From Aquabacterium sp. (GTDB lineage Bacteria > Pseudomonadota > Gammaproteobacteria > Burkholderiales > Burkholderiaceae_C), in NCBI RefSeq assembly GCF_029946005.1, contig NZ_JAQSDR010000006.1, positions 310,001 through 374,000 on the forward strand: 64,000 nt of DNA, given 5' to 3'. Under the pieces are notes generated by a model that had not been told where the DNA came from, did no database searches, and saw nothing but the letters and a program-made list of their open reading frames with translations. This document shows positions 1 to 64,000 of this stretch, one piece after another. Every line of letters begins with the position of its first letter. Position 1 is the first letter of the stretch. The position numbers and the translations under genes were made by a program.

Positions 1-1
1 C

Positions 2-466
2 ACCATGGCCCCCTCCATCCAGTTCTCGGGCAAGACCGGCGGTGGCAACGCTTTCGGCATCGGTGGCACCCTGGGCATGATTGGCGCCCTGGCTGGCAGC
101 GTGAGCCGCAATGAAGCCTCGACCACCCTGCTGTTGCTGGACAACCGCTCTGGCGTGCAGATCTCAGCCTCGGAAGGCAGCGCCAAGAATTTTGACTTTG
201 GTGGCTTTGGCGCCCTGTTCGGCGGTGGCGGCCTGGGCGGCGGCGGTGGTTATTCGCAAACCCCGCAAGGCAAGATCGTGGTGGCGGCCTTTGCCGACTC
301 CTACAACCAGATGGTCAAGGCCTTGCGCAACCACAAGGCGCAAACCGTCAAGGGTGGCTTGGGCACGGGTGGCCGATTGGGCGTGCAAGGTGGCGATACC
401 GCCGCGTCCAAGGAACTCGACGCCAGACCCAAGCCCGTCGCCAAGCCCAAGAAAAAAGCCCAATGA
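2..466 (+). CDS. CsgG/HfaB-like lipoprotein, C-terminal part (5' end outside window)
   Basis: The reading frame is open from the window edge, so the true start lies upstream; the ATG at 5 is probably internal. The visible ~154 residues begin with a glycine-rich stretch and continue with a strand-rich part ending in a run about assigning variables to a self-associating domain (LLLLDNRSGVQISASEGSAK, then a Gly-rich loop and YSQTPQGKIVVAAFADSYNQ). This resembles the C-terminus of CsgG/HfaB-family outer-membrane proteins seen in Comamonadaceae. The tail is basic and Pro/Lys-rich. It overlaps the next gene by 4 bases (ATGA), so the two are probably co-translated. The family call rests on motif memory only; the signal peptide and lipobox cannot be checked because the N-terminus is missing. 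Confidence 0.5.
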   Translation, partial: TMAPSIQFSGKTGGGNAFGIGGTLGMIGALAGSVSRNEASTTLLLLDNRSGVQISASEGSAKNFDFGGFGALFGGGGLGGGGGYSQTPQGKIVVAAFADSYNQMVKALRNHKAQTVKGGLGTGGRLGVQGGDTAASKELDARPKPVAKPKKKAQ

Positions 467-939
467 ACTGCGCCATCCGCCTTGCCAGCCTGGCTGGCGT
501 CTTGTTGATCACCGGCCACGCCAGCGCGGCCGAGTTCAACCTGTACCTGAGCTGCGAAGGCAAATTGTCTGCGGGCCAGAAAAGCAAGGCCGCCACGCTG
601 GACCTGGCCATGCGTGACAACAACACCACGGCCTTGATTCAAAAGTCCAATGTGTTGCCTATGGGCGAGCGCCTTCGCTACAAGGCCTCGCAAGTGGCCT
701 ACACCCTGCTGTACAAGCTGCCCTTGCCGGGCACCGAGTACTACAACGACTGGGTGCACGGTCAATGGATCGTCTGGCAGCCCAACCTCAAAAAGCTGGC
801 CACCATCCGCTTGTCCATCGACCGCCAGAGCGGTGAGCTGGAAGGCGAATTGCTGGACCACAACGACACGTCCTTGGGCACACTCGCCATGGCCTGTGAA
901 CCTCAGTCCATGGACGAGGCCCCTGAACCGCGTTTCTGA
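463..939 (+). CDS. Hypothetical secreted protein
   Basis: 158 residues. The start ATG overlaps the upstream stop (ATGA at 463-466), so translation is probably coupled to the CsgG-like gene. Residues 1-23 look like a Sec signal peptide (hydrophobic LASLAGVLLITGHASA followed by AEF). The mature part is mixed alpha/beta with two cysteines (YLSCEG and AMACEP) that could form a disulfide in the periplasm. No known domain is recognised. The C-terminus (DEAPEPRF) runs into a 13-bp tandem duplication that also duplicates the sequence around the stop codon. Confidence 0.7.
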   Translation: MNCAIRLASLAGVLLITGHASAAEFNLYLSCEGKLSAGQKSKAATLDLAMRDNNTTALIQKSNVLPMGERLRYKASQVAYTLLYKLPLPGTEYYNDWVHGQWIVWQPNLKKLATIRLSIDRQSGELEGELLDHNDTSLGTLAMACEPQSMDEAPEPRF

Positions 940-976
940 TCCGCGTTTCTGATCAGCCGCTTGGTCTGATCAGCCG
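928..976. repeat. Short tandem and direct repeats at a convergent gene junction
   Basis: A 13-bp unit CCGCGTTTCTGAT occurs twice head to tail (928-940 and 941-953). It overlaps a second pair, CTGATCAGCCG at 949-959 and 966-976. The repeats span the stop codons of the secreted-protein gene (+) and ppnP (-). They look like a small slippage duplication. Confidence 0.75.
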
Positions 977-1287
977 AAGTGGCAGATGTAGTGGTAGGCC
1001 TCGCCTTCCACCTTGATCTCGAACGACGAATCGCCGGGCACGTTGTAGCTTTCGCCCGGGCCGTAGGTTTTCCACTCGGTCTCGCCCTTCAGCTTGATCG
1101 AGCATTGGCCGGCCACGGTTTCCATGATCTCGGGCGCGCCGGTGTTGAAGGTCAAGGCGGCGGGCAGGATCACGCCAACGCTCTTGCGCGTGCCATCGGC
1201 CAGCGTCACGGTGTGTGACACGCACTTGCCATCAAAGTAAACATTGGCCTGCGTGCTGACGGTGCCAGCCAGGGTGGTGGTGGTCAT
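970..1287 (-). CDS. ppnP: Pyrimidine/purine nucleoside phosphorylase PpnP
   Basis: 105 residues, the full length of the YaiE/PpnP (formerly UPF0345/DUF1255) family. The family phosphorolyses nucleosides to base plus (deoxy)ribose-1-phosphate in the cytosol. It is a single-domain cupin: residues such as [14 protein letters not shown] and [20 protein letters not shown] form the barrel, and the protein ends YHYICHFG. A purine-rich stretch (GGAGATTTCTTC) precedes the ATG. It lies downstream of argG on the same strand, separated by a strong hairpin, so it may be transcribed separately or by read-through. Confidence 0.9.
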
Positions 1288-1316
1288 GAAGAAATCTCCG
1301 GATGAAATTCAGTGAA

Positions 1317-1342
1317 GGGTGACCACCACGCGGTGGTCACCC
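1317..1342 (-). terminator. Perfect 11-bp hairpin between argG and ppnP
   Basis: The arms GGGTGACCACC (1317-1327) and GGTGGTCACCC (1332-1342) are exactly complementary around a 4-base loop. It lies just after the argG stop and before the ppnP start. There is no convincing U-run on the minus strand, so it may be a terminator, an attenuating hairpin or an mRNA-stabilising structure. Confidence 0.55.
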
Positions 1343-1358
1343 GGGTCAATCACGCCAA

Positions 1359-2765
<1,407 letters not shown>

Positions 2766-2931
2766 GGTGATGATTGGCGATTGAGATAACCGCGCATTTT
2801 AGGCGCCCTGAGCGCCTGTGGCCTTCACCGATCTTTACGCAATTCACAAACAACCCTGTCCACCGGCCTTGAAGGCGACCCGTTGAAGGCTGTAAGGTCG
2901 GTTCAGTGCCGTCCGCAATGGAGAGCTCAAC

Positions 2932-3642
2932 ATGAACCACCGCCCCACCCTGAACACGCTGCTAGCCTTGGCCTGCGCATTGGCCACGGGCGCCGCGACC
3001 GCCGGGCCCCGCGTGGGCTCCGTGATGGGCGCACGCAGTTCGACCTCGTCCACCGTGCAGGCCAAGGTCATTTCGGCGACGCCGGTGGTGGCGCAGGTGG
3101 CCGTGCCCCGCCAGATCTGCCGTGATGAGTTGTACCAAGAGCCTGCGCGCTCATCTGGCGCGGGGGCTTTGCTGGGCGCCATTGCCGGAGGTGTGGTGGG
3201 CAATGCGCTGGGCAAGGGAGGTGGCAACGCGCTGGCCACGGGCGTCGGAGTGATCGGCGGCGCGGTGCTGGGCAACCACATCGAAAGCGACGGCCGCCAA
3301 GACATGACACGCTCGGTGCGCCGTTGCGAGCAGCAGGCCTCCTACGAAAACCAGGTGGTGGCCTACGACGTGGTCTACGAATACGCTGGCCAGCGCTACA
3401 GCACCCAGATGGATGAAGAGCCCGGCCGAACCATCCCGTTGCAAGTGACGGTGAACCCGGTGGGCTACCCCGGCCCCGTGGCGATGGCGCCGCAGCCCGA
3501 GCCCTACTACGAGCCCGGCGTGGGGTCGGCCACCTACTACCAGCCCAATCCGGGCGTGGTGATCTATGGCGGTGCGCCCGCCCGTGGCTGGCATGGGGAG
3601 CGCCGTTGGCATGACCGTGGCGGGCACCACCGCTGGGATTGA
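2932..3642 (+). CDS. Glycine-zipper 2TM domain envelope protein
   Basis: 236 residues. Residues 1-24 form a signal peptide (LLALACALATGAATAG). The centre (~73-110) holds small-residue repeats GALLGAIAGGVVGNALGKGG and AVLGNH, typical of the glycine-zipper 2TM (Rick_17kDa-like) family of outer-membrane or periplasmic proteins. It is followed by RRCEQQASYENQVVAYDVVYEYAGQRY, a conserved beta segment of this family, then a Pro/Tyr-rich and a His/Arg/Trp-rich tail. It is probably exported and envelope-associated. The precise role is unknown. Confidence 0.8.
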   Translation: MNHRPTLNTLLALACALATGAATAGPRVGSVMGARSSTSSTVQAKVISATPVVAQVAVPRQICRDELYQEPARSSGAGALLGAIAGGVVGNALGKGGGNALATGVGVIGGAVLGNHIESDGRQDMTRSVRRCEQQASYENQVVAYDVVYEYAGQRYSTQMDEEPGRTIPLQVTVNPVGYPGPVAMAPQPEPYYEPGVGSATYYQPNPGVVIYGGAPARGWHGERRWHDRGGHHRWD

Positions 3643-3667
3643 GCCGCCACGCGGTTCGCCCCGGGCC

Positions 3668-6600
3668 TTAGCCTTCGCCGTACACGATCTGGGCCTGGCC
3701 CAGCGGCATCAGCTCCTTGAATCGCGCCAGGGCCTGATCACTGGGGTACACGCGGGCTGATTCGCCCAGGTCCAACTCGCCCCGGGCCGTCAACTCGGCC
3801 GCCTGGCGCTCCACCACCACACGGATCGGCAGGCCTTGGATGGTCTCTGGCTGATCGGGCTGGGCCGAGGGCACACGCCGCGCCGGGAACTCGCGCAACA
3901 CATCGGCCACCGGCAAATGCTGACTCTTGGCGGTCACCCGCACGAAGCGCGCAAAGCGGCAACGCGCCGCCGCCAGGCTCCACACCTGCTGCACGTTCAG
4001 GCGCAGGCCACCCGAGAAACGATCGGTCTGCACCTTGCCCTGGATGATCACCAGTTCATCGTCCTTGAGCAACTCCTTGTTGGCGTCCAGCGTGTCCTGG
4101 TTGGCCACGGCCTCGATGCTTTCGCTCTTGTCGTCCAGCTTGAACAAGCCGACGCGGCCCCGCGTGCCATTGATGACGCGCAAGTCGCTGATGATGCCGG
4201 TCACCACCTGCACCTCGCGGCTGTCCTGCAGGTCGGCGATGCGCTGCTTGGCGAAGCGGCGCACCTCAGCCTCCGCCTCGTCAAACAGGTGGCCCGACAG
4301 GTAGAAACCGATGGCGGTTTTTTCCAGCGTGAGTTGTTCCTTCAAACCCCAGGGCTCGCTGAGCACCAGGTCGGGCTCGTTGGTGGACGCCGCGTGTGAA
4401 TCGCCAAAGTCGAACAGGCCGCCTTGATCGGCATTGGCCAGTTGCGTGTCGGCGTAGTCAAAAGCCAGGGCCACACTGGCGAACAGGCCCGCGCGGTGCG
4501 GCTCCAGCGCGTCGAACGCACCGGCCTTGATCAGGGCTTCGACCACGCGTTTGTTGACGCGAGAGCGGTCCACCCGCGCGCAAAAATCGAAGAAGCTGGT
4601 GAAGGGGCCGCCCTCGTTGCGGCAGGCCACGATGGCCTCGATGGCGCCTTGCCCCGTGCCCTTGATGGCCCCCAGCGCATAGCAAATCGTCTTGTGGTCG
4701 ATCGGCTCGAACTTCCAGGCGCCCGCGTTGACATTGGGCGGCGTGAAGGTGATGTTGAAGTTCTGCGTGGCGTCGTCGTGGAAGATCTTGAGCTTGTCCG
4801 TGTCGTCACTCGACACGCTCATATTGCCCGCGAAGAATTCGGCCGTGTAGTGCACCTTCAGCCAGGCCGTGTGGTACGCCAGCAAGGCATACGCCGCGGC
4901 GTGCGACTTGTTGAAGCCGTAGCCCGCGAACTTCTCCATCAGGTCGAAGATTTCATCGGCCTTGGCGGGCTTGATGTCGTTCTTGGCCGCACCTTCCGCG
5001 AAGATCGTGCGGTGCTCGGCCATCTCCTCGACCTTCTTCTTGCCCATGGCCCGGCGCAGCATGTCGGCGCCGCCCAGCGAGTAGCCGCCCACCTTCTGGG
5101 CCACCTGCATCACCTGCTCCTGGTACACCATGATCCCGTAGGTTTCCTTGAGCACCTCGGCCATCAAGGGGTGGGCGTACTCCACCTCTTCGCGGCCGTG
5201 CTTGCGCGCGCAGAACGAAGGAATCAGGTCCATGGGGCCGGGGCGGTACAAGGCCACCAGGGCAATGATGTCCTCGAAGACGCTGGGCTTGGCATCCCGC
5301 AACATGCCCTGCATGCCGCGTGATTCAAGCTGGAACACGGCCACCGTCTTGCCTTCAGAAAGCAGCCGGTAAGTGGCCGCGTCCTTCAGCGGGATCTTGG
5401 CGAAGTCGAAGTCCTTCTGGTCCGGGTGCCGCGCGATGATGAAGTCTTTGGCGGTCTCCAAAATGGTCAGCGTGGCCAGGCCCAGGAAGTCGAACTTGAC
5501 CAGGCCGATGGCTTCGACGTCGTCCTTGTCGTACTGGCTGACGGCGCTGTCGCTGCCCGGCTGCATGTACAGCGGGCAGAAGTCGGTGATCTTGCCCGGC
5601 GCGATCAACACACCCCCGGCGTGCATGCCGATGTTGCGCACCATGCCTTCCACGCGCATGGCCAGGGTCAGCAACTCGGCCACCTCTTCTTCGGCGGCCT
5701 CGCGCTGCTCCAGCTCGGGCGCTTCCTTGCGGGCGTAGATGACGCCGGGGTCGGGGTTGGCGGGCACCCTGGCCAGCGTCACGCTCTTGCCGGGTGGCGC
5801 GGGGATCAGCTTGGCAATGCTGTCGACGTGGCCATAGCCCATGCCGAGCACGCGGCCCACGTCGCGCAGTGCGGCCTTGGCGGCCATGGTGCCGAAGGTG
5901 GCAATTTGCGAAACCGCTTCGCGGCCGTATTTGTCCTTGACGTAGTCAATGACGCGGTCGCGGTTGCCTTGGCAAAAGTCGATGTCGAAGTCGGGCATCG
6001 AGACCCGTTCGGGGTTCAGGAAACGCTCGAACAGCAGGTTGTACTGCAGCGGGTCCAGGTCGGTGATCTTCAGCGCGTAGGCCACCAGCGAACCAGCGCC
6101 GGAACCCCGGCCCGGGCCGACGGGGCAGCCGTTGTTCTTGGCCCAGTTGATGAAGTCGGCCACGATCAGGAAGTAGCCCGGGAAGCCCATCTTCAGGATC
6201 GTGTTGATCTCGAACTCAAGCCGCGCCACGTACTCGGGCCGCCTGCCCTCGCGCACCGCTTCATCGGGGAAGAGGTGCCTCAGGCGCTCTTCCAGGCCTT
6301 CGAAGGACAGCACGCGGAAGTAGTCCGACATGGGCATGGGCTTGCCCTGGTCCGGCCCGTCTTCCAGGATGGGCGTGGGGAAGTCGGGCAGTTGCGGCTT
6401 GCCCAGCACCAAGGTCAGCCCACAGCGGCGGGCGATGGCCGAGGTGTTGGCCACGGCCGAGGGGATGTCGGCGAACAGGGCCTCCATCTGCGCTTGCGTT
6501 TTGAAGTACTGCTCGCGCGTGAACTTCTTGACCCGGCGCGGGTTGCCAAGGGTTTCGCCCTCGGCGATGCACACGCGCGCTTCATGCGCCTCGAAATCAT

Positions 6601-7213
6601 CGGGCGTCAAAAACTGCACGGGGTGGGTGGCCACCACGGGCAGGCCCAGGCGCGAGGCCAAAGGCACGGCGACCCGGATGTAGGTCTCGTTGGCGCCATG
6701 GCCCGAGCGCTGCAGCTCGATGTAGAAGCGCCCTTCGAAAATGCCGCCCAGGCGCTGTGCCAAAGCTTCCGCACGCGCCAGATCGCCTTGCGTGAGGGCT
6801 TGACCAATGACACCCATCTCGGCGCCAGACAGGGCGATCAACCCCGCTGACTTGGCCTGCAGATTGGCCCAGCTCACGGTGGCGTGCGTGCGCTGGCCGG
6901 GGGCCGTCCAGGCGTCACCCAACAGCTCGCTCAAATGCAGGTAACCCTGGCTGTTCTGGATGAGCAGCAATAAACGCGAGGCGGGGCGCTGGGGCTCGTC
7001 GGCCTCCAGCCAGACGTCGGCGCCGATGATGGGTTGCAAGCCTTTTTTCCGCGCTGCGGAATAAAACTTGACCGCACCGAACAGGTTGCTCAGGTCGGTG
7101 ATGGCCAGGGCGGGCTGGCGGTCGTCTTTGGCGGCAGCGACCAGGTCGTCGATGCGCAAGGTGCCATCGACGACAGAAAACTCGGTGTGGGTGCGCAGGT
7201 GAATGAAGGGCAT
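3668..7213 (-). CDS. dnaE: DNA polymerase III subunit alpha
   Basis: 1181 residues, close to the 1160 of E. coli DnaE. This is the replicative polymerase subunit of the holoenzyme. The N-terminal PHP domain begins FIHLRTHTEFSVVDG. The C-family polymerase core contains GPGRGSGAGSLVAYAL and the catalytic Asp pair in MPDFDIDFCQGNRDRVIDYV. Downstream come the finger/tau-binding regions and an OB-fold (VVTGIISDLRVINGTRGRVG...). The C-terminus is intact. The start follows a short 3'-ward gap from the AraC regulator, with no sign of an operon partner. Confidence 0.97.
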   Translation of the reverse strand: MPFIHLRTHTEFSVVDGTLRIDDLVAAAKDDRQPALAITDLSNLFGAVKFYSAARKKGLQPIIGADVWLEADEPQRPASRLLLLIQNSQGYLHLSELLGDAWTAPGQRTHATVSWANLQAKSAGLIALSGAEMGVIGQALTQGDLARAEALAQRLGGIFEGRFYIELQRSGHGANETYIRVAVPLASRLGLPVVATHPVQFLTPDDFEAHEARVCIAEGETLGNPRRVKKFTREQYFKTQAQMEALFADIPSAVANTSAIARRCGLTLVLGKPQLPDFPTPILEDGPDQGKPMPMSDYFRVLSFEGLEERLRHLFPDEAVREGRRPEYVARLEFEINTILKMGFPGYFLIVADFINWAKNNGCPVGPGRGSGAGSLVAYALKITDLDPLQYNLLFERFLNPERVSMPDFDIDFCQGNRDRVIDYVKDKYGREAVSQIATFGTMAAKAALRDVGRVLGMGYGHVDSIAKLIPAPPGKSVTLARVPANPDPGVIYARKEAPELEQREAAEEEVAELLTLAMRVEGMVRNIGMHAGGVLIAPGKITDFCPLYMQPGSDSAVSQYDKDDVEAIGLVKFDFLGLATLTILETAKDFIIARHPDQKDFDFAKIPLKDAATYRLLSEGKTVAVFQLESRGMQGMLRDAKPSVFEDIIALVALYRPGPMDLIPSFCARKHGREEVEYAHPLMAEVLKETYGIMVYQEQVMQVAQKVGGYSLGGADMLRRAMGKKKVEEMAEHRTIFAEGAAKNDIKPAKADEIFDLMEKFAGYGFNKSHAAAYALLAYHTAWLKVHYTAEFFAGNMSVSSDDTDKLKIFHDDATQNFNITFTPPNVNAGAWKFEPIDHKTICYALGAIKGTGQGAIEAIVACRNEGGPFTSFFDFCARVDRSRVNKRVVEALIKAGAFDALEPHRAGLFASVALAFDYADTQLANADQGGLFDFGDSHAASTNEPDLVLSEPWGLKEQLTLEKTAIGFYLSGHLFDEAEAEVRRFAKQRIADLQDSREVQVVTGIISDLRVINGTRGRVGLFKLDDKSESIEAVANQDTLDANKELLKDDELVIIQGKVQTDRFSGGLRLNVQQVWSLAAARCRFARFVRVTAKSQHLPVADVLREFPARRVPSAQPDQPETIQGLPIRVVVERQAAELTARGELDLGESARVYPSDQALARFKELMPLGQAQIVYGEG

Positions 7214-7251
7214 GGGCGGGATTGTAGAGAGCGCCCGGGGTTGGCTGTCCG

Positions 7252-8286
7252 TTAACCCATGCTGTTCACATCGTCCCGGGCATCGCGGAAGGCCTTGGGC
7301 GTCATGCCCAGCCAGCGCCGGAAGGTGCGGCTGAAGTTGGAGGTGTCTTGGTAGCCCAGGCTGTCGGCGATGGCCTCGATGCTCAGCGTGGTGTGCACCA
7401 ACTGCCAGCAGGCCAGCTCTTCACGCACGGAGTCCAGCAGGCGCTGGTAGCTCATGCCTTCGTCCCCGAGGTGGCGGATCAGGGTGCGCGGGGAGACGTG
7501 CTCCAGCTTGGCCATGTCGACCAGCGAGGGATACTGGCCCGCGCCATCCAGCAGGCGTTGCTGCACGCGCGAAGCCACCGTGCCCAAACGCTGCTGGGCG
7601 AGTTGGCGTTCGCAGTCGCGCAAGGCGAGGCGGTAGGCCTCGGGGTCTGACGCCAGGCCCGGGCAATGCAGCAACTGCATCGGCAAGTCGATGCGCAACT
7701 GGTCTGACCCGAACTCGCTGCGCGGAAAGAAACGGCGGTAGTGCTCGACCCCGGCAGCCTCGGCGAAGGGCCAGTGCACGGTGACATGGGCGCGCACGTC
7801 CTGACCGGTGATGGTCTCCAGCACCCGCGTCACCCCGGCGGTGAAATGGCCCATGAGGTACTCGCGCACCTCGGGGGCGGACAGCAACTCAACCATCGTC
7901 AGCGTCAGCCCGCTCGCGATGCTCACGTCGAAGCGCGCCACACGCTGGCGCACCTCAAAAAACCGTTGCATCAGTTCCAGCACCTGCGCCACATCGCTGG
8001 CGGCCATGCCCGCATAGCCCAGCGCACCGTGGGCCGACACCTGCGTGCTTTGGCCCACCAACAAGCCCAGCCAAGGCCCTCCGACCAGGGCCTGCGCCCG
8101 AACGATCAAACGGCGGGTGTGTTCGAAGCTCATGAACAGATTGCCGCCGTGCAAGGTGGCCCAGTCCAGCCGGGTGCCATGCAGGATCTCGGCCTCGCTG
8201 AAGCCCTGGCGGCGCAGTTCGGCGCAAATCAAGCGGGCGTAGACCGGGTGCAATGCCGGCTTCAGCCAATCCACAGGCGTGTGCAT
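7252..8286 (-). CDS. AraC-family transcriptional regulator, probably controlling alkB
   Basis: 344 residues from the ATG at 8286, which is preceded by AAGGA at a good distance; an ATG two codons upstream at 8292 is also possible. Longer in-frame extensions to 8451 would run over the alkB leader and are not supported. The N-terminal part (about 15-200) matches the arabinose-binding-like domain of OruR/ArgR-type AraC regulators. The C-terminal ~100 residues carry two HTH motifs (MAKLEHVSPRTLIRHLGDEG and IEAIADSLGYQDTSNFSRTF followed by RRWLGMTPKAFR). It is divergent from alkB across a 124-bp gap. AraC-type regulators often control alkane hydroxylase genes, so an activator role is inferred. Confidence 0.88.
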   Translation of the reverse strand: MHTPVDWLKPALHPVYARLICAELRRQGFSEAEILHGTRLDWATLHGGNLFMSFEHTRRLIVRAQALVGGPWLGLLVGQSTQVSAHGALGYAGMAASDVAQVLELMQRFFEVRQRVARFDVSIASGLTLTMVELLSAPEVREYLMGHFTAGVTRVLETITGQDVRAHVTVHWPFAEAAGVEHYRRFFPRSEFGSDQLRIDLPMQLLHCPGLASDPEAYRLALRDCERQLAQQRLGTVASRVQQRLLDGAGQYPSLVDMAKLEHVSPRTLIRHLGDEGMSYQRLLDSVREELACWQLVHTTLSIEAIADSLGYQDTSNFSRTFRRWLGMTPKAFRDARDDVNSMG

Positions 8287-8410
8287 TGCCATTCCTTCGC
8301 TCGACCGCAGTGTCACCAAATGACGAAATTCTGCCAGCACAGGCGGTGTCGCGTCTGTAGAGGAAAACGCACAGTCGCACCACGGACCACCGCATCTGAG
8401 GAGACACCCC

Positions 8411-9619
8411 ATGCCCGCCGCCCTGCCAATGGCACCCACCGACCCGACCACCTACCGTGACCGCAAAAAAGCCCTCTGGCTGCTGTCCGTGCTCTTTCCG
8501 CTCACGGCCATGATTGGCCCTGCCGCCTACCTGCTGGGCCACAGCCACCCGCTGTGGTTCTTCGCCGGCCCGATCATGGTGTACCTCGGCGTTCCGCTGC
8601 TGGATGCCATCTTCTACGAAGACAAGAGCAACCCACCGGAGGCCGCCGTGCCCCGGCTGGAAGCCGACCGCTATTACCGCTGGATCACCTACGCGGTGGT
8701 GCCGGTGCTGTGGGGCACCACCCTGTTCAACGTGGTCTTCCTGGCCACCCATGAGCTGCCCTGGTACGCCTGGCTGGCCACCGCCCTGTTCACAGGTTCG
8801 ATGCAGGGCGCGAGCCTGACCCTCAGCCACGAACTGGGCCACAAGAAGGACTGGTTGGGCCGCAAGGTCGCTTTGTTCAACTCGGCACTGTGCGCTTATG
8901 GGCACTTCTCGATCGAGCACAACCGGGGCCACCACCGCCATGTGTCGACCCCGGAAGACCCCGCCTCGTCCAAGATGGGCGAAAGCATCTACCGCTTCGT
9001 GTTCCGCGAAATGCCCGGCGCCTACTTTCGCGCCTGGGACCTGGAAGCAGAGCGCCTGGAGCGCAAGGGGCAATCTGTCTGGAGCCTGGACAACGAGATC
9101 ATTCAGGCGGGCTTGCTGACCATCGGCCTGTATGGTGGGCTGATCGCCGTGTTCGGCCCGAAGATGGTGCCCATCCTGGCCATCGTGGCGTTCTGGGGCG
9201 CTTTCCAGCTGACCTCGGCCAACTACATCGAGCACTACGGCTTGCTGCGTCAGAAACTGCCCAATGGCCGCTACGAACCTTGCCAGCCGCATCACTCGTG
9301 GAACAGCAACCACTTGGTGTCCAACCTCGTGGTCTTCCAGTTGCAGCGCCATTCGGACCACCACGCCAACCCCACGCGCAGCTACCAGTCGCTGCGCGAC
9401 TTCCCGGACCTGCCCACCCTGCCCTCCGGCTACTTCGGCATGTTCCTGGTGGCCTATGTGCCGCCGCTCTGGTATGCCGTCATGGACCCCTTGCTCCTCA
9501 AGGCCACAGGCGGTGAAGTGAGCCGCATCAATTTCCTGCCCGCCAAGCGGGCCAGGCTGATGCGCCGCCATGGGCTGAGCGAGGGTGGCGCAGAAGGCGA
9601 TCGGCTCGCGGCCGCTTGA
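8411..9619 (+). CDS. alkB: Alkane 1-monooxygenase (integral-membrane di-iron hydroxylase)
   Basis: 402 residues, start ATG preceded by GAGGAG. It oxidises medium-chain n-alkanes to 1-alkanols at the inner membrane using O2 and electrons from rubredoxin. The His-box signature is complete: HELGH (140-144), EHNRGHH (169-175), NYIEHYG (271-277) and LQRHSDHH (311-318). Hydrophobic segments at about 22-70, 92-130 and 230-270 form the six-helix bundle. No rubredoxin or rubredoxin reductase gene is adjacent, so electron donors must be encoded elsewhere. Together with the Baeyer-Villiger operon nearby it suggests hydrocarbon or ketone catabolism. Confidence 0.95.
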   Translation: MPAALPMAPTDPTTYRDRKKALWLLSVLFPLTAMIGPAAYLLGHSHPLWFFAGPIMVYLGVPLLDAIFYEDKSNPPEAAVPRLEADRYYRWITYAVVPVLWGTTLFNVVFLATHELPWYAWLATALFTGSMQGASLTLSHELGHKKDWLGRKVALFNSALCAYGHFSIEHNRGHHRHVSTPEDPASSKMGESIYRFVFREMPGAYFRAWDLEAERLERKGQSVWSLDNEIIQAGLLTIGLYGGLIAVFGPKMVPILAIVAFWGAFQLTSANYIEHYGLLRQKLPNGRYEPCQPHHSWNSNHLVSNLVVFQLQRHSDHHANPTRSYQSLRDFPDLPTLPSGYFGMFLVAYVPPLWYAVMDPLLLKATGGEVSRINFLPAKRARLMRRHGLSEGGAEGDRLAAA

Positions 9620-9646
9620 GTGTGCTGCGGCCGACCTTTCTACAAT
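9616..9646 (+). promoter_or_regulatory. Possible promoter giving a leaderless trhO mRNA
   Basis: TACAAT at 9641-9646 matches a -10 box and ends 6 bases before the trhO ATG at 9653. A weaker TTGAGT at 9616-9621 lies 19 bp upstream of it. Transcription would begin at or within a base or two of the start codon. No Shine-Dalgarno sequence lies in between. Confidence 0.45.
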
Positions 9647-9652
9647 GGGTCC

Positions 9653-10402
9653 ATGCAGCACGCCATCCTGAACATCTCGTCTTACCTGTTCGTGACCCTG
9701 AATGACACGGTCGCACTGAGGGAGCGCCTTCACGAGCGCGCCCACACACTCGGCTTGAAGGGAACCGTGCTGATCGCCGAAGAGGGCATCAACCTCTTCT
9801 TGGCCGGACCGGCAGAAGCGGTGCGAGCCTGGGTGACTGACCTGCAGTCCGACCCGCGATTCACGCACATCGCGCCCAAAGAAAGCTGGTCAGAAACGAC
9901 GCCGTTCAAAAGGCTGCTGGTCAAGGTTAAGAACGAGATCATCCGCATGAACCACCCCACCATCCGCCCGGATGTGGAAGGGGCAGAAGGCCGCGCGCCC
10001 GCCGTGGACGCGCCCACTCTGAAGCGCTGGCTGGACCAGGGCCATGACGACGACGGCCGCGAGGTCGTCACGCTGGACACGCGCAATGCCTTCGAGGTGG
10101 ATTTCGGCACCTTCGAGGGCGCCATTGACTGGCGCCTGGGCAAATTCAGCGAGTTCCCGGACCAGGTGCTGGCCCACAAGGATGGTTTCCAAGGCAAGAC
10201 CGTGGTGAGCTTTTGCACCGGCGGCATCCGCTGCGAAAAAGCGGCCCTGTTCATGGCCGAGGCCGGCGTGGACCATGTCTACCAGCTGGACGGCGGCATC
10301 CTCAAGTACTTTGAGCTGGCGGGCGGGGCGCACTACCAGGGCACTTGCTTCGTGTTCGATGAGCGAGAAGCGCTGGGGGCGGATTTGGCGCCAGGCCGCT
10401 GA
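9653..10402 (+). CDS. trhO: Rhodanese-type tRNA uridine-34 hydroxylase (TrhO/YceA, UPF0176)
   Basis: 249 residues. TrhO family members hydroxylate U34 of several tRNAs in cmo5U/mo5U synthesis. The N-terminal acylphosphatase-like domain (1-95) contains KGTVLIAEEGINLFLAGP. The rhodanese domain (about 115-225) has DTRNAFEVDFGTFEGA and the active-site loop CTGGIRCEKA with Cys188. It ends soon after GGAHYQGTCFVFDERE, so the C-terminal cysteine-rich extension found in longer homologues (about 300-350 residues) is absent. An upstream in-frame start at 9620 is possible, but family length and the promoter position favour the ATG at 9653. Confidence 0.88.
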   Translation: MQHAILNISSYLFVTLNDTVALRERLHERAHTLGLKGTVLIAEEGINLFLAGPAEAVRAWVTDLQSDPRFTHIAPKESWSETTPFKRLLVKVKNEIIRMNHPTIRPDVEGAEGRAPAVDAPTLKRWLDQGHDDDGREVVTLDTRNAFEVDFGTFEGAIDWRLGKFSEFPDQVLAHKDGFQGKTVVSFCTGGIRCEKAALFMAEAGVDHVYQLDGGILKYFELAGGAHYQGTCFVFDEREALGADLAPGR

Positions 10403-10424
10403 CAAACTGACCCACCGTCAAAGT

Positions 10425-10553
10425 TCAAGGCGGCGTGGGGTCAAAGTCATCGTCCAAGGCGAATTCGCCCCGCTTGTAGGCGTCGATGATGGACAGGGCT
10501 TCTTCCACGAAGGCCTGCCGCACGCGCAGCTTGGCACCACCCACCGGACTCAT
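10425..10553 (-). CDS. Small 42-residue ORF at the end of the restriction-modification operon
   Basis: The ORF encodes MSPVGGAKLRVRQAFVEEA followed by a helix and an acidic tail (DDDFDPTPP). It starts 21 bases after the HNH nuclease stop on the same strand. A strong GGAGAGG sits 3 bases before the ATG. The N-terminal half is predicted to be helical and basic. No homologue is recognised. Its position suggests co-expression with the methyltransferase and nuclease. It could be an auxiliary or controller-like peptide, or simply a downstream conserved gene; function is unknown. Confidence 0.55.
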   Translation of the reverse strand: MSPVGGAKLRVRQAFVEEALSIIDAYKRGEFALDDDFDPTPP

Positions 10554-10574
10554 GGCCCTCTCCAAGCGCCTGCT

Positions 10575-11180
10575 TCAACCCAGTGGGTTGGATGCCTCGG
10601 CCGCCTGCTTCGGAAATTTCTTGATCAGCCACTTCAGGACCTCCAGCTGATCCTGCGATGTGGCACGGCGCACCTGGATCAACAGTTTCTGCAAATCAGG
10701 CCTCGTCAGGGTGGCGTTGGACGCGCCTTCATTGCACACAGAACAAATGGCTCGAAGATTGGAGGGGTCATCTGTGCCACCCACGCTTTTGTCAATGACG
10801 TGACCTAAATGCAGCCTGGTTTTTCTGGTGCTGTCATAAGGGTGCGTCTCACCAGCCACCGCGCCACACATCTGACAGGTGAATCCATTGCGATCTAATA
10901 CAAAAGCCCGCGTTTCTTTTGAAATGCCACGTGCAAATGCCGGTTGGGGCTTCGCAATTTCCAGAAGGTATTGCCCGGGCTTCAACTCGCTGCGGTCGTT
11001 GTGCGTCAGGATCAAAAAGCCTTCCTCGGTGCGGAGTTCACGGACGCGCCGCCCCCATTCCGACTGATTGTCGGCAATCACGCGCAACTCTTCCGAATCC
11101 ATGACGCGGCCAATGTTAGCCAGGAAGTGGGCACGCAATTTACCGCGTGCGCCGCCCCGAGCCACCTTTGCCTTGCTCAT
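10575..11180 (-). CDS. HNH restriction endonuclease (type II, partner of the adjacent C5 methyltransferase)
   Basis: 201 residues from the ATG at 11180, which overlaps the methyltransferase stop (ATGA); upstream starts would lie inside that gene. An N-terminal winged-helix-like DNA-binding region (~12-70: LRAHFLANIGRVMDSEEL... WGRRVRELRTEEGF) precedes a Zn-finger HNH nuclease. The first CxxC is at 102-105, HLGH at 124-127, DDPSNLRAICSVCN at 137-150, with the second CxxC at 146-149. This matches the HNH endonuclease family repeatedly found next to Dcm-type methyltransferases. It cleaves unmethylated DNA; the recognition site cannot be read from sequence. Confidence 0.88.
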   Translation of the reverse strand: MSKAKVARGGARGKLRAHFLANIGRVMDSEELRVIADNQSEWGRRVRELRTEEGFLILTHNDRSELKPGQYLLEIAKPQPAFARGISKETRAFVLDRNGFTCQMCGAVAGETHPYDSTRKTRLHLGHVIDKSVGGTDDPSNLRAICSVCNEGASNATLTRPDLQKLLIQVRRATSQDQLEVLKWLIKKFPKQAAEASNPLG

Positions 11181-12142
11181 GCCGCGGCTCTTTTCAGTTT
11201 TGGCTTTGCCGCAGCATCGAAGGCCGCGTGGATTTGCAGACCGACTGCGCAAGCCACCGGTGGCGGAAAGGCATTGCCAATTTGGCGGTAGGCAGAAGTT
11301 TTCTTGCCGCTGAATTGCCAGCTGTCGGGAAAGCCCTGGATCCGGGCCGCCATTCGAACGGTGAGCCGAGGCATGCCCACGAAATCTTTGTCGGGCACCT
11401 CATTGGCGATGCCCATACCGTCAACACCCAGGGCAGCCCATGCTTTTTTGGCACGAGTCGGGCCAAGATCCGGACCCCCATGTTTTTTGCTGCCCCCCAC
11501 CAAGGTGGGACCAATGGCACAGGCCCGCTCTCGCCAGGGCTTGGCGCCCCGCCAGCCATTGGAGGCCATGAGGTCAAAAAGTGCATCGCCCACCGTGGGC
11601 GCCGGAACAGGGTGGGCAGAAGGCCAGATGAAGTGCTCCCAGACCTTCTTCTTCAAAGCGACAAAAACCACCCTGGGGCGCAACTGAGGCACGCCAAAAT
11701 CACTGGCATGCAGTAGCCGCCACTCTGCCACATACCCTAGTTTATTCAGATCATTGACGATCTTGGCGCGGTATTCATCGAAAACGGAATCCAGCAAGCC
11801 ACGAACATTTTCAAGCATCACTGCCTGAGGCTTGCATTCAGACACCAAGCGAATGGCCTCGGGAAACAGATCTCTCTCGTCTTCCTGGCCAAGTTGTTTG
11901 CCTGCTTTTGAAAATGGAGGGCAAGGCACGCCGCCCGCCAAAAGCTCAACGCCCTTCCATTTTTCAGCTGAATAGTGGCGCAGATCACCTTCGGTCACAT
12001 TCCAACCGATGCGGTTGATGCGCAGCGTTTGACAGGCAGCCGCCTCAAGCTCCACCAAGCTGACGTGGTCGAACCCGGCTTGCTCCAAGCCCAAGGCTTG
12101 GCCACCAGCACCCGCACAGATTTCTATAGAGCTCAAGGCCAT
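11177..12142 (-). CDS. DNA (cytosine-5-)-methyltransferase
   Basis: 321 residues. It transfers methyl from AdoMet to C5 of cytosine in a specific sequence and protects host DNA from the adjacent HNH nuclease. Motif I is CAGAGGQALGLEQAGF (9-24), motif IV GGVPCPPFSKAG with catalytic Cys74, motif VI ENVRG (111-115), motif VIII QLRPRVVF (153-160), then the target-recognition region. Motif IX is RLTVRMAARIQGFPDSW and motif X YRQIGNAFPPPVA. Short length suggests a small target-recognition domain. No clear ribosome-binding site precedes the ATG. The promoter region contains a LexA-like box. The nuclease gene overlaps its end by 4 bases, so modification is translated first. Confidence 0.94.
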   Translation of the reverse strand: MALSSIEICAGAGGQALGLEQAGFDHVSLVELEAAACQTLRINRIGWNVTEGDLRHYSAEKWKGVELLAGGVPCPPFSKAGKQLGQEDERDLFPEAIRLVSECKPQAVMLENVRGLLDSVFDEYRAKIVNDLNKLGYVAEWRLLHASDFGVPQLRPRVVFVALKKKVWEHFIWPSAHPVPAPTVGDALFDLMASNGWRGAKPWRERACAIGPTLVGGSKKHGGPDLGPTRAKKAWAALGVDGMGIANEVPDKDFVGMPRLTVRMAARIQGFPDSWQFSGKKTSAYRQIGNAFPPPVACAVGLQIHAAFDAAAKPKLKRAAA

Positions 12143-12175
12143 GGCATACGATCATTCAAAATTCACCCATGAACA

Positions 12176-12191
12176 CTGTGTAACTATACAG
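12176..12191. promoter_or_regulatory. LexA-type SOS box over the promoter of the restriction-modification operon
   Basis: CTGT (12176-12179), 8 bases, ACAG (12188-12191) match the CTGT-N8-ACAG LexA consensus exactly. The dyad extends outward by two bases each side (CA...TG). On the minus strand the box contains TATAGT, a good -10 hexamer, placing the predicted transcript start about 30 bases before the methyltransferase ATG at 12142. LexA binding would therefore occlude the promoter. The site is inferred from sequence only. Confidence 0.65.
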
Positions 12192-12214
12192 TGCTTATCA
12201 GCGTACCCATCAGG

Positions 12215-12877
12215 TCATGCTGACTGCGCCTGCAGCAGCGACACCAGCCCTTGGTAAGGCAGCAAATTGGTCCGAACCACCTTGTCAATCGGCTCGACAA
12301 ACCCATCCTGCATCCAGCGCGCCGCCAGCAGCACATTCATGCCGATCATGCCCTCGGCCAGCAAATCAAGACTGAGCTCGGGCAGATCACTGGCCGGAAT
12401 CATGCGCCCCAAGTGCAGCTTGAGCAGTTCGGAGTAATCGCGCGCCGTGGCGCCGCTGAAAGCCGCCACCTCGTTGTCAATGCTCAATGAATCGACCAGC
12501 ATGATCCGACCCCGCCGGGGATCGTCGCGGATGAACTCCAGGAACACGCGGATGGCGGGCTCCAGCAAGCCCAGGGGCGTCTTCTCCGCCGAGGCCATCA
12601 CCGCCAGGGTCTTGGCCATCAGCTCTTCGCGCAAATGCGCGTACACCGCGATGAACAACTGCGGCAGCGTCTTGAACGACTCGTAAAAGTAGCGCTCCGT
12701 CAGATGCGCGGCCACGCACACCTCGCGCACGGTCGCGGCGTGGTAGCCCTTCGTGCCGAACACCTCGATGGCGCCGTCGATGAGCTTGACCCGCCGCTGG
12801 CGCTGGCGGTCCTCGGGCAAGACACCACCGTAGCGGCGCTTGTTCGGGGGGCTGGTGTCAGAAATTAGTCCGTCCAT
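12215..12877 (-). CDS. TetR/AcrR-family transcriptional regulator
   Basis: 220 residues from the ATG at 12877; longer starts would overlap the operator region. The N-terminal HTH spans about 27-75 (LIDGAIEVFGTKGYHAATVR, EVCVAAHLTERYFYESFKT), a classic TetR_N domain. The C-terminal ligand-binding part is helical and lacks a recognisable subfamily signature. It is divergent from the Baeyer-Villiger monooxygenase operon, with two matched dyads in the 82-bp gap. It is likely an autoregulated repressor of that operon, relieved by a substrate or pathway intermediate. Confidence 0.88.
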   Translation of the reverse strand: MDGLISDTSPPNKRRYGGVLPEDRQRQRRVKLIDGAIEVFGTKGYHAATVREVCVAAHLTERYFYESFKTLPQLFIAVYAHLREELMAKTLAVMASAEKTPLGLLEPAIRVFLEFIRDDPRRGRIMLVDSLSIDNEVAAFSGATARDYSELLKLHLGRMIPASDLPELSLDLLAEGMIGMNVLLAARWMQDGFVEPIDKVVRTNLLPYQGLVSLLQAQSA

Positions 12878-12891
12878 AGGGATCACTATAT

Positions 12892-12936
12892 TGACATGGA
12901 TCATTGTCAAAGTTAATCTGACATGATTCTTTGTCA
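12892..12936. promoter_or_regulatory. Tandem TetR operators TGACA-N8-TGTCA
   Basis: Two dyads of identical architecture lie 27 bp apart. The first is TGACA 12892-12896 with TGTCA 12905-12909; the second is TGACA 12919-12923 with TGTCA 12932-12936. Both fall between the divergent TetR and monooxygenase genes. A further half site (TTGACA) lies at 12948-12953. Spacing of about 2.5 helical turns suits two repressor dimers. Confidence 0.65.
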
Positions 12937-12959
12937 CAAAAACGGATTTGACAAGTCTC

Positions 12960-14474
12960 ATGAACCCCCATTCGAACCTGGCTTACAAGCCCCCCGCCGA
13001 TGCGCAAACTGCCCCCGTGCAGCGCCACAAGATCCTGGTGATCGGCACCGGTTTTTCCGGCCTGTGCATGGGCGTGAAGCTGCGCGAAATGGGCGAAAAC
13101 GACTTCGTGCTGCTGGAGCGCGCCGACGACGTGGGCGGCACCTGGCGTGACAACACCTACCCGGGCTGCGCCTGCGATGTGCCCTCGCATTTGTACTCTT
13201 TCTCGTTCGAGCCCAACCCGAACTGGTCGCGCATGTACGCGCCGCAACCCGAGATCTACGCCTACCTCAAGGGCGTGGCCACCAAATACGACCTGCTCAA
13301 GCACATCCGATTCAACGCCAACCTGAACAGCGCGCGCTTCGATGATCAGCGCAAGCTGTGGGTGGTCGAGGCCGACGATGGCCGCGTCTTTGAGGCCGAC
13401 ATCCTGGTGTCCGGCATGGGCGGCCTGAGCAACCCCGCCACGCCCAACATCAAGGGCCTGGACAAGTTCAAGGGCGCCACTTTCCACTCCGCCACCTGGG
13501 ACCACGACTACGACCTGGTCGGCAAGCGCGTGGCCGTGATTGGCAGTGGCGCCAGCGCCATCCAGTTCGTCCCCAACATCGCACCCAAGGTTGAGCAGCT
13601 GTACTACTTCCAGCGCACGCCGCCCTGGGTCGTGCCCAAGGACGACCGCCCGCTGACGCAGCGCGAGCAGGCCGACTTCAGCGCCAACCCCTGGCGCCAA
13701 ACCTGGGAGCGCACCAAGCTGTACTGGACCATGGAGCTGCGCTTCCTGGCCTTCAAGTTCAAGCCCGAGTGGATGGGCCTGGTGGCCAAGGTCGCCAAGC
13801 ACAAGATCCGCCAGGCCATCAAAGACCCGGTGCTGCAAAAGAAGCTCACGCCCGACTACACCCCCGGCTGCAAACGCCTGCTGATCTCGAACGACTACTA
13901 CCCGGCCCTGGCCCGCACCAACATCGATGTCATCACCGAAGGCATCCAGGAAGTGACGCCACGCGGCGTGGTCACCAGCGATGGCGTGGAGCGCCCGGTG
14001 GACGCCATCATCCTGGGCACGGGCTTCAAGGTGCAGGACCCGATCCCGCGCCAGACCATTTTCGGCAAGGGCGGCATCGACCTGGCCGACGTGTGGAAGC
14101 AAGGCCCTGAAGCCTACCTGGGCGTGGCCGTGTCGGGCTTCCCCAACTTCTTCATGCTGATGGGCCCGAACACCGGTCTGGGCCACAACTCCATGGTCTT
14201 CATGATCGAGTCGCAGGCGCATTACATCGTCAGCGCGATCAAGGCCATGAAAGAGCACCGCATCAAGGCACTCAACGTCAAACCCGAAGCGCAAGCGCAG
14301 TTCATCGACAAGGTGCAAAGCGAGTTGAAGCAAACGGTTTGGAGTTCAGGTTGCAAGAGCTGGTATGTGGACGACAAGGGGCGAAACTCCTTGCTGTGGC
14401 CAGGCTTTACATTTGCGTACCGTTTGAAGACGCGCCACTTCAATCTTTCGAAATACACCGCGGACAAAGCATGA
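12960..14474 (+). CDS. FAD-dependent Baeyer-Villiger monooxygenase
   Basis: 504 residues from the ATG at 12960; a TTG at 12948 is an alternative inside the operator region. Type I BVMOs insert one O2-derived oxygen next to a ketone carbonyl, giving an ester or lactone. The FAD Rossmann motif GTGFSG is at 29-34, the BVMO fingerprint FKGATFHSATWD at 170-181, and the NADPH Rossmann motif VIGSGASA at 193-200. The conserved ATG-like motif ILGTGFKV and the end GPNTGLGHNS also fit. It is first in an operon with an esterase, an SDR and an alpha/beta-hydrolase homologue, a classic alcohol-ketone-ester-hydrolysis set. The substrate is unknown. Confidence 0.9.
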   Translation: MNPHSNLAYKPPADAQTAPVQRHKILVIGTGFSGLCMGVKLREMGENDFVLLERADDVGGTWRDNTYPGCACDVPSHLYSFSFEPNPNWSRMYAPQPEIYAYLKGVATKYDLLKHIRFNANLNSARFDDQRKLWVVEADDGRVFEADILVSGMGGLSNPATPNIKGLDKFKGATFHSATWDHDYDLVGKRVAVIGSGASAIQFVPNIAPKVEQLYYFQRTPPWVVPKDDRPLTQREQADFSANPWRQTWERTKLYWTMELRFLAFKFKPEWMGLVAKVAKHKIRQAIKDPVLQKKLTPDYTPGCKRLLISNDYYPALARTNIDVITEGIQEVTPRGVVTSDGVERPVDAIILGTGFKVQDPIPRQTIFGKGGIDLADVWKQGPEAYLGVAVSGFPNFFMLMGPNTGLGHNSMVFMIESQAHYIVSAIKAMKEHRIKALNVKPEAQAQFIDKVQSELKQTVWSSGCKSWYVDDKGRNSLLWPGFTFAYRLKTRHFNLSKYTADKA

Positions 14475-15379
14475 GCATCCAAGCAGTCATCGCCAACATG
14501 ATTCTTCGTTGGCAGTTCAAAAGCAAGGGCCGTGGTCCGATTGATGTGCCCAAAGTCCGCCACATGATCACCAAGGCGGCCAGTCGCTACCCCGCGCCCC
14601 CGAAGGAGATCAAACACACTCCGGTGGCGGCCAAGGGCGACTCGGGCTTGTGCGCCGCCGAATGGCTGAGCGTGGCCAACCCGCAGCGCACCGTGTTGTA
14701 TTTCCACGGGGGCGGTTACTTTTTCTGTGGCCTGGACACCCACCGCCCCACCTGCTCCTACCTGGCCCGCAGTGCCCAGGCTCAGGTGCTGTCGGTCGAT
14801 TACCGCATGGCCCCCGAGAACATTTTCCCGGCCGCCGTCGATGACGCCGTGGCCTGGTGGAAAGAGCTGCTGAGCCAGGGCATCTCGCCTAAGAGCGTGG
14901 TGTTCGCGGGCGACTCGGCCGGGGGTGGCCTGGCCATGGCCTGCCTGGTGGCCTCGCGCGACCAAGGCCTGCCGATGCCCTCGGGCGCGGTGCTGTTCTC
15001 ACCCTGGGCCGACTTGTCTTGCTCTGGTGAAACCATGAAGACGCTGGCCGATGCCGACGTGATGTTCAACCCCGAATCCCTGCCGCAAGCCGCGACGTTT
15101 TACCTGGCAGGGCAATCGGCCACGCACCCGCTGGCCTCGCCGCTGTTCGCTGACCTGAAGGGCCTGCCGCCCCTCATGATCCACGCCAGCAAGCACGAGA
15201 TCCTGCTGTCCGACTCGACCCGCCTGCACGACCGCGCGCGCCAGCAAGGCGTGCAAAGCGAGATTCACCTGAAGGCCAAGATGCCGCACGTTTGGCCCAC
15301 GATGGTGATGTTGCCTGAAGGGCGCCAGAGCCTGAAAGAATCCGCCCAGTTCATCACGCGCGTCACGACCGGAGCCTGA
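14471..15379 (+). CDS. HSL-family (family IV) esterase/alpha-beta hydrolase
   Basis: 302 residues, with start overlapping the monooxygenase stop (ATGA). The oxyanion motif HGGG is at 79-82 and the nucleophile elbow GDSAGG at 147-152 (Ser149). A likely acid lies in HEILLSDS (around 242-249) and the His in PHVWP (His273). These are the hormone-sensitive-lipase-type motifs. The natural role is hydrolysis of the ester or lactone made by the upstream monooxygenase. An in-frame start at 14339 would lie within the monooxygenase gene and is not supported. Confidence 0.9.
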   Translation: MSIQAVIANMILRWQFKSKGRGPIDVPKVRHMITKAASRYPAPPKEIKHTPVAAKGDSGLCAAEWLSVANPQRTVLYFHGGGYFFCGLDTHRPTCSYLARSAQAQVLSVDYRMAPENIFPAAVDDAVAWWKELLSQGISPKSVVFAGDSAGGGLAMACLVASRDQGLPMPSGAVLFSPWADLSCSGETMKTLADADVMFNPESLPQAATFYLAGQSATHPLASPLFADLKGLPPLMIHASKHEILLSDSTRLHDRARQQGVQSEIHLKAKMPHVWPTMVMLPEGRQSLKESAQFITRVTTGA

Positions 15380-15384
15380 TCGCC

Positions 15385-16248
15385 ATGAAGTCCTTCAAGA
15401 ACAAGGTTGCCGCCATCACCGGCGCGGCCTCCGGCATGGGCCGCACCCTGGCCGTTGAGCTGGCCAAGCGTGGCTGCCACCTGGCCCTGAGCGATGTCAA
15501 CGAGGCCGACCTGGCCAAGACGGCCCAACTGGCTGGCGTGCACGGCGTCAAGGTCACCATCGCCAAGCTGGACGTGGCCAACCGCGACGCTGTCTTCGCC
15601 TGGGCCGACCAGGTCGCCCAGGACCATGGCCGGGTCAATTTGATCTTCAACAATGCGGGCGTGGCGCTGACGGCCCCCGCCGATTCGGTCTCGATCACCG
15701 ACTTCGAGTGGATCATGGGCATCAACTTCTGGGGCGTGATCCACGGCACCCAGGCCTTCATGCCGCACCTGAAAGCCTCGGGCGATGGCCACGTCATCAA
15801 CACCTCCAGCCTGTTCGGGCTGATGGCCGTGCCCACGCAAGGCACCTACAACGCCAGCAAGTTCGCCGTGCGCGGCTACACCGAAGCTCTGCGCATGGAG
15901 CTTGAAATGCAAGGTTCGTGCGTCAGCGCCACTTGCGTGCACCCGGGCGGCATCGCCACCAACATCGCCATGGCTGGCAAGATCGACCCGGCGATGGAAA
16001 AACTCACGGGCGTCAGTGCCGAGGCGCAAAAGCGCCGGGCCAACAAGTTGATCAACGTCACCACCGCCGAATCGGCGGCTTTGCAGATCCTCGCTGGCGT
16101 TGAGAACAACGAGCGCCGTGTGCTGGTCGGCCCGGATGCCAAGCGGCTGGACAAGTTGGTTCGCCTGCTGGGCTCCTGGTACCAGCCGCTGGTGATGCGC
16201 CAGCTGAAGCGCATGAACAAGCCACGCACCCAGGCCACCACGAACTGA
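15385..16248 (+). CDS. SDR-family NAD(P)-dependent oxidoreductase
   Basis: 287 residues, 5 bases after the esterase gene. Cofactor motif TGAASGMG (12-19), NNAG (89-92), and active-site Ser141, Tyr155 and Lys159 (YNASK) make a complete classical SDR. It would interconvert an alcohol and a ketone, supplying the ketone for the Baeyer-Villiger enzyme. The C-terminal basic extension (about 250-287) is longer than in minimal SDRs and resembles the acetoin dehydrogenase-like SDRs found in such operons. Confidence 0.9.
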   Translation: MKSFKNKVAAITGAASGMGRTLAVELAKRGCHLALSDVNEADLAKTAQLAGVHGVKVTIAKLDVANRDAVFAWADQVAQDHGRVNLIFNNAGVALTAPADSVSITDFEWIMGINFWGVIHGTQAFMPHLKASGDGHVINTSSLFGLMAVPTQGTYNASKFAVRGYTEALRMELEMQGSCVSATCVHPGGIATNIAMAGKIDPAMEKLTGVSAEAQKRRANKLINVTTAESAALQILAGVENNERRVLVGPDAKRLDKLVRLLGSWYQPLVMRQLKRMNKPRTQATTN

Positions 16249-16255
16249 CACCCGC

Positions 16256-17224
16256 ATGACCTGGCTCAATCGCATTTGGTGGTCGTGCGTCCTGTTGGGA
16301 CTCGGCCTGGCAGTCGCTGTGACCGTCTCATGGGAGCCTGATCGCCAGATCGGGCCGCTGGTGGCCAACTGGGCGAAGGAGCCATCCACTTTCGTCGAGC
16401 TGGACAGCATGCAGGCCCACATCCGCGACACCGGGCCGCGCAATGATCCCGTGCCCATCGTGCTCTTGCATGGCATGGCCTCCAGCCTGCACAGCTGGGA
16501 AGGCTGGCAGCAGGAACTGCAAAAGACGCGGCGGGTCATCTCGGTCGACCTGCCGGGCTTTGGTCTGACTGGCCCCAGTCCTCAAGGCGAATACCACATT
16601 GATGCTTACACGCGCTTCGTGCTGCGCCTGCTGGATTCCCTGGGCGTCAAGCGGGTGATGCTGGTGGGCAATGCCCTGGGGGGTGAAGTGGCCTGGCAGA
16701 CTGCCATCCTGGCGCCCGAGCGCGTGCGCAAGCTGGTGCTGATCGACTCCGACGGCTATGCGCAATCAGCGCTGTCCATGCCCGTCGCCTTCCAGATCGC
16801 CAGCGCGCGCAGTTGGCGATGGATCGCAGAGCGCATCCTGCCGCGCGCCGTGGTCGAGTCCAGCGTGCGCAGCGTGTTTGGCGACCCCAGCAAAGTCACG
16901 CCGGAAAAGGTTCAACGCTATTTCGAGTTGGCTTTGCGCGTGGGCAACCGGCGTGCGCTGTTCCAGCGCATGGACCAGGCGCAATGGGGCGCCAGCTCGC
17001 ACATGATTCGGCGGGTGCAGCAACCCACGCTGGTGCTGTGGGGGCTGAAAGACGGGATGGTCTCGCCCGCCAATGGGTCGCAGTTCTGCCGGGAAATCCA
17101 GCACTGCACGCTGGTCACCTTTCCCGGCCTGGGCCACATTCCGCAAGAGGAAGATCCTCAGCAGACCTTGAAGGCAGCCATGCCCTTCCTGGCCCAATCA
17201 GCCAGCACAGCCCCCCGCAAGTAA
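16256..17224 (+). CDS. Alpha/beta-hydrolase-fold protein lacking the serine nucleophile
   Basis: 322 residues with an N-terminal membrane anchor (about 8-24, WWSCVLLGLGLAVAVTV). The fold is clear: oxyanion HGMASSLHSW (72-81), VDLPGFGLTG (97-106), an acid in WGLKDGMVSP (Asp266) and His in GLGHIPQEED (His294). The nucleophile elbow reads GNALGG (138-143), with Ala140 where GNSLGG would place the serine. The codon is GCC. It is therefore a pseudo-enzyme, or uses another chemistry. It closes the monooxygenase operon, so it may bind the hydrophobic substrate or a partner at the membrane. Confidence 0.85.
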   Translation: MTWLNRIWWSCVLLGLGLAVAVTVSWEPDRQIGPLVANWAKEPSTFVELDSMQAHIRDTGPRNDPVPIVLLHGMASSLHSWEGWQQELQKTRRVISVDLPGFGLTGPSPQGEYHIDAYTRFVLRLLDSLGVKRVMLVGNALGGEVAWQTAILAPERVRKLVLIDSDGYAQSALSMPVAFQIASARSWRWIAERILPRAVVESSVRSVFGDPSKVTPEKVQRYFELALRVGNRRALFQRMDQAQWGASSHMIRRVQQPTLVLWGLKDGMVSPANGSQFCREIQHCTLVTFPGLGHIPQEEDPQQTLKAAMPFLAQSASTAPRK

Positions 17225-17225
17225 T

Positions 17226-17837
17226 TCAGGCCGTGAGGCGCCAACGGGCCTGCTGGATGACCGAAGCCACCACTTTGCCCAGGATCTTGTCGTAGCCCGC
17301 GCTGTTGAGCGCACCGGTGTCGTCAAAAGCCTGGTCGGCCTGCGAAATGCCCAATTGCTCAGGAACGACGACCATCGCAAAATTGGTGCTGAGGAAGGTG
17401 CGCACGATGGGCAAGGCCCGGATGCCACCCAGCGCCCCGGGTGAAGCTGCCAGCAATCCCACCGGTTTGCTGGCCGTGGTGGCAGCGCCACCTGGGTGGC
17501 CCTCGCCTTCGGGCACGGTCGACAGCCAATCGAAGCTGTTGATCAGCAAGGGCGTGGGCAGCGCGTTGTATTCAGGGCAAGCCAGCAGCAGGCCGTCGTG
17601 CGAGGCGAACAGCTCGCGCAACTTCAAGGCACCGGGTGGCACGCCGTGCTGGGCATCCCAATCGGCGTGGAAGATCGGCAGCTCAAGCGCGGCGAGGTCG
17701 ACCGAGGTCGTATGAGCACCCAGCGCCTGCGCCTTGCGCTCGGCCAGGTCGGCCAATTGGCGGTTGTAGGAGCCTTGGCGGGCACTGCCAGCGATCACCA
17801 GCAGGCGGACAGGAGCAGAGACTTGGGTCATGGTCAT
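17226..17837 (-). CDS. NADPH-dependent FMN reductase
   Basis: 203 residues. The flavodoxin-like fold has the FMN-phosphate loop GSARQGSYNRQLA (about 17-29) and PEYNALPTPLLINSFDWLS, the typical signature of the NADPH-dependent FMN reductase/ArsH-like family. It likely reduces FMN or quinones in the cytosol. It is convergent with the Baeyer-Villiger operon (1-bp gap between stops) and could supply reduced flavin, but this is only positional. Confidence 0.87.
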   Translation of the reverse strand: MTMTQVSAPVRLLVIAGSARQGSYNRQLADLAERKAQALGAHTTSVDLAALELPIFHADWDAQHGVPPGALKLRELFASHDGLLLACPEYNALPTPLLINSFDWLSTVPEGEGHPGGAATTASKPVGLLAASPGALGGIRALPIVRTFLSTNFAMVVVPEQLGISQADQAFDDTGALNSAGYDKILGKVVASVIQQARWRLTA

Positions 17838-17917
17838 CCAGTTAATGCAAATCGTTCATCAAAGCGAATCGTTGGGATCATGCCGGGAATTTGTCGAAAA
17901 GCCGCTACCCTTGGCGG

Positions 17918-18781
17918 ATGTTCAGTTATCGACACGGCTTCCACGCGGGCAACCACGCCGATGTGCTCAAGCACATGGTTTTGGTGCAGCTGCTTTCGCA
18001 CCTGCTGCTCAAAGACAAACCTTTCTGGGTCATCGACACCCACGCCGGTGGCGGGGTCTACGACCTGACCAGCACCTACGCGGCCAAGAGTGGTGAAGCA
18101 CTCGACGGCATCGTCAAGGTCTGGCAAGCGCGCAATGCGGCCGACCTGCCCCAGGGCGTGGCCGACCTGCTTGAGCAGATCCGCGCCACCAACACGGGCG
18201 ACCGCCTGGACTGGTACCCGGGCTCGCCACAGATCGCCGCTCAAATGCTGCGCGAGGGCGACCACCTGCGCCTGTTCGAACTCCACCCCAGCGAAATCAA
18301 GAACCTGCAAAACCACTTCTCGTCCGTCAAACGCGGCGTGAGCATCCAGGCAGCCGATGGCTTTGGTGGCCTGAAGGGCTGCGTGCCCCCGCCCCCGCGC
18401 CGTGGCTTGGTCCACATGGACCCGTCCTACGAGATCAAAGAAGACTACCGCCGCGTGGTGCAGGCCCTGAAAGACAATGTGCCGCGCTTTTCCACGGGCG
18501 TGTACGCCATCTGGTACCCCGAAGTCGCGCGCCGCGAATCCAACCAATTGCCAGCACAGCTCAAGCGCGCCGCAAGCGAGTTGTCGGTCGATTGGCTGCA
18601 CGCCACCCTGCGGATCAAGGGCGCTTCGAAAGACGGCCTGGGCCTGCATGGCAGCGGCATGTTCGTCATCAACCCGCCGCACACGCTGTACGACACCCTG
18701 GCCGAGGCGCTCCCTTGGCTCGTCGAAACCATCGGCATCGACGAGCACGCCGCCTACTCGCTGGAAGTTCAGCAGCGCTGA
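17918..18781 (+). CDS. rlmJ: 23S rRNA (adenine(2030)-N(6))-methyltransferase
   Basis: 287 residues from the ATG at 17918; homologues begin MLSYRHSFHAGNHADV and this one MFSYRHGFHAGNHADV, which fixes the start. The AdoMet motif is DTHAGGGVYDL. The N6-adenine catalytic motif appears as HMDPSYEIKEDY (DPPY variant DPSY, as in RlmJ). It methylates A2030 of 23S rRNA. It is a stand-alone gene. Confidence 0.94.
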   Translation: MFSYRHGFHAGNHADVLKHMVLVQLLSHLLLKDKPFWVIDTHAGGGVYDLTSTYAAKSGEALDGIVKVWQARNAADLPQGVADLLEQIRATNTGDRLDWYPGSPQIAAQMLREGDHLRLFELHPSEIKNLQNHFSSVKRGVSIQAADGFGGLKGCVPPPPRRGLVHMDPSYEIKEDYRRVVQALKDNVPRFSTGVYAIWYPEVARRESNQLPAQLKRAASELSVDWLHATLRIKGASKDGLGLHGSGMFVINPPHTLYDTLAEALPWLVETIGIDEHAAYSLEVQQR

Positions 18782-18797
18782 CACCACGTCACTCGGC

Positions 18798-19499
18798 TCA
18801 GGCGGCCAAGTCAAACACCAGCACTTCGGCCGCCTGGCCTTGCTCCACCTTCAAGGCGGATTCTCCGTCCAGCAGCAAGGCGTCACCGGTTTCCAGCACC
18901 TCGCCATTCACCACCACCTGGCCGCGTGCCACATGCACGTAAGCCTTGCGTGATGGATCAAGCGCCAACTCGGCCTGCTCATCACCATCAAACAAGCCCA
19001 CCGACAGCGTGGCGTCCGCGTGGATCGTCACCGAACCCTCGCGGCCATCGGGTGAGGCGACCAGGCGCAGGCGACCGCGCTTGTCTTCGGCGGAAAAGTT
19101 CTTCTGCTCGTAGCCCGGCTTGATGCCATCCTCGGACGGCATGATCCAGATCTGCAGCAGGTGCGTGCGCTCGCTCAAGCTCTGGTTGAACTCGCTGTGC
19201 AGGATCCCGGTGCCCGCGCTCATGCGCTGCACGTCGCCCGGCAGGATGTTTTCGCCATTGCCCAGGTTGTCCTGGTGGCGCAACACGCCCTCCAGCACAT
19301 AGGTCACGATCTCCATGTCGCGGTGGCCGTGCTGGCCAAAGCCACGCCCAGGGGCGATCACATCGTCGTTGATCACGCGCAGCGGGCCAAAGCCCATGTG
19401 GGCCGGGTCGCGGTACTCGGCGAAGGAAAAACTGTGAAAGCTTTGCAGCCAACCATGGTCGGCATGGCCGCGGTCTTGGGATCTGCGAAGGGTCTTCAT
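18798..19499 (-). CDS. Pirin-family bicupin
   Basis: 233 residues, as in YhhW-type pirins. The metal site is visible in GFGQHGHRDMEIVTYVLEG (HxH) and in ILHSEFNQS (H and E). Bacterial pirins of this class show quercetin 2,3-dioxygenase activity or act as redox-sensing regulators. It is divergent from the LysR gene across 116 bp, which suggests that the regulator may control it; such pairs are common. Confidence 0.9.
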   Translation of the reverse strand: MKTLRRSQDRGHADHGWLQSFHSFSFAEYRDPAHMGFGPLRVINDDVIAPGRGFGQHGHRDMEIVTYVLEGVLRHQDNLGNGENILPGDVQRMSAGTGILHSEFNQSLSERTHLLQIWIMPSEDGIKPGYEQKNFSAEDKRGRLRLVASPDGREGSVTIHADATLSVGLFDGDEQAELALDPSRKAYVHVARGQVVVNGEVLETGDALLLDGESALKVEQGQAAEVLVFDLAA

Positions 19500-19588
19500 G
19501 GTGGGCTCCTTTCAAAGCATCTCAACGGGAGAGCCTCCAATGTAGATCGCCCGCCACCGTTCATCATTCACCCCGATCTGATGGCATC

Positions 19589-19605
19589 ATTCGATTTATT
19601 TGAAT
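19589..19605. promoter_or_regulatory. Possible LysR-type binding dyad in the pirin/LysR intergenic region
   Basis: ATTC (19589-19592) and GAAT (19602-19605) are spaced by 9 bases with an A/T-rich centre, giving the T-N11-A core of LysR operators. It lies between the divergent genes, next to the regulator start. Only one site is visible and the half sites are short. Confidence 0.35.
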
Positions 19606-19615
19606 GGCATTTTTC

Positions 19616-20560
19616 ATGTCTGAACGCCGCCACGCCCTCACCCCCGATGCCCTGCTGATGATGGACACCATCGACCGCACCGGCAGCTTCGCGGCGGCGG
19701 CGCGTGAGCTCGGCAAGGTCCCTTCGGCCCTGACCTACAGCGTGCGTCAACTGGAAGAAGCGCTCGACGTGTTGCTGTTCGACCGCCGCTCGCGCCAGGC
19801 CAAGCTCACCGCCGCCGGCGAAGAGCTGCTGCACGAAGGCCGCCTCTTGCTCAAGCAAATGGACGCCGTCGCCAACCGCGTGCAGCGCGTGGCCTCCGGC
19901 TGGGAAACCCAGTTGACCATCGCCATCGACAACGCTGTGGCGCCCAGTGCCATTTTCGACCTGATTGAAGCCTTCTACGCCCTCAACCCGCCCACGCGGT
20001 TGAAGCTGCGCAGCGAAGTGCTCAATGGCACCTGGGAAGCGCTGGTCTCGGGCCAGGCCGACCTGGCCATCGGCGTGCCGGGCGATCGGCAGTCGTCGTC
20101 CAGCCTCCGCTTCGAACCGCTGGGCGAACTGGAGTTCGTGCTGTCCGTGGCCCCGCATCACCCCTTGGCCAATGAAACCGAGCCCCTGCCCGTCAGCACC
20201 CTGGCCCTGCACCGCATCATCGCCGTGGCTGACACCGCCCGCGACCTGCAACCCATCACCGTCGGCATCCAGCCAGGGCAGGATGTGCTCACCCTGCCGT
20301 CCATGTCGGGCAAGCTGCAGGCCATGCTGCGAGGTTTGGGCTGCGGCTTCTTGCCCGAACCCATCGTGCGGCCCCACATCGAGGCCGGTCGGCTGGTCCT
20401 GAAAACCGTGGATCAACCAAGGCGCCTGAACCAGACCTGCTACGCCTGGCGGCAGCAATCGACCCGACCCGGCCATGCCCTCGACTGGTGGCTCCAGCAA
20501 CTCAGCCGGCCCGCAACGCGCACCGCCCTGTTGTCCCTGCACGGAGACATGCTGCTGTGA
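19616..20560 (+). CDS. LysR-family transcriptional regulator
   Basis: 314 residues from the ATG at 19616 ([19 protein letters not shown]); the in-frame ATG at 19604 is also possible but overlaps the putative operator. The N-terminal winged HTH (~8-66: [20 protein letters not shown] then [15 protein letters not shown]) and the PBP2-type effector domain are complete. It is divergent from pirin, and its stop overlaps the gluQ start. Role is unknown; the pirin gene is the likely target. Confidence 0.88.
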
Positions 20561-21453
20561 CCTCTCCTGCGCCGAGCCCCTACGTCGGTCGCTTCGCGCC
20601 ATCGCCCACGGGCCCTCTGCACGCCGGCTCGCTGGTGGCGGCCCTGGCCAGTTGGCTGGATGCCCGCGCCCAAGGCGGCCGCTGGTTGTTGCGCATTGAA
20701 GATGTGGACACGCCGCGCTGCGTGCCTGGCGCCGATCAAGTCATCCTTGCGCAACTGGCCGCCCTGGGCCTGGTGCCAGACGAGCCGCCGGTCTACCAAA
20801 GCCAGCGCGGCTTGCTTTACCAAGCGGCGCTGGACTCGCTGGTGGCCCGCAACCTGGCCTACCCCTGCGCCTGCACGCGGGCCGACATCGCGCAGGCCAA
20901 TGCCGCATTGGGCCTGGTCAAACCCCGGCACGGCGAGCTGGTCTACCCCGGCACCTGCCGACCTGAAAATGGCGGGCTGCGCGGACGTGCACCCCGCGCC
21001 TGGCGCTTGAGGGTGCCCCAGGGCCAGGCGGCGCGGTGGGGCTGGCAGGACCGGCGCCTGGGCGCGCAGACGCAAGCACTGGACACCACGGTGGGCGACT
21101 TCGTGGTTCGACGCGCCGATGGACTGTGGGCCTACCAGCTGGCGGTGGTCGTGGACGACGCCGCTCAAGGGATCACCCACATCGTCCGTGGTGAAGACCT
21201 GGCCGACAACACGCCGCGCCAGCAATGGCTGCAGCAATGCTTGGCGCTGCCCACACCGGTGTATTTGCACACCCCGCTGGTGTTGGGTCCGCATGGTGAA
21301 AAGCTGTCCAAACAGCACGGCGCCAAGGCACTTCAAGCATGCGACGCCCTGACCGATATTCACGGTGCTGGCCTGGTCTTGGGTTTGGATGCGTCCGAAA
21401 TTACCCTTGAAAACTGGCTGAAAACCGCTGTAAATGCCTGGCCTTGGGCCTGA
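20557..21453 (+). CDS. gluQ: Glutamyl-Q tRNA(Asp) synthetase
   Basis: 298 residues from the GTG at 20557, overlapping the LysR stop (GTGA). It is a truncated GluRS-like enzyme that attaches glutamate to queuosine-34 of tRNA-Asp. The HIGH-like motif is [13 protein letters not shown], the zinc site uses CAC (104-106), Tyr130 and Cys134, and the KMSKS-like loop reads [10 protein letters not shown]. There is no anticodon-binding domain, as expected. The Q-loop region [14 protein letters not shown] is also typical. Confidence 0.92.
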
Positions 21454-21570
21454 TGCGGGCCCATCCCCTCAGCCAAGGGGTCAGATTTTTCCCGCAGGCG
21501 ACCTGGCACTGCAACAATCTGTATCAATTTGGAAGTCAAGTGGTGTTCACGCACCACGCAGGAGTTATTC

Positions 21571-22332
21571 ATGTTGTACCGCATCACCGCCGCCAGCTTG
21601 CTGGCCCTGGCCACGGCCACCTTGGCCCAAGCCGCCCCCATCGCCGACTACTCGGTCCAGTTCAACAGCCAATTCGACGCCGCTGCCCACCCTGAATTGG
21701 GACTGGTCAATGCCGACGTGACAGCTGATGGCTTGCAGACCCACGGTTTCTACAACGACCAGGGCGTCCCCTCCCAGATCACGCTGGACACCAGCGGCAT
21801 CCTCCCATCCGCAGGCGACTACACCATCAAGATGGATTTCGGCGGAGTGGCCGTCACTCGCTGGTCGGTCAAGCTGCTGGACTTTGCCAACAGGACCCAG
21901 GACATCGGCCTGTACATCGACAACCACAACATCAGTTTTTACGACTATCAAGGCGGCTGGAACATGGGTTCAAGCCCACTGATCCAGGACAACACGGCCT
22001 TCAGCGTGACCATGAGCCGCAGCAGCGCCACCAAGCTGGTGGTCGGCTACATCAATGGCGTTCAACAGTTCAGCTTCCTGGACACCCTGGGCCTGGCCGT
22101 CTTCAACCCCAGCCAGTTCTACCTTTTCACCGATGACGTGGCGACCCCCGGCAGCGGCGGAGACGCCTACGAAAGCCGTGCGGGCATCATCAAGAGCATC
22201 GACCTCTACCAGACGGCTTTGAGCGCCACCGACGTGGCCTCCATCAGCGTCGTGCCGGAACCCGAGTCCTACGTCCTGGCCCTGATCGGCCTGTTGACGG
22301 TCGGCAGCCTGATGAAACGCCGTCGTGCCTGA
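21571..22332 (+). CDS. PEP-CTERM sorting domain protein
   Basis: 253 residues, with AGGAG 7 bases before the ATG. It has a signal peptide (1-22, SLLALATATLAQAA), a beta-rich exported domain with LamG-like character (GDYTIKMDFGGVAVTRWSVK) and a C-terminal VPEPESYVLALIGLLTVGS plus RRRA. That is the PEP-CTERM signal processed by exosortase and linked to extracellular polysaccharide. An exosortase gene must lie elsewhere. It is followed by a strong terminator. Confidence 0.88.
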   Translation: MLYRITAASLLALATATLAQAAPIADYSVQFNSQFDAAAHPELGLVNADVTADGLQTHGFYNDQGVPSQITLDTSGILPSAGDYTIKMDFGGVAVTRWSVKLLDFANRTQDIGLYIDNHNISFYDYQGGWNMGSSPLIQDNTAFSVTMSRSSATKLVVGYINGVQQFSFLDTLGLAVFNPSQFYLFTDDVATPGSGGDAYESRAGIIKSIDLYQTALSATDVASISVVPEPESYVLALIGLLTVGSLMKRRRA

Positions 22333-22365
22333 TCAAGCCATCGGCTGACTTCTGAACCTCTCCCA

Positions 22366-22390
22366 AACGCCCCTTCACCGGGGCGTTTTT
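22366..22390 (+). terminator. Rho-independent terminator after the PEP-CTERM gene
   Basis: Stem ACGCCCC (22367-22373) pairs with GGGGCGT (22380-22386) around a 6-base loop and is followed by a T run to 22390. On the other strand the A-rich side is short, so it mainly terminates the + strand gene. orn ends on the opposite strand 20 bases away. Confidence 0.85.
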
Positions 22391-22409
22391 CATGGGCCGG
22401 GCACTTGGA

Positions 22410-22991
22410 TCACTTCACCAGAAAGTGCTCGCGGTAGTACGCCAGCTCGTCGATCGATTCGTGGATGTCGGCCAGCGCGGTGTGCATTTGCGCTTTTTTG
22501 AAGCCCTCGGCCAAGCCGGGTTTCCAGCGCTTGGCCAGCTCCTTGAGCGTGCTCACATCCAGGTTGCGGTAGTGGAAGAACGACTCCAGCTTGGGCATGT
22601 AATTGGCCAGGAAGCGCCGGTCTTGGCAGATTGAGTTGCCGCACATCGGCGACTTGTTGGTGGGCACGTACTGCTTTAAAAAGGCGATCACGGCCTGCAC
22701 GGCCTGGTCCTCGTCCACGGTAGAGGCCTTGACCCGGTCGATCAGGCCGCTGCGGCCGTGGGTGCCCTTGTTCCAGGCGTCCATGCCATTGAGCATCTCG
22801 TCCGACTGGTGCACCGCGAAGACGGGCCCCTCGATGCGCACCGTCAGGTTGGGGTCCGTCACCACCACGGCGATTTCAATGATCCGGTCGGTGTCCGGCT
22901 TGAGCCCGGTCATTTCCAGGTCGATCCAGATCAGGTTCTGATCACTGGAGACCAGTGTGGGGGCAGCGTTGGAAAGCGTCGTGTCGATCAT
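22410..22991 (-). CDS. orn: Oligoribonuclease
   Basis: 193 residues from the ATG at 22991. It degrades 2-5 nt RNA and linear dinucleotides such as pGpG. DEDDh catalytic residues are visible: IWIDLEMTG (Asp24, Glu26), CQDRRFL (Asp124), and HTALADI (His170, Asp175). Family length is about 180-190. An in-frame upstream start at 23060 would overlap the divergent protease gene and is not supported. Confidence 0.94.
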
Positions 22992-23050
22992 GAGGGGCAA
23001 ACAATGGGTGAGCGAGTGCGGATTGTCGGGCAACTCGTACACTTGCAGCC

Positions 23051-24313
23051 ATGCAATCAAGCACCCTCTCTCTGGTTTTTGCCGCTTTCCTGCTGGCGTC
23101 CGTGGTCACCAAACTGTGGCTGGCCAACCGCCAGGTTCGGCACGTGGTCACCCACCGTGGCCAGGTTCCCGCTGGTTTTGACATGGCCGTGGGCCTGTAC
23201 AACCACCAGCGCGCCGCCGACTACACCGTCGACAAACTGCGTTTCGACCTGGTCGGCATGGCGATTGGCACAGCGGTCTTGGTGGGCTGGACGCTGCTGG
23301 GCGGGCTGGATGCCCTCAACGGTGTTCTGCGCGATGCCCTGGTGCCGAGCCATGGCCCACTGGTCTACCAACTGGCCTTGCTGCTCAGCTTCGGCCTCAT
23401 CAGCAGCCTGGTCGACCTGCCCCTGGCCGCCTGGAGCACCTTCCGCATTGAGCAGCGCCACGGGTTCAACCGCATGAGCCTCAAGATGTGGATCGGCGAC
23501 CAGCTCAAGGAAGCCCTGCTGGGCTTGCTACTCGGCGCCCCGATCGCGGCCCTGATCCTTTGGCTGATGGGCGCGGCCGGGCCGCAATGGTGGTTGTGGG
23601 CCTGGGGCGCCTGGGTGGGCTTCAGCCTGCTGTTGATGATCGTGTTCCCCATCTTCATCGCGCCACTGTTCAACAAATTTGCGCCGCTCGAAGACGACAC
23701 CTTGAAGAACAAGGTTGAATCGCTCATGACCCGCTGCGGCTTCGCCGCCAAAGGCCTGTTCGTGATGGACGGCAGCAAGCGCTCCGCCCACGCCAATGCC
23801 TACTTCACCGGCCTGGGATCGTCCAAGCGCGTGGTGTTCTACGACACCCTGCTCAGCCGACTGAGCCATGGCGAGATCGAAGCCGTGCTGGCCCACGAAC
23901 TGGGCCACTTCAAGCACAAGCACGTGCTCAAACGCATGGTCGGCATGTTCGCCATGAGCCTGCTGGGCTTTGCCTTGCTGGGCTGGTTGTCGCGCCAGGT
24001 CTTCTTCTACCAAGGCCTGGGCGTCACGCCCAACCTCAGCGCACCCAACGATGCACTCGCTTTGCTGCTGTTCATGCTGGCCGTGCCGGTGGTGATGTTC
24101 TTCGTGGCCCCGGTGTTCGCGCACTTCTCGCGCCGTGACGAGTTCCAGGCCGATGCCTATGCGTGCGCCCACGCCCAGGCCGACGACTTGCGCCAGGCCT
24201 TGATCAAGCTGTACAAGGACAACTCGTCCACCCTGACACCCGACCCGCTGTACGTGCGCTTTTACTACTCACACCCGCCCGCGTCCGAGCGCATGGCGGC
24301 CATGGGCCTGTGA
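23051..24313 (+). CDS. M48 family membrane zinc metalloprotease (Ste24/HtpX-like)
   Basis: 420 residues with about six hydrophobic segments: N-terminal helix 5-25, 60-85, 103-128, 155-178, 180-205, and 300-355. The active site is HELGH (282-286), with the third zinc ligand Glu364 in [11 protein letters not shown]. This is the CAAX prenyl protease 1/Ste24-like organisation (M48A) of membrane quality-control proteases. It overlaps the following pterin dehydratase gene by 4 bases. Confidence 0.9.
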
Positions 24314-24669
24314 CCTTGAGCCCCCAGCCGCCGTCCTCCCTGCCCTTGGCCCAGCAACACTGCGAACACCGCAGTGGCACCGCCTTGTCCGAGCGGGGCG
24401 GCCAGATGATGCTGACTCAGGTGCCCGGCTGGGCCATCGACCACTGCGTGCCCGGCGGCGTGCTACAACGCAGCTTTGCCTTCAAAAACTTCCATGCCAC
24501 CATGGCTTTCGTGAACGCCGTGGCCTGGATTGCGCACCAACAAGACCACCACCCCGACCTCAACGTCGGCTACAACCGCTGCACCCTTCGCTGGTCCACC
24601 CACTCGGTGAACGGCCTGTCCCTGAATGATTTCATCTGCGCCGCCCGCGTTGATGCACTGAGCCTCTAG
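24310..24669 (+). CDS. Pterin-4a-carbinolamine dehydratase
   Basis: 119 residues from the GTG at 24310, overlapping the protease stop (GTGA). It recycles 4a-hydroxytetrahydropterin after aromatic amino acid hydroxylation. Motif HQQDHHPDLNVGYNRC carries the catalytic histidines, and the C-terminal THSVNGLSLNDFICAARVD is typical of PhhB/DCoH. A phenylalanine hydroxylase is not seen in the window. Confidence 0.88.
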   Translation: MTLSPQPPSSLPLAQQHCEHRSGTALSERGGQMMLTQVPGWAIDHCVPGGVLQRSFAFKNFHATMAFVNAVAWIAHQQDHHPDLNVGYNRCTLRWSTHSVNGLSLNDFICAARVDALSL

Positions 24670-24674
24670 CGCCC

Positions 24675-25664
24675 ATGCGATCCCATCAACGCATCTCCAC
24701 CCGTTCCCCGGCCACCAACAAACGCCACGATGTGCCCGAGGGCACCGAGCTTGAAACCGGCTTGGTCGTGTCCACGCATGGCCGCCATTGCTTCGTCGAA
24801 ACACCTGACGGGCGCCGCCTGATCTGCCATCCGCGCGGCAAGAAGAGCGAGGTCGTCGTGGGCGACCGCGTCACCTGGCACCTCACCCAAGAGGGCGCCA
24901 ATGAGGGCGTCATCGTGCAGATCGAAGAGCGCAGCAACCTGCTCTACCGCCAGGACGAATGGCGCAGCAAATCATTCGCCGCCAACCTTGATCTGTTGCT
25001 GATGTGGATCGCGGTGGAGCCCGTGTTCAGCGAAGCGCAAGTCACCCGCGCGCTGATCGCCGCCGAAGTGGCGGGCATCAAACCCTGCATCGTGCTGAAC
25101 AAGACCGACCTGCCCGGCACCGACGTGGCCCGCGAGCGCTTGCTGCCCTACCGAGCCATGGGCTACGAGGTGATCGAGCTGTCGCTGACGCACCAGGGCG
25201 AAGCCGCCAAAGAGATCATCCTGCCCATGTTGCGCGGCAAAGCCACGCTGGTCTTGGGCCCCTCGGGCGCGGGCAAAAGCACCCTGATCAACACCCTGGC
25301 GCCGCACGCACGCGCCGAGGTCGGTGAGATCTCGCAGGCGCTCAATTCAGGCAAGCACACCACCACGCACTCGACCTGGTACTGGGTCGAAGGCGAAGCC
25401 ACCAGCGCCGCCGAAAGCCGCGCTGCCGTGATCGACTCGCCGGGTTTTCAAGAGTTCGGCCTGCACCACGTCACACCGGTGCAACTGGCCCACCTGATGC
25501 CCGACATCGCCAAACACGCCACCGACTGCCGCTTCGCCAACTGCACGCACCGCCAGGAGCCGGGCTGCGGCGTGCAGGCCGCCGTGCAAAAGGGCGAAAT
25601 CAGCGCCATGCGCATCAGCCTCTACACCGCCTTGTTCGACGAACTCAGCGAGACCCGCTGGTGA
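24675..25664 (+). CDS. rsgA: Ribosome small-subunit-dependent GTPase
   Basis: 329 residues, 5 bases after the dehydratase gene. The GTPase domain is circularly permuted: NKTD (142-145) precedes the P-loop GPSGAGKST (195-203) and then DSPGFQEFG. An N-terminal OB-fold is at about 25-95. The C-terminal zinc motif is CRFANCTHRQEPGC. It is needed for late 30S maturation. Confidence 0.95.
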   Translation: MRSHQRISTRSPATNKRHDVPEGTELETGLVVSTHGRHCFVETPDGRRLICHPRGKKSEVVVGDRVTWHLTQEGANEGVIVQIEERSNLLYRQDEWRSKSFAANLDLLLMWIAVEPVFSEAQVTRALIAAEVAGIKPCIVLNKTDLPGTDVARERLLPYRAMGYEVIELSLTHQGEAAKEIILPMLRGKATLVLGPSGAGKSTLINTLAPHARAEVGEISQALNSGKHTTTHSTWYWVEGEATSAAESRAAVIDSPGFQEFGLHHVTPVQLAHLMPDIAKHATDCRFANCTHRQEPGCGVQAAVQKGEISAMRISLYTALFDELSETRW

Positions 25665-25686
25665 CCTCAGCACCACACCAATTGCC

Positions 25687-25953
25687 ATGTCAGACCAGCT
25701 CAGCCCCCTGCCCGCCACCCTGGACGCATTTCGCCAAGGCACCTTGCCCTTGAACACGCTGGTCCAAAAGTGGCGCTGCGCAGCCGCAGAGCATCAACCC
25801 GCCTTGCCCCAACGCTACCAGGACGTGTTGGAACGCATCCTGACGCAGCTTGAATCCAGCGCTTTGTTCTCGGAAGAAAGCTGCTCGTTCAGCCAGACCG
25901 ACATCGTCAATGCCTTGGGCGACTGGCTGGCCAAGGCCCGAGCGCTGGGCTGA
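25687..25953 (+). CDS. Small conserved-type hypothetical protein
   Basis: 88 residues, 22 bases after rsgA and on the same strand, so it is likely co-transcribed. It is all-helical by composition: an N-terminal motif TLDAFRQGTLPLNTLVQKWR and a C-terminal half with LTQLESSALFSEESCSFSQT. It has no signal peptide and no membrane segment. Function is unknown. Codon use and GC match its neighbours. Confidence 0.7.
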   Translation: MSDQLSPLPATLDAFRQGTLPLNTLVQKWRCAAAEHQPALPQRYQDVLERILTQLESSALFSEESCSFSQTDIVNALGDWLAKARALG

Positions 25954-25993
25954 GCAAACTCAGGCGAAGGCCACAAACCCCTTGCTTGCTTGA

Positions 25994-26989
25994 TCAGCCA
26001 ATCAGGTTGGCCAGGGACAGCAGTGCCAGCAGCAACATCCACAGCACCACCGACCGCCAGATCAGGGCCACGACGCTGCGCAGGTGGGCCATCTGGGGTG
26101 GCGCACCTGAGGTGCTGCCGGCGGACGATGTGTGGTCGGGGTCGTCACCACTGCTGAGCGTGCGGCTCACGTCCAGTGACTCCGACGCAGCGGGTGGCGC
26201 CTTGCCGCCCAGACGCACGCCCACGGCGCCCGAAGCCGCCGCCAGGATCGTGCCTTCGTTGCCGCTGACCCACAACTTGGCATGACGGCGCCAGGCCTCG
26301 ACCGCCTCTTCGAAATTGCCAACCACCGCAAAACCAAAGGCCGTGAGCCGGGCCGGCACGTGGTCTAACCAGGAAAACAGCTTTTGCGACAGGTTCATCA
26401 ACCCATCATGGGTGGGCGCACCGGTGACGTGGCTCTTGTAGGCCCAATAGCGGCTGGTGAACTCGGCCATGCGGTACAGCACCGCGCCCATCGGGCCCAA
26501 GCCCAGCGTGGACAAAGCGACGAACCAGAAAAACACGCCAAACACATGGCGATGGGCCGCCAGCAGCGAATGCTCGATCACATGGCGCAGCAGTTCGGCA
26601 CGGGGCAGATCACTGGCATCCACGTGACGCCACTCGGCCAGCAACTCCCGCGCGCGATCTTCGCGGCCGTTGTCCAGGGCATCGCGGATGTGGGTGAAAT
26701 GGTGACTGAACTGGCGAAAGCCGAGAGTGGTGTACAGCACGGCCACATCCCACACCAGCGCCAGCACCGTGCTGTAACGGTTCAGCAGCACATAGACCAG
26801 GCCCAACGCCAGGGCTGGCCCCAGCACCGTGATCGCCCAGACCACCTTGGAGTGCGAAGGCGCCCCGGCGTCAAAATTGCGCCCAGTCCAGAGCACCCAG
26901 CGCGTCAGGCTGTGGTGAATGGGATTGCGGGTCGACAAGGGCTTGAGCTGCTCAATCAACAAGGCGAACAGCACGGCGAAGAAACTCAT
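25994..26989 (-). CDS. CobD/CbiB-like family membrane protein
   Basis: 331 residues. The N-terminus FFAVLFALLIEQLKPLSTRN, LGFRQFSHHFTHIRDAL, and HRHVFGVFFWFVALSTLGLGPMGA match the CobD/CbiB-like (AmpE-related) family seen upstream of the trmD region in Burkholderiales. About four to five hydrophobic segments are visible, including the C-terminal SVVLWMLLLALLSLANLIG. A low-complexity Ser/Pro linker (about 265-300) separates the last helix. Genuine cobinamide-phosphate synthase activity is not implied, because there are no cob genes nearby. Confidence 0.72.
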   Translation of the reverse strand: MSFFAVLFALLIEQLKPLSTRNPIHHSLTRWVLWTGRNFDAGAPSHSKVVWAITVLGPALALGLVYVLLNRYSTVLALVWDVAVLYTTLGFRQFSHHFTHIRDALDNGREDRARELLAEWRHVDASDLPRAELLRHVIEHSLLAAHRHVFGVFFWFVALSTLGLGPMGAVLYRMAEFTSRYWAYKSHVTGAPTHDGLMNLSQKLFSWLDHVPARLTAFGFAVVGNFEEAVEAWRRHAKLWVSGNEGTILAAASGAVGVRLGGKAPPAASESLDVSRTLSSGDDPDHTSSAGSTSGAPPQMAHLRSVVALIWRSVVLWMLLLALLSLANLIG

Positions 26990-27043
26990 GCGGCGATCAT
27001 AGCGGTGCGCCCGTGCACCGATGTAAAAAAGCCCAGCCGCGCG

Positions 27044-27736
27044 TCATGCGGCCAGGAATCGGTACAAATTTCGCAACATCGCGGCGGTGGCGCCCCAGAT
27101 GAAATACGGCTCTTCTGCCAGCGTTGACGACCAGGGCATGGCCAGGAACTCGACGGGGGCACCCGCGATGATGATCATGCGCCGCTGGTGGTGCGCGGGG
27201 TTCATCAAGAACCCCAGCGGCACCTCAAAGATGTCATCCACCTCGCCGGGCTGGCGCTCCAGCTTGAGCAGATCGTCGTCCAGGTCCCAGGGCTGCAAGA
27301 GGCCCACCACTGGCGTCACCACGAAGCCCGAGTTGGTGGTGTAGGTGGGCAAGCTGCCCAGCACCTCGACCCGCTCGGGGTGGAGGCCCACTTCTTCGTG
27401 GGCCTCACGCAAAGCCGTGTTCACCGGCGTGATGTCGGCGGGCTCGTGCCGCCCTCCGGGAAAGCTGATCTGCCCCCCATGCGCTTTCAAGTGCATGGAG
27501 CGCTGCGTCAACAGCACAGTGGGTTCCGGGCGCATCACCAAGGGGATGAGCACCGCCGCCGGCCGTGGACTGGCGGGACTGAACCAGCGCTCGATTTCCA
27601 CATCCGGCGTCCACTCCGGCGGGTGCTTGAAGCGCTGGCGCAAGGCGTGCGCGGTGAGGCTCGCGGCGGTCACGGCCGGCAAATGCTGGTCGTATCCGAG
27701 CACTTCAGTGGCTTGAGGGTCAAACGGCAGGACCAT
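27044..27736 (-). CDS. NUDIX hydrolase, CoA pyrophosphatase (NudL) type
   Basis: 230 residues from the ATG at 27736; the longer start at 27778 would lie inside the rplS terminator. The UPF0035-like segment RSMHLKAHGGQISFPGG leads into the Nudix box GGRHEPADITPVNTALREAHEEVG. This arrangement matches NudL (YeaB), which cleaves CoA and its derivatives. It lies downstream of rplS, separated by a terminator. Confidence 0.87.
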   Translation of the reverse strand: MVLPFDPQATEVLGYDQHLPAVTAASLTAHALRQRFKHPPEWTPDVEIERWFSPASPRPAAVLIPLVMRPEPTVLLTQRSMHLKAHGGQISFPGGRHEPADITPVNTALREAHEEVGLHPERVEVLGSLPTYTTNSGFVVTPVVGLLQPWDLDDDLLKLERQPGEVDDIFEVPLGFLMNPAHHQRRMIIIAGAPVEFLAMPWSSTLAEEPYFIWGATAAMLRNLYRFLAA

Positions 27737-27754
27737 GACGAGAGTTTGAAAAGC

Positions 27755-27787
27755 AAAAAACCGCCTGAGCGTGAGCAACAGGCGGTT
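27755..27787 (-). terminator. Rho-independent terminator after rplS
   Basis: On the minus strand AACCGCCTG and CAGGCGGTT arms (27779-27787 and 27759-27767) are separated by an 11-base loop and followed by a run of six Us. It ends the rpsP-rimM-trmD-rplS operon and leads into the NUDIX gene. Confidence 0.88.
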
Positions 27788-27804
27788 GATGGGAGTTGCT
27801 GCGA

Positions 27805-28158
27805 TTAAGCGAGCTTCTCTTTGATCCGAGCCGACTTGCCGCTGCGTTGACGCAGGTAGTACAGCTTGGCACGGCGGACATCGCCGCGGCGCTTGACTTC
27901 GATCGTCGCAATCAGGGGGCTGTACAGCTGGAACGTGCGCTCCACGCCTTCGCCGCTGGAGATCTTGCGCACGATGAAGCTGCTGTTCAGGCCGCGGTTG
28001 CGCTTGGCAATCACGACGCCTTCGTAAGCCTGCACGCGCTTGCGGGTGCCTTCAACGACGTTCACGCTGACCACCACGGTGTCGCCAGGGGCGAACACGG
28101 GGATGGTCTTGTTCAGGCGAGCAATTTCTTCTTGCTCAAGCTGCTGAATCAGATTCAT
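27805..28158 (-). CDS. rplS: 50S ribosomal protein L19
   Basis: 117 residues, the normal L19 length. Sequence features are [39 protein letters not shown], and [20 protein letters not shown]. An AGGAGTTATCC stretch precedes the ATG. It is the last gene of the S16 operon. Confidence 0.97.
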
Positions 28159-28236
28159 GGATAACTCCTAAGTGATCTTGTCTGCGCTCAGTACGCCATT
28201 ATGGCGGGCCAGATAGAGGATCGGAAAAGACCGCGA

Positions 28237-29004
28237 TTATAGCAGTAAAGTTTTGAGAAAGCGCTCATCTTCTTTGCTGAGCGCGCCAGACTGGCGGGCA
28301 ATCTCGATCAATTCGGGCCTTCTGCGCGCCGTGATCGTCAATTGCTGCTCGCGCCGCCACTTGGCGATGTGGGCGTGGTGACCCGACATCAGTGTTGGCG
28401 GCACGGCCATTTCAATGCCCTCCACCGTCAGCACTTCGGGGCGGCTGTAGTGCGGGCAATCGAGCAAGCCGTCCGAAAAACTGTCTTGCTGGTGCGAGGC
28501 TGCGTCGTTCAGCACGCCGGGCTGCAAACGCGCCACGGCGTCGATCAGCGTCAAGGCGGGCAACTCGCCACCCGATAGCACGTAGTCGCCCAGGCTGATT
28601 TCTTCATCCACGTGAGCATCGATGAAGCGCTGGTCAATGCCTTCGTAGCGACCGCACAGCAGCACAGCGCCAGGGCTTTGCGCCAGCGATTGCACGCGCG
28701 CCTGAGTCAGGGGCTGGCCGGTCGGGCTGAACAGAATCACGGGCAAGGCCTTTTGCAGGCCACTCGCAGCGTGATCGGCCTGGATGGCAGCCAGTGCCTT
28801 GCAAAGGGGCTCGACCAACATGACCATGCCGGGGCCGCCGCCATAAGCGCGGTCGTCCACCCGCCGGTAGGTGTCCTCCGCGAAATCACGAAGTTGCCAC
28901 AGGCGCAGCTCGATCGCCTTGCTGTCAAAAGCACGGCGGTTCACGCCCACCGACTGGAAGGGCGCGAACAATTCGGGAAACAGGGTGATGACGTCAAAGC
29001 GCAC
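28237..29004 (-). CDS. trmD: tRNA (guanine(37)-N(1))-methyltransferase
   Basis: 255 residues from the GTG at 29004 ([14 protein letters not shown]), the conserved N-terminus. A start at 29094 would overlap rimM. The SPOUT trefoil-knot motifs [14 protein letters not shown] and [20 protein letters not shown] are intact. It makes m1G37 and prevents frameshifting. GTG start and a weak AAGG suggest moderate expression. Confidence 0.96.
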
Positions 29005-29020
29005 GAACGTGCCGCCTTGT

Positions 29021-29647
29021 TCAGTAGTCCAGACCCCAATCGGCCACGATGCGCCGATCTTGCAGGCTGACGCTGTCGATGTAGGCCCCGACAAAGGGGA
29101 TCAGGCGCTCGGTATTGGCTTCATCGACGCAACGCAGCACGCTGTGAGCGCCGGTATCGATCAGATCGGCCACGGTGCCCAGGACTTCGTCTTGGCGGTT
29201 CACCACGGTCAGGCCCAGGAGGTCGATCCAGTAGAACTCGTCGGAATCAGGCGTGGGGAATGCGGAGCGCGACACGAACACGCGGGCGCCGCGCAAAGTC
29301 TCGGCACCATTGCGATCGGTGATGCCATCGGCGGTGGCGACGATGGTGTCGCCCTGCTCACGGGCATTTTTGATCTTCAGGGTGCGGGGCGCGCTCAGGC
29401 GGGCCACGGCCGGAGCCGCAGGCTTGGCACCAGGAGGACGCACGGCCACGCCCGGCTGAACCTCAGCAGGACGCAAAAACCAGCGTTTGGTGCAGAACAG
29501 GGCCTGGGGGTCACCCGAAAAAGGCTGGACTTTGAATCCACCCTGGATGCCCCAGGCCTCGCCGATGCGCGCGACTTCTACCGCGTCCTCGGGCCAGGCG
29601 ACATCATCGTCCAGCCCCAAGGAGGGCACAGTCACGCGATCGTTCAT
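29021..29647 (-). CDS. rimM: Ribosome maturation factor RimM
   Basis: 208 residues from the ATG at 29647; a TTG at 29656 overlapping rpsP is possible but less likely. The N-terminal RimM domain holds [20 protein letters not shown], and the PRC-barrel part is [21 protein letters not shown]. It is longer than E. coli RimM (182) because of an inserted Ala/Pro-rich segment around residues 60-90. It acts in 16S 3'-domain assembly, and sits between rpsP and trmD as usual. Confidence 0.94.
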
Positions 29648-29652
29648 GCCAA

Positions 29653-29913
29653 TCAAGCAGCCGCGACGGCCTTGGTCTTGGCTTCGCGGAACAGGCGTTC
29701 CACGGTGGGCGACACTTGTGCGCCGTGGCTCACCCAGTGTTCCACGCGGTCAAAAGCGACGCGCAGCGATTCGGCTTGGCCAGAAGCCACGGGGTTGTAG
29801 AAACCCACGCGCTCCAGGAAGCGGCCGTCACGGCGGTTGCGCTTTTCAGCGGCAACGATGTTGAAAAAGGGGCGCTTCTTGGAGCCACCGCGAGCAAGTC
29901 GAATCACGACCAT
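29653..29913 (-). CDS. rpsP: 30S ribosomal protein S16
   Basis: 86 residues, starting [20 protein letters not shown], which fixes the ATG at 29913; AAGGA lies 7 bases upstream. The core [14 protein letters not shown] is intact. First gene of the S16-RimM-TrmD-L19 operon. Confidence 0.97.
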
Positions 29914-30141
29914 GATGTGTCCTTCAAATGAATGGGGCGGCTGCCATTCCCGGGAGACACTCGGGGTCCGGCGACCTGTCGGCCGGCTTGGGGCTTTTTG
30001 CCTTGGGCCGACACCTGATCGTTCCAGCACATTTAGATACGCGCCCTGCCTGGCAGCAAACCGCCGGGCAAAACACATGCTGGAAAACCGAGCATTATAG
30101 TCCGAGCAATTCGTTTTGTGCGCATTCAATGGCGCCGCCCC

Positions 30142-30618
30142 ATGAGCAACACCACCGCCAACGTCCAAAATTACAAGTCCAAGACCCTGGCCACCTGGGT
30201 CACCCTGATCGGCGGGCCGCTGGGATTGCACCGGTTTTACCTCTACGGGTTTGGTGACGTCTGGGGCTGGTTACACCCGATTCCAACCTTGTTGGGCGTG
30301 CTGGGCCTTCAGCGTGTCGAAGAACTGGGCCAGGATGACAAGCTCGCCTGGTTGCTCATTCCCATCCTGGGTTTCATGGTGGCCTACACGATGTTGCAAG
30401 CCATCTACTACGGGCTGATGGCCGATGAGAAATGGCATGCGCGCTTCAACCCGTCCTTGCGCGCAGACCCGAACGCCCCTGCCAGTGGCTGGGCGGCTGT
30501 GATCGGCGTGGTGCTGGCGCTGCTGCTGGGCGCCACCGTGCTGATGGCCACCATCGCGTTCTCAGGCCAGCGTTACTTCGAGTACCAGGTCGATGAAGCG
30601 CTGAAGATCAGTCAGTGA
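30142..30618 (+). CDS. TM2-domain membrane protein
   Basis: 158 residues from the ATG at 30142 ([20 protein letters not shown]); a GTG at 30118 is an alternative start. The TM2 signature is [21 protein letters not shown]. There are three to four hydrophobic segments (about 18-35, 72-95 and 115-142), so it is an inner-membrane protein. It is divergent from rpsP. Function unknown. Confidence 0.82.
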
Positions 30619-30691
30619 CCGGATTGAGTTCATGCCGCAAGTGCAGGCAAGTGCCGGATAATCGCGCTTTTGCCTTTCCCCACGCTGCGCC

Positions 30692-31810
30692 ATGACTGCT
30701 GAAAATCCGTCCACCCCCCTCACCTACGACCAGGCCGGCGTCAATTACGACCTGATCGACCCGCTGAAGGTGGCCGCGCAACGTGCCGCCGCCCAGACCG
30801 GCGCGCACCTGGCCAGCCATGGTTTCAGCGAAGTGGGCGCCTCGCGCGGCGAATCGGCCTACGTGGTCGATGTGGGCCCGATGTACCTGGCCAGCATCGT
30901 CGAATGCCTGGGCACCAAGCCCCTGGTGGCCGACGACATGGCCAAGCTCACCGGCAAAAGCTACTACGACGGCATCGCCCAGGACACCATCGCGATGGCG
31001 GTGAACGACCTGATCACGGTGGGCGCCACGCCTTTGGTGGTGCAAGCTTACTGGGCCGCAGGCGGCTCGGATTGGTTTGCCGACAAGGTGCGTGCCAATG
31101 CCCTGGTGGCAGGCTGGAAAAAGGCCTGCGACATCTGCAATGTGGCCTGGGGCGGTGGCGAAACGCCCGCACTGGCTGGCATCGTGGCCGATGGCCGGGT
31201 CGACCTGGCCGCGTCCTGCACCGGCATCATCAGCCCCAAGACCCGCCTGTCGGTGGGCGACAAGATGGGCCCCGGCGATACGATCGTGCTGCTGGCTTCC
31301 AGCGGCATCCACGCCAACGGCCTGTCGCTGGCGCGCAAGCTGGCCGAGCGCTTGCCCCAGGGCTACCTGACCGACATCGGCAACGGCGAAAGCTATGGCG
31401 AGGCCTTGCTGGCACCCACCACGCTCTACTCGCCCGTGACCGAGGCCCTGGCCGCCGCAGGCATCAACCCACATTACTGCGCCAACATCACTGGCCACGG
31501 CTGGCGCAAGCTGTTGCGCCACCCCAAGCAACTGACCTACCGCATCACGCAGGTGCCCACCGTGACGCCCGTGCTGGCTTTCATGCAGCGCGAATGCCAG
31601 CTGGACGACCAAGAGGCCTATGGCACCCTGAACATGGGCGCGGGCTTTGCGTTGTACGTGGCAGCGGGCGATGCCCAACGCGTCGTCGAGATCTCGAAAA
31701 CGCTGGGCATTGAGGCGATCATCGCGGGCCGGGTCGAAGAGGGCCCCAAGCAGGTCGTGATCGAACCCTTGAACGTGGTTTACGGCGCGGATGAGCTGCA
31801 ACTGCGCTGA
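30692..31810 (+). CDS. PurM-superfamily (AIR synthase-related) protein
   Basis: 372 residues. The overall order of PurM motifs is recognisable: YDQAGVNYDLIDPLK, MAVNDLITVGATPLVVQAYW, GGGETPAL, LLASSGIHANGLSLARKL, TGHGWRKLLRHPK and GTLNMGAGFALYV. The usual ATP/FGAM-contact segment GTDGVGTK near residue 60 is replaced by YVVDVGPMY. It is therefore a divergent PurM paralogue, either an alternative phosphoribosylformylglycinamidine cyclo-ligase or a related enzyme. A canonical purM outside the window would support the latter. A GATAAT-like -10 lies about 30 bases upstream. Confidence 0.75.
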   Translation: MTAENPSTPLTYDQAGVNYDLIDPLKVAAQRAAAQTGAHLASHGFSEVGASRGESAYVVDVGPMYLASIVECLGTKPLVADDMAKLTGKSYYDGIAQDTIAMAVNDLITVGATPLVVQAYWAAGGSDWFADKVRANALVAGWKKACDICNVAWGGGETPALAGIVADGRVDLAASCTGIISPKTRLSVGDKMGPGDTIVLLASSGIHANGLSLARKLAERLPQGYLTDIGNGESYGEALLAPTTLYSPVTEALAAAGINPHYCANITGHGWRKLLRHPKQLTYRITQVPTVTPVLAFMQRECQLDDQEAYGTLNMGAGFALYVAAGDAQRVVEISKTLGIEAIIAGRVEEGPKQVVIEPLNVVYGADELQLR

Positions 31811-31972
31811 TCAGGCCCCCAGCTAAACTGAGGTTTAGGCCCCGGTTTTGTGTGATCAACCTCGTTACCATTTGCCCAACGGATTGTTCAAACGCTGTCC
31901 GTTCATGACAATAAAGGCATTTGCTCAGGGAACGTCAGGGGTCTCCGCTAGCCGGTTGGAGAAGTTGCAGCC

Positions 31973-32659
31973 GTGCGTGTATTGATCATTGACGACCATC
32001 CTCTCTTCCGAGAGGGTTTGCAGAGTCTGCTGCTCTCGCTGGATGCCAACAACCATGTGGTCCAGGCAGCGAGGGTGGCAGATGCTTGCAAACACCCCAC
32101 CGATGGATTTGACCTGATCCTGCTGGACCTGAACCTGCCCGGTCAGACAAGGCTGGACGCCTTGCGCGAAGTGCGCCAATGGTTTGACTGTGCGTCGGTG
32201 GTCATCATCTCTGCCGACGATGAACTGGACACCATCCAGGCTTGCATCCAAGCGGGAGCTTCCGGCTTCATCCCCAAAGACACCGACTCCGACGTGACCA
32301 TCGAGGCCCTGCGAATCGTGCTGGCCCAGGGCATATACCTGCCGCCCAAGGCGGTGGCCGCGCCACCCTCCAGTCACGACGCAAGCGCGCAGCCGGGTGC
32401 GTCCGTACCGCCCACGGTCACCTTCAGCGACCGGCAACTGGCCGTGCTTCGCAGCCTGCTGCAAGGCAAGTCCAACAAGATCATCGCCCGCGACATCGGC
32501 ATCGCCGAAGGCACGGTCAAGGCGCACCTGTGGGCCGTCTACCAAACGCTGGGCGTGAGCAGCCGTGCCCAGGCCATGTACAAGGCCCATGAATTGGGCC
32601 TCATGCGGCAACTGGACACCTTGCAACGCCCCGCCCCCCGTAAAAAGCGCGACTGGTGA
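31973..32659 (+). CDS. LuxR/NarL-type response regulator
   Basis: 228 residues, GTG start preceded by GGAGAA. Receiver domain: acidic pair Asp7/Asp8, phospho-acceptor Asp52 (LILLDLNLPG), Ser80 and Lys102. The C-terminal LuxR HTH (~147-212) reads SDRQLAVLRSLLQGKSNKII, ARDIGIAEGTVKAHLWAVYQ. Its stop overlaps the hybrid kinase start by one base (TGATG), so the two form a two-component pair. The likely targets are the genes just downstream or its own operon. Confidence 0.93.
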   Translation: MRVLIIDDHPLFREGLQSLLLSLDANNHVVQAARVADACKHPTDGFDLILLDLNLPGQTRLDALREVRQWFDCASVVIISADDELDTIQACIQAGASGFIPKDTDSDVTIEALRIVLAQGIYLPPKAVAAPPSSHDASAQPGASVPPTVTFSDRQLAVLRSLLQGKSNKIIARDIGIAEGTVKAHLWAVYQTLGVSSRAQAMYKAHELGLMRQLDTLQRPAPRKKRDW

Positions 32660-34446
32660 TGATGAACGCGGGTGTGCAAACTCCCACCAATGCGCCCCTG
32701 AGCCCACCCCATTCAGCGGTGCACGAGGTGCTCAGCCTGGTGGCCCGCCAGGTAGGCTTGATACCCTGGCCCGTGTTCCTGGTTGCCGCCCTGATCGCGT
32801 CCATTGCCATGCGCAGCTACCCGGGCTGGCTGGTGAGTGGATGGCTGCTGATGGTTGGGTGCGTGCTGACCCTGCGCTGGCGGCTGTTGACGTTTCCCGC
32901 TGATGATGCCGACGACGAAGCCTTGGCCCCCGAGTTGCGCAAGGCCATCGTTCTGAGTGGTGTCAACGGCCTCACACACGCGATGTGCGTGCTCTTCTTT
33001 CCGCTCATGACCGAGCTGGAAAGGTCGGTGCTGACCATGCTGCTCGCAGGCTTGTCCAGCGGCGCGGTCGGCAGCACGGCCGGGCACCCCGCGATCTATT
33101 CTGCCTATGCTGGGCCGGTCATGGGCGGACTGGCGTTGGCGTGGCTCATCGTGCCATCCAATGCGCAACAGGGCTGGCTGGGCACCTCGATGTCGGTGCT
33201 GATCGTGATGTACTTGCTGGTCCTGATGTCACTGGCGCGGGGCAACCACCAATCCCTGCAACGGGCCGTGGGCCTTCGCCAGAAGGCCTTCCAGCTCAAC
33301 CGTGAACTGCGTGACGCGTTGGAGGCGGCCGAGCATGCCAACATCGCCAAGACACGCTTCCTGGCCTCGGCCAGCCACGACTTGCGCCAACCACTGCACA
33401 CCCTGACGCTGTTCAGCGCCGCCCTGAACACCGAGAATTTGTCCGATCGCGCCCATGAGATCGTGGGCCACATGAACACCGCCATCCGGGCGCTGGGCGA
33501 ACAACTCTCAGGCTTGCTCGACCTGTCAAAGCTGGATGCCGGCATCATCCAGACCCAGGCCTGTGCGATGCACCTGGCGCCCTTGCTCAGGCAGCTGCAC
33601 CACGAGTTCACCCCACTGGCCCACAGCAAAGGCCTGCGCCTGGCGCTGACCTGCCCCGAATCGCTCGGCGTTCACTCTGACGGCGTGCACCTCAGCCGGG
33701 TGGTGCGCAACCTGCTGGACAACGCCATCAAATACTGCGATGCCGGCACGGTCTGGCTGGGCGCCGAAACCTTGCCCGGGCAAGACGGCTTGCCTGGCCG
33801 GGTATTGATCAAGGTGCGGGACACTGGCCGTGGCATCCCAGCTGAACACCACCGCCAGGTGTTCGAAGAGTTTTTCCAACTCGACAATCCGGAACGCGAC
33901 CGCACCAAGGGCCTGGGCCTGGGCCTGTCGATCGTGCAAAGGCTGTCTCAACTGCTGGACATCCGGGTCTCACTGGAATCAGAAATCGGCGTGGGCACCC
34001 AGGTGACCTTGAGCTTGGGCGTGGCCACGTCGGCGCTGCCCCCAAAACCGGCGCATGAAGAGCCGGAAGCCTCCATGCCGATGTGCCACATGCTGGTCAT
34101 TGACGACGAGACCGAAGTGCGCGCGGCCATGAAAGCCTTGCTGACCTCGCGAGGTTGCCGCGTCACCCTGGCGGCCAGCACGGACGAGGCCATCCGCCTG
34201 ATCGCCGAGGACCCGCCGGACATCGCCCTGGTGGACTTCCGCCTGCGCGCCGAAGAAAACGGCATCAGGGCCATCCGCAAGCTCAGGCAACTGCAGCCCA
34301 GCCTGCCCGCCCTGCTGGTGAGCGGCGACACCGCGCCCGATCGCTTGCGGGAAGCCCAAGAAGAAGGCCTGCTTTTGTTGCACAAACCGGTGTCTGCCGA
34401 CACCTTGCTTCAGGCCATTCGGCTGGCGCTTGAGGAAGAAAACTGA
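32659..34446 (+). CDS. Membrane hybrid histidine kinase with C-terminal receiver
   Basis: About 595 residues. Five to six N-terminal transmembrane segments (about 35-52, 57-75, 98-118, 122-160, 172-195) form a sensor with no periplasmic domain of note. The HisKA phospho-acceptor is SHDLRQPLH (His ~240); the ATPase domain has N-box RNLLDNAIKY, DTGRG and GLGLGLS. The receiver has ALVDFRL (Asp ~526) and HKP. The GTG at 32656 is an alternative start. It pairs with the overlapping response regulator, and the next gene starts 3 bases after its stop. Confidence 0.93.
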   Translation: MMNAGVQTPTNAPLSPPHSAVHEVLSLVARQVGLIPWPVFLVAALIASIAMRSYPGWLVSGWLLMVGCVLTLRWRLLTFPADDADDEALAPELRKAIVLSGVNGLTHAMCVLFFPLMTELERSVLTMLLAGLSSGAVGSTAGHPAIYSAYAGPVMGGLALAWLIVPSNAQQGWLGTSMSVLIVMYLLVLMSLARGNHQSLQRAVGLRQKAFQLNRELRDALEAAEHANIAKTRFLASASHDLRQPLHTLTLFSAALNTENLSDRAHEIVGHMNTAIRALGEQLSGLLDLSKLDAGIIQTQACAMHLAPLLRQLHHEFTPLAHSKGLRLALTCPESLGVHSDGVHLSRVVRNLLDNAIKYCDAGTVWLGAETLPGQDGLPGRVLIKVRDTGRGIPAEHHRQVFEEFFQLDNPERDRTKGLGLGLSIVQRLSQLLDIRVSLESEIGVGTQVTLSLGVATSALPPKPAHEEPEASMPMCHMLVIDDETEVRAAMKALLTSRGCRVTLAASTDEAIRLIAEDPPDIALVDFRLRAEENGIRAIRKLRQLQPSLPALLVSGDTAPDRLREAQEEGLLLLHKPVSADTLLQAIRLALEEEN

Positions 34447-34448
34447 CC

Positions 34449-37400
34449 ATGCCCCCAGACGCCGCCGAACATCTTTTTTCCATGGGATTGGAATCACTGA
34501 TGGCCCGGCATGAGGGCATCAGGGTTGAAGGGGCCAAATCCTCGGCGGAACGATTTGACTGCGATGTTCTGATCGTGGGCAGTGGCTATGGCGCCGCCGT
34601 GACCGCAGATGCCCTGGCCGGCGTGCTCGATGGCCGCACCGGCCAAGCCAGCCGGGTGTGGGTGCTGGAGCGCGGCCAGCACTACGTGCAAGGCAGCTTT
34701 CCCGCTCGGCTGGCCGAACTGCCAGGCCACGTGCGCTTCACCACACCCGACAACACAACAGCGCAAGGGGTGCGCACGGGCCTGTTCGACGTGCGGGTGG
34801 GGCCCGATGTGTGCGCCGTGGTGGCCAACGGCCTGGGTGGCGGCTCGCTGATCAATGCCGGGGTGATGGCCATGCCCGAGCCTCAGGTGTTCGAGCAAGC
34901 TGCCTGGCCGGATGCCTTGCGTCAAGACGCAGCGTTGCTGCGCGAACTGGCACAAGGCTTGTCCACACGGCTGGGCGCACAAACCTGCCCTCCGGACCAG
35001 CCAAGACTGGCCAAGCACGCCGCGCTTGAAGAACTCGCCGGTGCATTGCCCGGGCATGGCGGCACGTTCAAATCGTTGCCCATCACCGTGGACTGGTCAA
35101 GCTGCCAACGCTGCGGTGACTGCGCCACCGGCTGCAACCACAACGCCAAACGATCGCTGGACAAGACCTTGCTGGCCTCGGCGCGGCGGCGAGGCGCGAG
35201 CTTGGTCACCGGTGCCAGCGTGCAACGTTTGGAGGCGCTGTCGGGTGGTCGGTGGCGGGTCTGGATCGAACACACCAACCCCTTGCTCGCGGCGCAAACC
35301 GACCAGGCGTTCACCGTTCGGGCCAGGCGGGTGGTGCTGGCCGCGGGCACTTTCGGTTCCACCGAAATCCTCATGCGCTCACGGGCCCACGGGCTGCCAA
35401 CCTCGGGCCGCCTGGGCGAGCACTTTTCAAGCAATGGGATGTGCTCGCCGCCGTGTACGGGCAGGCCTCGCCGGTCAATGCGGTGGCCGATGAGCACCAG
35501 GCCTCTGGCGAACGCGAGGTGGGCCCCACCATCACGGCGATGGTCGATCTGCGCCAGGCCAACCTAGCCGGTCAAGCCACGGCGCCCGGCCTGGGCCACG
35601 TGGTTCAGGAGCTGGCCGTGCCCGGGCCCCTCAAGCAGCTTTTCGCAGAGCTGTTCACCACCGCCAAGGCCCTGCACGATCTGGCCCGCTTCGACCTGAC
35701 CCGCCACCAGCCACACGACGACGACCCCCTGGTGTTGCGGGAGCAGCAACTCCGGCACACCCAGGTTCTGGCGATCATTGGTCACGACAGTGCCAACGGC
35801 CACCTTCGCCCGCCCGACCTCATCGACTGGAAAGACCCGAGCCGTGGCGAAGGGCTGCTCACCGTGTCCTGGCCAGAGCTGAAGGAAGACCCGCGCCCCG
35901 ATCAGCAACTGGCGGCGCTGCGCCAATGGTGCGAGGCCTCTGACCACCCCCTCGGCCAGGTGCTCCCCATGCCGTTGTGGCAACCCCTGCCCGCCAGCAT
36001 GCGCGCCTTGACCGGCGATCAAAAAGGCCCGGCCGTGAGCACCCACCCGCTGGGCGGCTGTGCCATGGGCGCTTCGGGCACCCATGGCGCGGTCAACCAC
36101 CTGGGTCAGGTTTTTCAGGGGCAGGGCACCGACGTGCACCCGGACCTCGTCGTGCTAGACGGCTCGATCATCCCCACCTCACTGGGCATCAACCCGGCCT
36201 TGACGATCGCCACCGTGGCTCAACGGGCCATCGATCGGCTTCGCGTTTTGTGGCGACTCACCGACGCAGACCCCACCCCTCCTACCCCCGTGACCGCGCC
36301 GCGCGTCTACCGTCAGCCATCGACCTTGTACGCCACCGCCGCGCGCCAACGCATCCCCACGACCATTGAAGTCACCGAGCAGCTGCATGCTTGGGTGAAC
36401 CCCGACGACTGGACACACGCCCTATGGCCCGAAGGACACCGCTTGGCTTTGCGGCTGACCTTGCGCTTTCAGCCGGTGGAGGCCCTTGCCCTGCTGAAGC
36501 CGAACCCCGATGCCCGCACCCTGCGCCTGGACCCGCAGCACAGCCGACTGGAATTTGCCCTGATCAACGGCCAGGAGTCGCGCGTGGGATCGGCTTTCGA
36601 ACGGGGCGAGGTGGTGTTGACGGCACCCTTGTCGGGCCAATTGCGCTTCATGTACCGCGAGGCCTCGACAGCCTGGCAGCGCGCCACGCGCGCGGGCTGG
36701 GCCTGGCTCATCAACCGGGGCCTGCGGGACACCGTGCTTCACCTGTTGGGCCGGGATTCGCCATCTTCATCGTCCGCCCATCTGAGCACGGCTGAACGGC
36801 TCCGCGGGCTGCTTCAACTGGCCACCCGGGCCGGTGAGGTGCGCCGCTTTGACTACAGCTTGCGCACACTCAACGCCACAGCGCAAAGCCAGGCCCCCTG
36901 GGTCCTGCAGCTCCAGCAAGCTTGGCAAGGCCAGGACCTGGCGGGCCACAAACGCCTCACCTATGCACGGCGTGGCAACCCCTGGACACAGCTGATGAGC
37001 ATGCGCCTGACCCAGCACCCGGGGCGCCCCGCCTGGTCCAACGCCGACATCCCGATGCAGGTGAACCTGTCGTACTTCGCAGAGCAAGGCGTGCCTTTGC
37101 TGCGATTGCTGCGCTTTGACACCATGCCCGACGCCCTGGCCGACCTGGGCAGCCTGGCGGCCTGGGTCTCGCGCGTGCTGCTGCACACCCATGTGTGGAC
37201 CTTCCGCAAGCCCGACACACCGCCATCGCGCCCGGTCCACCGGCTGCCCGGTCCCATCCCCGACCTCCCAGCGCCGGAGATCATCGACCTGGACGTGGGA
37301 CCAGCTGCGGTGCGCATCCGGCTCACACGGTACGCCCGGCACCACAGCCGTCCGGTGCTGATGATCCACGGCTACAGCGCCAGCGGCACCACCTTTGCCC

Positions 37401-38377
37401 ACCCTGCGGTGCGCCCCAACCTGGCCGAGACCCTGTGGAAGCAAGGTCATGACGTGTGGATCCTGGACATGCGCACCAGCCCCGGCCTGCCCACGTCGAG
37501 CCAGCCCTGGACCTTCGAGGAAGTTGCCTACAACGACATCCCCGAAGCGGTGGACCACATCGCGCGCGCCACGGGCCACGCCCAGATCGACATCGTGGCC
37601 CACTGCATGGGCTCGGCGATGCTGTGGATGGCTTTGCTCGGCGACCTGCCGACGCAAGCCACACCCACCGATGCCCGGCCCGCCTTGCGCGCCGCCCTCA
37701 AGGGCCGCATCCGCCGCCTGGTCATCTCGCAGGTTGCCCCCAAGGTGGCTTTCAGCCCCGCCAACGTCATGCGGGCTTACCTGGCCCGCTACCTGCGCCA
37801 GTTCATGCCCCTGGGCCGTTTCGACTTCCGCCCGGAGCACCCTACCCTGGCCGACACCTTGCTGGACCGCCTGCTGGCCTCGCAGACCTACCCCGACGCT
37901 GAATTCAGCATGGAGAACCCGTTCTGGCCACCCTGGCGTCAAGCCAGCTGGATCGGCACACGGCACCGCATGGACGCGCTGTATGGCCGGGACTTCAATG
38001 CCCTGAACCTGTCGGTGGGCATGCTGGACGCCATTGACGACCACTTCGGCCCCATGAACCTGGCCTCGGTCAGCCAGGCCATCCACTTCGCCCGCTGGCG
38101 TTGCCTGACCGACCATCAGGGCAACCCCGTCTACGTGACGCCCGCCCGGATGGCCGCCGCGTTCACCTTCCCGTGCCTGTACGTGCATGGCGAGGAAAAC
38201 GGCCTGTCCGACATCAGCGGCATGCACTTGTTCCGCGATTTCGTGGACAGCCTGGGGCCGCAATTTTCCGAACGCTTGGTCTGCGCCCCCATTCCTGGCT
38301 ACGGGCATCAGGACTGCCTGATCGGAAAGCGGGCCCATCACGACGTTTTTCCACACATCACACGCTTCTTGCAATGA
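34449..38377 (+). pseudogene. GMC oxidoreductase - alpha/beta-hydrolase fusion, disrupted by a frameshift
   Basis: The N-terminal frame (34449-35438) carries the FAD motif GSGYGAAVTADALAG, a CGDCATGCNHNAK segment and GTFGSTEI, all cholesterol-oxidase-like GMC features. At GGG 35436-35438 the coding continues only in the -1 frame (35438-38377), which holds the GMC C-terminal signature THPLGGCAMG and, from about 37350, an alpha/beta-hydrolase domain. One missing base in the G run explains it, and the restored protein would be about 1309 residues. The hydrolase has IHGYSASG, a nucleophile box AHCMG with Cys, and late PIPGYGHQD. No slippery heptamer is present. It could be a real pseudogene or an assembly error. 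It follows the hybrid kinase by 3 bases and precedes a PhoD-like gene. Confidence 0.85.
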
Positions 38378-38416
38378 GCAAGCTCAAGGACTTGTTGTCG
38401 TCGTTGTGATGTTGGT

Positions 38417-40009
38417 ATGCAAAAAATCACCCCTCGGGGTTCGGGGGGGCTGGTCTGCACATCGCCTGGCCATGGTCCGTTCATGGTGTTGCACCAAGGG
38501 TCGGACGATGTCGTGCGGGTGGGCGTGGGGCCGTCACCGGGTGAATGCCCCCCCACTTTTGCGGTGCTGGTGGCCCCCGCACTGCCCGGCTCGGACCGTT
38601 GGCACCTCCAAGCCTGGTGCTGGCCAGCCACCCACGCTACCGTGCATTTTTTCGACATCCCCGACGGCTGGCTGCAGGCCCATGACCGCTGTGCCGCCCT
38701 GCTGCTGACCGATCCATCGAGCACACCGGACTGCGTGCCCGGGCTGGATCATCCCGGCATCGCCGAAGAGATTCAACGCCACCTGGAAGGCAGGCGCTTC
38801 CAAGACCTGGCACCGCTGAACCTGCTCTCGGCCCGCCAAACCCGGTGGCCCAACCAACACCGCGACCCCGACGCACAAGGCATCCAAATCGCCGTGGCCA
38901 GTTGCCAATACGCCAGCGGCATGATCGATGGCCAACCACGTGTCGGTCAGTGGGCGCCCGGACCGGCCGACCTGTCTTACCACCGCCTGGGCCAATGGCA
39001 AAAGCACAGCCCTCTGGACGCCATTCTGCTGGTCGGCGACCAGGTCTACAGCGACGCCACGGCGGGCCTGTTCGACCCGACTGCGGTGGATGACCGCTAC
39101 CACGGGCCCTATCGGCACTGGTTGTCCCGCCCGGTGGTGCGTCAGGCGCTGGCGGGCCCCATGGTGCACACCCTCCCGGACGACCACGAGTTCCACGACA
39201 ACTGGTCACCCATCGGGGCCCTGCACGCCCGCTTCGGCGACAACAACCGGGTTCGGCGAAGCGGCCTGGCTGCCTACTTTGCCCATTTGAGGGGCCACAC
39301 CGCTGACCATCACGCACCGCCGGTCTGGTACCACTTCCAGCAAGGCCCCCTGGCCTGCTTCATGATGGACACCCGCACCGAGCGGGAACGCCGACAGGCG
39401 CGCACCTTGGGGCAGGCTCGCATCATGTCCAGCGCACAAAAGCAGGCCCTGAATGACTGGCTGGCGACTCACGCCAGCACCTGGACGCCCAAGGTGTTGG
39501 CTGGCCCCTCGATGCTGCTGCCCCGCAGGCACACCAGCCTGGCCGACGAGGCCGGCGCCCTCCAATCCGATGCCTGGGACGGCTACCCCGCCGCCCTGCA
39601 CGGCCTGCTCGCCCGGCTGTGGCATCACCAGGCCAGGCACGTGGTGTTCGTGTCGGGCGACGAACACCTGGGCTGCGTGTGCCAGATCACCATCAGTTGC
39701 CCAGAAGCCCCCGAACGGGACGTCACTGCCTGGTCCGTGCATTGCCCGGCCCTGTATGCGCCCTTTCCTTTCGCCAACTCGCGGCGCGAAGACTTCGTGC
39801 CACGTGAATCCTTTCGCTTGCTCGCGCCTCAAAACGACGCCAACCTGGTTTGCCACGTCGACACCTGGTACCCACGCTCGGGCGATGGGTTTAGCGTGTT
39901 GGACTTCCAATGCCAGCAGGGCCGCTGGCAAGGGCAAGTGAGCTTCGTCCAGGATGATCTGACGACAGGACTGCCCCAGTCGCCAGAGGTCTGCCGCACT
40001 CTGTTCTAA
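38417..40009 (+). CDS. PhoD-like metallophosphoesterase
   Basis: 530 residues. Characteristic PhoD-type motifs: ASCQY (around 161), GDQVYSD (207-213), DDHEFHDNW (255-263) and FVSGDEHLG near residue 415-421. These give the metal ligands of a calcineurin-like phosphatase related to alkaline phosphatase D. No signal or Tat peptide is visible, so it is probably cytosolic. It follows the GMC/hydrolase gene by 39 bases, so the two may act on the same lipid or sterol-type substrate. The next feature is the SRP RNA. Confidence 0.85.
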   Translation: MQKITPRGSGGLVCTSPGHGPFMVLHQGSDDVVRVGVGPSPGECPPTFAVLVAPALPGSDRWHLQAWCWPATHATVHFFDIPDGWLQAHDRCAALLLTDPSSTPDCVPGLDHPGIAEEIQRHLEGRRFQDLAPLNLLSARQTRWPNQHRDPDAQGIQIAVASCQYASGMIDGQPRVGQWAPGPADLSYHRLGQWQKHSPLDAILLVGDQVYSDATAGLFDPTAVDDRYHGPYRHWLSRPVVRQALAGPMVHTLPDDHEFHDNWSPIGALHARFGDNNRVRRSGLAAYFAHLRGHTADHHAPPVWYHFQQGPLACFMMDTRTERERRQARTLGQARIMSSAQKQALNDWLATHASTWTPKVLAGPSMLLPRRHTSLADEAGALQSDAWDGYPAALHGLLARLWHHQARHVVFVSGDEHLGCVCQITISCPEAPERDVTAWSVHCPALYAPFPFANSRREDFVPRESFRLLAPQNDANLVCHVDTWYPRSGDGFSVLDFQCQQGRWQGQVSFVQDDLTTGLPQSPEVCRTLF

Positions 40010-40028
40010 GACCTCGTTTACAATGGTC

Positions 40029-40130
40029 GGTGACGGGCCTCCCCGCATGGGGGCGCGGCCAACCGGGTCAGATTGGGAACGAAGCAGCCCTAACCGTTTG
40101 CCTCCAGTGCCGGGGTAAGGCTCGTCACCT
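40029..40130 (+). ncRNA. ffs: 4.5S signal recognition particle RNA
   Basis: About 100 bases. The 5' GGTGACGGGCC pairs with the 3' GGCTCGTCACC to close the hairpin. The conserved domain IV core is present: GGTCAGATTGGGAACGAAGC with AGCC, the Ffh-binding GGAA tetraloop and asymmetric loop. A -10 box TACAAT lies at 40019-40024, and a T run at 40130-40139 ends the transcript. It assembles with Ffh for co-translational targeting to the membrane. Confidence 0.9.
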
Positions 40131-40231
40131 TTTTCTTTTGATTGATGCCCCCTGCGTCGCGGCCGGGACCGCTGGGAACCCCACCCACTCTTGCGCGGGC
40201 TTGGGGCCCTTGTTGGGACCTCCAAGCGCTC

Positions 40232-41353
40232 ATGGCATCGACTTCCTCCAGCACATCCCCCACGAGCACGGCCACCACCACGGTCGCCATCGACCTGGGT
40301 GACCGCAGCTACGACATCCTGATCGGCGAAGGCCTGCTCGGCCAGCCCGGCACCTACGCCGGTTTGCCCAAATCGGCCACGGCCCTGATCGTCACCAACA
40401 CCACCGTGGGGCCGCTTTACACGGCCAAGCTGACCCAGGCCCTGCAGGCCCACCACCGGCGCGTGCTGTCGGTCGAGTTGCCCGATGGCGAGGCGTTCAA
40501 GGACTGGCCTTCGCTGAACCAGGTGTTCACCACCTTGCTCGAACAAGCCTGCGACCGCAAAACGGTGCTGTACGCCCTGGGTGGCGGCGTGGTGGGCGAC
40601 ATGACGGGTTTTGCGGCCGCCTGCTACATGCGCGGTGTGCCCTTCGTGCAGGTGCCCACCACTTTGCTGGCGCAGGTCGATTCCAGCGTGGGTGGCAAAA
40701 CCGCCATCAACCACCCGGTGGGCAAAAACATGATCGGGGCTTTTTACCAGCCCCAGCGCGTGATCTGCGACATCGACACGCTCGACACCCTGGCGCAAAG
40801 CGAGTTGCTGGCCGGCCTGGCCGAGGTCATCAAATACGGCCCCATCGCGGATGCCGAATTTTTGACCTGGCTGGAAGACAACCTGGACGCGCTGCTGGCG
40901 CGCGACCGCACCGCCCTGCGCCACGCCATCCGCCGCTCGTGCGAGATCAAAGCCTGGGTGGTGGGCCAGGATGAGAAAGAAGCCGGCCTGCGCGCCATCC
41001 TCAATTTTGGCCACACCTTTGGTCATGCCATCGAAGCGGGCATGGGCTATGGCGAATGGCTGCACGGCGAAGCCGTGGGTTGCGGCATGGTGATGGCGGC
41101 GGACCTGTCGCACCGCCTGGGCTTGATCGACCAGGCCACCTCGTTGCGCATCAAAGACTTGATCGAGCGCACCGGCTTGCCAGTCGTCGGCCCGGCCCTG
41201 GGCTTTGAGCGCTACTTGGAGCTGATGAGCGTGGACAAGAAGGCCGAAGACGGCGAGATCCGCTTCGTGGTGATCGACCAGTTGGGCAAAGCCAGCATGC
41301 GACCCGCGCCCGATGCCATCGTGCGCGAAGTCATCGCGGCACACACCGCCTGA
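40232..41353 (+). CDS. aroB: 3-dehydroquinate synthase
   Basis: 373 residues from the ATG at 40232; a start at 40142 would lie close to the SRP terminator and is less likely. The shikimate pathway enzyme converts DAHP to 3-dehydroquinate. NAD motif [17 protein letters not shown], metal and catalytic site [30 protein letters not shown], and [11 protein letters not shown] are all present. A Ser/Thr-rich N-terminal extension of about 16 residues is variable in the family. Confidence 0.95.
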
Positions 41354-41360
41354 CATCGCG

Positions 41361-42488
41361 ATGTGGCTCGCCCATTACGCCAGCGACCCGGCGCACACCA
41401 AAGGCCGCCTGCACGCCGAGGCGCCAGCGCCCACGCGCAACGATTTTCAGCGCGACCGCGACCGCATCGTGCACAGCACGGCTTTTCGGCGCCTGGTCTA
41501 CAAGACCCAGGTGTTCTTGAACCACGAAGGTGACCTGTTCCGCACCCGGCTGACGCATTCACTGGAGGTGGCGCAACTGGGCCGCTCCATCGCGCGGGCA
41601 TTGGGTTTGAACGAAGACCTGGTCGAGGCCATCGCCCTGGCGCATGACCTGGGCCACACACCCTTTGGCCACGCGGGTCAGGACACGCTCAACGAGTGCA
41701 TGAGCACCTATGGTGGCTTCGAGCACAACCTGCAATCGCTGCGCGTGATCGACGAGCTGGAAGAACGCTACCCCGCCTTCAACGGCCTGAACCTGAGCTT
41801 TGAAACGCGCGAAGGCGTGCTCAAGCATTGCTCACGCAAGAATGCCGAGTTGATGGAAGCGCGCGAGCCGGGCGGCGTAGGACACCGCTTCCTGCAAGGC
41901 ACGCAACCCAGCCTGGAAGCGCAGCTGTGCAACCTGGCCGACGAGATCGCCTACAACGCCCACGACATCGACGATGGCGTGCGCTCGGGCCTGATCACGA
42001 TGGAGCAGTTGGAAAGCGTACCCCTGTTCACGCGCTTTCGGGATGAGACCTTGTCGGAATTCCCGGACGTGAAAGGACGGCGCCTGTTGTTCGACACCAT
42101 CCGCCGCATGCTGTCGCAGCAGGTCTACGACGTGATCGACGCCACGCGCGATGCCCTCACTGAGCATGCACCCAGCTCCGCGGACGCGGCGCGCCTGTGC
42201 CCGTCCCTGGTGCGTTTCAGCCAACCAATGCGGGAAGCCAGCACGCAGCTCAAGCGCTTCCTGTTCAAAGAGTTGTACCGGCATCCCCAGGTCAACGAGA
42301 CCACGGCGCGGGCCAAGCAGGTGATTGCCGAGCTGTTCGCGGCCTATGTGGACAAGCCAGGTGAGATGCCTTTGGAGCATGCGCAGCGCGAAGACGCGCA
42401 CCGCGCGGTGGCGGACTACATCGCCGGCATGACCGATCGCTTTGCCATCCGCGAACACGAACGGCTCACGGGGCGGCGGCTGTTCTGA
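41361..42488 (+). CDS. dgt: Deoxyguanosinetriphosphate triphosphohydrolase-like protein
   Basis: 375 residues, ATG at 41361, 7 bases after aroB. HD-domain motifs: RLTHSLEVAQLGR, AHDLGHTPFGHAGQD and DEIAYNAHDIDDGVRSG. It hydrolyses dNTPs (dGTP-type) to deoxynucleoside and tripolyphosphate; this subfamily often has broader specificity. The aroB-dgt order is common in Burkholderiales. Confidence 0.92.
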   Translation: MWLAHYASDPAHTKGRLHAEAPAPTRNDFQRDRDRIVHSTAFRRLVYKTQVFLNHEGDLFRTRLTHSLEVAQLGRSIARALGLNEDLVEAIALAHDLGHTPFGHAGQDTLNECMSTYGGFEHNLQSLRVIDELEERYPAFNGLNLSFETREGVLKHCSRKNAELMEAREPGGVGHRFLQGTQPSLEAQLCNLADEIAYNAHDIDDGVRSGLITMEQLESVPLFTRFRDETLSEFPDVKGRRLLFDTIRRMLSQQVYDVIDATRDALTEHAPSSADAARLCPSLVRFSQPMREASTQLKRFLFKELYRHPQVNETTARAKQVIAELFAAYVDKPGEMPLEHAQREDAHRAVADYIAGMTDRFAIREHERLTGRRLF

Positions 42489-42492
42489 GCTC

Positions 42493-44631
42493 TCAAGCGT
42501 GAGTTGCTTCGAGCACTGGCGCCACGATGCGGAACCTCTGGACCAACGCTTCAATCGCGGCCAGTGTGGGCTGTGCACTGAGGATCTCGGCGATCTGAAG
42601 AATGTCTTCCTCAGGCAGCGCCCACCATTGCAACCTGGACAAGGCTCCTCGAACATCTTCATCGAATCGGAACTTGAGGTGCTTGGCCGGATTGCCGCCC
42701 ACGATTTCGTAGGGAGCCACATCCTTGACCACCTGGGCATTGGCCGCGATGACCGCGCCATCTCCGATGGTGACGCCCGACATGATGGTTGCCCCATGGC
42801 CAATCCACACGTCATGGCCAATGACGACATCCCCGTTCGTGGCGGGATGTCCCTTGATGCCCTGGCCACCGAGTTCATCGGCGTACAGGTGCCCGAAGGG
42901 ATAGGTGCTCACCCAATCGACCCGGTGATTTCCGCCCAGAAAGATGGTCACGGAAGATGCAATCGAGCAGAAGCTTCCAATGTTCAGCGTGGCGCCTTCG
43001 CCCCACTCCCGGACGCTGAGGTGCTCCATGCCATAGGTGAAACGGCCAATGGTCACGTCACTGCGCCCCACTTTATCGCGCACACCCGACTTGTTGACCA
43101 CGTGCTTCTTGCCCGGCTTGTGCAGGACCATGCCCGGCCGCACCTCGTCCGCCCCGACATCGGCAGCGGGCAAATCATCGGGCAGCGCAAAGTCAGCACG
43201 CATGACCCGCGCAGTCGTGCGCTCCTTCATGGTGGTCACCACCTTGGTCAGCACTACGCGCATGAAGGCGGCCTTGTCCTTGGCGCACTCTTTCAGCTTG
43301 TCATCAAGGTAGCCGAACTGCTCCACCGTGAAGCGGTGCTCGAACCAACCCAGGTACCAGAACCAGTCTGTGTAGTAAAGCCATGATTTTTCGTTCAGGG
43401 CCCGAAGGTGGGTGGGATCCTGCCAGGCGGTTGCGGCATGTTCGTAAGGCACCTCAAGCAGAAATTTGCCACCCGTCTTCAGCAGCTTCAGGCAATTGCC
43501 CATCAACTCCGGCAGGTCCGGCACATGCTCCAGCACATTGTTGGCGTAGATCAGTTCGGCACCGCCCTCCTCAAGGCACACGTGGCCACCGTAGGGTGTT
43601 TTGACCTTCACAGGCCATGACACCGGCCGCCCCAAGTCCAGAACCAGATCGGGCTGAGCGCGGTCAAGCACATCGATGTTCAACCAGCCAGGCTTGTAGT
43701 CCTTGCCCGACCCCAGGTTGATCCGGGCAGGTCGCCAATCATCGCTGGGTCTCGCCAACTGGTGCGCGCGCCCAAAACCAACCGCGAATGCCATCAGGTC
43801 GGCATAGGCCTCGATCGGATCGGCATCCTGGAAATTCACCAGGCTCTGGATCGCCATCTCGTAAAAATATGGCGAGCCGAACTGCTCAGCAAAATAGGTG
43901 TCCAGGTTCGACTCATCCACCCAGATCACGCTGTTCTCGAACGCGGCATGCGGCATGCTCTGCGGGGCCCGCTCAGAAATGACCGGCGTGCCCACCGAAA
44001 GGCAATGCGACACGCGCGCCTGCTCGAAACGACTGGTGGGATAAAAGTGCGCATTGAACACGGCTTTGGACTGCACGATCATCTGATCGCGCTCGGGGCC
44101 GTACAAGGGGCTGTCAAACAGACTGACCTTCACGCCCTGGGCTTCGATGCGGTTGATCATCGCGCGGCGGCGATCATTCATGCTGCCAATGAACAGGAGG
44201 TCGATCGGACGGTCTTCCAGAGGCAGAAACTCAAGCTGAGACAGATAGGGCGCGTACAAGAAGGGCACGATGGGTACTTCTGCGGGCACGGCTGCATAGG
44301 CCGCGACGTTGTCGGCGTCATAGTCCACCACGGCCGAAGTGGCCAGCAACTGCAAGTAATCGCGCGAGACCGCCGCTCCACCTTGGCCCAGTTGCTCCAG
44401 ATTCACGAAGACGCAGCTGTAGCGTTGGCGAAGCGCCGCGTCGAAGCCCAGGTGCGCGCCGAAAACGAAGTTCACAGCGTCATGGCGCAGGCGGTTTTTT
44501 GCCAAGCTGACCTGCGCGCCCATGCGGCGGAACTGGTGGCGGAAGTACCGTGCCTGGTCCAGGAAGCCCAGCGAGTGCACATAACCACTCGGCTGCACGA
44601 TGCACAGGTGGACATGGGGGAGCTGGGTCAT
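42493..44631 (-). CDS. Trimodular glycosyltransferase / methyltransferase / CatB-type acetyltransferase
   Basis: 712 residues in three domains. Residues 1-285 resemble glycosyltransferases of the CgeB/GT1 type (FIGSMNDRRRAMINRIEA, HFYPTSRFEQARVSHCLSVG). Residues 303-480 are a methyltransferase-like domain (INLGSGKDYKPGWLNID, ELIYANNVLEHVPDLPELMG). Residues 518-690 are a left-handed beta-helix xenobiotic-acetyltransferase domain (IGSFCSIASSV, catalytic-type His ~569 in GGNHRVDW, VVIGHDVWIGHGATIMSGV, NPAKHLKFRF). It overlaps the O-GlcNAc-type transferase gene upstream by 4 bases. Next to flagellin genes, it is likely to build or decorate a flagellin glycan. Substrates are unknown. Confidence 0.8.
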   Translation of the reverse strand: MTQLPHVHLCIVQPSGYVHSLGFLDQARYFRHQFRRMGAQVSLAKNRLRHDAVNFVFGAHLGFDAALRQRYSCVFVNLEQLGQGGAAVSRDYLQLLATSAVVDYDADNVAAYAAVPAEVPIVPFLYAPYLSQLEFLPLEDRPIDLLFIGSMNDRRRAMINRIEAQGVKVSLFDSPLYGPERDQMIVQSKAVFNAHFYPTSRFEQARVSHCLSVGTPVISERAPQSMPHAAFENSVIWVDESNLDTYFAEQFGSPYFYEMAIQSLVNFQDADPIEAYADLMAFAVGFGRAHQLARPSDDWRPARINLGSGKDYKPGWLNIDVLDRAQPDLVLDLGRPVSWPVKVKTPYGGHVCLEEGGAELIYANNVLEHVPDLPELMGNCLKLLKTGGKFLLEVPYEHAATAWQDPTHLRALNEKSWLYYTDWFWYLGWFEHRFTVEQFGYLDDKLKECAKDKAAFMRVVLTKVVTTMKERTTARVMRADFALPDDLPAADVGADEVRPGMVLHKPGKKHVVNKSGVRDKVGRSDVTIGRFTYGMEHLSVREWGEGATLNIGSFCSIASSVTIFLGGNHRVDWVSTYPFGHLYADELGGQGIKGHPATNGDVVIGHDVWIGHGATIMSGVTIGDGAVIAANAQVVKDVAPYEIVGGNPAKHLKFRFDEDVRGALSRLQWWALPEEDILQIAEILSAQPTLAAIEALVQRFRIVAPVLEATHA

Positions 44632-46604
44632 GATGAAGGTCCGTCAATGAGGGAGATGTGATCGCACGGTTGGCCTTGCGACCAACGCTCTGCCATGGCC
44701 CACAGCAAGCGGCCGAAGTCACGCGTGTAGCTCTGGCTGTCGAACAGGGGCGCGGTCTCGCGGGCATGAGCCAGGTGGTCCCGGATGGCCTGACGCCGGG
44801 CAGGGTCGCTGGCCAGTTGCATGACTTGCGCCTCGTAGTCCGCCAGCGTGGTGGTGGCCAGCTCGGGCAGACCCACGTCGGTCAGCAAACTGGCAGCCAC
44901 CCGCGAAGCGAAGGTCGTGCCCGCATAGGTGACCAGGGGCACCCCCGCCCACAAGGCATCGCTGGCGGTGGTGTGCGCATTGCAAGGCCAGGTGTCGATG
45001 AAGACATCTGCCAGCGCGAGGCGGCTCATGTGCTCCTTGGCCCCCACCCTGGGCGCGAAGAACAGCCGGGCAGGGTCCACCCCTCGGGCTTCGGCCTCGG
45101 CGCGCAAGGGAGCCGAAGATTGATCGTTCCATTGCAACAGCCAGAGCACCGAACCAGGCAGTTGGCGCAGAAGGCGGCACCAAACATCGAACACCTCGGG
45201 CGAGAGTTTGAAGGGTTGATTGAAGCCGCACAGCACCAGGGCATCGCGCGGCAGCCCCACTTCTTCACGCGTGCAAGGTTGAGGTTTGGAACGCTGGCGA
45301 TCATTGGGCTGATAGCAGCGCGGCATCAAGGCCAGCTTCTCGCTGTAGTTGTTGGCGTGATCCAGGGGCGACGCGATGGCGTCACCAATGAAGTAGTCCA
45401 TGTAGTCGGCGCCCGTCGTGCCGGGAAAGCCCAGGAAGCTGGCTTGCACTGGGGCGGCCCGGTGGCCAAAGATGCCCAAGCGGCTGCCGCGTGTGTGACC
45501 TTTCAGGTCCACCAACACCTCGATACTGTCCTGGCGAACCATCTGCGCCACCTGCAGATCGCTGAATGCATCGATCTTGACGAACTTGGCACAAGCCCGC
45601 TTGAGCCGCTCGCGCATGGGGCTGCCATCCTCCGGACCATGCGAGTACATGGTGACTTCAAAGCGAGGATCGGCGTTCAGCTGCTCGAACACCTCGGCCA
45701 TCAGGATGGCGGTAGCGTGCTGGTGAAAATCGGCGGACACAAAACCCACACGAAGACGTTCGCCCAACGCTCGGGGTGCCAAAGGCGCGAATGGCTCAAC
45801 CAGTCGCGCCTGGAAGCGCGCGCACGAACGGGCAACACGCAGATGCTCCTGCGCATCATCCGTGACCGTGACATGGGCAAACACCGAGGCCCAGGCGATG
45901 GCATGGGCTGGCAGCTTGGCGGCCAATCCACGCAGGACCACCAGGTCGGTCTTGGCATGCTGCCAAGAGCAAATCTCTCGCTCGATGAACGTCAGCATGC
46001 CTTGTGCAGCCAGATCGCCAGGCCCCATGCCCAAGGCCAGCGCTGTGCGAAAGCATTCGATGGCTTCGTTCTTGAGCCCCAGTGCGTTGAACGACAGACC
46101 CAGTCGGTAGTGAGACAGGACATGGTCCATCTCCAGCGCCAACCCTTCGAACAAGGCACTGATGGCCTTCTCATACTGGCTGGAGTTGAACAGTGACTCG
46201 CCCAGCAACTGCCAATACTGAGCAGAGCGCGTCACATGCTGCGGTAGGCGCTCCAGCAACCCGACGCTTTCGACATGGCGGTTTTGCCGATTCAGGCACT
46301 CACAGGCAACCTCCACCGCGATGGCGTTGTCGGGCTGAAGTGCGATCACCTTCATCGCTGTGAGGTGAGCCTGATTGACCGTGCCATTCTTCATCTGGGC
46401 ACGGGCCAGGTTCAAAAGGTACAGCGCATCCTGTGGTTGGACTTTCACCGCCTTGTCGAAAGCGGCCTGCGCCTTGGGCCAGTCGCCAGACTTGGCGTAT
46501 TTCACACCCGACTCCCAATTTTGATGGGCCACCCTCAAGACTTCGGCCCCCGGGCCGTTATGAGTCTTGTGAGGAGTTTTGACGGGTTTTTGGTGAATAG
46601 CCAT
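44628..46604 (-). CDS. SPINDLY-type O-GlcNAc transferase homologue with TPR repeats
   Basis: 658 residues from the ATG at 46604. TPR-like repeats occupy about 25-240 (WESGVKYAKSGDWPKAQAAFDKA, YWQLLGESLFNSSQYEKAIS). The catalytic GT41 part has FVSADFHQHATAILM, DLKGHTRGSRLGIFGHRAAP, FLGFPGTTGADYMDYFIGD, CGFNQPFKLSPEVFDVW, and DTWPCNAHTTASDALWAGVP. It would transfer a sugar to Ser/Thr. It is divergent from the first flagellin gene and overlaps the trimodular gene, forming a likely flagellin glycosylation pair. Confidence 0.87.
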   Translation of the reverse strand: MAIHQKPVKTPHKTHNGPGAEVLRVAHQNWESGVKYAKSGDWPKAQAAFDKAVKVQPQDALYLLNLARAQMKNGTVNQAHLTAMKVIALQPDNAIAVEVACECLNRQNRHVESVGLLERLPQHVTRSAQYWQLLGESLFNSSQYEKAISALFEGLALEMDHVLSHYRLGLSFNALGLKNEAIECFRTALALGMGPGDLAAQGMLTFIEREICSWQHAKTDLVVLRGLAAKLPAHAIAWASVFAHVTVTDDAQEHLRVARSCARFQARLVEPFAPLAPRALGERLRVGFVSADFHQHATAILMAEVFEQLNADPRFEVTMYSHGPEDGSPMRERLKRACAKFVKIDAFSDLQVAQMVRQDSIEVLVDLKGHTRGSRLGIFGHRAAPVQASFLGFPGTTGADYMDYFIGDAIASPLDHANNYSEKLALMPRCYQPNDRQRSKPQPCTREEVGLPRDALVLCGFNQPFKLSPEVFDVWCRLLRQLPGSVLWLLQWNDQSSAPLRAEAEARGVDPARLFFAPRVGAKEHMSRLALADVFIDTWPCNAHTTASDALWAGVPLVTYAGTTFASRVAASLLTDVGLPELATTTLADYEAQVMQLASDPARRQAIRDHLAHARETAPLFDSQSYTRDFGRLLWAMAERWSQGQPCDHISLIDGPSS

Positions 46605-46711
46605 GAACCGCAGTCTAGAGAGAGGTCCTGGGAAGCGGGTTCGGAAGTAGGCGGCCACAAAGCGCTTTTTTCACTGGATCTAAAACTTCCTAGTCCCTTT
46701 CAAAAAAAAAC

Positions 46712-46739
46712 TCAAGTCCCTGCAAGCACGTTCCGATAA
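46712..46739 (+). promoter_or_regulatory. Sigma-28 promoter of the first flagellin gene, with a long leader
   Basis: TCAAG (46712-46716) and TCCGATAA (46732-46739) match the flagellar sigma factor FliA consensus. The predicted transcript starts near 46747 and has a leader of about 185 bases to the flagellin ATG. The 326-bp gap 46605-46930 also contains a pyrimidine-rich tract and short dyads (GGTCCGG...CCGGCC, 46781-46798). No other gene is seen in this gap. Confidence 0.75.
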
Positions 46740-46930
46740 GTAAACCAACGGCCTTCACATCATTAAGTAAGTAGGCACGTGGTCCGGTTAGCCGGCCGAT
46801 GGTTCTGGTGGCCAAGCCACTTGGGCAATGCGGTTGACTAGCGTCGGGCAGGCGAGCTGCAGTAGCTGTATCGCTGCACCAATCTTGTTAGGCGCTTTCC
46901 GCCGTCTTTTTTTACCATTAGGAGTACACC

Positions 46931-47776
46931 ATGGCTTCCATCATCAACACCAACCTGAACTCGCTGAACGCTCAGCGCAACACCTCGACATCGCAAATGT
47001 CGCTGGCCACCTCCATGCAGCGTTTGTCGTCGGGTCTGCGCGTCAACTCCGCCAAGGACGACGCCGCCGGTCTGGCCATCGCCGAACGCATGTCGGCACA
47101 AATCAAGGGCATGAACGTCGCGGCGCGCAATGCCAACGACGGCATCTCGCTGGCTCAAACGGCTGAAGGCGCGTTGGGCAAGGTGGGGGAATCGCTGCAA
47201 CGCATGCGTGAATTGGCTGTTCAAGCCCGTAACGCCACCAACAGCGACGGCGACAAGGACTCGCTGGACAAGGAATTCCAGCAACTGTCCAAGGAAATCC
47301 AGCGCGTTCTGGGCGGTACCACCTTCAACGGCAAGGCCATCATCGGCAGCGATGCAGACACCCTGACCTTCCAGGTTGGCGCCAACACCACGGACAATGA
47401 CATCATTGAGGTTACGACCACCGACATGACCGGAGACGCCAGCATCACCGCCGTGACCGACGCCACGGTGGTGATTGACAGCACGACCGATGTCGCTGGC
47501 CTGGCAACCGTGATCGACGACATCGATGCCGCGATTGACCGCGTCAACACGGAGCGCGCTGTCTTCGGTGCCACGCAAAACCGTTTTGACTCGGTGATCT
47601 CGAACCTGCAAGTCTCGGTTGAAAACCAGACCGCCGCCAAGAGCCGGATCATGGACGCCGACTTCGCCACAGAAACGGCCAACCTGTCTCGTGCGCAGAT
47701 CCTGCAGCAGGCTGGTAACGCGATGATTGCTCAGGCCAACCAGTTGCCTCAGCAAGTGCTGTCGCTGCTGCGCTGA
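46931..47776 (+). CDS. fliC: Flagellin (first copy)
   Basis: 281 residues with AGGAG before the ATG. The N-terminal D0/D1 helix ([43 protein letters not shown]) and the C-terminal D0/D1 ([40 protein letters not shown]) are conserved. The middle D2/D3 region is short, so the filament surface is small. It contains many Ser/Thr residues ([19 protein letters not shown]) that could be glycosylated by the divergent transferase pair. Its own sigma-28 promoter and terminator make it a monocistronic unit. Confidence 0.96.
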
Positions 47777-47816
47777 TCAGCCAGGAAAAGGGGCCTCACC
47801 GCCCCGGTTCTTCCAA

Positions 47817-47844
47817 GAGCCACCTTCGGGTGGCTTTTTCTTTT
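47817..47844 (+). terminator. Rho-independent terminator after the first flagellin gene
   Basis: Stem AGCCACC (47818-47824), loop TTCG, stem GGTGGCT (47829-47835), then TTTTTCTTTT. The UUCG tetraloop makes it very stable. Confidence 0.93.
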
Positions 47845-47914
47845 GATTAAGGCCGTTTTCACTCCTCACATCCCACGATTGCGCCTCGCAGAAGTCTCAA
47901 ACAATTGGGGCACA

Positions 47915-47974
47915 GGTCAAAGCTTTCAAACAGTCCCTTTGACCAGCTTTCTAGCAGGCCGGCGTGCGCGCCGG
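47915..47974 (+). promoter_or_regulatory. Leader region of the second flagellin gene with two hairpins
   Basis: The 225-bp gap between the flagellins has no clear sigma-28 promoter. It contains GGTCAAAG (47915-47922) with CTTTGACC (47937-47944), an 8-bp dyad, and CCGGCG (47959-47964) with CGCCGG (47969-47974). A good AGGAG precedes the ATG. These could be operator sites, an mRNA structure, or the end of an unseen promoter. Confidence 0.4.
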
Positions 47975-48002
47975 AAGTCATCGGATTTCTCAGGAGTGCC
48001 CC

Positions 48003-48848
48003 ATGGCCCAAACGATCAACACCAATCTGAATTCGCTGAACGCACAGCGGAATCTGAACATGTCTCAGACCGCCCTGTCTGTGTCGATGCAGCGTTTGTC
48101 TTCGGGCTTGCGAGTCAACTCCGCCAAGGACGATGCTGCCGGCCTGGCCATCGCCGAGCGGATGAACTCGCAAATCAAGGGCATGAATGTCGCAGCGCGA
48201 AATGCCAATGACGGCATTTCGCTGGCGCAGACGGCTGAAGGCGCCTTGGGCAAGGTCAGTGATGCGCTGCAACGCATGCGGGAATTGACGGTTCAGTCAC
48301 GCAACGCCTCGAACAGCGACAGCGACCGCGACTCGTTGAACAAGGAATTCCAGCAGTTGTCCGCAGAAATCGTGCGGGTCACGGCGGGCACCACCTTCAA
48401 CGGCAAGCCCATCCTGGCCACCGATGCCGCGCAAGATTTCCAGATCGGGGCCAACACCACGGCCAACGACATCATCACGATCAGCACCACCGACATGACG
48501 GCGGATCCCAGCATCGCGCTCGTGACGGATGCCCTGACCGTGATCGACAGCACATCGACCACCACCACCCTGGGCGACGTGATCAACGCGATCGACGGAG
48601 CCCTGGACCGGATCAACAGTGAACGTGCCGTCTACGGTGCCACGCAAAGCCGTTTCGACGCCATCATTTCGAACCTGCAGGTATCGGCCGAAAACCAGAC
48701 CGCCGCCCGCAGCCGCATCATGGACGCCGATTTCGCCTCAGAAACCGCGGCCATGTCGCGCGCCCAGATCCTGCAACAGGCCGGCAACGCCATGGTCGCC
48801 CAGGCGAATGCCCTGCCGCAGCAGGTGCTCAAGCTGCTGCAAGGTTGA
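48003..48848 (+). CDS. Flagellin (second copy)
   Basis: 281 residues from the ATG at 48003 ([20 protein letters not shown]); AGGAG lies 7 bases upstream. It is strongly similar to the first flagellin in D0/D1 and equal in length, differing mainly in the middle region. The C-terminus ends [11 protein letters not shown]. It is the second of a tandem pair, and may give a filament of two flagellins or be expressed under different conditions. Confidence 0.95.
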
Positions 48849-48859
48849 TGGTTGAGGGC

Positions 48860-48887
48860 TCAAGTTCCTGGCAGCTTGTGCCGATAC
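48860..48887 (+). promoter_or_regulatory. Sigma-28 promoter of fliD
   Basis: TCAAG (48860-48864) and GCCGATAC (48880-48887) match the FliA consensus with the same 20-base offset as the flagellin promoter. It lies just after the second flagellin stop; the transcript start is about 55 bases before fliD. Confidence 0.75.
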
Positions 48888-48949
48888 AACCTGTGTCGAG
48901 CCTTGTCGTGTGACGGGTCAAGACGTTTCGCAGGCTGAAGGAGCAACAC

Positions 48950-50410
48950 ATGGCCAGTAGCATCACATCCTTGGGTATCGGCAGCGGCCTGGATGCCAAC
49001 ACGATCGTGACCAAACTGGTCGCGCTGGAAAGCCAGCCGATCACCAACCTGCAAGCCGCGTCCGACAAGCTGCAGACCAAGATCTCGGCCTATGGCCAGG
49101 TCCAGTCTGCCGTGTCTGGCGTGCGCGATGCCGCGCGAAAACTGACTTCGGCCGATCTATGGGGCGCCACAGCCGCTGCCTCCGCCGACGCCACCGCCGT
49201 GAACGCCACCACCTCTGCAGGCGCCCAGGTGGGCACCTACGCCGTGGATGTGACTGTTCTGGCCAAGACCCAATCGGTGGTGACCAAGACCTCACTGGCT
49301 TCCGGTGCCAGCACCCTGGGATCGGGCACCTTGACCATCGACCTGGGCACGTGGACCGGCAACAGCTTTGCCGCCAAATCAGGCACCACCCCCGTGACGA
49401 TCAACGTGGAAGCCACCGACACCCTGGCCAACATCCGCGACAAGATCAACGGCAGCAACTCAGGTGTCAAAGCCTCGATCATCACGGACTCATCGGGTTC
49501 GCGGCTGGTCATGCAGTCGGCCGCCACCGGCGAGGCCAATGGCTTTCGCATCACCGCCGCCGACGCTGGCGATGGGAACAACATTGACGATGCGGGACTG
49601 TCTGCCCTGGCCTATGACCCCGGCAGCACGACGGCCGGCACAAACTTGAGCCAGGCGGCGACTGACGCGGAAGCGACGATCAACAACGTCCCCATCAAAT
49701 CGGCCACCAACACCTTGAGTGAGGTGATCTCAGGCCTGACCATGACCCTGAGCAAGGTCACCACCGGCCCGGGCATCACCACCGGCCCGATCAACATCAC
49801 CGTCAGCCAGGACACGGCCGCCATCACCAAAGCGATCACCGACTTCGCCACGGCGTATTCGTCAATGGCGACCTTGCTGAAAACCAACACCAAGTACGAC
49901 GAGAGCACCAAGACCGCCGGCAACTTGCAAGGCGACAGTGGCGCCTTGAGCGTTCAGAACCAGTTCCGATCCATCCTGGGCAGCAGCTCGGACGCGTCCA
50001 GTACCTTTGGCACCCTGTCGTCGATCGGCCTGGAAATCCAGACCGATGGGACTGTCAAAGTCAACAGCAGCAAGCTGACCAGCTCGCTGGGCAATCTGGC
50101 AGAGGTGAAAAAGCTGTTCTCGAACTCGGATTCGGTGGATGCCAACAAGGACGGCATCATGACCCGCTTGCGGGTACTGAGCGACAACCTGTTGAGCACC
50201 GACGGCATCTTGACCGTGCGCACCAGCGGCCTCAAACAGACGATCACCGACAACCAGGCTCGACAGGAGTCCTTGCAGAACCGCGTCGATTTGTACGAGA
50301 AGCGCCTGAAGGCGCAGTACACCGCGCTCGACACCATCATGGCCGGGCTGAGCAGCCAGGGCAATTACGTGACCCAAATGATCAACTCGCTGAACAACAG
50401 CAGCAATTGA
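48950..50410 (+). CDS. fliD: Flagellar filament cap protein FliD
   Basis: 486 residues with AAGGAG before the ATG. FliD_N starts ITSLGIGSGLDANTIVTKLV, ALESQPITNLQAASDKLQTK; FliD_C ends YTALDTIMAGLSSQGNYVTQM. The coiled-coil terminal D0 parts and Ser/Thr-rich central part are normal. FliD forms the pentameric or hexameric cap that inserts flagellin subunits at the filament tip. Confidence 0.95.
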   Translation: MASSITSLGIGSGLDANTIVTKLVALESQPITNLQAASDKLQTKISAYGQVQSAVSGVRDAARKLTSADLWGATAAASADATAVNATTSAGAQVGTYAVDVTVLAKTQSVVTKTSLASGASTLGSGTLTIDLGTWTGNSFAAKSGTTPVTINVEATDTLANIRDKINGSNSGVKASIITDSSGSRLVMQSAATGEANGFRITAADAGDGNNIDDAGLSALAYDPGSTTAGTNLSQAATDAEATINNVPIKSATNTLSEVISGLTMTLSKVTTGPGITTGPINITVSQDTAAITKAITDFATAYSSMATLLKTNTKYDESTKTAGNLQGDSGALSVQNQFRSILGSSSDASSTFGTLSSIGLEIQTDGTVKVNSSKLTSSLGNLAEVKKLFSNSDSVDANKDGIMTRLRVLSDNLLSTDGILTVRTSGLKQTITDNQARQESLQNRVDLYEKRLKAQYTALDTIMAGLSSQGNYVTQMINSLNNSSN

Positions 50411-50456
50411 TCAGGGCCTGCCACGGCAGGAATTCACGAGTGACTCACGATTGCAC

Positions 50457-50483
50457 TCAAGACTGAGCAAAGCCTGCCGAAAC
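50457..50483 (+). promoter_or_regulatory. Sigma-28-like promoter of the second fliD gene
   Basis: TCAAG (50457-50461) and GCCGAAAC (50476-50483) with a 19-base offset (canonical 11-base spacer). GCCGAAAC differs from the GCCGATAC of fliD at one position. It lies in the 126-bp gap before the second fliD. Confidence 0.55.
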
Positions 50484-50536
50484 CCATGGTGAATGGGTTT
50501 TTTGTGCAGGTTTTTTGCAGTACCGGGAGCAATATC

Positions 50537-51730
50537 ATGGCTTCAATCTCCATCGCGGGGACGGGCAGTGGCATTGATGTCAGTTCGTTCGTCACACAGC
50601 AGCAACTGTCGGTTGAGAGACCGTCGGCTGATCCACCACGAGCGCTCCAGGTCGAACCTGCACAGACCAATCTGTCGCCTCAAGGCAAGCTGCAAAGCGC
50701 GCAATCAACCTACGTGAATGCCGCCCAGAAGCTGGCCGATGACATCAGCTGGGCCAACACCATCGCCAACTCCAGCCAGCCATCGGCCGTCTCGGCCGCC
50801 AGCGACAGCACCGCCGCGGCAGGCAACTACAGCGTTGAAGTGAACTCCCTGGCCACGGCGCAGGCCACCACCTCCGCATCGTTCTCCGGCGTGGGCACTG
50901 TGATCGGCCTGGGTACCCTGCACATTGAACTGGGCAGCATCAACAGCTCGCAAACCGCCTTCTCCACCAACCCCAACTGGCCCAAGTCGGACGTGCGCCT
51001 TGGGCCCCACGACAACTCGCTGGAGAAGATCCGCGACAAGATCAACGCCGCTGGCGTGGGCGTCGTGGCCTCGGTCATCAGTGACGCCACAGGCTCCCGC
51101 CTGGTGCTGCGCTCGACTGGTACCGGCGCCGAGAATGGATTCAAGGTGTCTGCCTCGGGCGAGGAGGGCAAGCCCCCCAGCCCCGACCTGGCGGCACTGG
51201 GATTTGACCCCATGCTTGCTCAGCAAAGCACCCAGCAAACGCAAGCGGCGGCAGATGCCAAAGCCAAGATCGATGGCCTGGACGTTCAATCGCCCACCAA
51301 CACCGTGTCCGATGCCGTGCAGGGCGTCAGCTTCAAACTGGGCAAGGTCACCGATGGCCCGGTCAACGTGTCGATCGGCATGGACCAGGAGGGCTTGAAG
51401 AAATCCATCAACGAGTTCACCCAGTCTTACAACGAACTGAACGCCCAGGGACAGGCCCCCAAGGTGCCAAGCCAGCGCCTGGCCGACATTGGGATCGCCC
51501 AGGATGCCGATGGCGCCATGAAGATCGACAGCGCCCGGCTGGACAAAGCCCTGGCCACCCAGCCAGAGAAGGTGCGGGACGTGTTCGCAGAGGCCCGGGA
51601 CGAGGCCTCTGCCACCAAGACCAGGGAGCAGCAGCCCGAGCGCAGCTCAGAGCAACCAGCGGCCGCCTACGCCCAGAAGCTGCTGGACCAGTACAAGTCG
51701 CTTGAGTCCAGCGAAACCGCCGCGCATTGA
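50537..51730 (+). CDS. Divergent, shorter FliD paralogue
   Basis: 397 residues from the ATG at 50537. The start ASISIAGTGSGIDVSSFVTQ and central segments (NSLEKIRDKINAAGVGVVAS, VISDATGSRLVLRSTGTGAE) are FliD-like. Where fliD has its N-terminal coiled coil, this protein has a Pro-rich stretch (ERPSADPPRALQVEP). The C-terminal coiled coil is replaced by a charged segment ending YAQKLLDQYKSLESSETAAH. It is about 90 residues shorter than the first FliD. It could be a minor cap subunit or a decaying duplicate. Confidence 0.82.
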   Translation: MASISIAGTGSGIDVSSFVTQQQLSVERPSADPPRALQVEPAQTNLSPQGKLQSAQSTYVNAAQKLADDISWANTIANSSQPSAVSAASDSTAAAGNYSVEVNSLATAQATTSASFSGVGTVIGLGTLHIELGSINSSQTAFSTNPNWPKSDVRLGPHDNSLEKIRDKINAAGVGVVASVISDATGSRLVLRSTGTGAENGFKVSASGEEGKPPSPDLAALGFDPMLAQQSTQQTQAAADAKAKIDGLDVQSPTNTVSDAVQGVSFKLGKVTDGPVNVSIGMDQEGLKKSINEFTQSYNELNAQGQAPKVPSQRLADIGIAQDADGAMKIDSARLDKALATQPEKVRDVFAEARDEASATKTREQQPERSSEQPAAAYAQKLLDQYKSLESSETAAH

Positions 51731-51797
51731 TTTTTCGTGTTGGAAAACAGAGGCCAAAACACCCTCCATTTCGTGCATTCAGGATGGCGTTTGAGGT

Positions 51798-51824
51798 TCA
51801 AGCTGATCAGGGAAGTGTCGATAA
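51798..51824 (+). promoter_or_regulatory. Sigma-28 promoter of fliS
   Basis: TCAAG (51798-51802) and GTCGATAA (51817-51824) with a 19-base offset match the FliA consensus. The transcript would start about 35 bases before fliS and read through fliT. Confidence 0.7.
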
Positions 51825-51867
51825 ATAGCTCAACGCTGATTGCAGCATCTTCCGAGAGTATTTTCAG

Positions 51868-52335
51868 ATGTACGCCACCATCACAGCCTCCTCTGCCAAC
51901 GTCTTTGGTCCCCGGACCTCAGGCAACATGTACCGCCAGGTCGGCCTCGAAACCGGGGTCAGCGGCGCCTCGCCACATCAACTGATTGGCATGCTGCTCA
52001 ATGGCGCACTCGAAGCCATTGCCCAAGCGCGCGGCGCCATCAAATCCAAACAGATCGAAGCCAAGTGCAAGGCCATCAGCAAGGCCGTGAGCATCGTCGA
52101 CGAAGGCCTGAAGGCCAGCCTTGACCTGAAGACCGGCGGCCCCCTGGCCGCCAACCTGAACGACCTGTACGCCTACGTGACCACCCGTTTGACGCAGGCC
52201 AATCTGCATTCGGATGACGCGGCCCTGGAGGAATGCGCCAACCTCCTGAGCCCCTTGCGTGATGCCTGGAGCACCATCGGCTCCAGCAACGCTGAACAAG
52301 CGCGCAACACCTACCTTGAAGGGGTTCGCCCATGA
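51868..52335 (+). CDS. fliS: Flagellar export chaperone FliS
   Basis: 155 residues. Family signatures are YRQVGLETGVSGASPHQLIG, MLLNGALEAIAQARGAI and LYAYVTTRLTQANLHSDDAA. FliS binds flagellin's C-terminal D0 in the cytosol to prevent premature polymerisation and directs it to FlhA. Slightly longer than usual because of an N-terminal extension. It overlaps fliT by 4 bases. Confidence 0.94.
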   Translation: MYATITASSANVFGPRTSGNMYRQVGLETGVSGASPHQLIGMLLNGALEAIAQARGAIKSKQIEAKCKAISKAVSIVDEGLKASLDLKTGGPLAANLNDLYAYVTTRLTQANLHSDDAALEECANLLSPLRDAWSTIGSSNAEQARNTYLEGVRP

Positions 52336-52679
52336 ACGCCCCAGAACTGATCACCGCCCCTGACGAAGACATCCAAGCAGGAAGCCTTTTGAGTTACTAC
52401 GAAGCCATCGAAACCGCCAGCCATGACATGCTGGAAGCCGCCCGCACGGGCGATTGGGACACCGTGGTTCGCCTGGAAGGCGCCTGCGCCGTGCTGATCT
52501 CTCAGCTCAAGCACGCAGCCGACCAGTACCCACTGGGCGCTGATGAGCGGGCCCTCAAGAGCCGCATCATGCAGCGCATCCTGATCAACGATGCTGAGAT
52601 CCGCCACCTGGCCGAACCCTGGATCAATGACCTGAGCAAGATGATGGGCAGCAAGTCGGACCCTTCCCAAATGCATTGA
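52332..52679 (+). CDS. fliT: Flagellar chaperone FliT
   Basis: 115 residues, overlapping the fliS stop (ATGA). It is all helical: LLSYYEAIETASHDMLEAAR, ACAVLISQLKHAAD, RIMQRILINDAEIRHLAEPW. Position and size match FliT, the FliD export chaperone; sequence conservation is low in this family, so position contributes to the call. Confidence 0.85.
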   Translation: MNAPELITAPDEDIQAGSLLSYYEAIETASHDMLEAARTGDWDTVVRLEGACAVLISQLKHAADQYPLGADERALKSRIMQRILINDAEIRHLAEPWINDLSKMMGSKSDPSQMH

Positions 52680-52691
52680 CCACGGCGGCCC

Positions 52692-53405
52692 ATGGACGAC
52701 TACCGAATCACCTCGCCGGTTGAAGTCGATGACTTCCTCAAGCGCTTGCTCAATGCCAATGCCTTGATGACGCTGAGCGGCCCGGGCGGGACCAGCTACA
52801 CCACCATGCTGTGGGCGGTTGACTCAACGCGCGGCATCGTGTGCTTCAGCGCCGAGACGGGTGACACCCGCCTGCAAGCCCTGCTGGAAACCGAAGAGGT
52901 GGTGGCCGTGGGCTACCTGGACAGCATCAAGCTCCAGTTCGATCTGGACGGCGTGGTGCAGGTTCATGGCAATGGCACCGTCGCCCTCAATGCGCAATAC
53001 CCGCGCACGCTGTACCGCTTTCAACGGCGCTCCAGCTTCCGGGTCAAACCCCTGGTCAGCAGCACGCCAGTTGCGCACATGCGCCACCCTGCCCTGCCCG
53101 ACATGAAACTCGACCTGCGCGTGCTGGACATCAGCCTGGGCGGTGTAGCGCTGTTCTTGCCGCACAACGTGCCCATGGTGTCGCCTGGTGTCAAGATCGG
53201 CCAGTGCTTCCTCGACCTGGACTCCGACACGCGCCTGGAGATCGGTCTGATCATCCACCACGTCAGCGTGATCAACCCCGAATCCCAAGGCGCCCGCCTG
53301 GGCTGCGAGTTGATCAACATGAACGGGGCCACCGAACGCGCCCTGCAGCAGTACGTCAACCAGACCGAAAAAAGGCGCCTGGCACTGGCCATGAGCCCGG
53401 ACTGA
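52692..53405 (+). CDS. ycgR: YcgR-type flagellar brake protein (PilZ domain)
   Basis: 237 residues. The N-terminal YcgR (PilZN) domain occupies about 1-105. The PilZ domain begins at QRRSSFRV (RxxxR c-di-GMP motif) and carries DISLGG (DxSxxG). On binding c-di-GMP it slows the flagellar motor. It follows fliT by 12 bases in the flagellar block. A diguanylate cyclase gene lies a few kilobases downstream. Confidence 0.92.
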   Translation: MDDYRITSPVEVDDFLKRLLNANALMTLSGPGGTSYTTMLWAVDSTRGIVCFSAETGDTRLQALLETEEVVAVGYLDSIKLQFDLDGVVQVHGNGTVALNAQYPRTLYRFQRRSSFRVKPLVSSTPVAHMRHPALPDMKLDLRVLDISLGGVALFLPHNVPMVSPGVKIGQCFLDLDSDTRLEIGLIIHHVSVINPESQGARLGCELINMNGATERALQQYVNQTEKRRLALAMSPD

Positions 53406-53452
53406 GCCCGGCGGTATGCCACTGGCGCTCCGAGCGCTGATAGCATCGCCGG

Positions 53453-54418
53453 ATGACTGCTCCTGACACGACCCCCTCGGCGTGGGTGATCGCCACCCGC
53501 GAAAGCCGCCTGGCCCTCTGGCAGGCCGAACACGTTCGTGACCTGCTCCACACCCGTTTCAACCGCCCCGTCACCCTGCTGGGCATGACCACGCGCGGTG
53601 ACCAGATCCTGGACCGATCCCTCTCCAAAGTGGGCGGCAAAGGCCTGTTCGTGAAAGAACTGGAAGTGGCCCTGGAAGAAGGCCGCGCCGACCTGGCCGT
53701 GCACTCGCTCAAAGACGTGCCCATGGAGCTGCCCGAGGGCTTCGCGCTGGCCTGCGTGCTGGAGCGTGAAGACCCCCGTGACGCTTTTGTCTCCAATGAC
53801 TTCGCCAGCCTGGACGCCCTGCCCCAGGGCGCCGTGGTGGGCACCTCCAGCCTGCGCCGCCTCACGCAATTGCGCGCCCTGCGCCCAGACCTGCAGATCG
53901 ACCCCCTGCGCGGCAACCTGGACACCCGCTTGCGCAAGCTGGACGACGGCCACTACGCCGCCATCATCCTGGCCGCCGCCGGCCTCAAACGCTTGGGCCT
54001 GGCCGAGCGCATTCGCCAAGTCATCGACACCGACGTGATGCTGCCCGCCGCCGGGCAAGGCGCCCTGGGCATCGAGGTTCGACTGGACCACCCCGACCTG
54101 CTGCCCTCGCTGGCCACGCTCACGCACACCCCCACCTGGCTGGCCACGCTGGCCGAACGCGCCGTGTCACGCACCCTGGGTGGCAGCTGCTCCATGCCCT
54201 TGGCCGCTCACGCGCAATGGTCGTCCACCGAGGCCCAGGCGTCAGGCACCATGACGCTGCGCGCCCTGCTGGGCCACCCCACGCAAAACGTGCAAGTGCG
54301 TGCTCAAACGCAAGGCTCACCTGCCACGCCCGCCGAGGCCGAAACTCTGGGCCAGCAAGTGGCGCGGCAGCTCCAGGCCCAAGCCGGCCCCGAGTGGCTG
54401 GCCGCATTGGTGGCCTGA
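53453..54418 (+). CDS. hemC: Hydroxymethylbilane synthase (porphobilinogen deaminase)
   Basis: 321 residues. Joins four porphobilinogens to hydroxymethylbilane. Motifs [59 protein letters not shown], and the dipyrromethane-cofactor cysteine in [16 protein letters not shown] box lies about 10 bases before the ATG, so the leader is very short. First gene of hemC-hemD-hemX-hemY. Confidence 0.95.
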
Positions 54419-54424
54419 GCCCGC

Positions 54425-55246
54425 ATGAGGCTGCTGGTCACCCGGCCCGAACCCCAAGCCAGCGCCTGGGTTGAGCAACTGCGAACCCTGGGCCTGGATG
54501 CCCAGGCATTGCCTTTGATCGCCATTCAGGGTCCCGCCAACCCCGAGCCCGTGCAGGCCTTGTGGCGCCAGCTGCACCAGGCCCGGCTGCTGATGCTCGT
54601 CAGCCCCAGCGCGGTTGAATGGTTCTTCCGCCTGCGCCCAGCTGCTTGCCTTTGGTCAGAGCACACCCTGGCGGCCGCCCCCGGCCCCGGCACGGCACGA
54701 GCCTTGGTGCAAACCGCCCTGGAAGCCGGGCTGATCCTGCCCCAGGTCATCTGCCCCGATGAGGATGCCGCCCAGTTCGACTCCGAAACCTTGTGGCCAC
54801 TTTTGCAGGCCTTGGATTGGCAAGACCAGACCGTCTGGACCATCAGTGGCGGTGACCGGCAGGATGCCAAAGGCCGCGCCTGGCTCAGCGAGCAACTGCG
54901 TTCGCGCGGCGCCCAGGTCACCTCATTGCTGACCTACCAACGCAGCGCGGCGCATTGGTCGCCCGAGCAACAGGCCCTGGCCCACGTCGCCGCTCAGAAC
55001 CCGCCAGACCACCGCTGGCTGTTCAGCAGCTCCGAAGCCATCGACCACCTCACCGACACCCTGATGCCCGGCCAATCCTGGCAGGCCGCCACGGCCTTGG
55101 CGACCCACCCGCGCATCGCTGAGCGGGCCAGGCTGGCCGGCTTTGGCCAGGTCATCGCCACGCGCCCCACCCCCGAGGCAGTGGTGGCCACACTACGACC
55201 GGCAAAATCAGGCCCGGCCCACGTCGATACAATGAATCCATCGTGA
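54425..55246 (+). CDS. hemD: Uroporphyrinogen-III synthase
   Basis: 273 residues, 6 bases after hemC. It closes the tetrapyrrole with ring-D inversion. The HemD fold is poorly conserved, but the N-terminal VTRPEPQASAWVEQLRTLGL and the middle WTISGGDRQDAKGRAWLSEQ are typical. Its stop overlaps the hemX start. Confidence 0.9.
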   Translation: MRLLVTRPEPQASAWVEQLRTLGLDAQALPLIAIQGPANPEPVQALWRQLHQARLLMLVSPSAVEWFFRLRPAACLWSEHTLAAAPGPGTARALVQTALEAGLILPQVICPDEDAAQFDSETLWPLLQALDWQDQTVWTISGGDRQDAKGRAWLSEQLRSRGAQVTSLLTYQRSAAHWSPEQQALAHVAAQNPPDHRWLFSSSEAIDHLTDTLMPGQSWQAATALATHPRIAERARLAGFGQVIATRPTPEAVVATLRPAKSGPAHVDTMNPS

Positions 55247-56373
55247 GCGAAACCGACGTCATCCTTCCGCCTGAACCCGACTACCAACCCGTGGCCACCT
55301 CGGACTGGATGCGTTGGGCCGTCCTGGTCCTCAGCGCGGTCTGCGTGGGCGGGGCCTGGCTGGCCTGGACCACCCAGAAAAAGGTCGACACCCTGGAGCA
55401 GGAGCTGGTGCGCCGCCAGCAAGACAGCCAGGGCCAGGCGACCGAAGCACGCCTGCTGGCCAAACAAGCGCAAGAAATCTCGCGTGAAGCAGCAGCCCGC
55501 ACCACTTTGCTTGAAACCCGGCTGAACGAAGTCACCTTGCAGCGCAGCCAGGTTGAAGACCTCATCAAGTCGATGTCCCTGTCGCGCGATGAAAACCTGG
55601 TGGTGGACATCGAAGCCGCACTGCGCGTGGCCGTGCAGCAATCGGCCCTGACCGGCAGCGCCGAGCCCCTGATCATGGCCATGAAATCGGCGGAAGATCG
55701 CCTGAGCCGCGCCAGACAACCGCGCCTGGACGGCGTGCGCCGCTCGCTGGCCAAAGACCTGGACCGCCTCAAATCCACCCGCGTGGCCGACCTGTCGTCC
55801 CTCACCATCCGACTGGACGAGGCCATCCGCTTGGTCGATGAGTTGCCGCTGATCAGCCAACCCGTGGACCAATCCGGGCGCGCACTGGCACGGCCCACGG
55901 CACCGGCGCCCAAGGTCAACAAGGCCGCACAGCGTGCCAGGCAAGCCGCCAGCAGCGCCTCCAGTGCCGACACAGCTCCCTTGGATGTCCCGCTGGGCGA
56001 TCAGTTCATGCAATGGGGCCAAAGCACCGCGCGCACGGCCTGGCAGGAAGCACAGGCACTGGTGCGCATCACCCGCATCCGCCAGCCCGAGGCCATCCTG
56101 ATCACGCCCGAGCAATCGTTCTTCCTGCGCGAGAACCTCAAGTTGCGCCTGCTGAACGCCCGATTGGCCTTGCTGAGTCGGCAATCGGCCTCCGCCGTGG
56201 CCGACGTGAACGTGGCCCAGGCCGCCTTGACCAAATACTTTGACACCCAATCGCGCAAAACCCAGTTGCTGCAAAGCCTGCTGACCGACGTGGCCACGCA
56301 AAGCCCGCAGACCCTGGTGCCCCGCCCGGACGACACGCTGGCCACCCTGGCCGCCATCGCCGGCGGGCGCTGA
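55243..56373 (+). CDS. hemX: HemX-family membrane protein
   Basis: 376 residues from a GTG at 55243 overlapping the hemD stop. One membrane helix (about 26-44, WAVLVLSAVCVGGAWLAW) precedes a coiled coil (KVDTLEQELVRRQQDSQGQA) and a large periplasmic helical domain. The family is annotated as putative uroporphyrinogen-III C-methyltransferase, but no methyltransferase motifs are visible; it is probably a heme-pathway accessory protein. Confidence 0.88.
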   Translation: MSETDVILPPEPDYQPVATSDWMRWAVLVLSAVCVGGAWLAWTTQKKVDTLEQELVRRQQDSQGQATEARLLAKQAQEISREAAARTTLLETRLNEVTLQRSQVEDLIKSMSLSRDENLVVDIEAALRVAVQQSALTGSAEPLIMAMKSAEDRLSRARQPRLDGVRRSLAKDLDRLKSTRVADLSSLTIRLDEAIRLVDELPLISQPVDQSGRALARPTAPAPKVNKAAQRARQAASSASSADTAPLDVPLGDQFMQWGQSTARTAWQEAQALVRITRIRQPEAILITPEQSFFLRENLKLRLLNARLALLSRQSASAVADVNVAQAALTKYFDTQSRKTQLLQSLLTDVATQSPQTLVPRPDDTLATLAAIAGGR

Positions 56374-56399
56374 ACCGCCGCTGAAAGACACCGCCCTCC

Positions 56400-57653
56400 A
56401 TGCGCACCATCGTCTGGCTCCTGTTGCTCGCGGTCGTGGCGGTTGTCGCCGCCTCCGGCCTGGGCGGCAACGACGGCCTGGTCAGCATTTACTGGCTGGG
56501 CTGGCGCACCGACCTGTCCTTCAACCTGTTCGTGATCAGCATGGTGCTGCTGTTCCTGGCCATCTATTCCACGATCCGTGGTCTGGATTCGCTGATTGGA
56601 CTGCCCCAGCGTGCCAAGCGCTGGCGCCTGACGCAGCGTGACCGTGCCGCCCAGACCGCTTTGCGCGAAGCACTGGCCCTTTACCTGGCGGCCCGCTACA
56701 CCCGCGCCCACCGCGAAGCCCAGCGCGCCATTGCCATCCAGGCCGACACCCCCGACCTGACGCTGGACGCCGAGTTCACTGCCTTGGCGCACCTGCTGTC
56801 CGCCGGTAGCCTGCACCGGCTGCAAGACCGCAAGCACCGCGACGAACACCTGCAGCGCGCCCTCGACCTGTCCCTGCTGACCCGTCGGCCGCGCGCCACG
56901 GAAGAAGGCGCCCGCCTGCTTGCCGCAGAGTGCGCCATCGACGACCGCGATCCCACCCGAGCCTTGCGCGACCTGGGCGAATTGGCCCCGGGCGTGGCCC
57001 GCCGTACACAAGCCCTGCGCTTGAAGCTGCAGGCCGCCCGCCTGGCCCGTCAGCCCCTGGAGGCGCTTAAAACCGCTCGCCTGCTGGCCAAGCACCAGGG
57101 TTTCACCGAAGGCGCCGCAGAAGGCCTGTTGCGCACCCTGGCGACCGAAACGCTGGAAACCGCCCGCGACGCCGAACAATTGCGCAAGATCTGGCAGCAA
57201 CTCGACCCCGCCGACCGACGCGATCCCATCGTGGTGGCGCGGGGCGCCACACGCATGTCCGAGTTGGGCGCCCACAAGGAAGCCCGTCAATGGTTGGCGC
57301 CCTTGTGGGACCAGATCAGCCGCCAAAGGCCAGAAGCCAGCGAGGCCCTTGCCCAGGCCTTGTCGAACAGCCTGCTGGGCCTGGAGCCCGAATGGCTGCC
57401 CCGCCTGGACGCCGCCACGCCCGCGGCCTTGCGCAGCGCGGGGCTGGCCCTGGCCGTGGGACTGGCGCTGGCAGAGCGGCAACTGTGGGGCAAGGCCCGC
57501 AGCCTGTTGCTGTCAGCCGCCAATGACCTGCAACTGGACAGCCACCGCCGCCGCCGAGCCTGGACACGCCTGGCACAGTTGGCCGAACAAGAGCACCGTG
57601 CCGATGAAGCCGCGCGTTTTTACCGCTTGGCGGCCTTGGCCGACGCCGCGTGA
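56400..57653 (+). CDS. hemY: HemY-family membrane protein with TPR-like repeats
   Basis: 417 residues. Two N-terminal membrane helices (about 3-20 and 41-58), then the HemY_N domain (DSLIGLPQRAKRWRLTQRDR) and TPR-like helices. It is the E. coli HemY type, not the protoporphyrinogen oxidase of the same name. Last of the hem block. Confidence 0.9.
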   Translation: MRTIVWLLLLAVVAVVAASGLGGNDGLVSIYWLGWRTDLSFNLFVISMVLLFLAIYSTIRGLDSLIGLPQRAKRWRLTQRDRAAQTALREALALYLAARYTRAHREAQRAIAIQADTPDLTLDAEFTALAHLLSAGSLHRLQDRKHRDEHLQRALDLSLLTRRPRATEEGARLLAAECAIDDRDPTRALRDLGELAPGVARRTQALRLKLQAARLARQPLEALKTARLLAKHQGFTEGAAEGLLRTLATETLETARDAEQLRKIWQQLDPADRRDPIVVARGATRMSELGAHKEARQWLAPLWDQISRQRPEASEALAQALSNSLLGLEPEWLPRLDAATPAALRSAGLALAVGLALAERQLWGKARSLLLSAANDLQLDSHRRRRAWTRLAQLAEQEHRADEAARFYRLAALADAA

Positions 57654-57675
57654 TTTCAAATATTTTGCGCCTGGC

Positions 57676-57705
57676 TTTACAAGGCACCTAAATCAATGCT
57701 ACATT
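57676..57705 (+). promoter_or_regulatory. Promoter of tRNA-Arg
   Basis: TTTACA (57676-57681) and TACATT (57700-57705) are separated by 18 bp, about 10 bases before the tRNA. Confidence 0.6.
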
Positions 57706-57715
57706 ATTGGTCTTG

Positions 57716-57792
57716 GCGGCTGTAGCTCAGTTGGATAGAGTACTTGGCTACGAACCAAGGGGTCGTGGGTTCGAATCCTGCCAGCCGCACCA
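57716..57792 (+). tRNA. tRNA-Arg (anticodon ACG)
   Basis: 77 bases including the encoded CCA (57790-57792). The acceptor GCGGCTG pairs with CAGCCGC. The anticodon stem CTTGG/CCAAG flanks loop CTACGAA with anticodon ACG at 57750-57752; the T-arm is GGGTTCGAATCC. A34 is expected to be edited to inosine by TadA to read CGU, CGC and CGA. Confidence 0.96.
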
Positions 57793-57802
57793 GAAATGAC
57801 GA

Positions 57803-57832
57803 GGGTCAGCAAGTTAACTTGCTGACCCTTTT
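57803..57832 (+). terminator. Strong terminator after tRNA-Arg
   Basis: GGGTCAGCAAG (57803-57813) and CTTGCTGACCC (57818-57828) are exactly complementary around TTAA and followed by TTTT. Outside it, GAAATGAC (57793-57800) and GTCATTTC (57833-57840) also pair, extending the stem. Confidence 0.93.
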
Positions 57833-57954
57833 GTCATTTCGGGCGCCTCACCCAGGCAGGTCAAAATCGTTTCGAACCCTGGCAACGATTTTTTGCCACG
57901 GCCGTCACCGCTCAACTGGCCTCATTCAAGTGCTGCCCCCTTGCGCCGATAACC

Positions 57955-59703
57955 ATGCATCAAGTCATGCAGACGGCGCACATGAGGTCTAAACTTTTCC
58001 CGCTTCTGAGCTTCAGAACGCACATCGCGATTGTCTTCGGGGGGCTGGTCATCGTGCTGGCTGGCGCGCTCACTTTCGCCCTGGGCCAGATGCTGACGTC
58101 CCAGATCCAACGGGACAAAGGCGGCGCGCTGAACGTCGTGGCCAACAACGCCTCCAAGATGCTGGCCGACGGCCTGTTTGACCGCAGCCGCGAAGTGCAG
58201 GTGCTGACCGAATCGGCCGCCGTGTGGTCCCAGGGTCTGGACTCTCCCGAGGTGGCCCAGAATCTGGCGCGCAGCCAGGCCATGCGGCCCAACAGCCTGT
58301 GGATTGGCGTGGCCGACACCGCCGGTGTGGTTCGCTCGGCCACTGGCGGCCTGTTGCTGGGTCAGAACGTGAAGAACCGCCCCTGGTTCACTGCCGGCAT
58401 CCAACGCAATTTCGTGGGCGATGTGCACCCTGCCAAGCTGCTGGCTTCCTTGCTGCCTCGCGCCAGCACCGAAGAGCCCCTGCGTTTCGTTGATTTTTCA
58501 GCCCCCATCCGCGTGGGCGGCAAAGTGGTCGGGGTGCTGGGCCTCCACGGCAGTTGGGACTGGACGCGTGAGGTGGTGGAATCGCTGCACCCGGCCAACG
58601 CCAAGGCCTTGCGCATGGAAGTATTCATTTTTGACCGCACAGGCGCCGTCATCTACGCCCCCGACGGCAAGACCGCTGTCCATGTCGCGGCGGGCCTGCA
58701 TTTGCCCTCCACCATCTCGCTATCCTCCAGCAATGACAACGCCGCCCAACGCGCCGCGGTCATCCAGTGGCAGGATGGCAAGGACTACCTGACCGCCGCC
58801 GCCAAGCTCAAGGCCCTCAGCGTGGCCAGCGATCTGGGCTGGACCATCGTGGTTCGCGAGCCCGTCGAGATCGCCTTTGCCGACAGCCACGCCGCCATGG
58901 TGCAGGCGATGGGCATTGGCTTACTGGCTGCCGGCTTTGCTGGCTTGATCGCCTGGTTCGCCGCCGGGCGCATCAGCGGCCACTTGTCCACCATTGCCAC
59001 GGCCGCCCACGACGTTGAATCGGGCATGCCCGGAGCGTCGATTCCCTTGCTGGAAAGCAGCTCCGAAGTGCTGTCACTGGCCACCGCCTTGAACCGCATG
59101 ACTCGGCGCCTGATCACGCTCAACGAGCAGATGGAAGACAAAGTGAAGCTGCGCACACAAGAGCTGGAAGCGGCCAATCGCGAGCTGGACCGACAGTCGC
59201 GCAGCGATCACCTGACCGGCGTGCTGAACCGCCGCGGCTTTGAAGCTCAGCTCAAAATTGCCTTGTCCTCGGCGCGACGCCGCAACAGCCCCGTCAGCGT
59301 CATCATGGTCGATCTGGACCACTTCAAACAGGTCAATGACACCCATGGACACGAGGCGGGTGACCAAGTGATCCGGCACCTGTCGGACACCCTTCGCCAA
59401 CGCGTTCGTGACTCCGACATCGTGGCCCGAATGGGTGGCGAAGAGTTCATTGTGATGCTGCCGGACACCGACGCCAAAGGCGCGCAGATCCTGGCGGAAG
59501 AACTGGTCAAGGTGGTGGCCCTGCGCCCGGCCCCGGTCGCAGGCAAGGTCACCATCAGCGCCGGCGTGTCGCAACTGGACATGAAGCAGGAAGACCTGGC
59601 CGAGATGCTCAAAGGCGCCGACGAGGCGCTGTACGTGGCCAAACGCTCTGGCCGCAACCAGGCCGTGGTACACGATGCCAGCGCCATGGCATCGATGGCC
59701 TGA
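57955..59703 (+). CDS. Membrane diguanylate cyclase with extracytoplasmic dCache-like sensor
   Basis: 582 residues from the ATG at 57955 (ATGs at 57967 and 57982 also possible). The N-terminal transmembrane helix (~22-46) and a second one (~318-338) bracket a dCache-type sensor domain. A HAMP-like region and coiled coil (LNEQMEDKVKLRTQELEAAN) lead to the GGDEF domain, with active motif GGEEF in RMGGEEFIVML. The inhibitory I-site RDSD lies 5 residues before GGEEF. It is expected to make c-di-GMP, which could act through the nearby YcgR-type protein. No EAL domain is present. Confidence 0.93.
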   Translation: MHQVMQTAHMRSKLFPLLSFRTHIAIVFGGLVIVLAGALTFALGQMLTSQIQRDKGGALNVVANNASKMLADGLFDRSREVQVLTESAAVWSQGLDSPEVAQNLARSQAMRPNSLWIGVADTAGVVRSATGGLLLGQNVKNRPWFTAGIQRNFVGDVHPAKLLASLLPRASTEEPLRFVDFSAPIRVGGKVVGVLGLHGSWDWTREVVESLHPANAKALRMEVFIFDRTGAVIYAPDGKTAVHVAAGLHLPSTISLSSSNDNAAQRAAVIQWQDGKDYLTAAAKLKALSVASDLGWTIVVREPVEIAFADSHAAMVQAMGIGLLAAGFAGLIAWFAAGRISGHLSTIATAAHDVESGMPGASIPLLESSSEVLSLATALNRMTRRLITLNEQMEDKVKLRTQELEAANRELDRQSRSDHLTGVLNRRGFEAQLKIALSSARRRNSPVSVIMVDLDHFKQVNDTHGHEAGDQVIRHLSDTLRQRVRDSDIVARMGGEEFIVMLPDTDAKGAQILAEELVKVVALRPAPVAGKVTISAGVSQLDMKQEDLAEMLKGADEALYVAKRSGRNQAVVHDASAMASMA

Positions 59704-59712
59704 TCTTCAAAC

Positions 59713-60216
59713 TCAAGTGCCCAAGTAATCGCGCTTGCCGATTTCAACCCCGCCATGGCGCAACAGGTTGTAAGCCGTCGTCACGTGGAAAAAGAAATTG
59801 GGCAGCACGGCTTCCGTCAGGTATTGCTGGCCCTTTGACTCGACCACCCGGTCACGCATCTTGATCGAGATGTCGCGCCCCTCGCTGCCATCAATCTGCT
59901 CCGGCTTGAAGGTGGACAGGTAATCCACCGTCTTGGCGATGCGGGCCTGCAGTTCGGCAAAGCTGGCTTCAGTGTCTTCAAAGCGTGGAATCTCCACACC
60001 GGCCAGGCGCGAGGCGCCGCCCTTGATCATGTCGCAGGCAATCTGCACCTGGCGCGTCAACGGGAACATGTCGGGAAAAATGCGCGAGTTCAGCAGCGCC
60101 GCTTCGTCGATCTTGCGGGTCTCGCAATGCGCGGCGGCCTTGCCCAGGATGACCGACAGGTTGTTCAGGATGCGGATGGCCACGGGCACGCTGGCCGAGT
60201 ACATGGAGAGGGACAT
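59713..60216 (-). CDS. DUF1993-family protein
   Basis: 167 residues from the ATG at 60216 (MSLSMYSASVPVAIRILNNL). Typical DUF1993 length and pattern: LLNSRIFPDMFPLTRQVQIA, VLPNFFFHVTTAYNLLRHGG. It probably forms a DinB-like four-helix bundle. Function is unknown. It is convergent with the diguanylate cyclase. Confidence 0.85.
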   Translation of the reverse strand: MSLSMYSASVPVAIRILNNLSVILGKAAAHCETRKIDEAALLNSRIFPDMFPLTRQVQIACDMIKGGASRLAGVEIPRFEDTEASFAELQARIAKTVDYLSTFKPEQIDGSEGRDISIKMRDRVVESKGQQYLTEAVLPNFFFHVTTAYNLLRHGGVEIGKRDYLGT

Positions 60217-60353
60217 GTGGTGCTTTCGAAAGGGATGGGGAGTCGCATTACACCCCAAGCGCAAAAGGCCTGCCTGAACAGGGGCCCTCTTGAAATCCAA
60301 GAGGAGTGGGACAATGGTGGGCCTCGTCCACCCCAGCCCTGAAAGTCAAAAAG

Positions 60354-61322
60354 ATGCCCATTCAATGGTTTCCCGGTCACATGAACCTGACCAAAAAAGC
60401 CATCAGCGAACGCATCAAGGAAATTGACGTTGTGATCGAGTTGCTGGATGCCCGCCTGCCGGGCTCCAGCGCCAACCCCATGTTGCAGCAGTTGACGGGG
60501 CACAAACCCAAACTGAAGCTGCTCAACAAACAGGACCTGGCCGACCCGGTTCGCACCGAGGAATGGCTGGCGCACTACAACAGCCAATCCGACACCCGCG
60601 CCCTGGGCCTGGACGCTTCAGTGACGGCCCCAGCGCAGCGCCTCATCCAGGCCTGCCGTGCGCTGGCCCCGTTGCGCGGCGGCATGGCCAAGCCCATGCG
60701 CGTGCTGATTTGCGGCATTCCCAATGTGGGCAAGTCCACGCTGATCAACACCCTGACCGGCAAAAAGGCCACCAAAACGGGCGACGAGGCGGGCATCACC
60801 AAGATGGAGCAGCGCATCGCGCTGGCCAACGACTTTTACCTGTTCGACACGCCCGGCATGCTCTGGCCCAAGATCATTGTGGACAAGAGTGGCTACAACC
60901 TGGCCGCCAGCGGTGCCGTGGGCCGCAATGCCTACGATGAAGAAGAAGTGGCGCTGGAGCTGATCAACTACCTGCGCCAACACTACGCGCCTCAGTTGGA
61001 GGCACGCTTCAAGCTGAACGACACCAGCGCCCTGCACGACGACGAGTTGCTGACCGAGATCGGCCGCAAGCGCGGCGCGGTGCTGGGCGGTGGCCGCATC
61101 AACCTGCAAAAGGCCGGCGAGTTGGTGCTGACGGACTTCAGGGCCGCCACCATGGGCCGCATCACCCTGGAAACCGTTGACGAGTTCCAGGCCTGGTGGG
61201 CGGCTGGCATGGCGGTGGAGGCGGAAAAGGCCGAGAAGAAAAACAAGCGCAAAAAGGGCACCCGCGAGGCGCAAGCCGAGATCGACGCTGGTGAGGCCGA
61301 CAACGAACCGGTCGGTGAATGA
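60354..61322 (+). CDS. ylqF: Ribosome biogenesis GTPase YlqF/RbgA
   Basis: 322 residues from the ATG at 60354. MPIQWFPGHMNLTKKAISER is the typical start. The GTPase is circularly permuted: NKQD (about 62-65), then P-loop GIPNVGKSTLIN and DTPGMLWPK. It promotes 50S maturation. The C-terminus is Lys/Glu-rich. It overlaps the helicase gene by 4 bases. Confidence 0.92.
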   Translation: MPIQWFPGHMNLTKKAISERIKEIDVVIELLDARLPGSSANPMLQQLTGHKPKLKLLNKQDLADPVRTEEWLAHYNSQSDTRALGLDASVTAPAQRLIQACRALAPLRGGMAKPMRVLICGIPNVGKSTLINTLTGKKATKTGDEAGITKMEQRIALANDFYLFDTPGMLWPKIIVDKSGYNLAASGAVGRNAYDEEEVALELINYLRQHYAPQLEARFKLNDTSALHDDELLTEIGRKRGAVLGGGRINLQKAGELVLTDFRAATMGRITLETVDEFQAWWAAGMAVEAEKAEKKNKRKKGTREAQAEIDAGEADNEPVGE

Positions 61323-63274
61323 CGGACGCCGTCTTCCAGCCCAAGGGCCTCACGCCCACCGCCGAGCAACGGGCGATCCAGCTTGAGCGCCACCGGCACG
61401 TGGTCGTCGAGGCCAATGCTGGCGCGGCCAAGACCACCACCCTGGCCCTGCGATTGGCCCAAGCTTTGGAGCGCGGCGCCAACCTCGACCACCTCCAGAC
61501 CCTGACCTACACCGACGCTGCCGTGGCTTCACTGCGCCGGGCGCTGGACCGCATTGGCATCCCCGCCGCCGTGCGCAATCGCCTGCGCATCCAGACCTTC
61601 GACCAGTTCTGTGCCGAACGCCTGGCCAGCATCGAGGGGCCGGGCGTGACGCGCTACAACGCGCCCGAACAGCTCAAACCTCACGTGCTGTTGGCCATCG
61701 ACCGGGTCTTGTCCAACGAAGACGAACGCCACCGAGATGAGTTCGCCATTGAAGGCTCTGGCGAAGGCGCCGTGGAAGGCCTGCTGGCCTCGTTTGCCCG
61801 CCTGAAGGGCACGATGCAGTTGACGCTGGAGGCGGCGGACCGCCCTTTGACACCGGCCTTGGCCGATGAACTGGGCCACGACTACCTCACGCTGCGCACC
61901 TTCTGGGCCTACGAACACCTGCGCCGGGGCGGCCACCCGGATCGCCACGCTTTCAGGGCGCCCGACGACGCCACGCACGACCTGGCCAAGCTGCTGATGA
62001 CCGAGGATGCCCTGCTGGAAGGCGAGCACCCGATGGCCCTGGGCCTGCACCTGGTCCTGCTGGACGAAATGCACGACACCAACCGGGCCATGTTCACGGT
62101 GCTGCAACACCTGCTGGCGCAGAACCCCGCCGCCTTCATCGGCTTTGGCGACCGCGACCAAGTGATCCACGCCATGGCGGGCGCCGACGCCAGCTTCATG
62201 GGCAGCGGCTTTGACCGAGAGATCGGCCCGGCGCAGCGCTTGCCGCTGACCAGCTCCTACCGCTTTGGCCGAACCTTGGCGCACCATGTGGGTCGGCTGG
62301 CAGTGAAGGACTACTTGTCCCAGAGCCTGCACGACACCCCCGTGAACGTGGTGAGGTACGACAGCCTGAAAGACGCCCACCGGCACATCGCCCAGGTGCT
62401 TAAGAACCGCGAAGGCCTGGCCCCCAAATCACTGGCCTCTGAGATGGCCATCCTGCTGCGCCAACCGCACCAATCGGTCGAGCTGGAAAACCACCTGCTG
62501 GACCAGGGCGTGGACTACCGCACCGCTGGCTTCGACCCTTACCTGGTGCGGCCCGAAGTGCTGTTCGTGCGGGGCCTGATCGCCCATGCGCGCGACGAGT
62601 TCGCGGCCATCGAAGACGTGGACACGCGTGTGCGCATCCTCAAGTCCTTGCTGCTGTTTTGCGGCTCCTTCGTGGAAGCCGACACCACCGACCAAGCCCA
62701 GCAGCAACAGGCCGAGCAACTGGCCATCAAGGAAGTGGCCGCGCAGCCCGCGCTGGTGCCCCATTTCGTGCAAAACCAGGTGCTGCGCAACGCCCCACCC
62801 CACATCCGGGGCCTGATCTACGCCGCGCTGGATGTGATCCGATCCAACGCCACCGATGTGCTGATGGAGCGGTTCATCCAGGCCCTGGCACCCCAGCAAC
62901 TGGCCGCGCGCGTGATGGTGCGCGCCGACGACATCGCGCAGGTGAGCGCCAACATCCAGGGCCTGATCCAGTCGGCCGCCACTTTTGACAACGTCGAATC
63001 GTTCTTCAGGGCCATGAACGGCCGCGAAGTGCGGCAAAAAGCCATGCGCAGCAAGCACTGCGTGGTGCTGTCCAGCATCGAAGCCGCCAAAGGCCTGGAG
63101 TTCGAACACGTCATCATGCCGGGCCTGAACAAGGGCGAATTCGCCGTGGGCGGCAACACCGCCGACAACCGCAATTTGCTGTACGTGGGCATGACCCGCG
63201 CCAAGCACCGGCTGACCATCCTGTACGACGCCGCCAAGCCCAGCAAGTACCTCATGGACGCCGGGCTGATCTAG
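61319..63274 (+). CDS. UvrD-like superfamily 1 helicase/ATPase
   Basis: 651 residues, start overlapping the GTPase stop (ATGA). SF1 motifs: Walker A ANAGAAKTTTLALRLA, Walker B LVLLDEMHDTN, motif III FGDRDQVIHAMAGAD, motif V SSIEAAKGLEFEHVIMPGL, and motif VI NLLYVGMTRAKHRL. The glycine before the catalytic Lys is Ala, an unusual GAAKT form. It is shorter than UvrD (720) and lacks clear 1B/2B insertions. It may be a DNA repair or RNA-remodelling ATPase; a link with the coupled GTPase is only positional. Confidence 0.85.
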   Translation: MTDAVFQPKGLTPTAEQRAIQLERHRHVVVEANAGAAKTTTLALRLAQALERGANLDHLQTLTYTDAAVASLRRALDRIGIPAAVRNRLRIQTFDQFCAERLASIEGPGVTRYNAPEQLKPHVLLAIDRVLSNEDERHRDEFAIEGSGEGAVEGLLASFARLKGTMQLTLEAADRPLTPALADELGHDYLTLRTFWAYEHLRRGGHPDRHAFRAPDDATHDLAKLLMTEDALLEGEHPMALGLHLVLLDEMHDTNRAMFTVLQHLLAQNPAAFIGFGDRDQVIHAMAGADASFMGSGFDREIGPAQRLPLTSSYRFGRTLAHHVGRLAVKDYLSQSLHDTPVNVVRYDSLKDAHRHIAQVLKNREGLAPKSLASEMAILLRQPHQSVELENHLLDQGVDYRTAGFDPYLVRPEVLFVRGLIAHARDEFAAIEDVDTRVRILKSLLLFCGSFVEADTTDQAQQQQAEQLAIKEVAAQPALVPHFVQNQVLRNAPPHIRGLIYAALDVIRSNATDVLMERFIQALAPQQLAARVMVRADDIAQVSANIQGLIQSAATFDNVESFFRAMNGREVRQKAMRSKHCVVLSSIEAAKGLEFEHVIMPGLNKGEFAVGGNTADNRNLLYVGMTRAKHRLTILYDAAKPSKYLMDAGLI

Positions 63275-63301
63275 CCAAGCGGTTGACCGGCAGACGATCG
63301 C

Positions 63302-64000
63302 TCACCTGGGCAAAGGTGTCAGCAGGTAGGCCCGCCCATGGTAGTAATCGTAGGCCACGACTTGCCCCTTGTCATTGACATCGTAGGCGTGCGTCAGGTA
63401 TCCCTTGGGCAACTTCACCTCGAGCGTCAGATCACGCATTCCGATGCCATGAGGGCCTGTGATGAAGGCATGCATGCCGTCACCGTTCGTGGGGGAATCG
63501 AGAATGCCCACCACTTGACCGCGCCGGTTGATGCCAAGCGCGTCGCTGCTTTGAGCACCCAGCTGGCCCAGCTCCCTGACGCCCTTGCCCTGGGGGCCAG
63601 TGATGAAAGCACGCGGCAGGTTGTCGCCCTGGCGGCGCAGCTCTCCCACCACTTGGCCGTGGTCGTTCATGGCGACGGACGACATGTAATCCACCTGGCC
63701 TGCAGGCTTGACCTGGCGGGAACCGATGCCATTGGCCCCGGTGATGAAAACGCCTCCGGCCTGATCATCAAAAAGAATCTGGCCCTTGGCGTTGATGTCC
63801 TCTGGCAAGGCATTGGGCTGCGCCTACTGAACATGGCTCAGCCCCTGCCCGTTCGGCCCGGTGATGAACATCGATGATGCGGCCATGTCGTAGCCCAGCA
63901 CCTGACCGCGGTCATTGATGCCGCCTTTGCCGTACAGGTAGAACTTGGGAACCAAGGCCTGAAGTTGAAGCTGACCAGCAACAGTGATCGCGTAGACGTA
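63302..64000 (-). pseudogene. HAF-repeat extracellular protein interrupted by an in-frame TAG (5' end outside window)
   Basis: Read from the window edge on the minus strand, five copies of a ~30-residue repeat INxxGQVVG...FITGPxGxG occur. Repeat starts: INDRGQVLGYD, INAKGQILFDD, MNDHGQVVGELR, INRRGQVVGIL and VNDKGQVVAYD. An in-frame TAG (63824-63826 on the + strand as CTA) falls between the first and second repeat. The repeats continue in the same frame on both sides, so a single nonsense change explains it. A TTG at 63808 could restart translation downstream. The repeats resemble HAF/probable extracellular repeats of beta-propeller-like proteins. Confidence 0.7.

Follow-up and report, generated by a model that had tools for sequence, protein, structure and literature searches.

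Layout of the locus

The window, a 64,000-nucleotide stretch of an Aquabacterium genome, contains two flagellin genes and, divergent from them, a pair of overlapping genes on the minus strand that encode a trimodular enzyme with glycosyltransferase (GT), methyltransferase (MT), and acetyltransferase (AT) domains and a GT41-family glycosyltransferase. The features are as follows.

41361..42488, plus strand: dgt-like gene, whose 3' end meets that of the trimodular gene across a 4-base gap
42493..44631, minus strand: trimodular GT-MT-AT gene, 712 residues (ORF call, Pfam, phmmer; three-module orthologues in loci L004, L005, and L006)
43753..44631, minus strand: predicted GT-B-type glycosyltransferase domain, residues 1-293 (AlphaFold2 and Foldseek; PF13524 in 9/66 aligned members)
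43177..43734, minus strand: class I SAM methyltransferase domain, residues 300-485, INLGSGK at 304 (Pfam, model, invariant G307/G309)
42526..43071, minus strand: CatB/XAT-like hexapeptide acetyltransferase domain, residues 521-702, HRVDW at 569 (phmmer, conserved His, dN/dS)
44628..46604, minus strand: TPR-GT41 protein O-glycosyltransferase of the OGT type, 658 residues from ATG (Pfam; motifs in common with XcOGT)
46713..46739, plus strand: predicted sigma-28-like site upstream of fliC (3 mismatches; kept in the window and four relatives)
46931..47776, plus strand: flagellin 1 (fliC), 281 aa, with a middle region of ~57 residues (Pfam Flagellin_N/C)
48003..48848, plus strand: flagellin 2 (fliC), 281 aa (Pfam Flagellin_N/C)
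48950..50410, plus strand: fliD filament cap (Pfam)
50486..51730, plus strand: second FliD-like protein (Pfam)
51868..52335, plus strand: fliS flagellin export chaperone (profile matches)

A first-pass annotation of this DNA had described a single chain with glycosyltransferase, SAM-methyltransferase, and CatB-type acetyltransferase parts, whose gene overlaps by 4 bases an O-GlcNAc-type transferase gene that diverges from fliC. All three points were borne out by the ORF calls, Pfam, phmmer, and structural model, the GT41 gene being divergent from two fliC genes. Glycosyltransferase genes are thus present within the flagellin locus, as expected of a flagellin glycosylation island. The gene at 41361..42488, which we take to be dgt-like, is the boundary of a tailoring slot (described below) in the nearest relatives. 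A Pfam search of seven window proteins recognized no nucleotide-sugar gene adjoining the trimodular gene, and the sugars therefore cannot be named.

The sigma-28-like site upstream of fliC was scored against a consensus that we assume to be the standard one, and it is kept in an alignment of five intergenic regions, with L006 deviating in the spacer. On the GT41 strand, the sole sigma-28-like intergenic match (46888-46914, 3 mismatches, 284 bases upstream) is weak. The 57-residue middles of the flagellins consist of 30% and 32% Ser plus Thr versus 11-18% in the flanks, in agreement with the Thr/Ser-rich center noted in the first pass, but the signal is weak, as the richest window was reached in 467 and 563 of 5000 shuffles and is not beyond chance.

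Domain composition of the trimodular enzyme

The Pfam search gave no match for residues 1-290 of the trimodular protein, and PF00535, a GT-A-type family, had no match anywhere in the chain at E ≤ 1. Among the 66 aligned members, 7 of which are standalone acetyltransferases, Glyco_trans_1_2 (PF13524, presumably CgeB-like) was detected at E ≤ 0.01 in the nine listed above. AlphaFold2 confidence (pLDDT) mostly exceeded 85-90 in residues 1-293 and likewise in residues 300-480, where it dropped around 400-420. The Foldseek search used the first AlphaFold2 model, whose alignment included the seven standalone acetyltransferases misplaced in the wrong columns; they were left out of a second alignment and model. 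The top match was the GT-B structure Gtf3 (3qkw, E 2.6e-6), and GtfC and MshA were also retrieved. Based on the model and the family profile, residues 1-293 are predicted to be a GT-B-type glycosyltransferase.

Above the Pfam cut-offs, the protein matched Methyltransf_23 (354-405), Methyltransf_11 (353-391), and Hexapep (601-634). The middle domain combines the Pfam match with a methyltransferase fold in the model and is a class I SAM methyltransferase; its G307 and G309 are invariant in the alignment without standalone acetyltransferases. The C-terminal domain matches CatB-type acetyltransferases (PDB 6pu9, E 1.2e-37 by phmmer) and has both the hexapeptide repeats and the conserved histidine of the CatB/XAT-like superfamily. 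This residue, His569 of HRVDW, is kept in 13/13 sequences compared, and we take it to be the catalytic residue of such enzymes. In both AlphaFold2 models, pLDDT was <50 for about residues 493-655 and the acetyltransferase fold was not obtained. The domain scored 134.5 bits against the CatB equivalog NF000490 (cut-off 350) and 131.9 bits against Vat (cut-off 300); because these scores lie far under the curated cut-offs, chloramphenicol or streptogramin resistance was dropped as its main role. The reading of one gene as glycosyltransferase, methyltransferase, and acetyltransferase is confirmed.

Relative to the window copy, dN/dS was 0.05-0.11 for the glycosyltransferase, 0.035-0.074 for the methyltransferase, 0.07-0.09 for the acetyltransferase, and 0.13-0.25 for the linker; for the close pair L004-L005 the acetyltransferase value was 0.15. 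These ratios indicate purifying selection on the three domains alike.

The GT41 enzyme

The product of the overlapping gene matched Glyco_transf_41 with an E value of 1.2e-93 (314.7 bits, cut-off 25), and TPR families matched within residues 51-209, numbered from an upstream GTG. A GT41 domain with N-terminal TPRs places it among enzymes of the O-GlcNAc transferase type. XcOGT aligns with this protein at the histidine of SADFHQHAT, the lysine of FNQPFKL, and the motif AHTTASD, and we assume that these motifs have the catalytic and nucleotide-binding roles of their counterparts. The protein scored 299 bits with Xanthomonas OGT, 291 with the best 110-kDa OGT entry, and 152 with SPINDLY; the first-pass label of a SPINDLY-type TPR O-GlcNAc transferase is therefore loose in naming SPINDLY. 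GT41 members can use donors other than UDP-GlcNAc, as SPINDLY is described to do (PMC9715652).

Recurrence of the gene pair and its flagellar context

We compared 79 related loci, mostly from Burkholderiales, which are the matches listed for peptide patterns of the window protein; the counts are not independent because the loci share ancestry. A tree was built without L051, L062, L069, L070, L074, and L077, which are split, cut, or lacking the methyltransferase. Among the matches listed, the GT-MT pair was found in 77/79 loci, and GT41 lay on the same strand ≤1.5 kb upstream in 49/79, in agreement with the proposed coupling to an O-GlcNAc-transferase-type enzyme. Flagellin was present in 45/79 of these listed loci and any searched flagellar gene in 51/79, or in 35/47 of those ≥18 kb long. 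The gene orders differed, with fliC placed upstream, downstream, or at the flhDC side, across Burkholderiales and also in the Acidobacteriota loci L076 and L078. Because a flagellar gene lies near most loci, the pair is not found mostly away from flagellin.

A sample of family genomes gave flagellin in 19/19 other genomes with a full GT-MT (E<1e-150), against a base rate of 149/200. Both gene coordinates were visible in 13 of the 19: GT-MT and flagellin were ≤16 kb apart in 9 and on different contigs in 3, and in G183 GT-MT was ~1.1 Mb from the two flagellin copies listed. GT-MT was absent at E ≤ 1e-20 from 22/42 genomes of the same genus.

The pair might instead glycosylate a different protein or glycan of the cell surface (type IV pilin, adhesin, LPS, or exopolysaccharide), its adjacency to flagellin being inherited gene order. 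Consistent with this, 28/79 loci among the matches listed lacked every flagellar gene searched for, although some lie on short contigs; the Leptothrix copy L063 adjoins Pfam Peptidase_A24 (prepilin peptidase) and ZapD, as do L066 and L067; and the Piscinibacter copies L017, L019, and L022 adjoin a heptose-type sugar operon in loci with no searched flagellar gene. Distant full-length GT-MT relatives (G015, G065, and G109; E 1e-76 to 2e-43, 28-38% identity) occur in genomes with no flagellin match among the matches listed for the family sample. Against it, the flagellar placement recurs in varied gene orders in Burkholderiales and Acidobacteriota, and the same sugar operon is found at flagellin in L013, L015, and L021. 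Pilin as the substrate of flagellin-less copies was rejected, as a scan of 31 of the 34 FliC-less loci showed no pilin-type motif except one internal match in L079, although the scan is a weak test because the motif was self-made. We consider a target other than flagellin unlikely. The flagellin role proposed in the first pass fits the common flagellar context, but was worded too exclusively in view of the loci and distant relatives just listed.

Of the loci without a flagellar gene, L058, L060, L063, L066, and L067 are 21 kb long, and the prepilin peptidase placement belongs to one Sphaerotilus/Leptothrix group. A plasmid-borne version and a role in anti-phage defense were also rejected: none of 2589 matching plasmid records covers 80% of the trimodular protein in one place, and neither the trimodular nor the GT41 protein had a PADLOC anti-phage defense match at E ≤ 0.001.

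A proposed C-terminal slot for tailoring modules

Among the matches listed, the acetyltransferase fusion occurs only in the window and three genomes of the same genus (L004, L005, and L006). Acetylation had been presented as part of the whole set; the module is there, but the claim was too broad for four genomes of one genus, and acetylation is therefore an addition made locally to a GT-MT enzyme that is itself common. Elsewhere the slot holds a TylF methyltransferase (L030 and L072), PF13524 (L056), a 435-aa module whose single match to a solved structure is at chance level (E 0.87), or a 460-aa module with neither a solved relative nor a Pfam match; some of these alternatives are probably glycosyltransferases. 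Tailoring genes also stand separately: L007 has a methyltransferase gene downstream, and L018 has a NeuD-type acetyltransferase gene, with 76-84% identical genes in L024-L027.

The acetyltransferase could be a passenger or act elsewhere as a small-molecule CatB-like enzyme, only GT-MT serving flagellin. Its nearest solved relatives are CatB/Vat enzymes, L007 and L008 (85-86% identical over GT-MT) manage without the module, L008 having no slot enzyme at all, and the genome of the window itself carries a 62% identical standalone copy between DEAD-box helicase and radical-SAM genes. We nevertheless regard this as improbable, given the low dN/dS of the domain, its retained catalytic-type histidine, its scores far under the CatB and Vat cut-offs, and the sugar-tailoring enzymes, including the NeuD type, that occupy the slot elsewhere.

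The best reading of the evolutionary data is that GT-MT is a conserved core and that the C-terminus or the next gene is a slot where tailoring enzymes are attached or swapped; the triple fusion seems to be one among several exchangeable forms. In a fuller scenario, which we advance tentatively, an acetyltransferase, a TylF-type methyltransferase, and several modules that are probably glycosyltransferases were each fused independently to the C-terminus of a conserved flagellin-glycan extension core, and have been lost or transferred to the adjoining gene. If true, the exchange of a single module in this assembly-line-like enzyme could re-tailor the whole glycan.

Proposed role

We propose that this is probably a flagellin O-glycosylation locus in which GT41 attaches the initial sugar and the fusion enzyme supplies and modifies the next one. 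Before flagellin is exported, the TPR-GT41 enzyme would bind it in the cytoplasm and attach a sugar to Ser/Thr of its short middle region. The 712-residue enzyme would act on that stub, its GT-B domain adding a second sugar that the methyltransferase domain would O-methylate and the CatB-like domain O-acetylate. We infer flagellin as the substrate, the donor sugars, and the order of steps, and likewise that the methyl and acetyl groups are carried by the sugar which the same chain adds. The two decorating domains might instead act on the sugar attached by GT41, or modify a nucleotide sugar before it is transferred, since the present data do not fix the acceptor and the models leave the acetyltransferase unfolded. 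We consider this unlikely; against it speaks the precedent of Clostridioides difficile GT2, which its authors propose to methylate the very rhamnoses that it transfers (PMC5207246).

The locus reading predicts exact mass differences among close relatives that carry the fused acetyltransferase, lack the fusion, or carry the methyltransferase. Phages, protists, and hosts all encounter flagellin glycans, a part of the cell surface whose chemistry changes fast. Constant core enzymes with an exchanged tailoring module would offer a direct, testable handle on their diversification in environmental bacteria related to Aquabacterium.

Comparison with known systems

The literature searched contains no description of a GT-MT-AT fusion, and the first pass likewise knew of none. 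Streptococcal Gtf3 and GtfC (3qkw, 4w6q) rank among the top hits in the fold search with the model, at ~10% identity; Gtf3 adds to the O-GlcNAc stub of an adhesin, and we know of no fused domains in either. The acetyltransferase domain resembles CatB/Vat/XAT enzymes in sequence, hexapeptide repeats, and catalytic-type histidine and, unlike CatB and Vat, is fused and far under the curated drug-acetyltransferase cut-offs.

In the flagellin islands of Enterobacteriaceae, too, GT41 enzymes are encoded at fliC; they have a SPINDLY-family domain, to which every enzyme type but one adds an AdoMet methyltransferase domain, and separate methyl- and acetyltransferase genes differ among strains (De Maayer and Cowan 2016, PMC4875605). 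In those islands the GT41 protein carries the methyltransferase domain, whereas here a second, GT-B-type enzyme carries it together with an acetyltransferase. In C. difficile type B flagellin, GT1 adds GlcNAc first and GT2, a chain of glycosyltransferase and methyltransferase domains as in our enzyme, then extends it with rhamnose (PMC5207246). GT2 has Pfam 00535, and the sections consulted mention no acetyltransferase module, while the window enzyme lacks the former and has the latter. Caulobacter FlmG, whose TPR part binds flagellin and whose GT-B-type domain acts on it in the cytoplasm, resembles the window GT41 by description rather than by sequence comparison and differs in using pseudaminic acid (PMC7591256). 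Taken together, this is probably a flagellin glycosylation locus of a known kind, and its GT-MT-AT fusion is a rare new variant.

A glycosyltransferase-methyltransferase-acetyltransferase protein beside the flagellin genes

The proposed flagellin O-glycosylation locus includes two genes that overlap by 4 bases:

44628-46604, minus strand: TPR-GT41 (O-GlcNAc-transferase-type) protein, 658 residues
42493-44631, minus strand: trimodular protein, 712 residues

In the opposite orientation, from 46931 on, lie two flagellin genes, fliD, a second fliD-like gene and fliS. The second FliD-like protein (50486-51730, after fliD) is also encoded in seven related loci (L005, L006, L007, L008, L014, L020, and L053). 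The GT41 protein shares His, Lys, and His-Thr-Thr motifs with Xanthomonas OGT. Within the 712-residue protein, we delimited three parts:

Residues 1-293: N-terminal glycosyltransferase (GT) domain
Residues 300-485: class I methyltransferase (MT)
Residues 521-702: CatB/XAT-like hexapeptide acetyltransferase (AT; match to 6pu9, E 1.2e-37)

The His of the HRVDW motif of the acetyltransferase domain was present in 13 of 13 sequences compared. Residues 1-293 of the window protein had no Pfam match; a glycosyltransferase family was matched by 9 of the 66 members of the alignment, and the first fold match of the structure model was the GT-B enzyme Gtf3 (E 2.6e-6), with modest TM-scores (query 0.27, target 0.53).

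Using the Nei-Gojobori method, dN/dS for AT was 0.07-0.09 against the window copy and 0.15 in the close pair L004-L005. GT gave 0.05-0.11 and MT 0.035-0.074 against the window copy, both falling at 0.06-0.07 in the pair; the linker gave 0.13-0.25 and 0.42, respectively. These values are rough because many dS exceed 1.

Distribution of the core and its flagellar context

A single scan of the collected genomes, using peptide patterns taken from the 712-residue window protein, yielded 118 stretches and 104 relatives. The best 80 of these gave 79 loci, a set that consequently leans to close relatives and to which the following counts refer. GT and MT occurred together in 77 of 79 loci, and the acetyltransferase fusion in three (L004, L005, and L006). 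A GT41 gene (E<1e-20) lay on the same strand at most 1.5 kb upstream in 49/79 and anywhere in the locus in 58/79. Flagellin was present in 45/79, and any of FliC, FliD, FliS, FlhD, FlhC, MotA, or MotB in 51/79 (35/47 among loci of at least 18 kb), L079 qualifying through MotA/MotB alone. In a family sample of 200 genomes including the window's own, the full GT-MT protein (E<1e-150) was found in 19 others, all 19 with Flagellin_N, against a base rate of 149/200.

There is also counter-evidence: distant full-length relatives (28-38% identity) occur in three genomes without a listed flagellin match (G015, G065, and G109), and the non-flagellar loci include, besides some short contigs, long ones (L045, L058, L060, L063, L066, and L067). 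In the last three (Leptothrix/Sphaerotilus), none of the searched flagellar genes is in the locus; GT41, a gene some 355 codons long and GT-MT adjoin genes for a prepilin peptidase, a CoaE-like protein, and ZapD (prepilin peptidase and ZapD called by Pfam for L063 and by like layout for L067).

The sigma-28-like matches are weak and do not show co-regulation with flagellin. The one preceding fliC, at 46713-46739, departs from the consensus at 3 positions and is kept in the window and four relatives, L006 differing in the spacer. On the GT41 strand, the only intergenic match (46888-46914, 3 mismatches) lies 284 bases upstream of the ATG. A single match counts for little, since the pattern occurs 25 times in the window versus 12.5 expected (25 reached by 0/100 shuffles).

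Variable modules at and behind the C terminus

In the window's genus, GT-MT (E≤1e-20) was found in 20 of 42 genomes searched. AT is fused in four: the window's own, G238, G223, and G235, the last three agreeing in coordinates with L004, L005, and L006. Three carry a 435-aa module (L147, L152, and L153), probably of glycosyltransferase type judging by PF13524, which exceeds its cut-off in two of three distinct sequences (L068 and L147 yield identical values). One has a 460-aa module without an assigned family (L158), and 12 have no long extension (seven inspected, five judged by open-frame length). Outside the genus, the C terminus is a TylF methyltransferase in L030 and L072, a glycosyltransferase in L056, and the 460-aa module in L102; in L069, L070, and L103 this module is joined straight to the GT domain, the methyltransferase being absent. 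At L051:3206-6484, GT41 and GT-MT are fused: a single unbroken frame, 1093 codons long, spans both and runs up to the contig end.

The first following gene, taken from simple gene calls of our own on either strand, was counted in 72 loci:

First gene following GT-MT
Heptose-kinase-like, heading a sugar operon: 6
Methyltransferase family MT445: 6
FlhD: 6
Family U251, then a NeuD-type acetyltransferase: 5
dgt-like: 4, three of them fused loci
Other labelled families: 12 (U500 4, U357 3, U438 3, MT228 1, DegT 1)
Unlabelled: 33

Heptose-type labels are resemblances under curated cut-offs, and the NeuD-type call in L018 is barely over its cut-off (162.2 versus 160.8 bits). At this locus type, then, variable tailoring genes recur beside a constant core. 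The heptose-type operon directly behind GT-MT at L013:11547-18711, with similar ones in L015, L017, L019, L021, and L022, holds HddA-, HddC-, and GmhA-like genes (below cut-offs), a DegT aminotransferase, and split E1/transketolase-type genes.

Origin of the fusion

In a tree of 74 rows (short search, SH-aLRT support only), the four fused proteins, L007, and L008 formed a six-row clade with support 99. The module is absent from L007, where a separate methyltransferase gene takes its place, and from L008, where a dgt-like gene lies about 14 bases beyond GT-MT. The pattern implies two changes, the simplest pair being a gain and a loss of the module. Three of the four fused genomes also encode a standalone acetyltransferase that shares 61-62% identity with the fused domain, whereas none was found at E≤1e-20 in the 38 other genus genomes; a link with the fusion is suggestive only, because the three form one clade. 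The fused module may derive from this standalone protein.

Other features of the genome and window

Elsewhere in the genome (L126, contig C4, 3329-8120), another GT41 gene is followed by genes for a methyltransferase, a 365-aa protein that matches no Pfam family, and a DUF5672 protein; this group may be a second cluster for protein glycosylation. Contigs C36 and C2 hold additional GT41 ORFs. In the window, 34449-38377 holds a GMC-oxidoreductase-like and then an alpha/beta-hydrolase-like stretch in one long frame (recognised by eye), with the N-terminal part in a different, overlapping frame, which may reflect fusion or frame disruption. Two genes at 10575-12142, in a G+C dip (0.59), have low coding scores, and one begins, by eye, like a C5 DNA methyltransferase; an acquired modification system is possible.

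Proposed pathway and comparison with known systems

The simplest reading is that GT41 would act first, adding a sugar that GT, MT, and AT would then extend and decorate; we infer flagellin as substrate, the donor sugars, and the acceptor positions. This order follows two precedents: the TPR part of FlmG binds flagellin (PMC7591256), and in Clostridioides difficile GT1/GT2 add a first and then a second sugar, whose methylation by the same chain is a proposal (PMC5207246). A literature search, with most subscription papers beyond its reach, returned no description of a GT-MT-AT fusion. The closest paper found concerns enterobacterial flagellin islands, in which the methyltransferase domains instead sit in the GT41 enzymes (PMC4875605).
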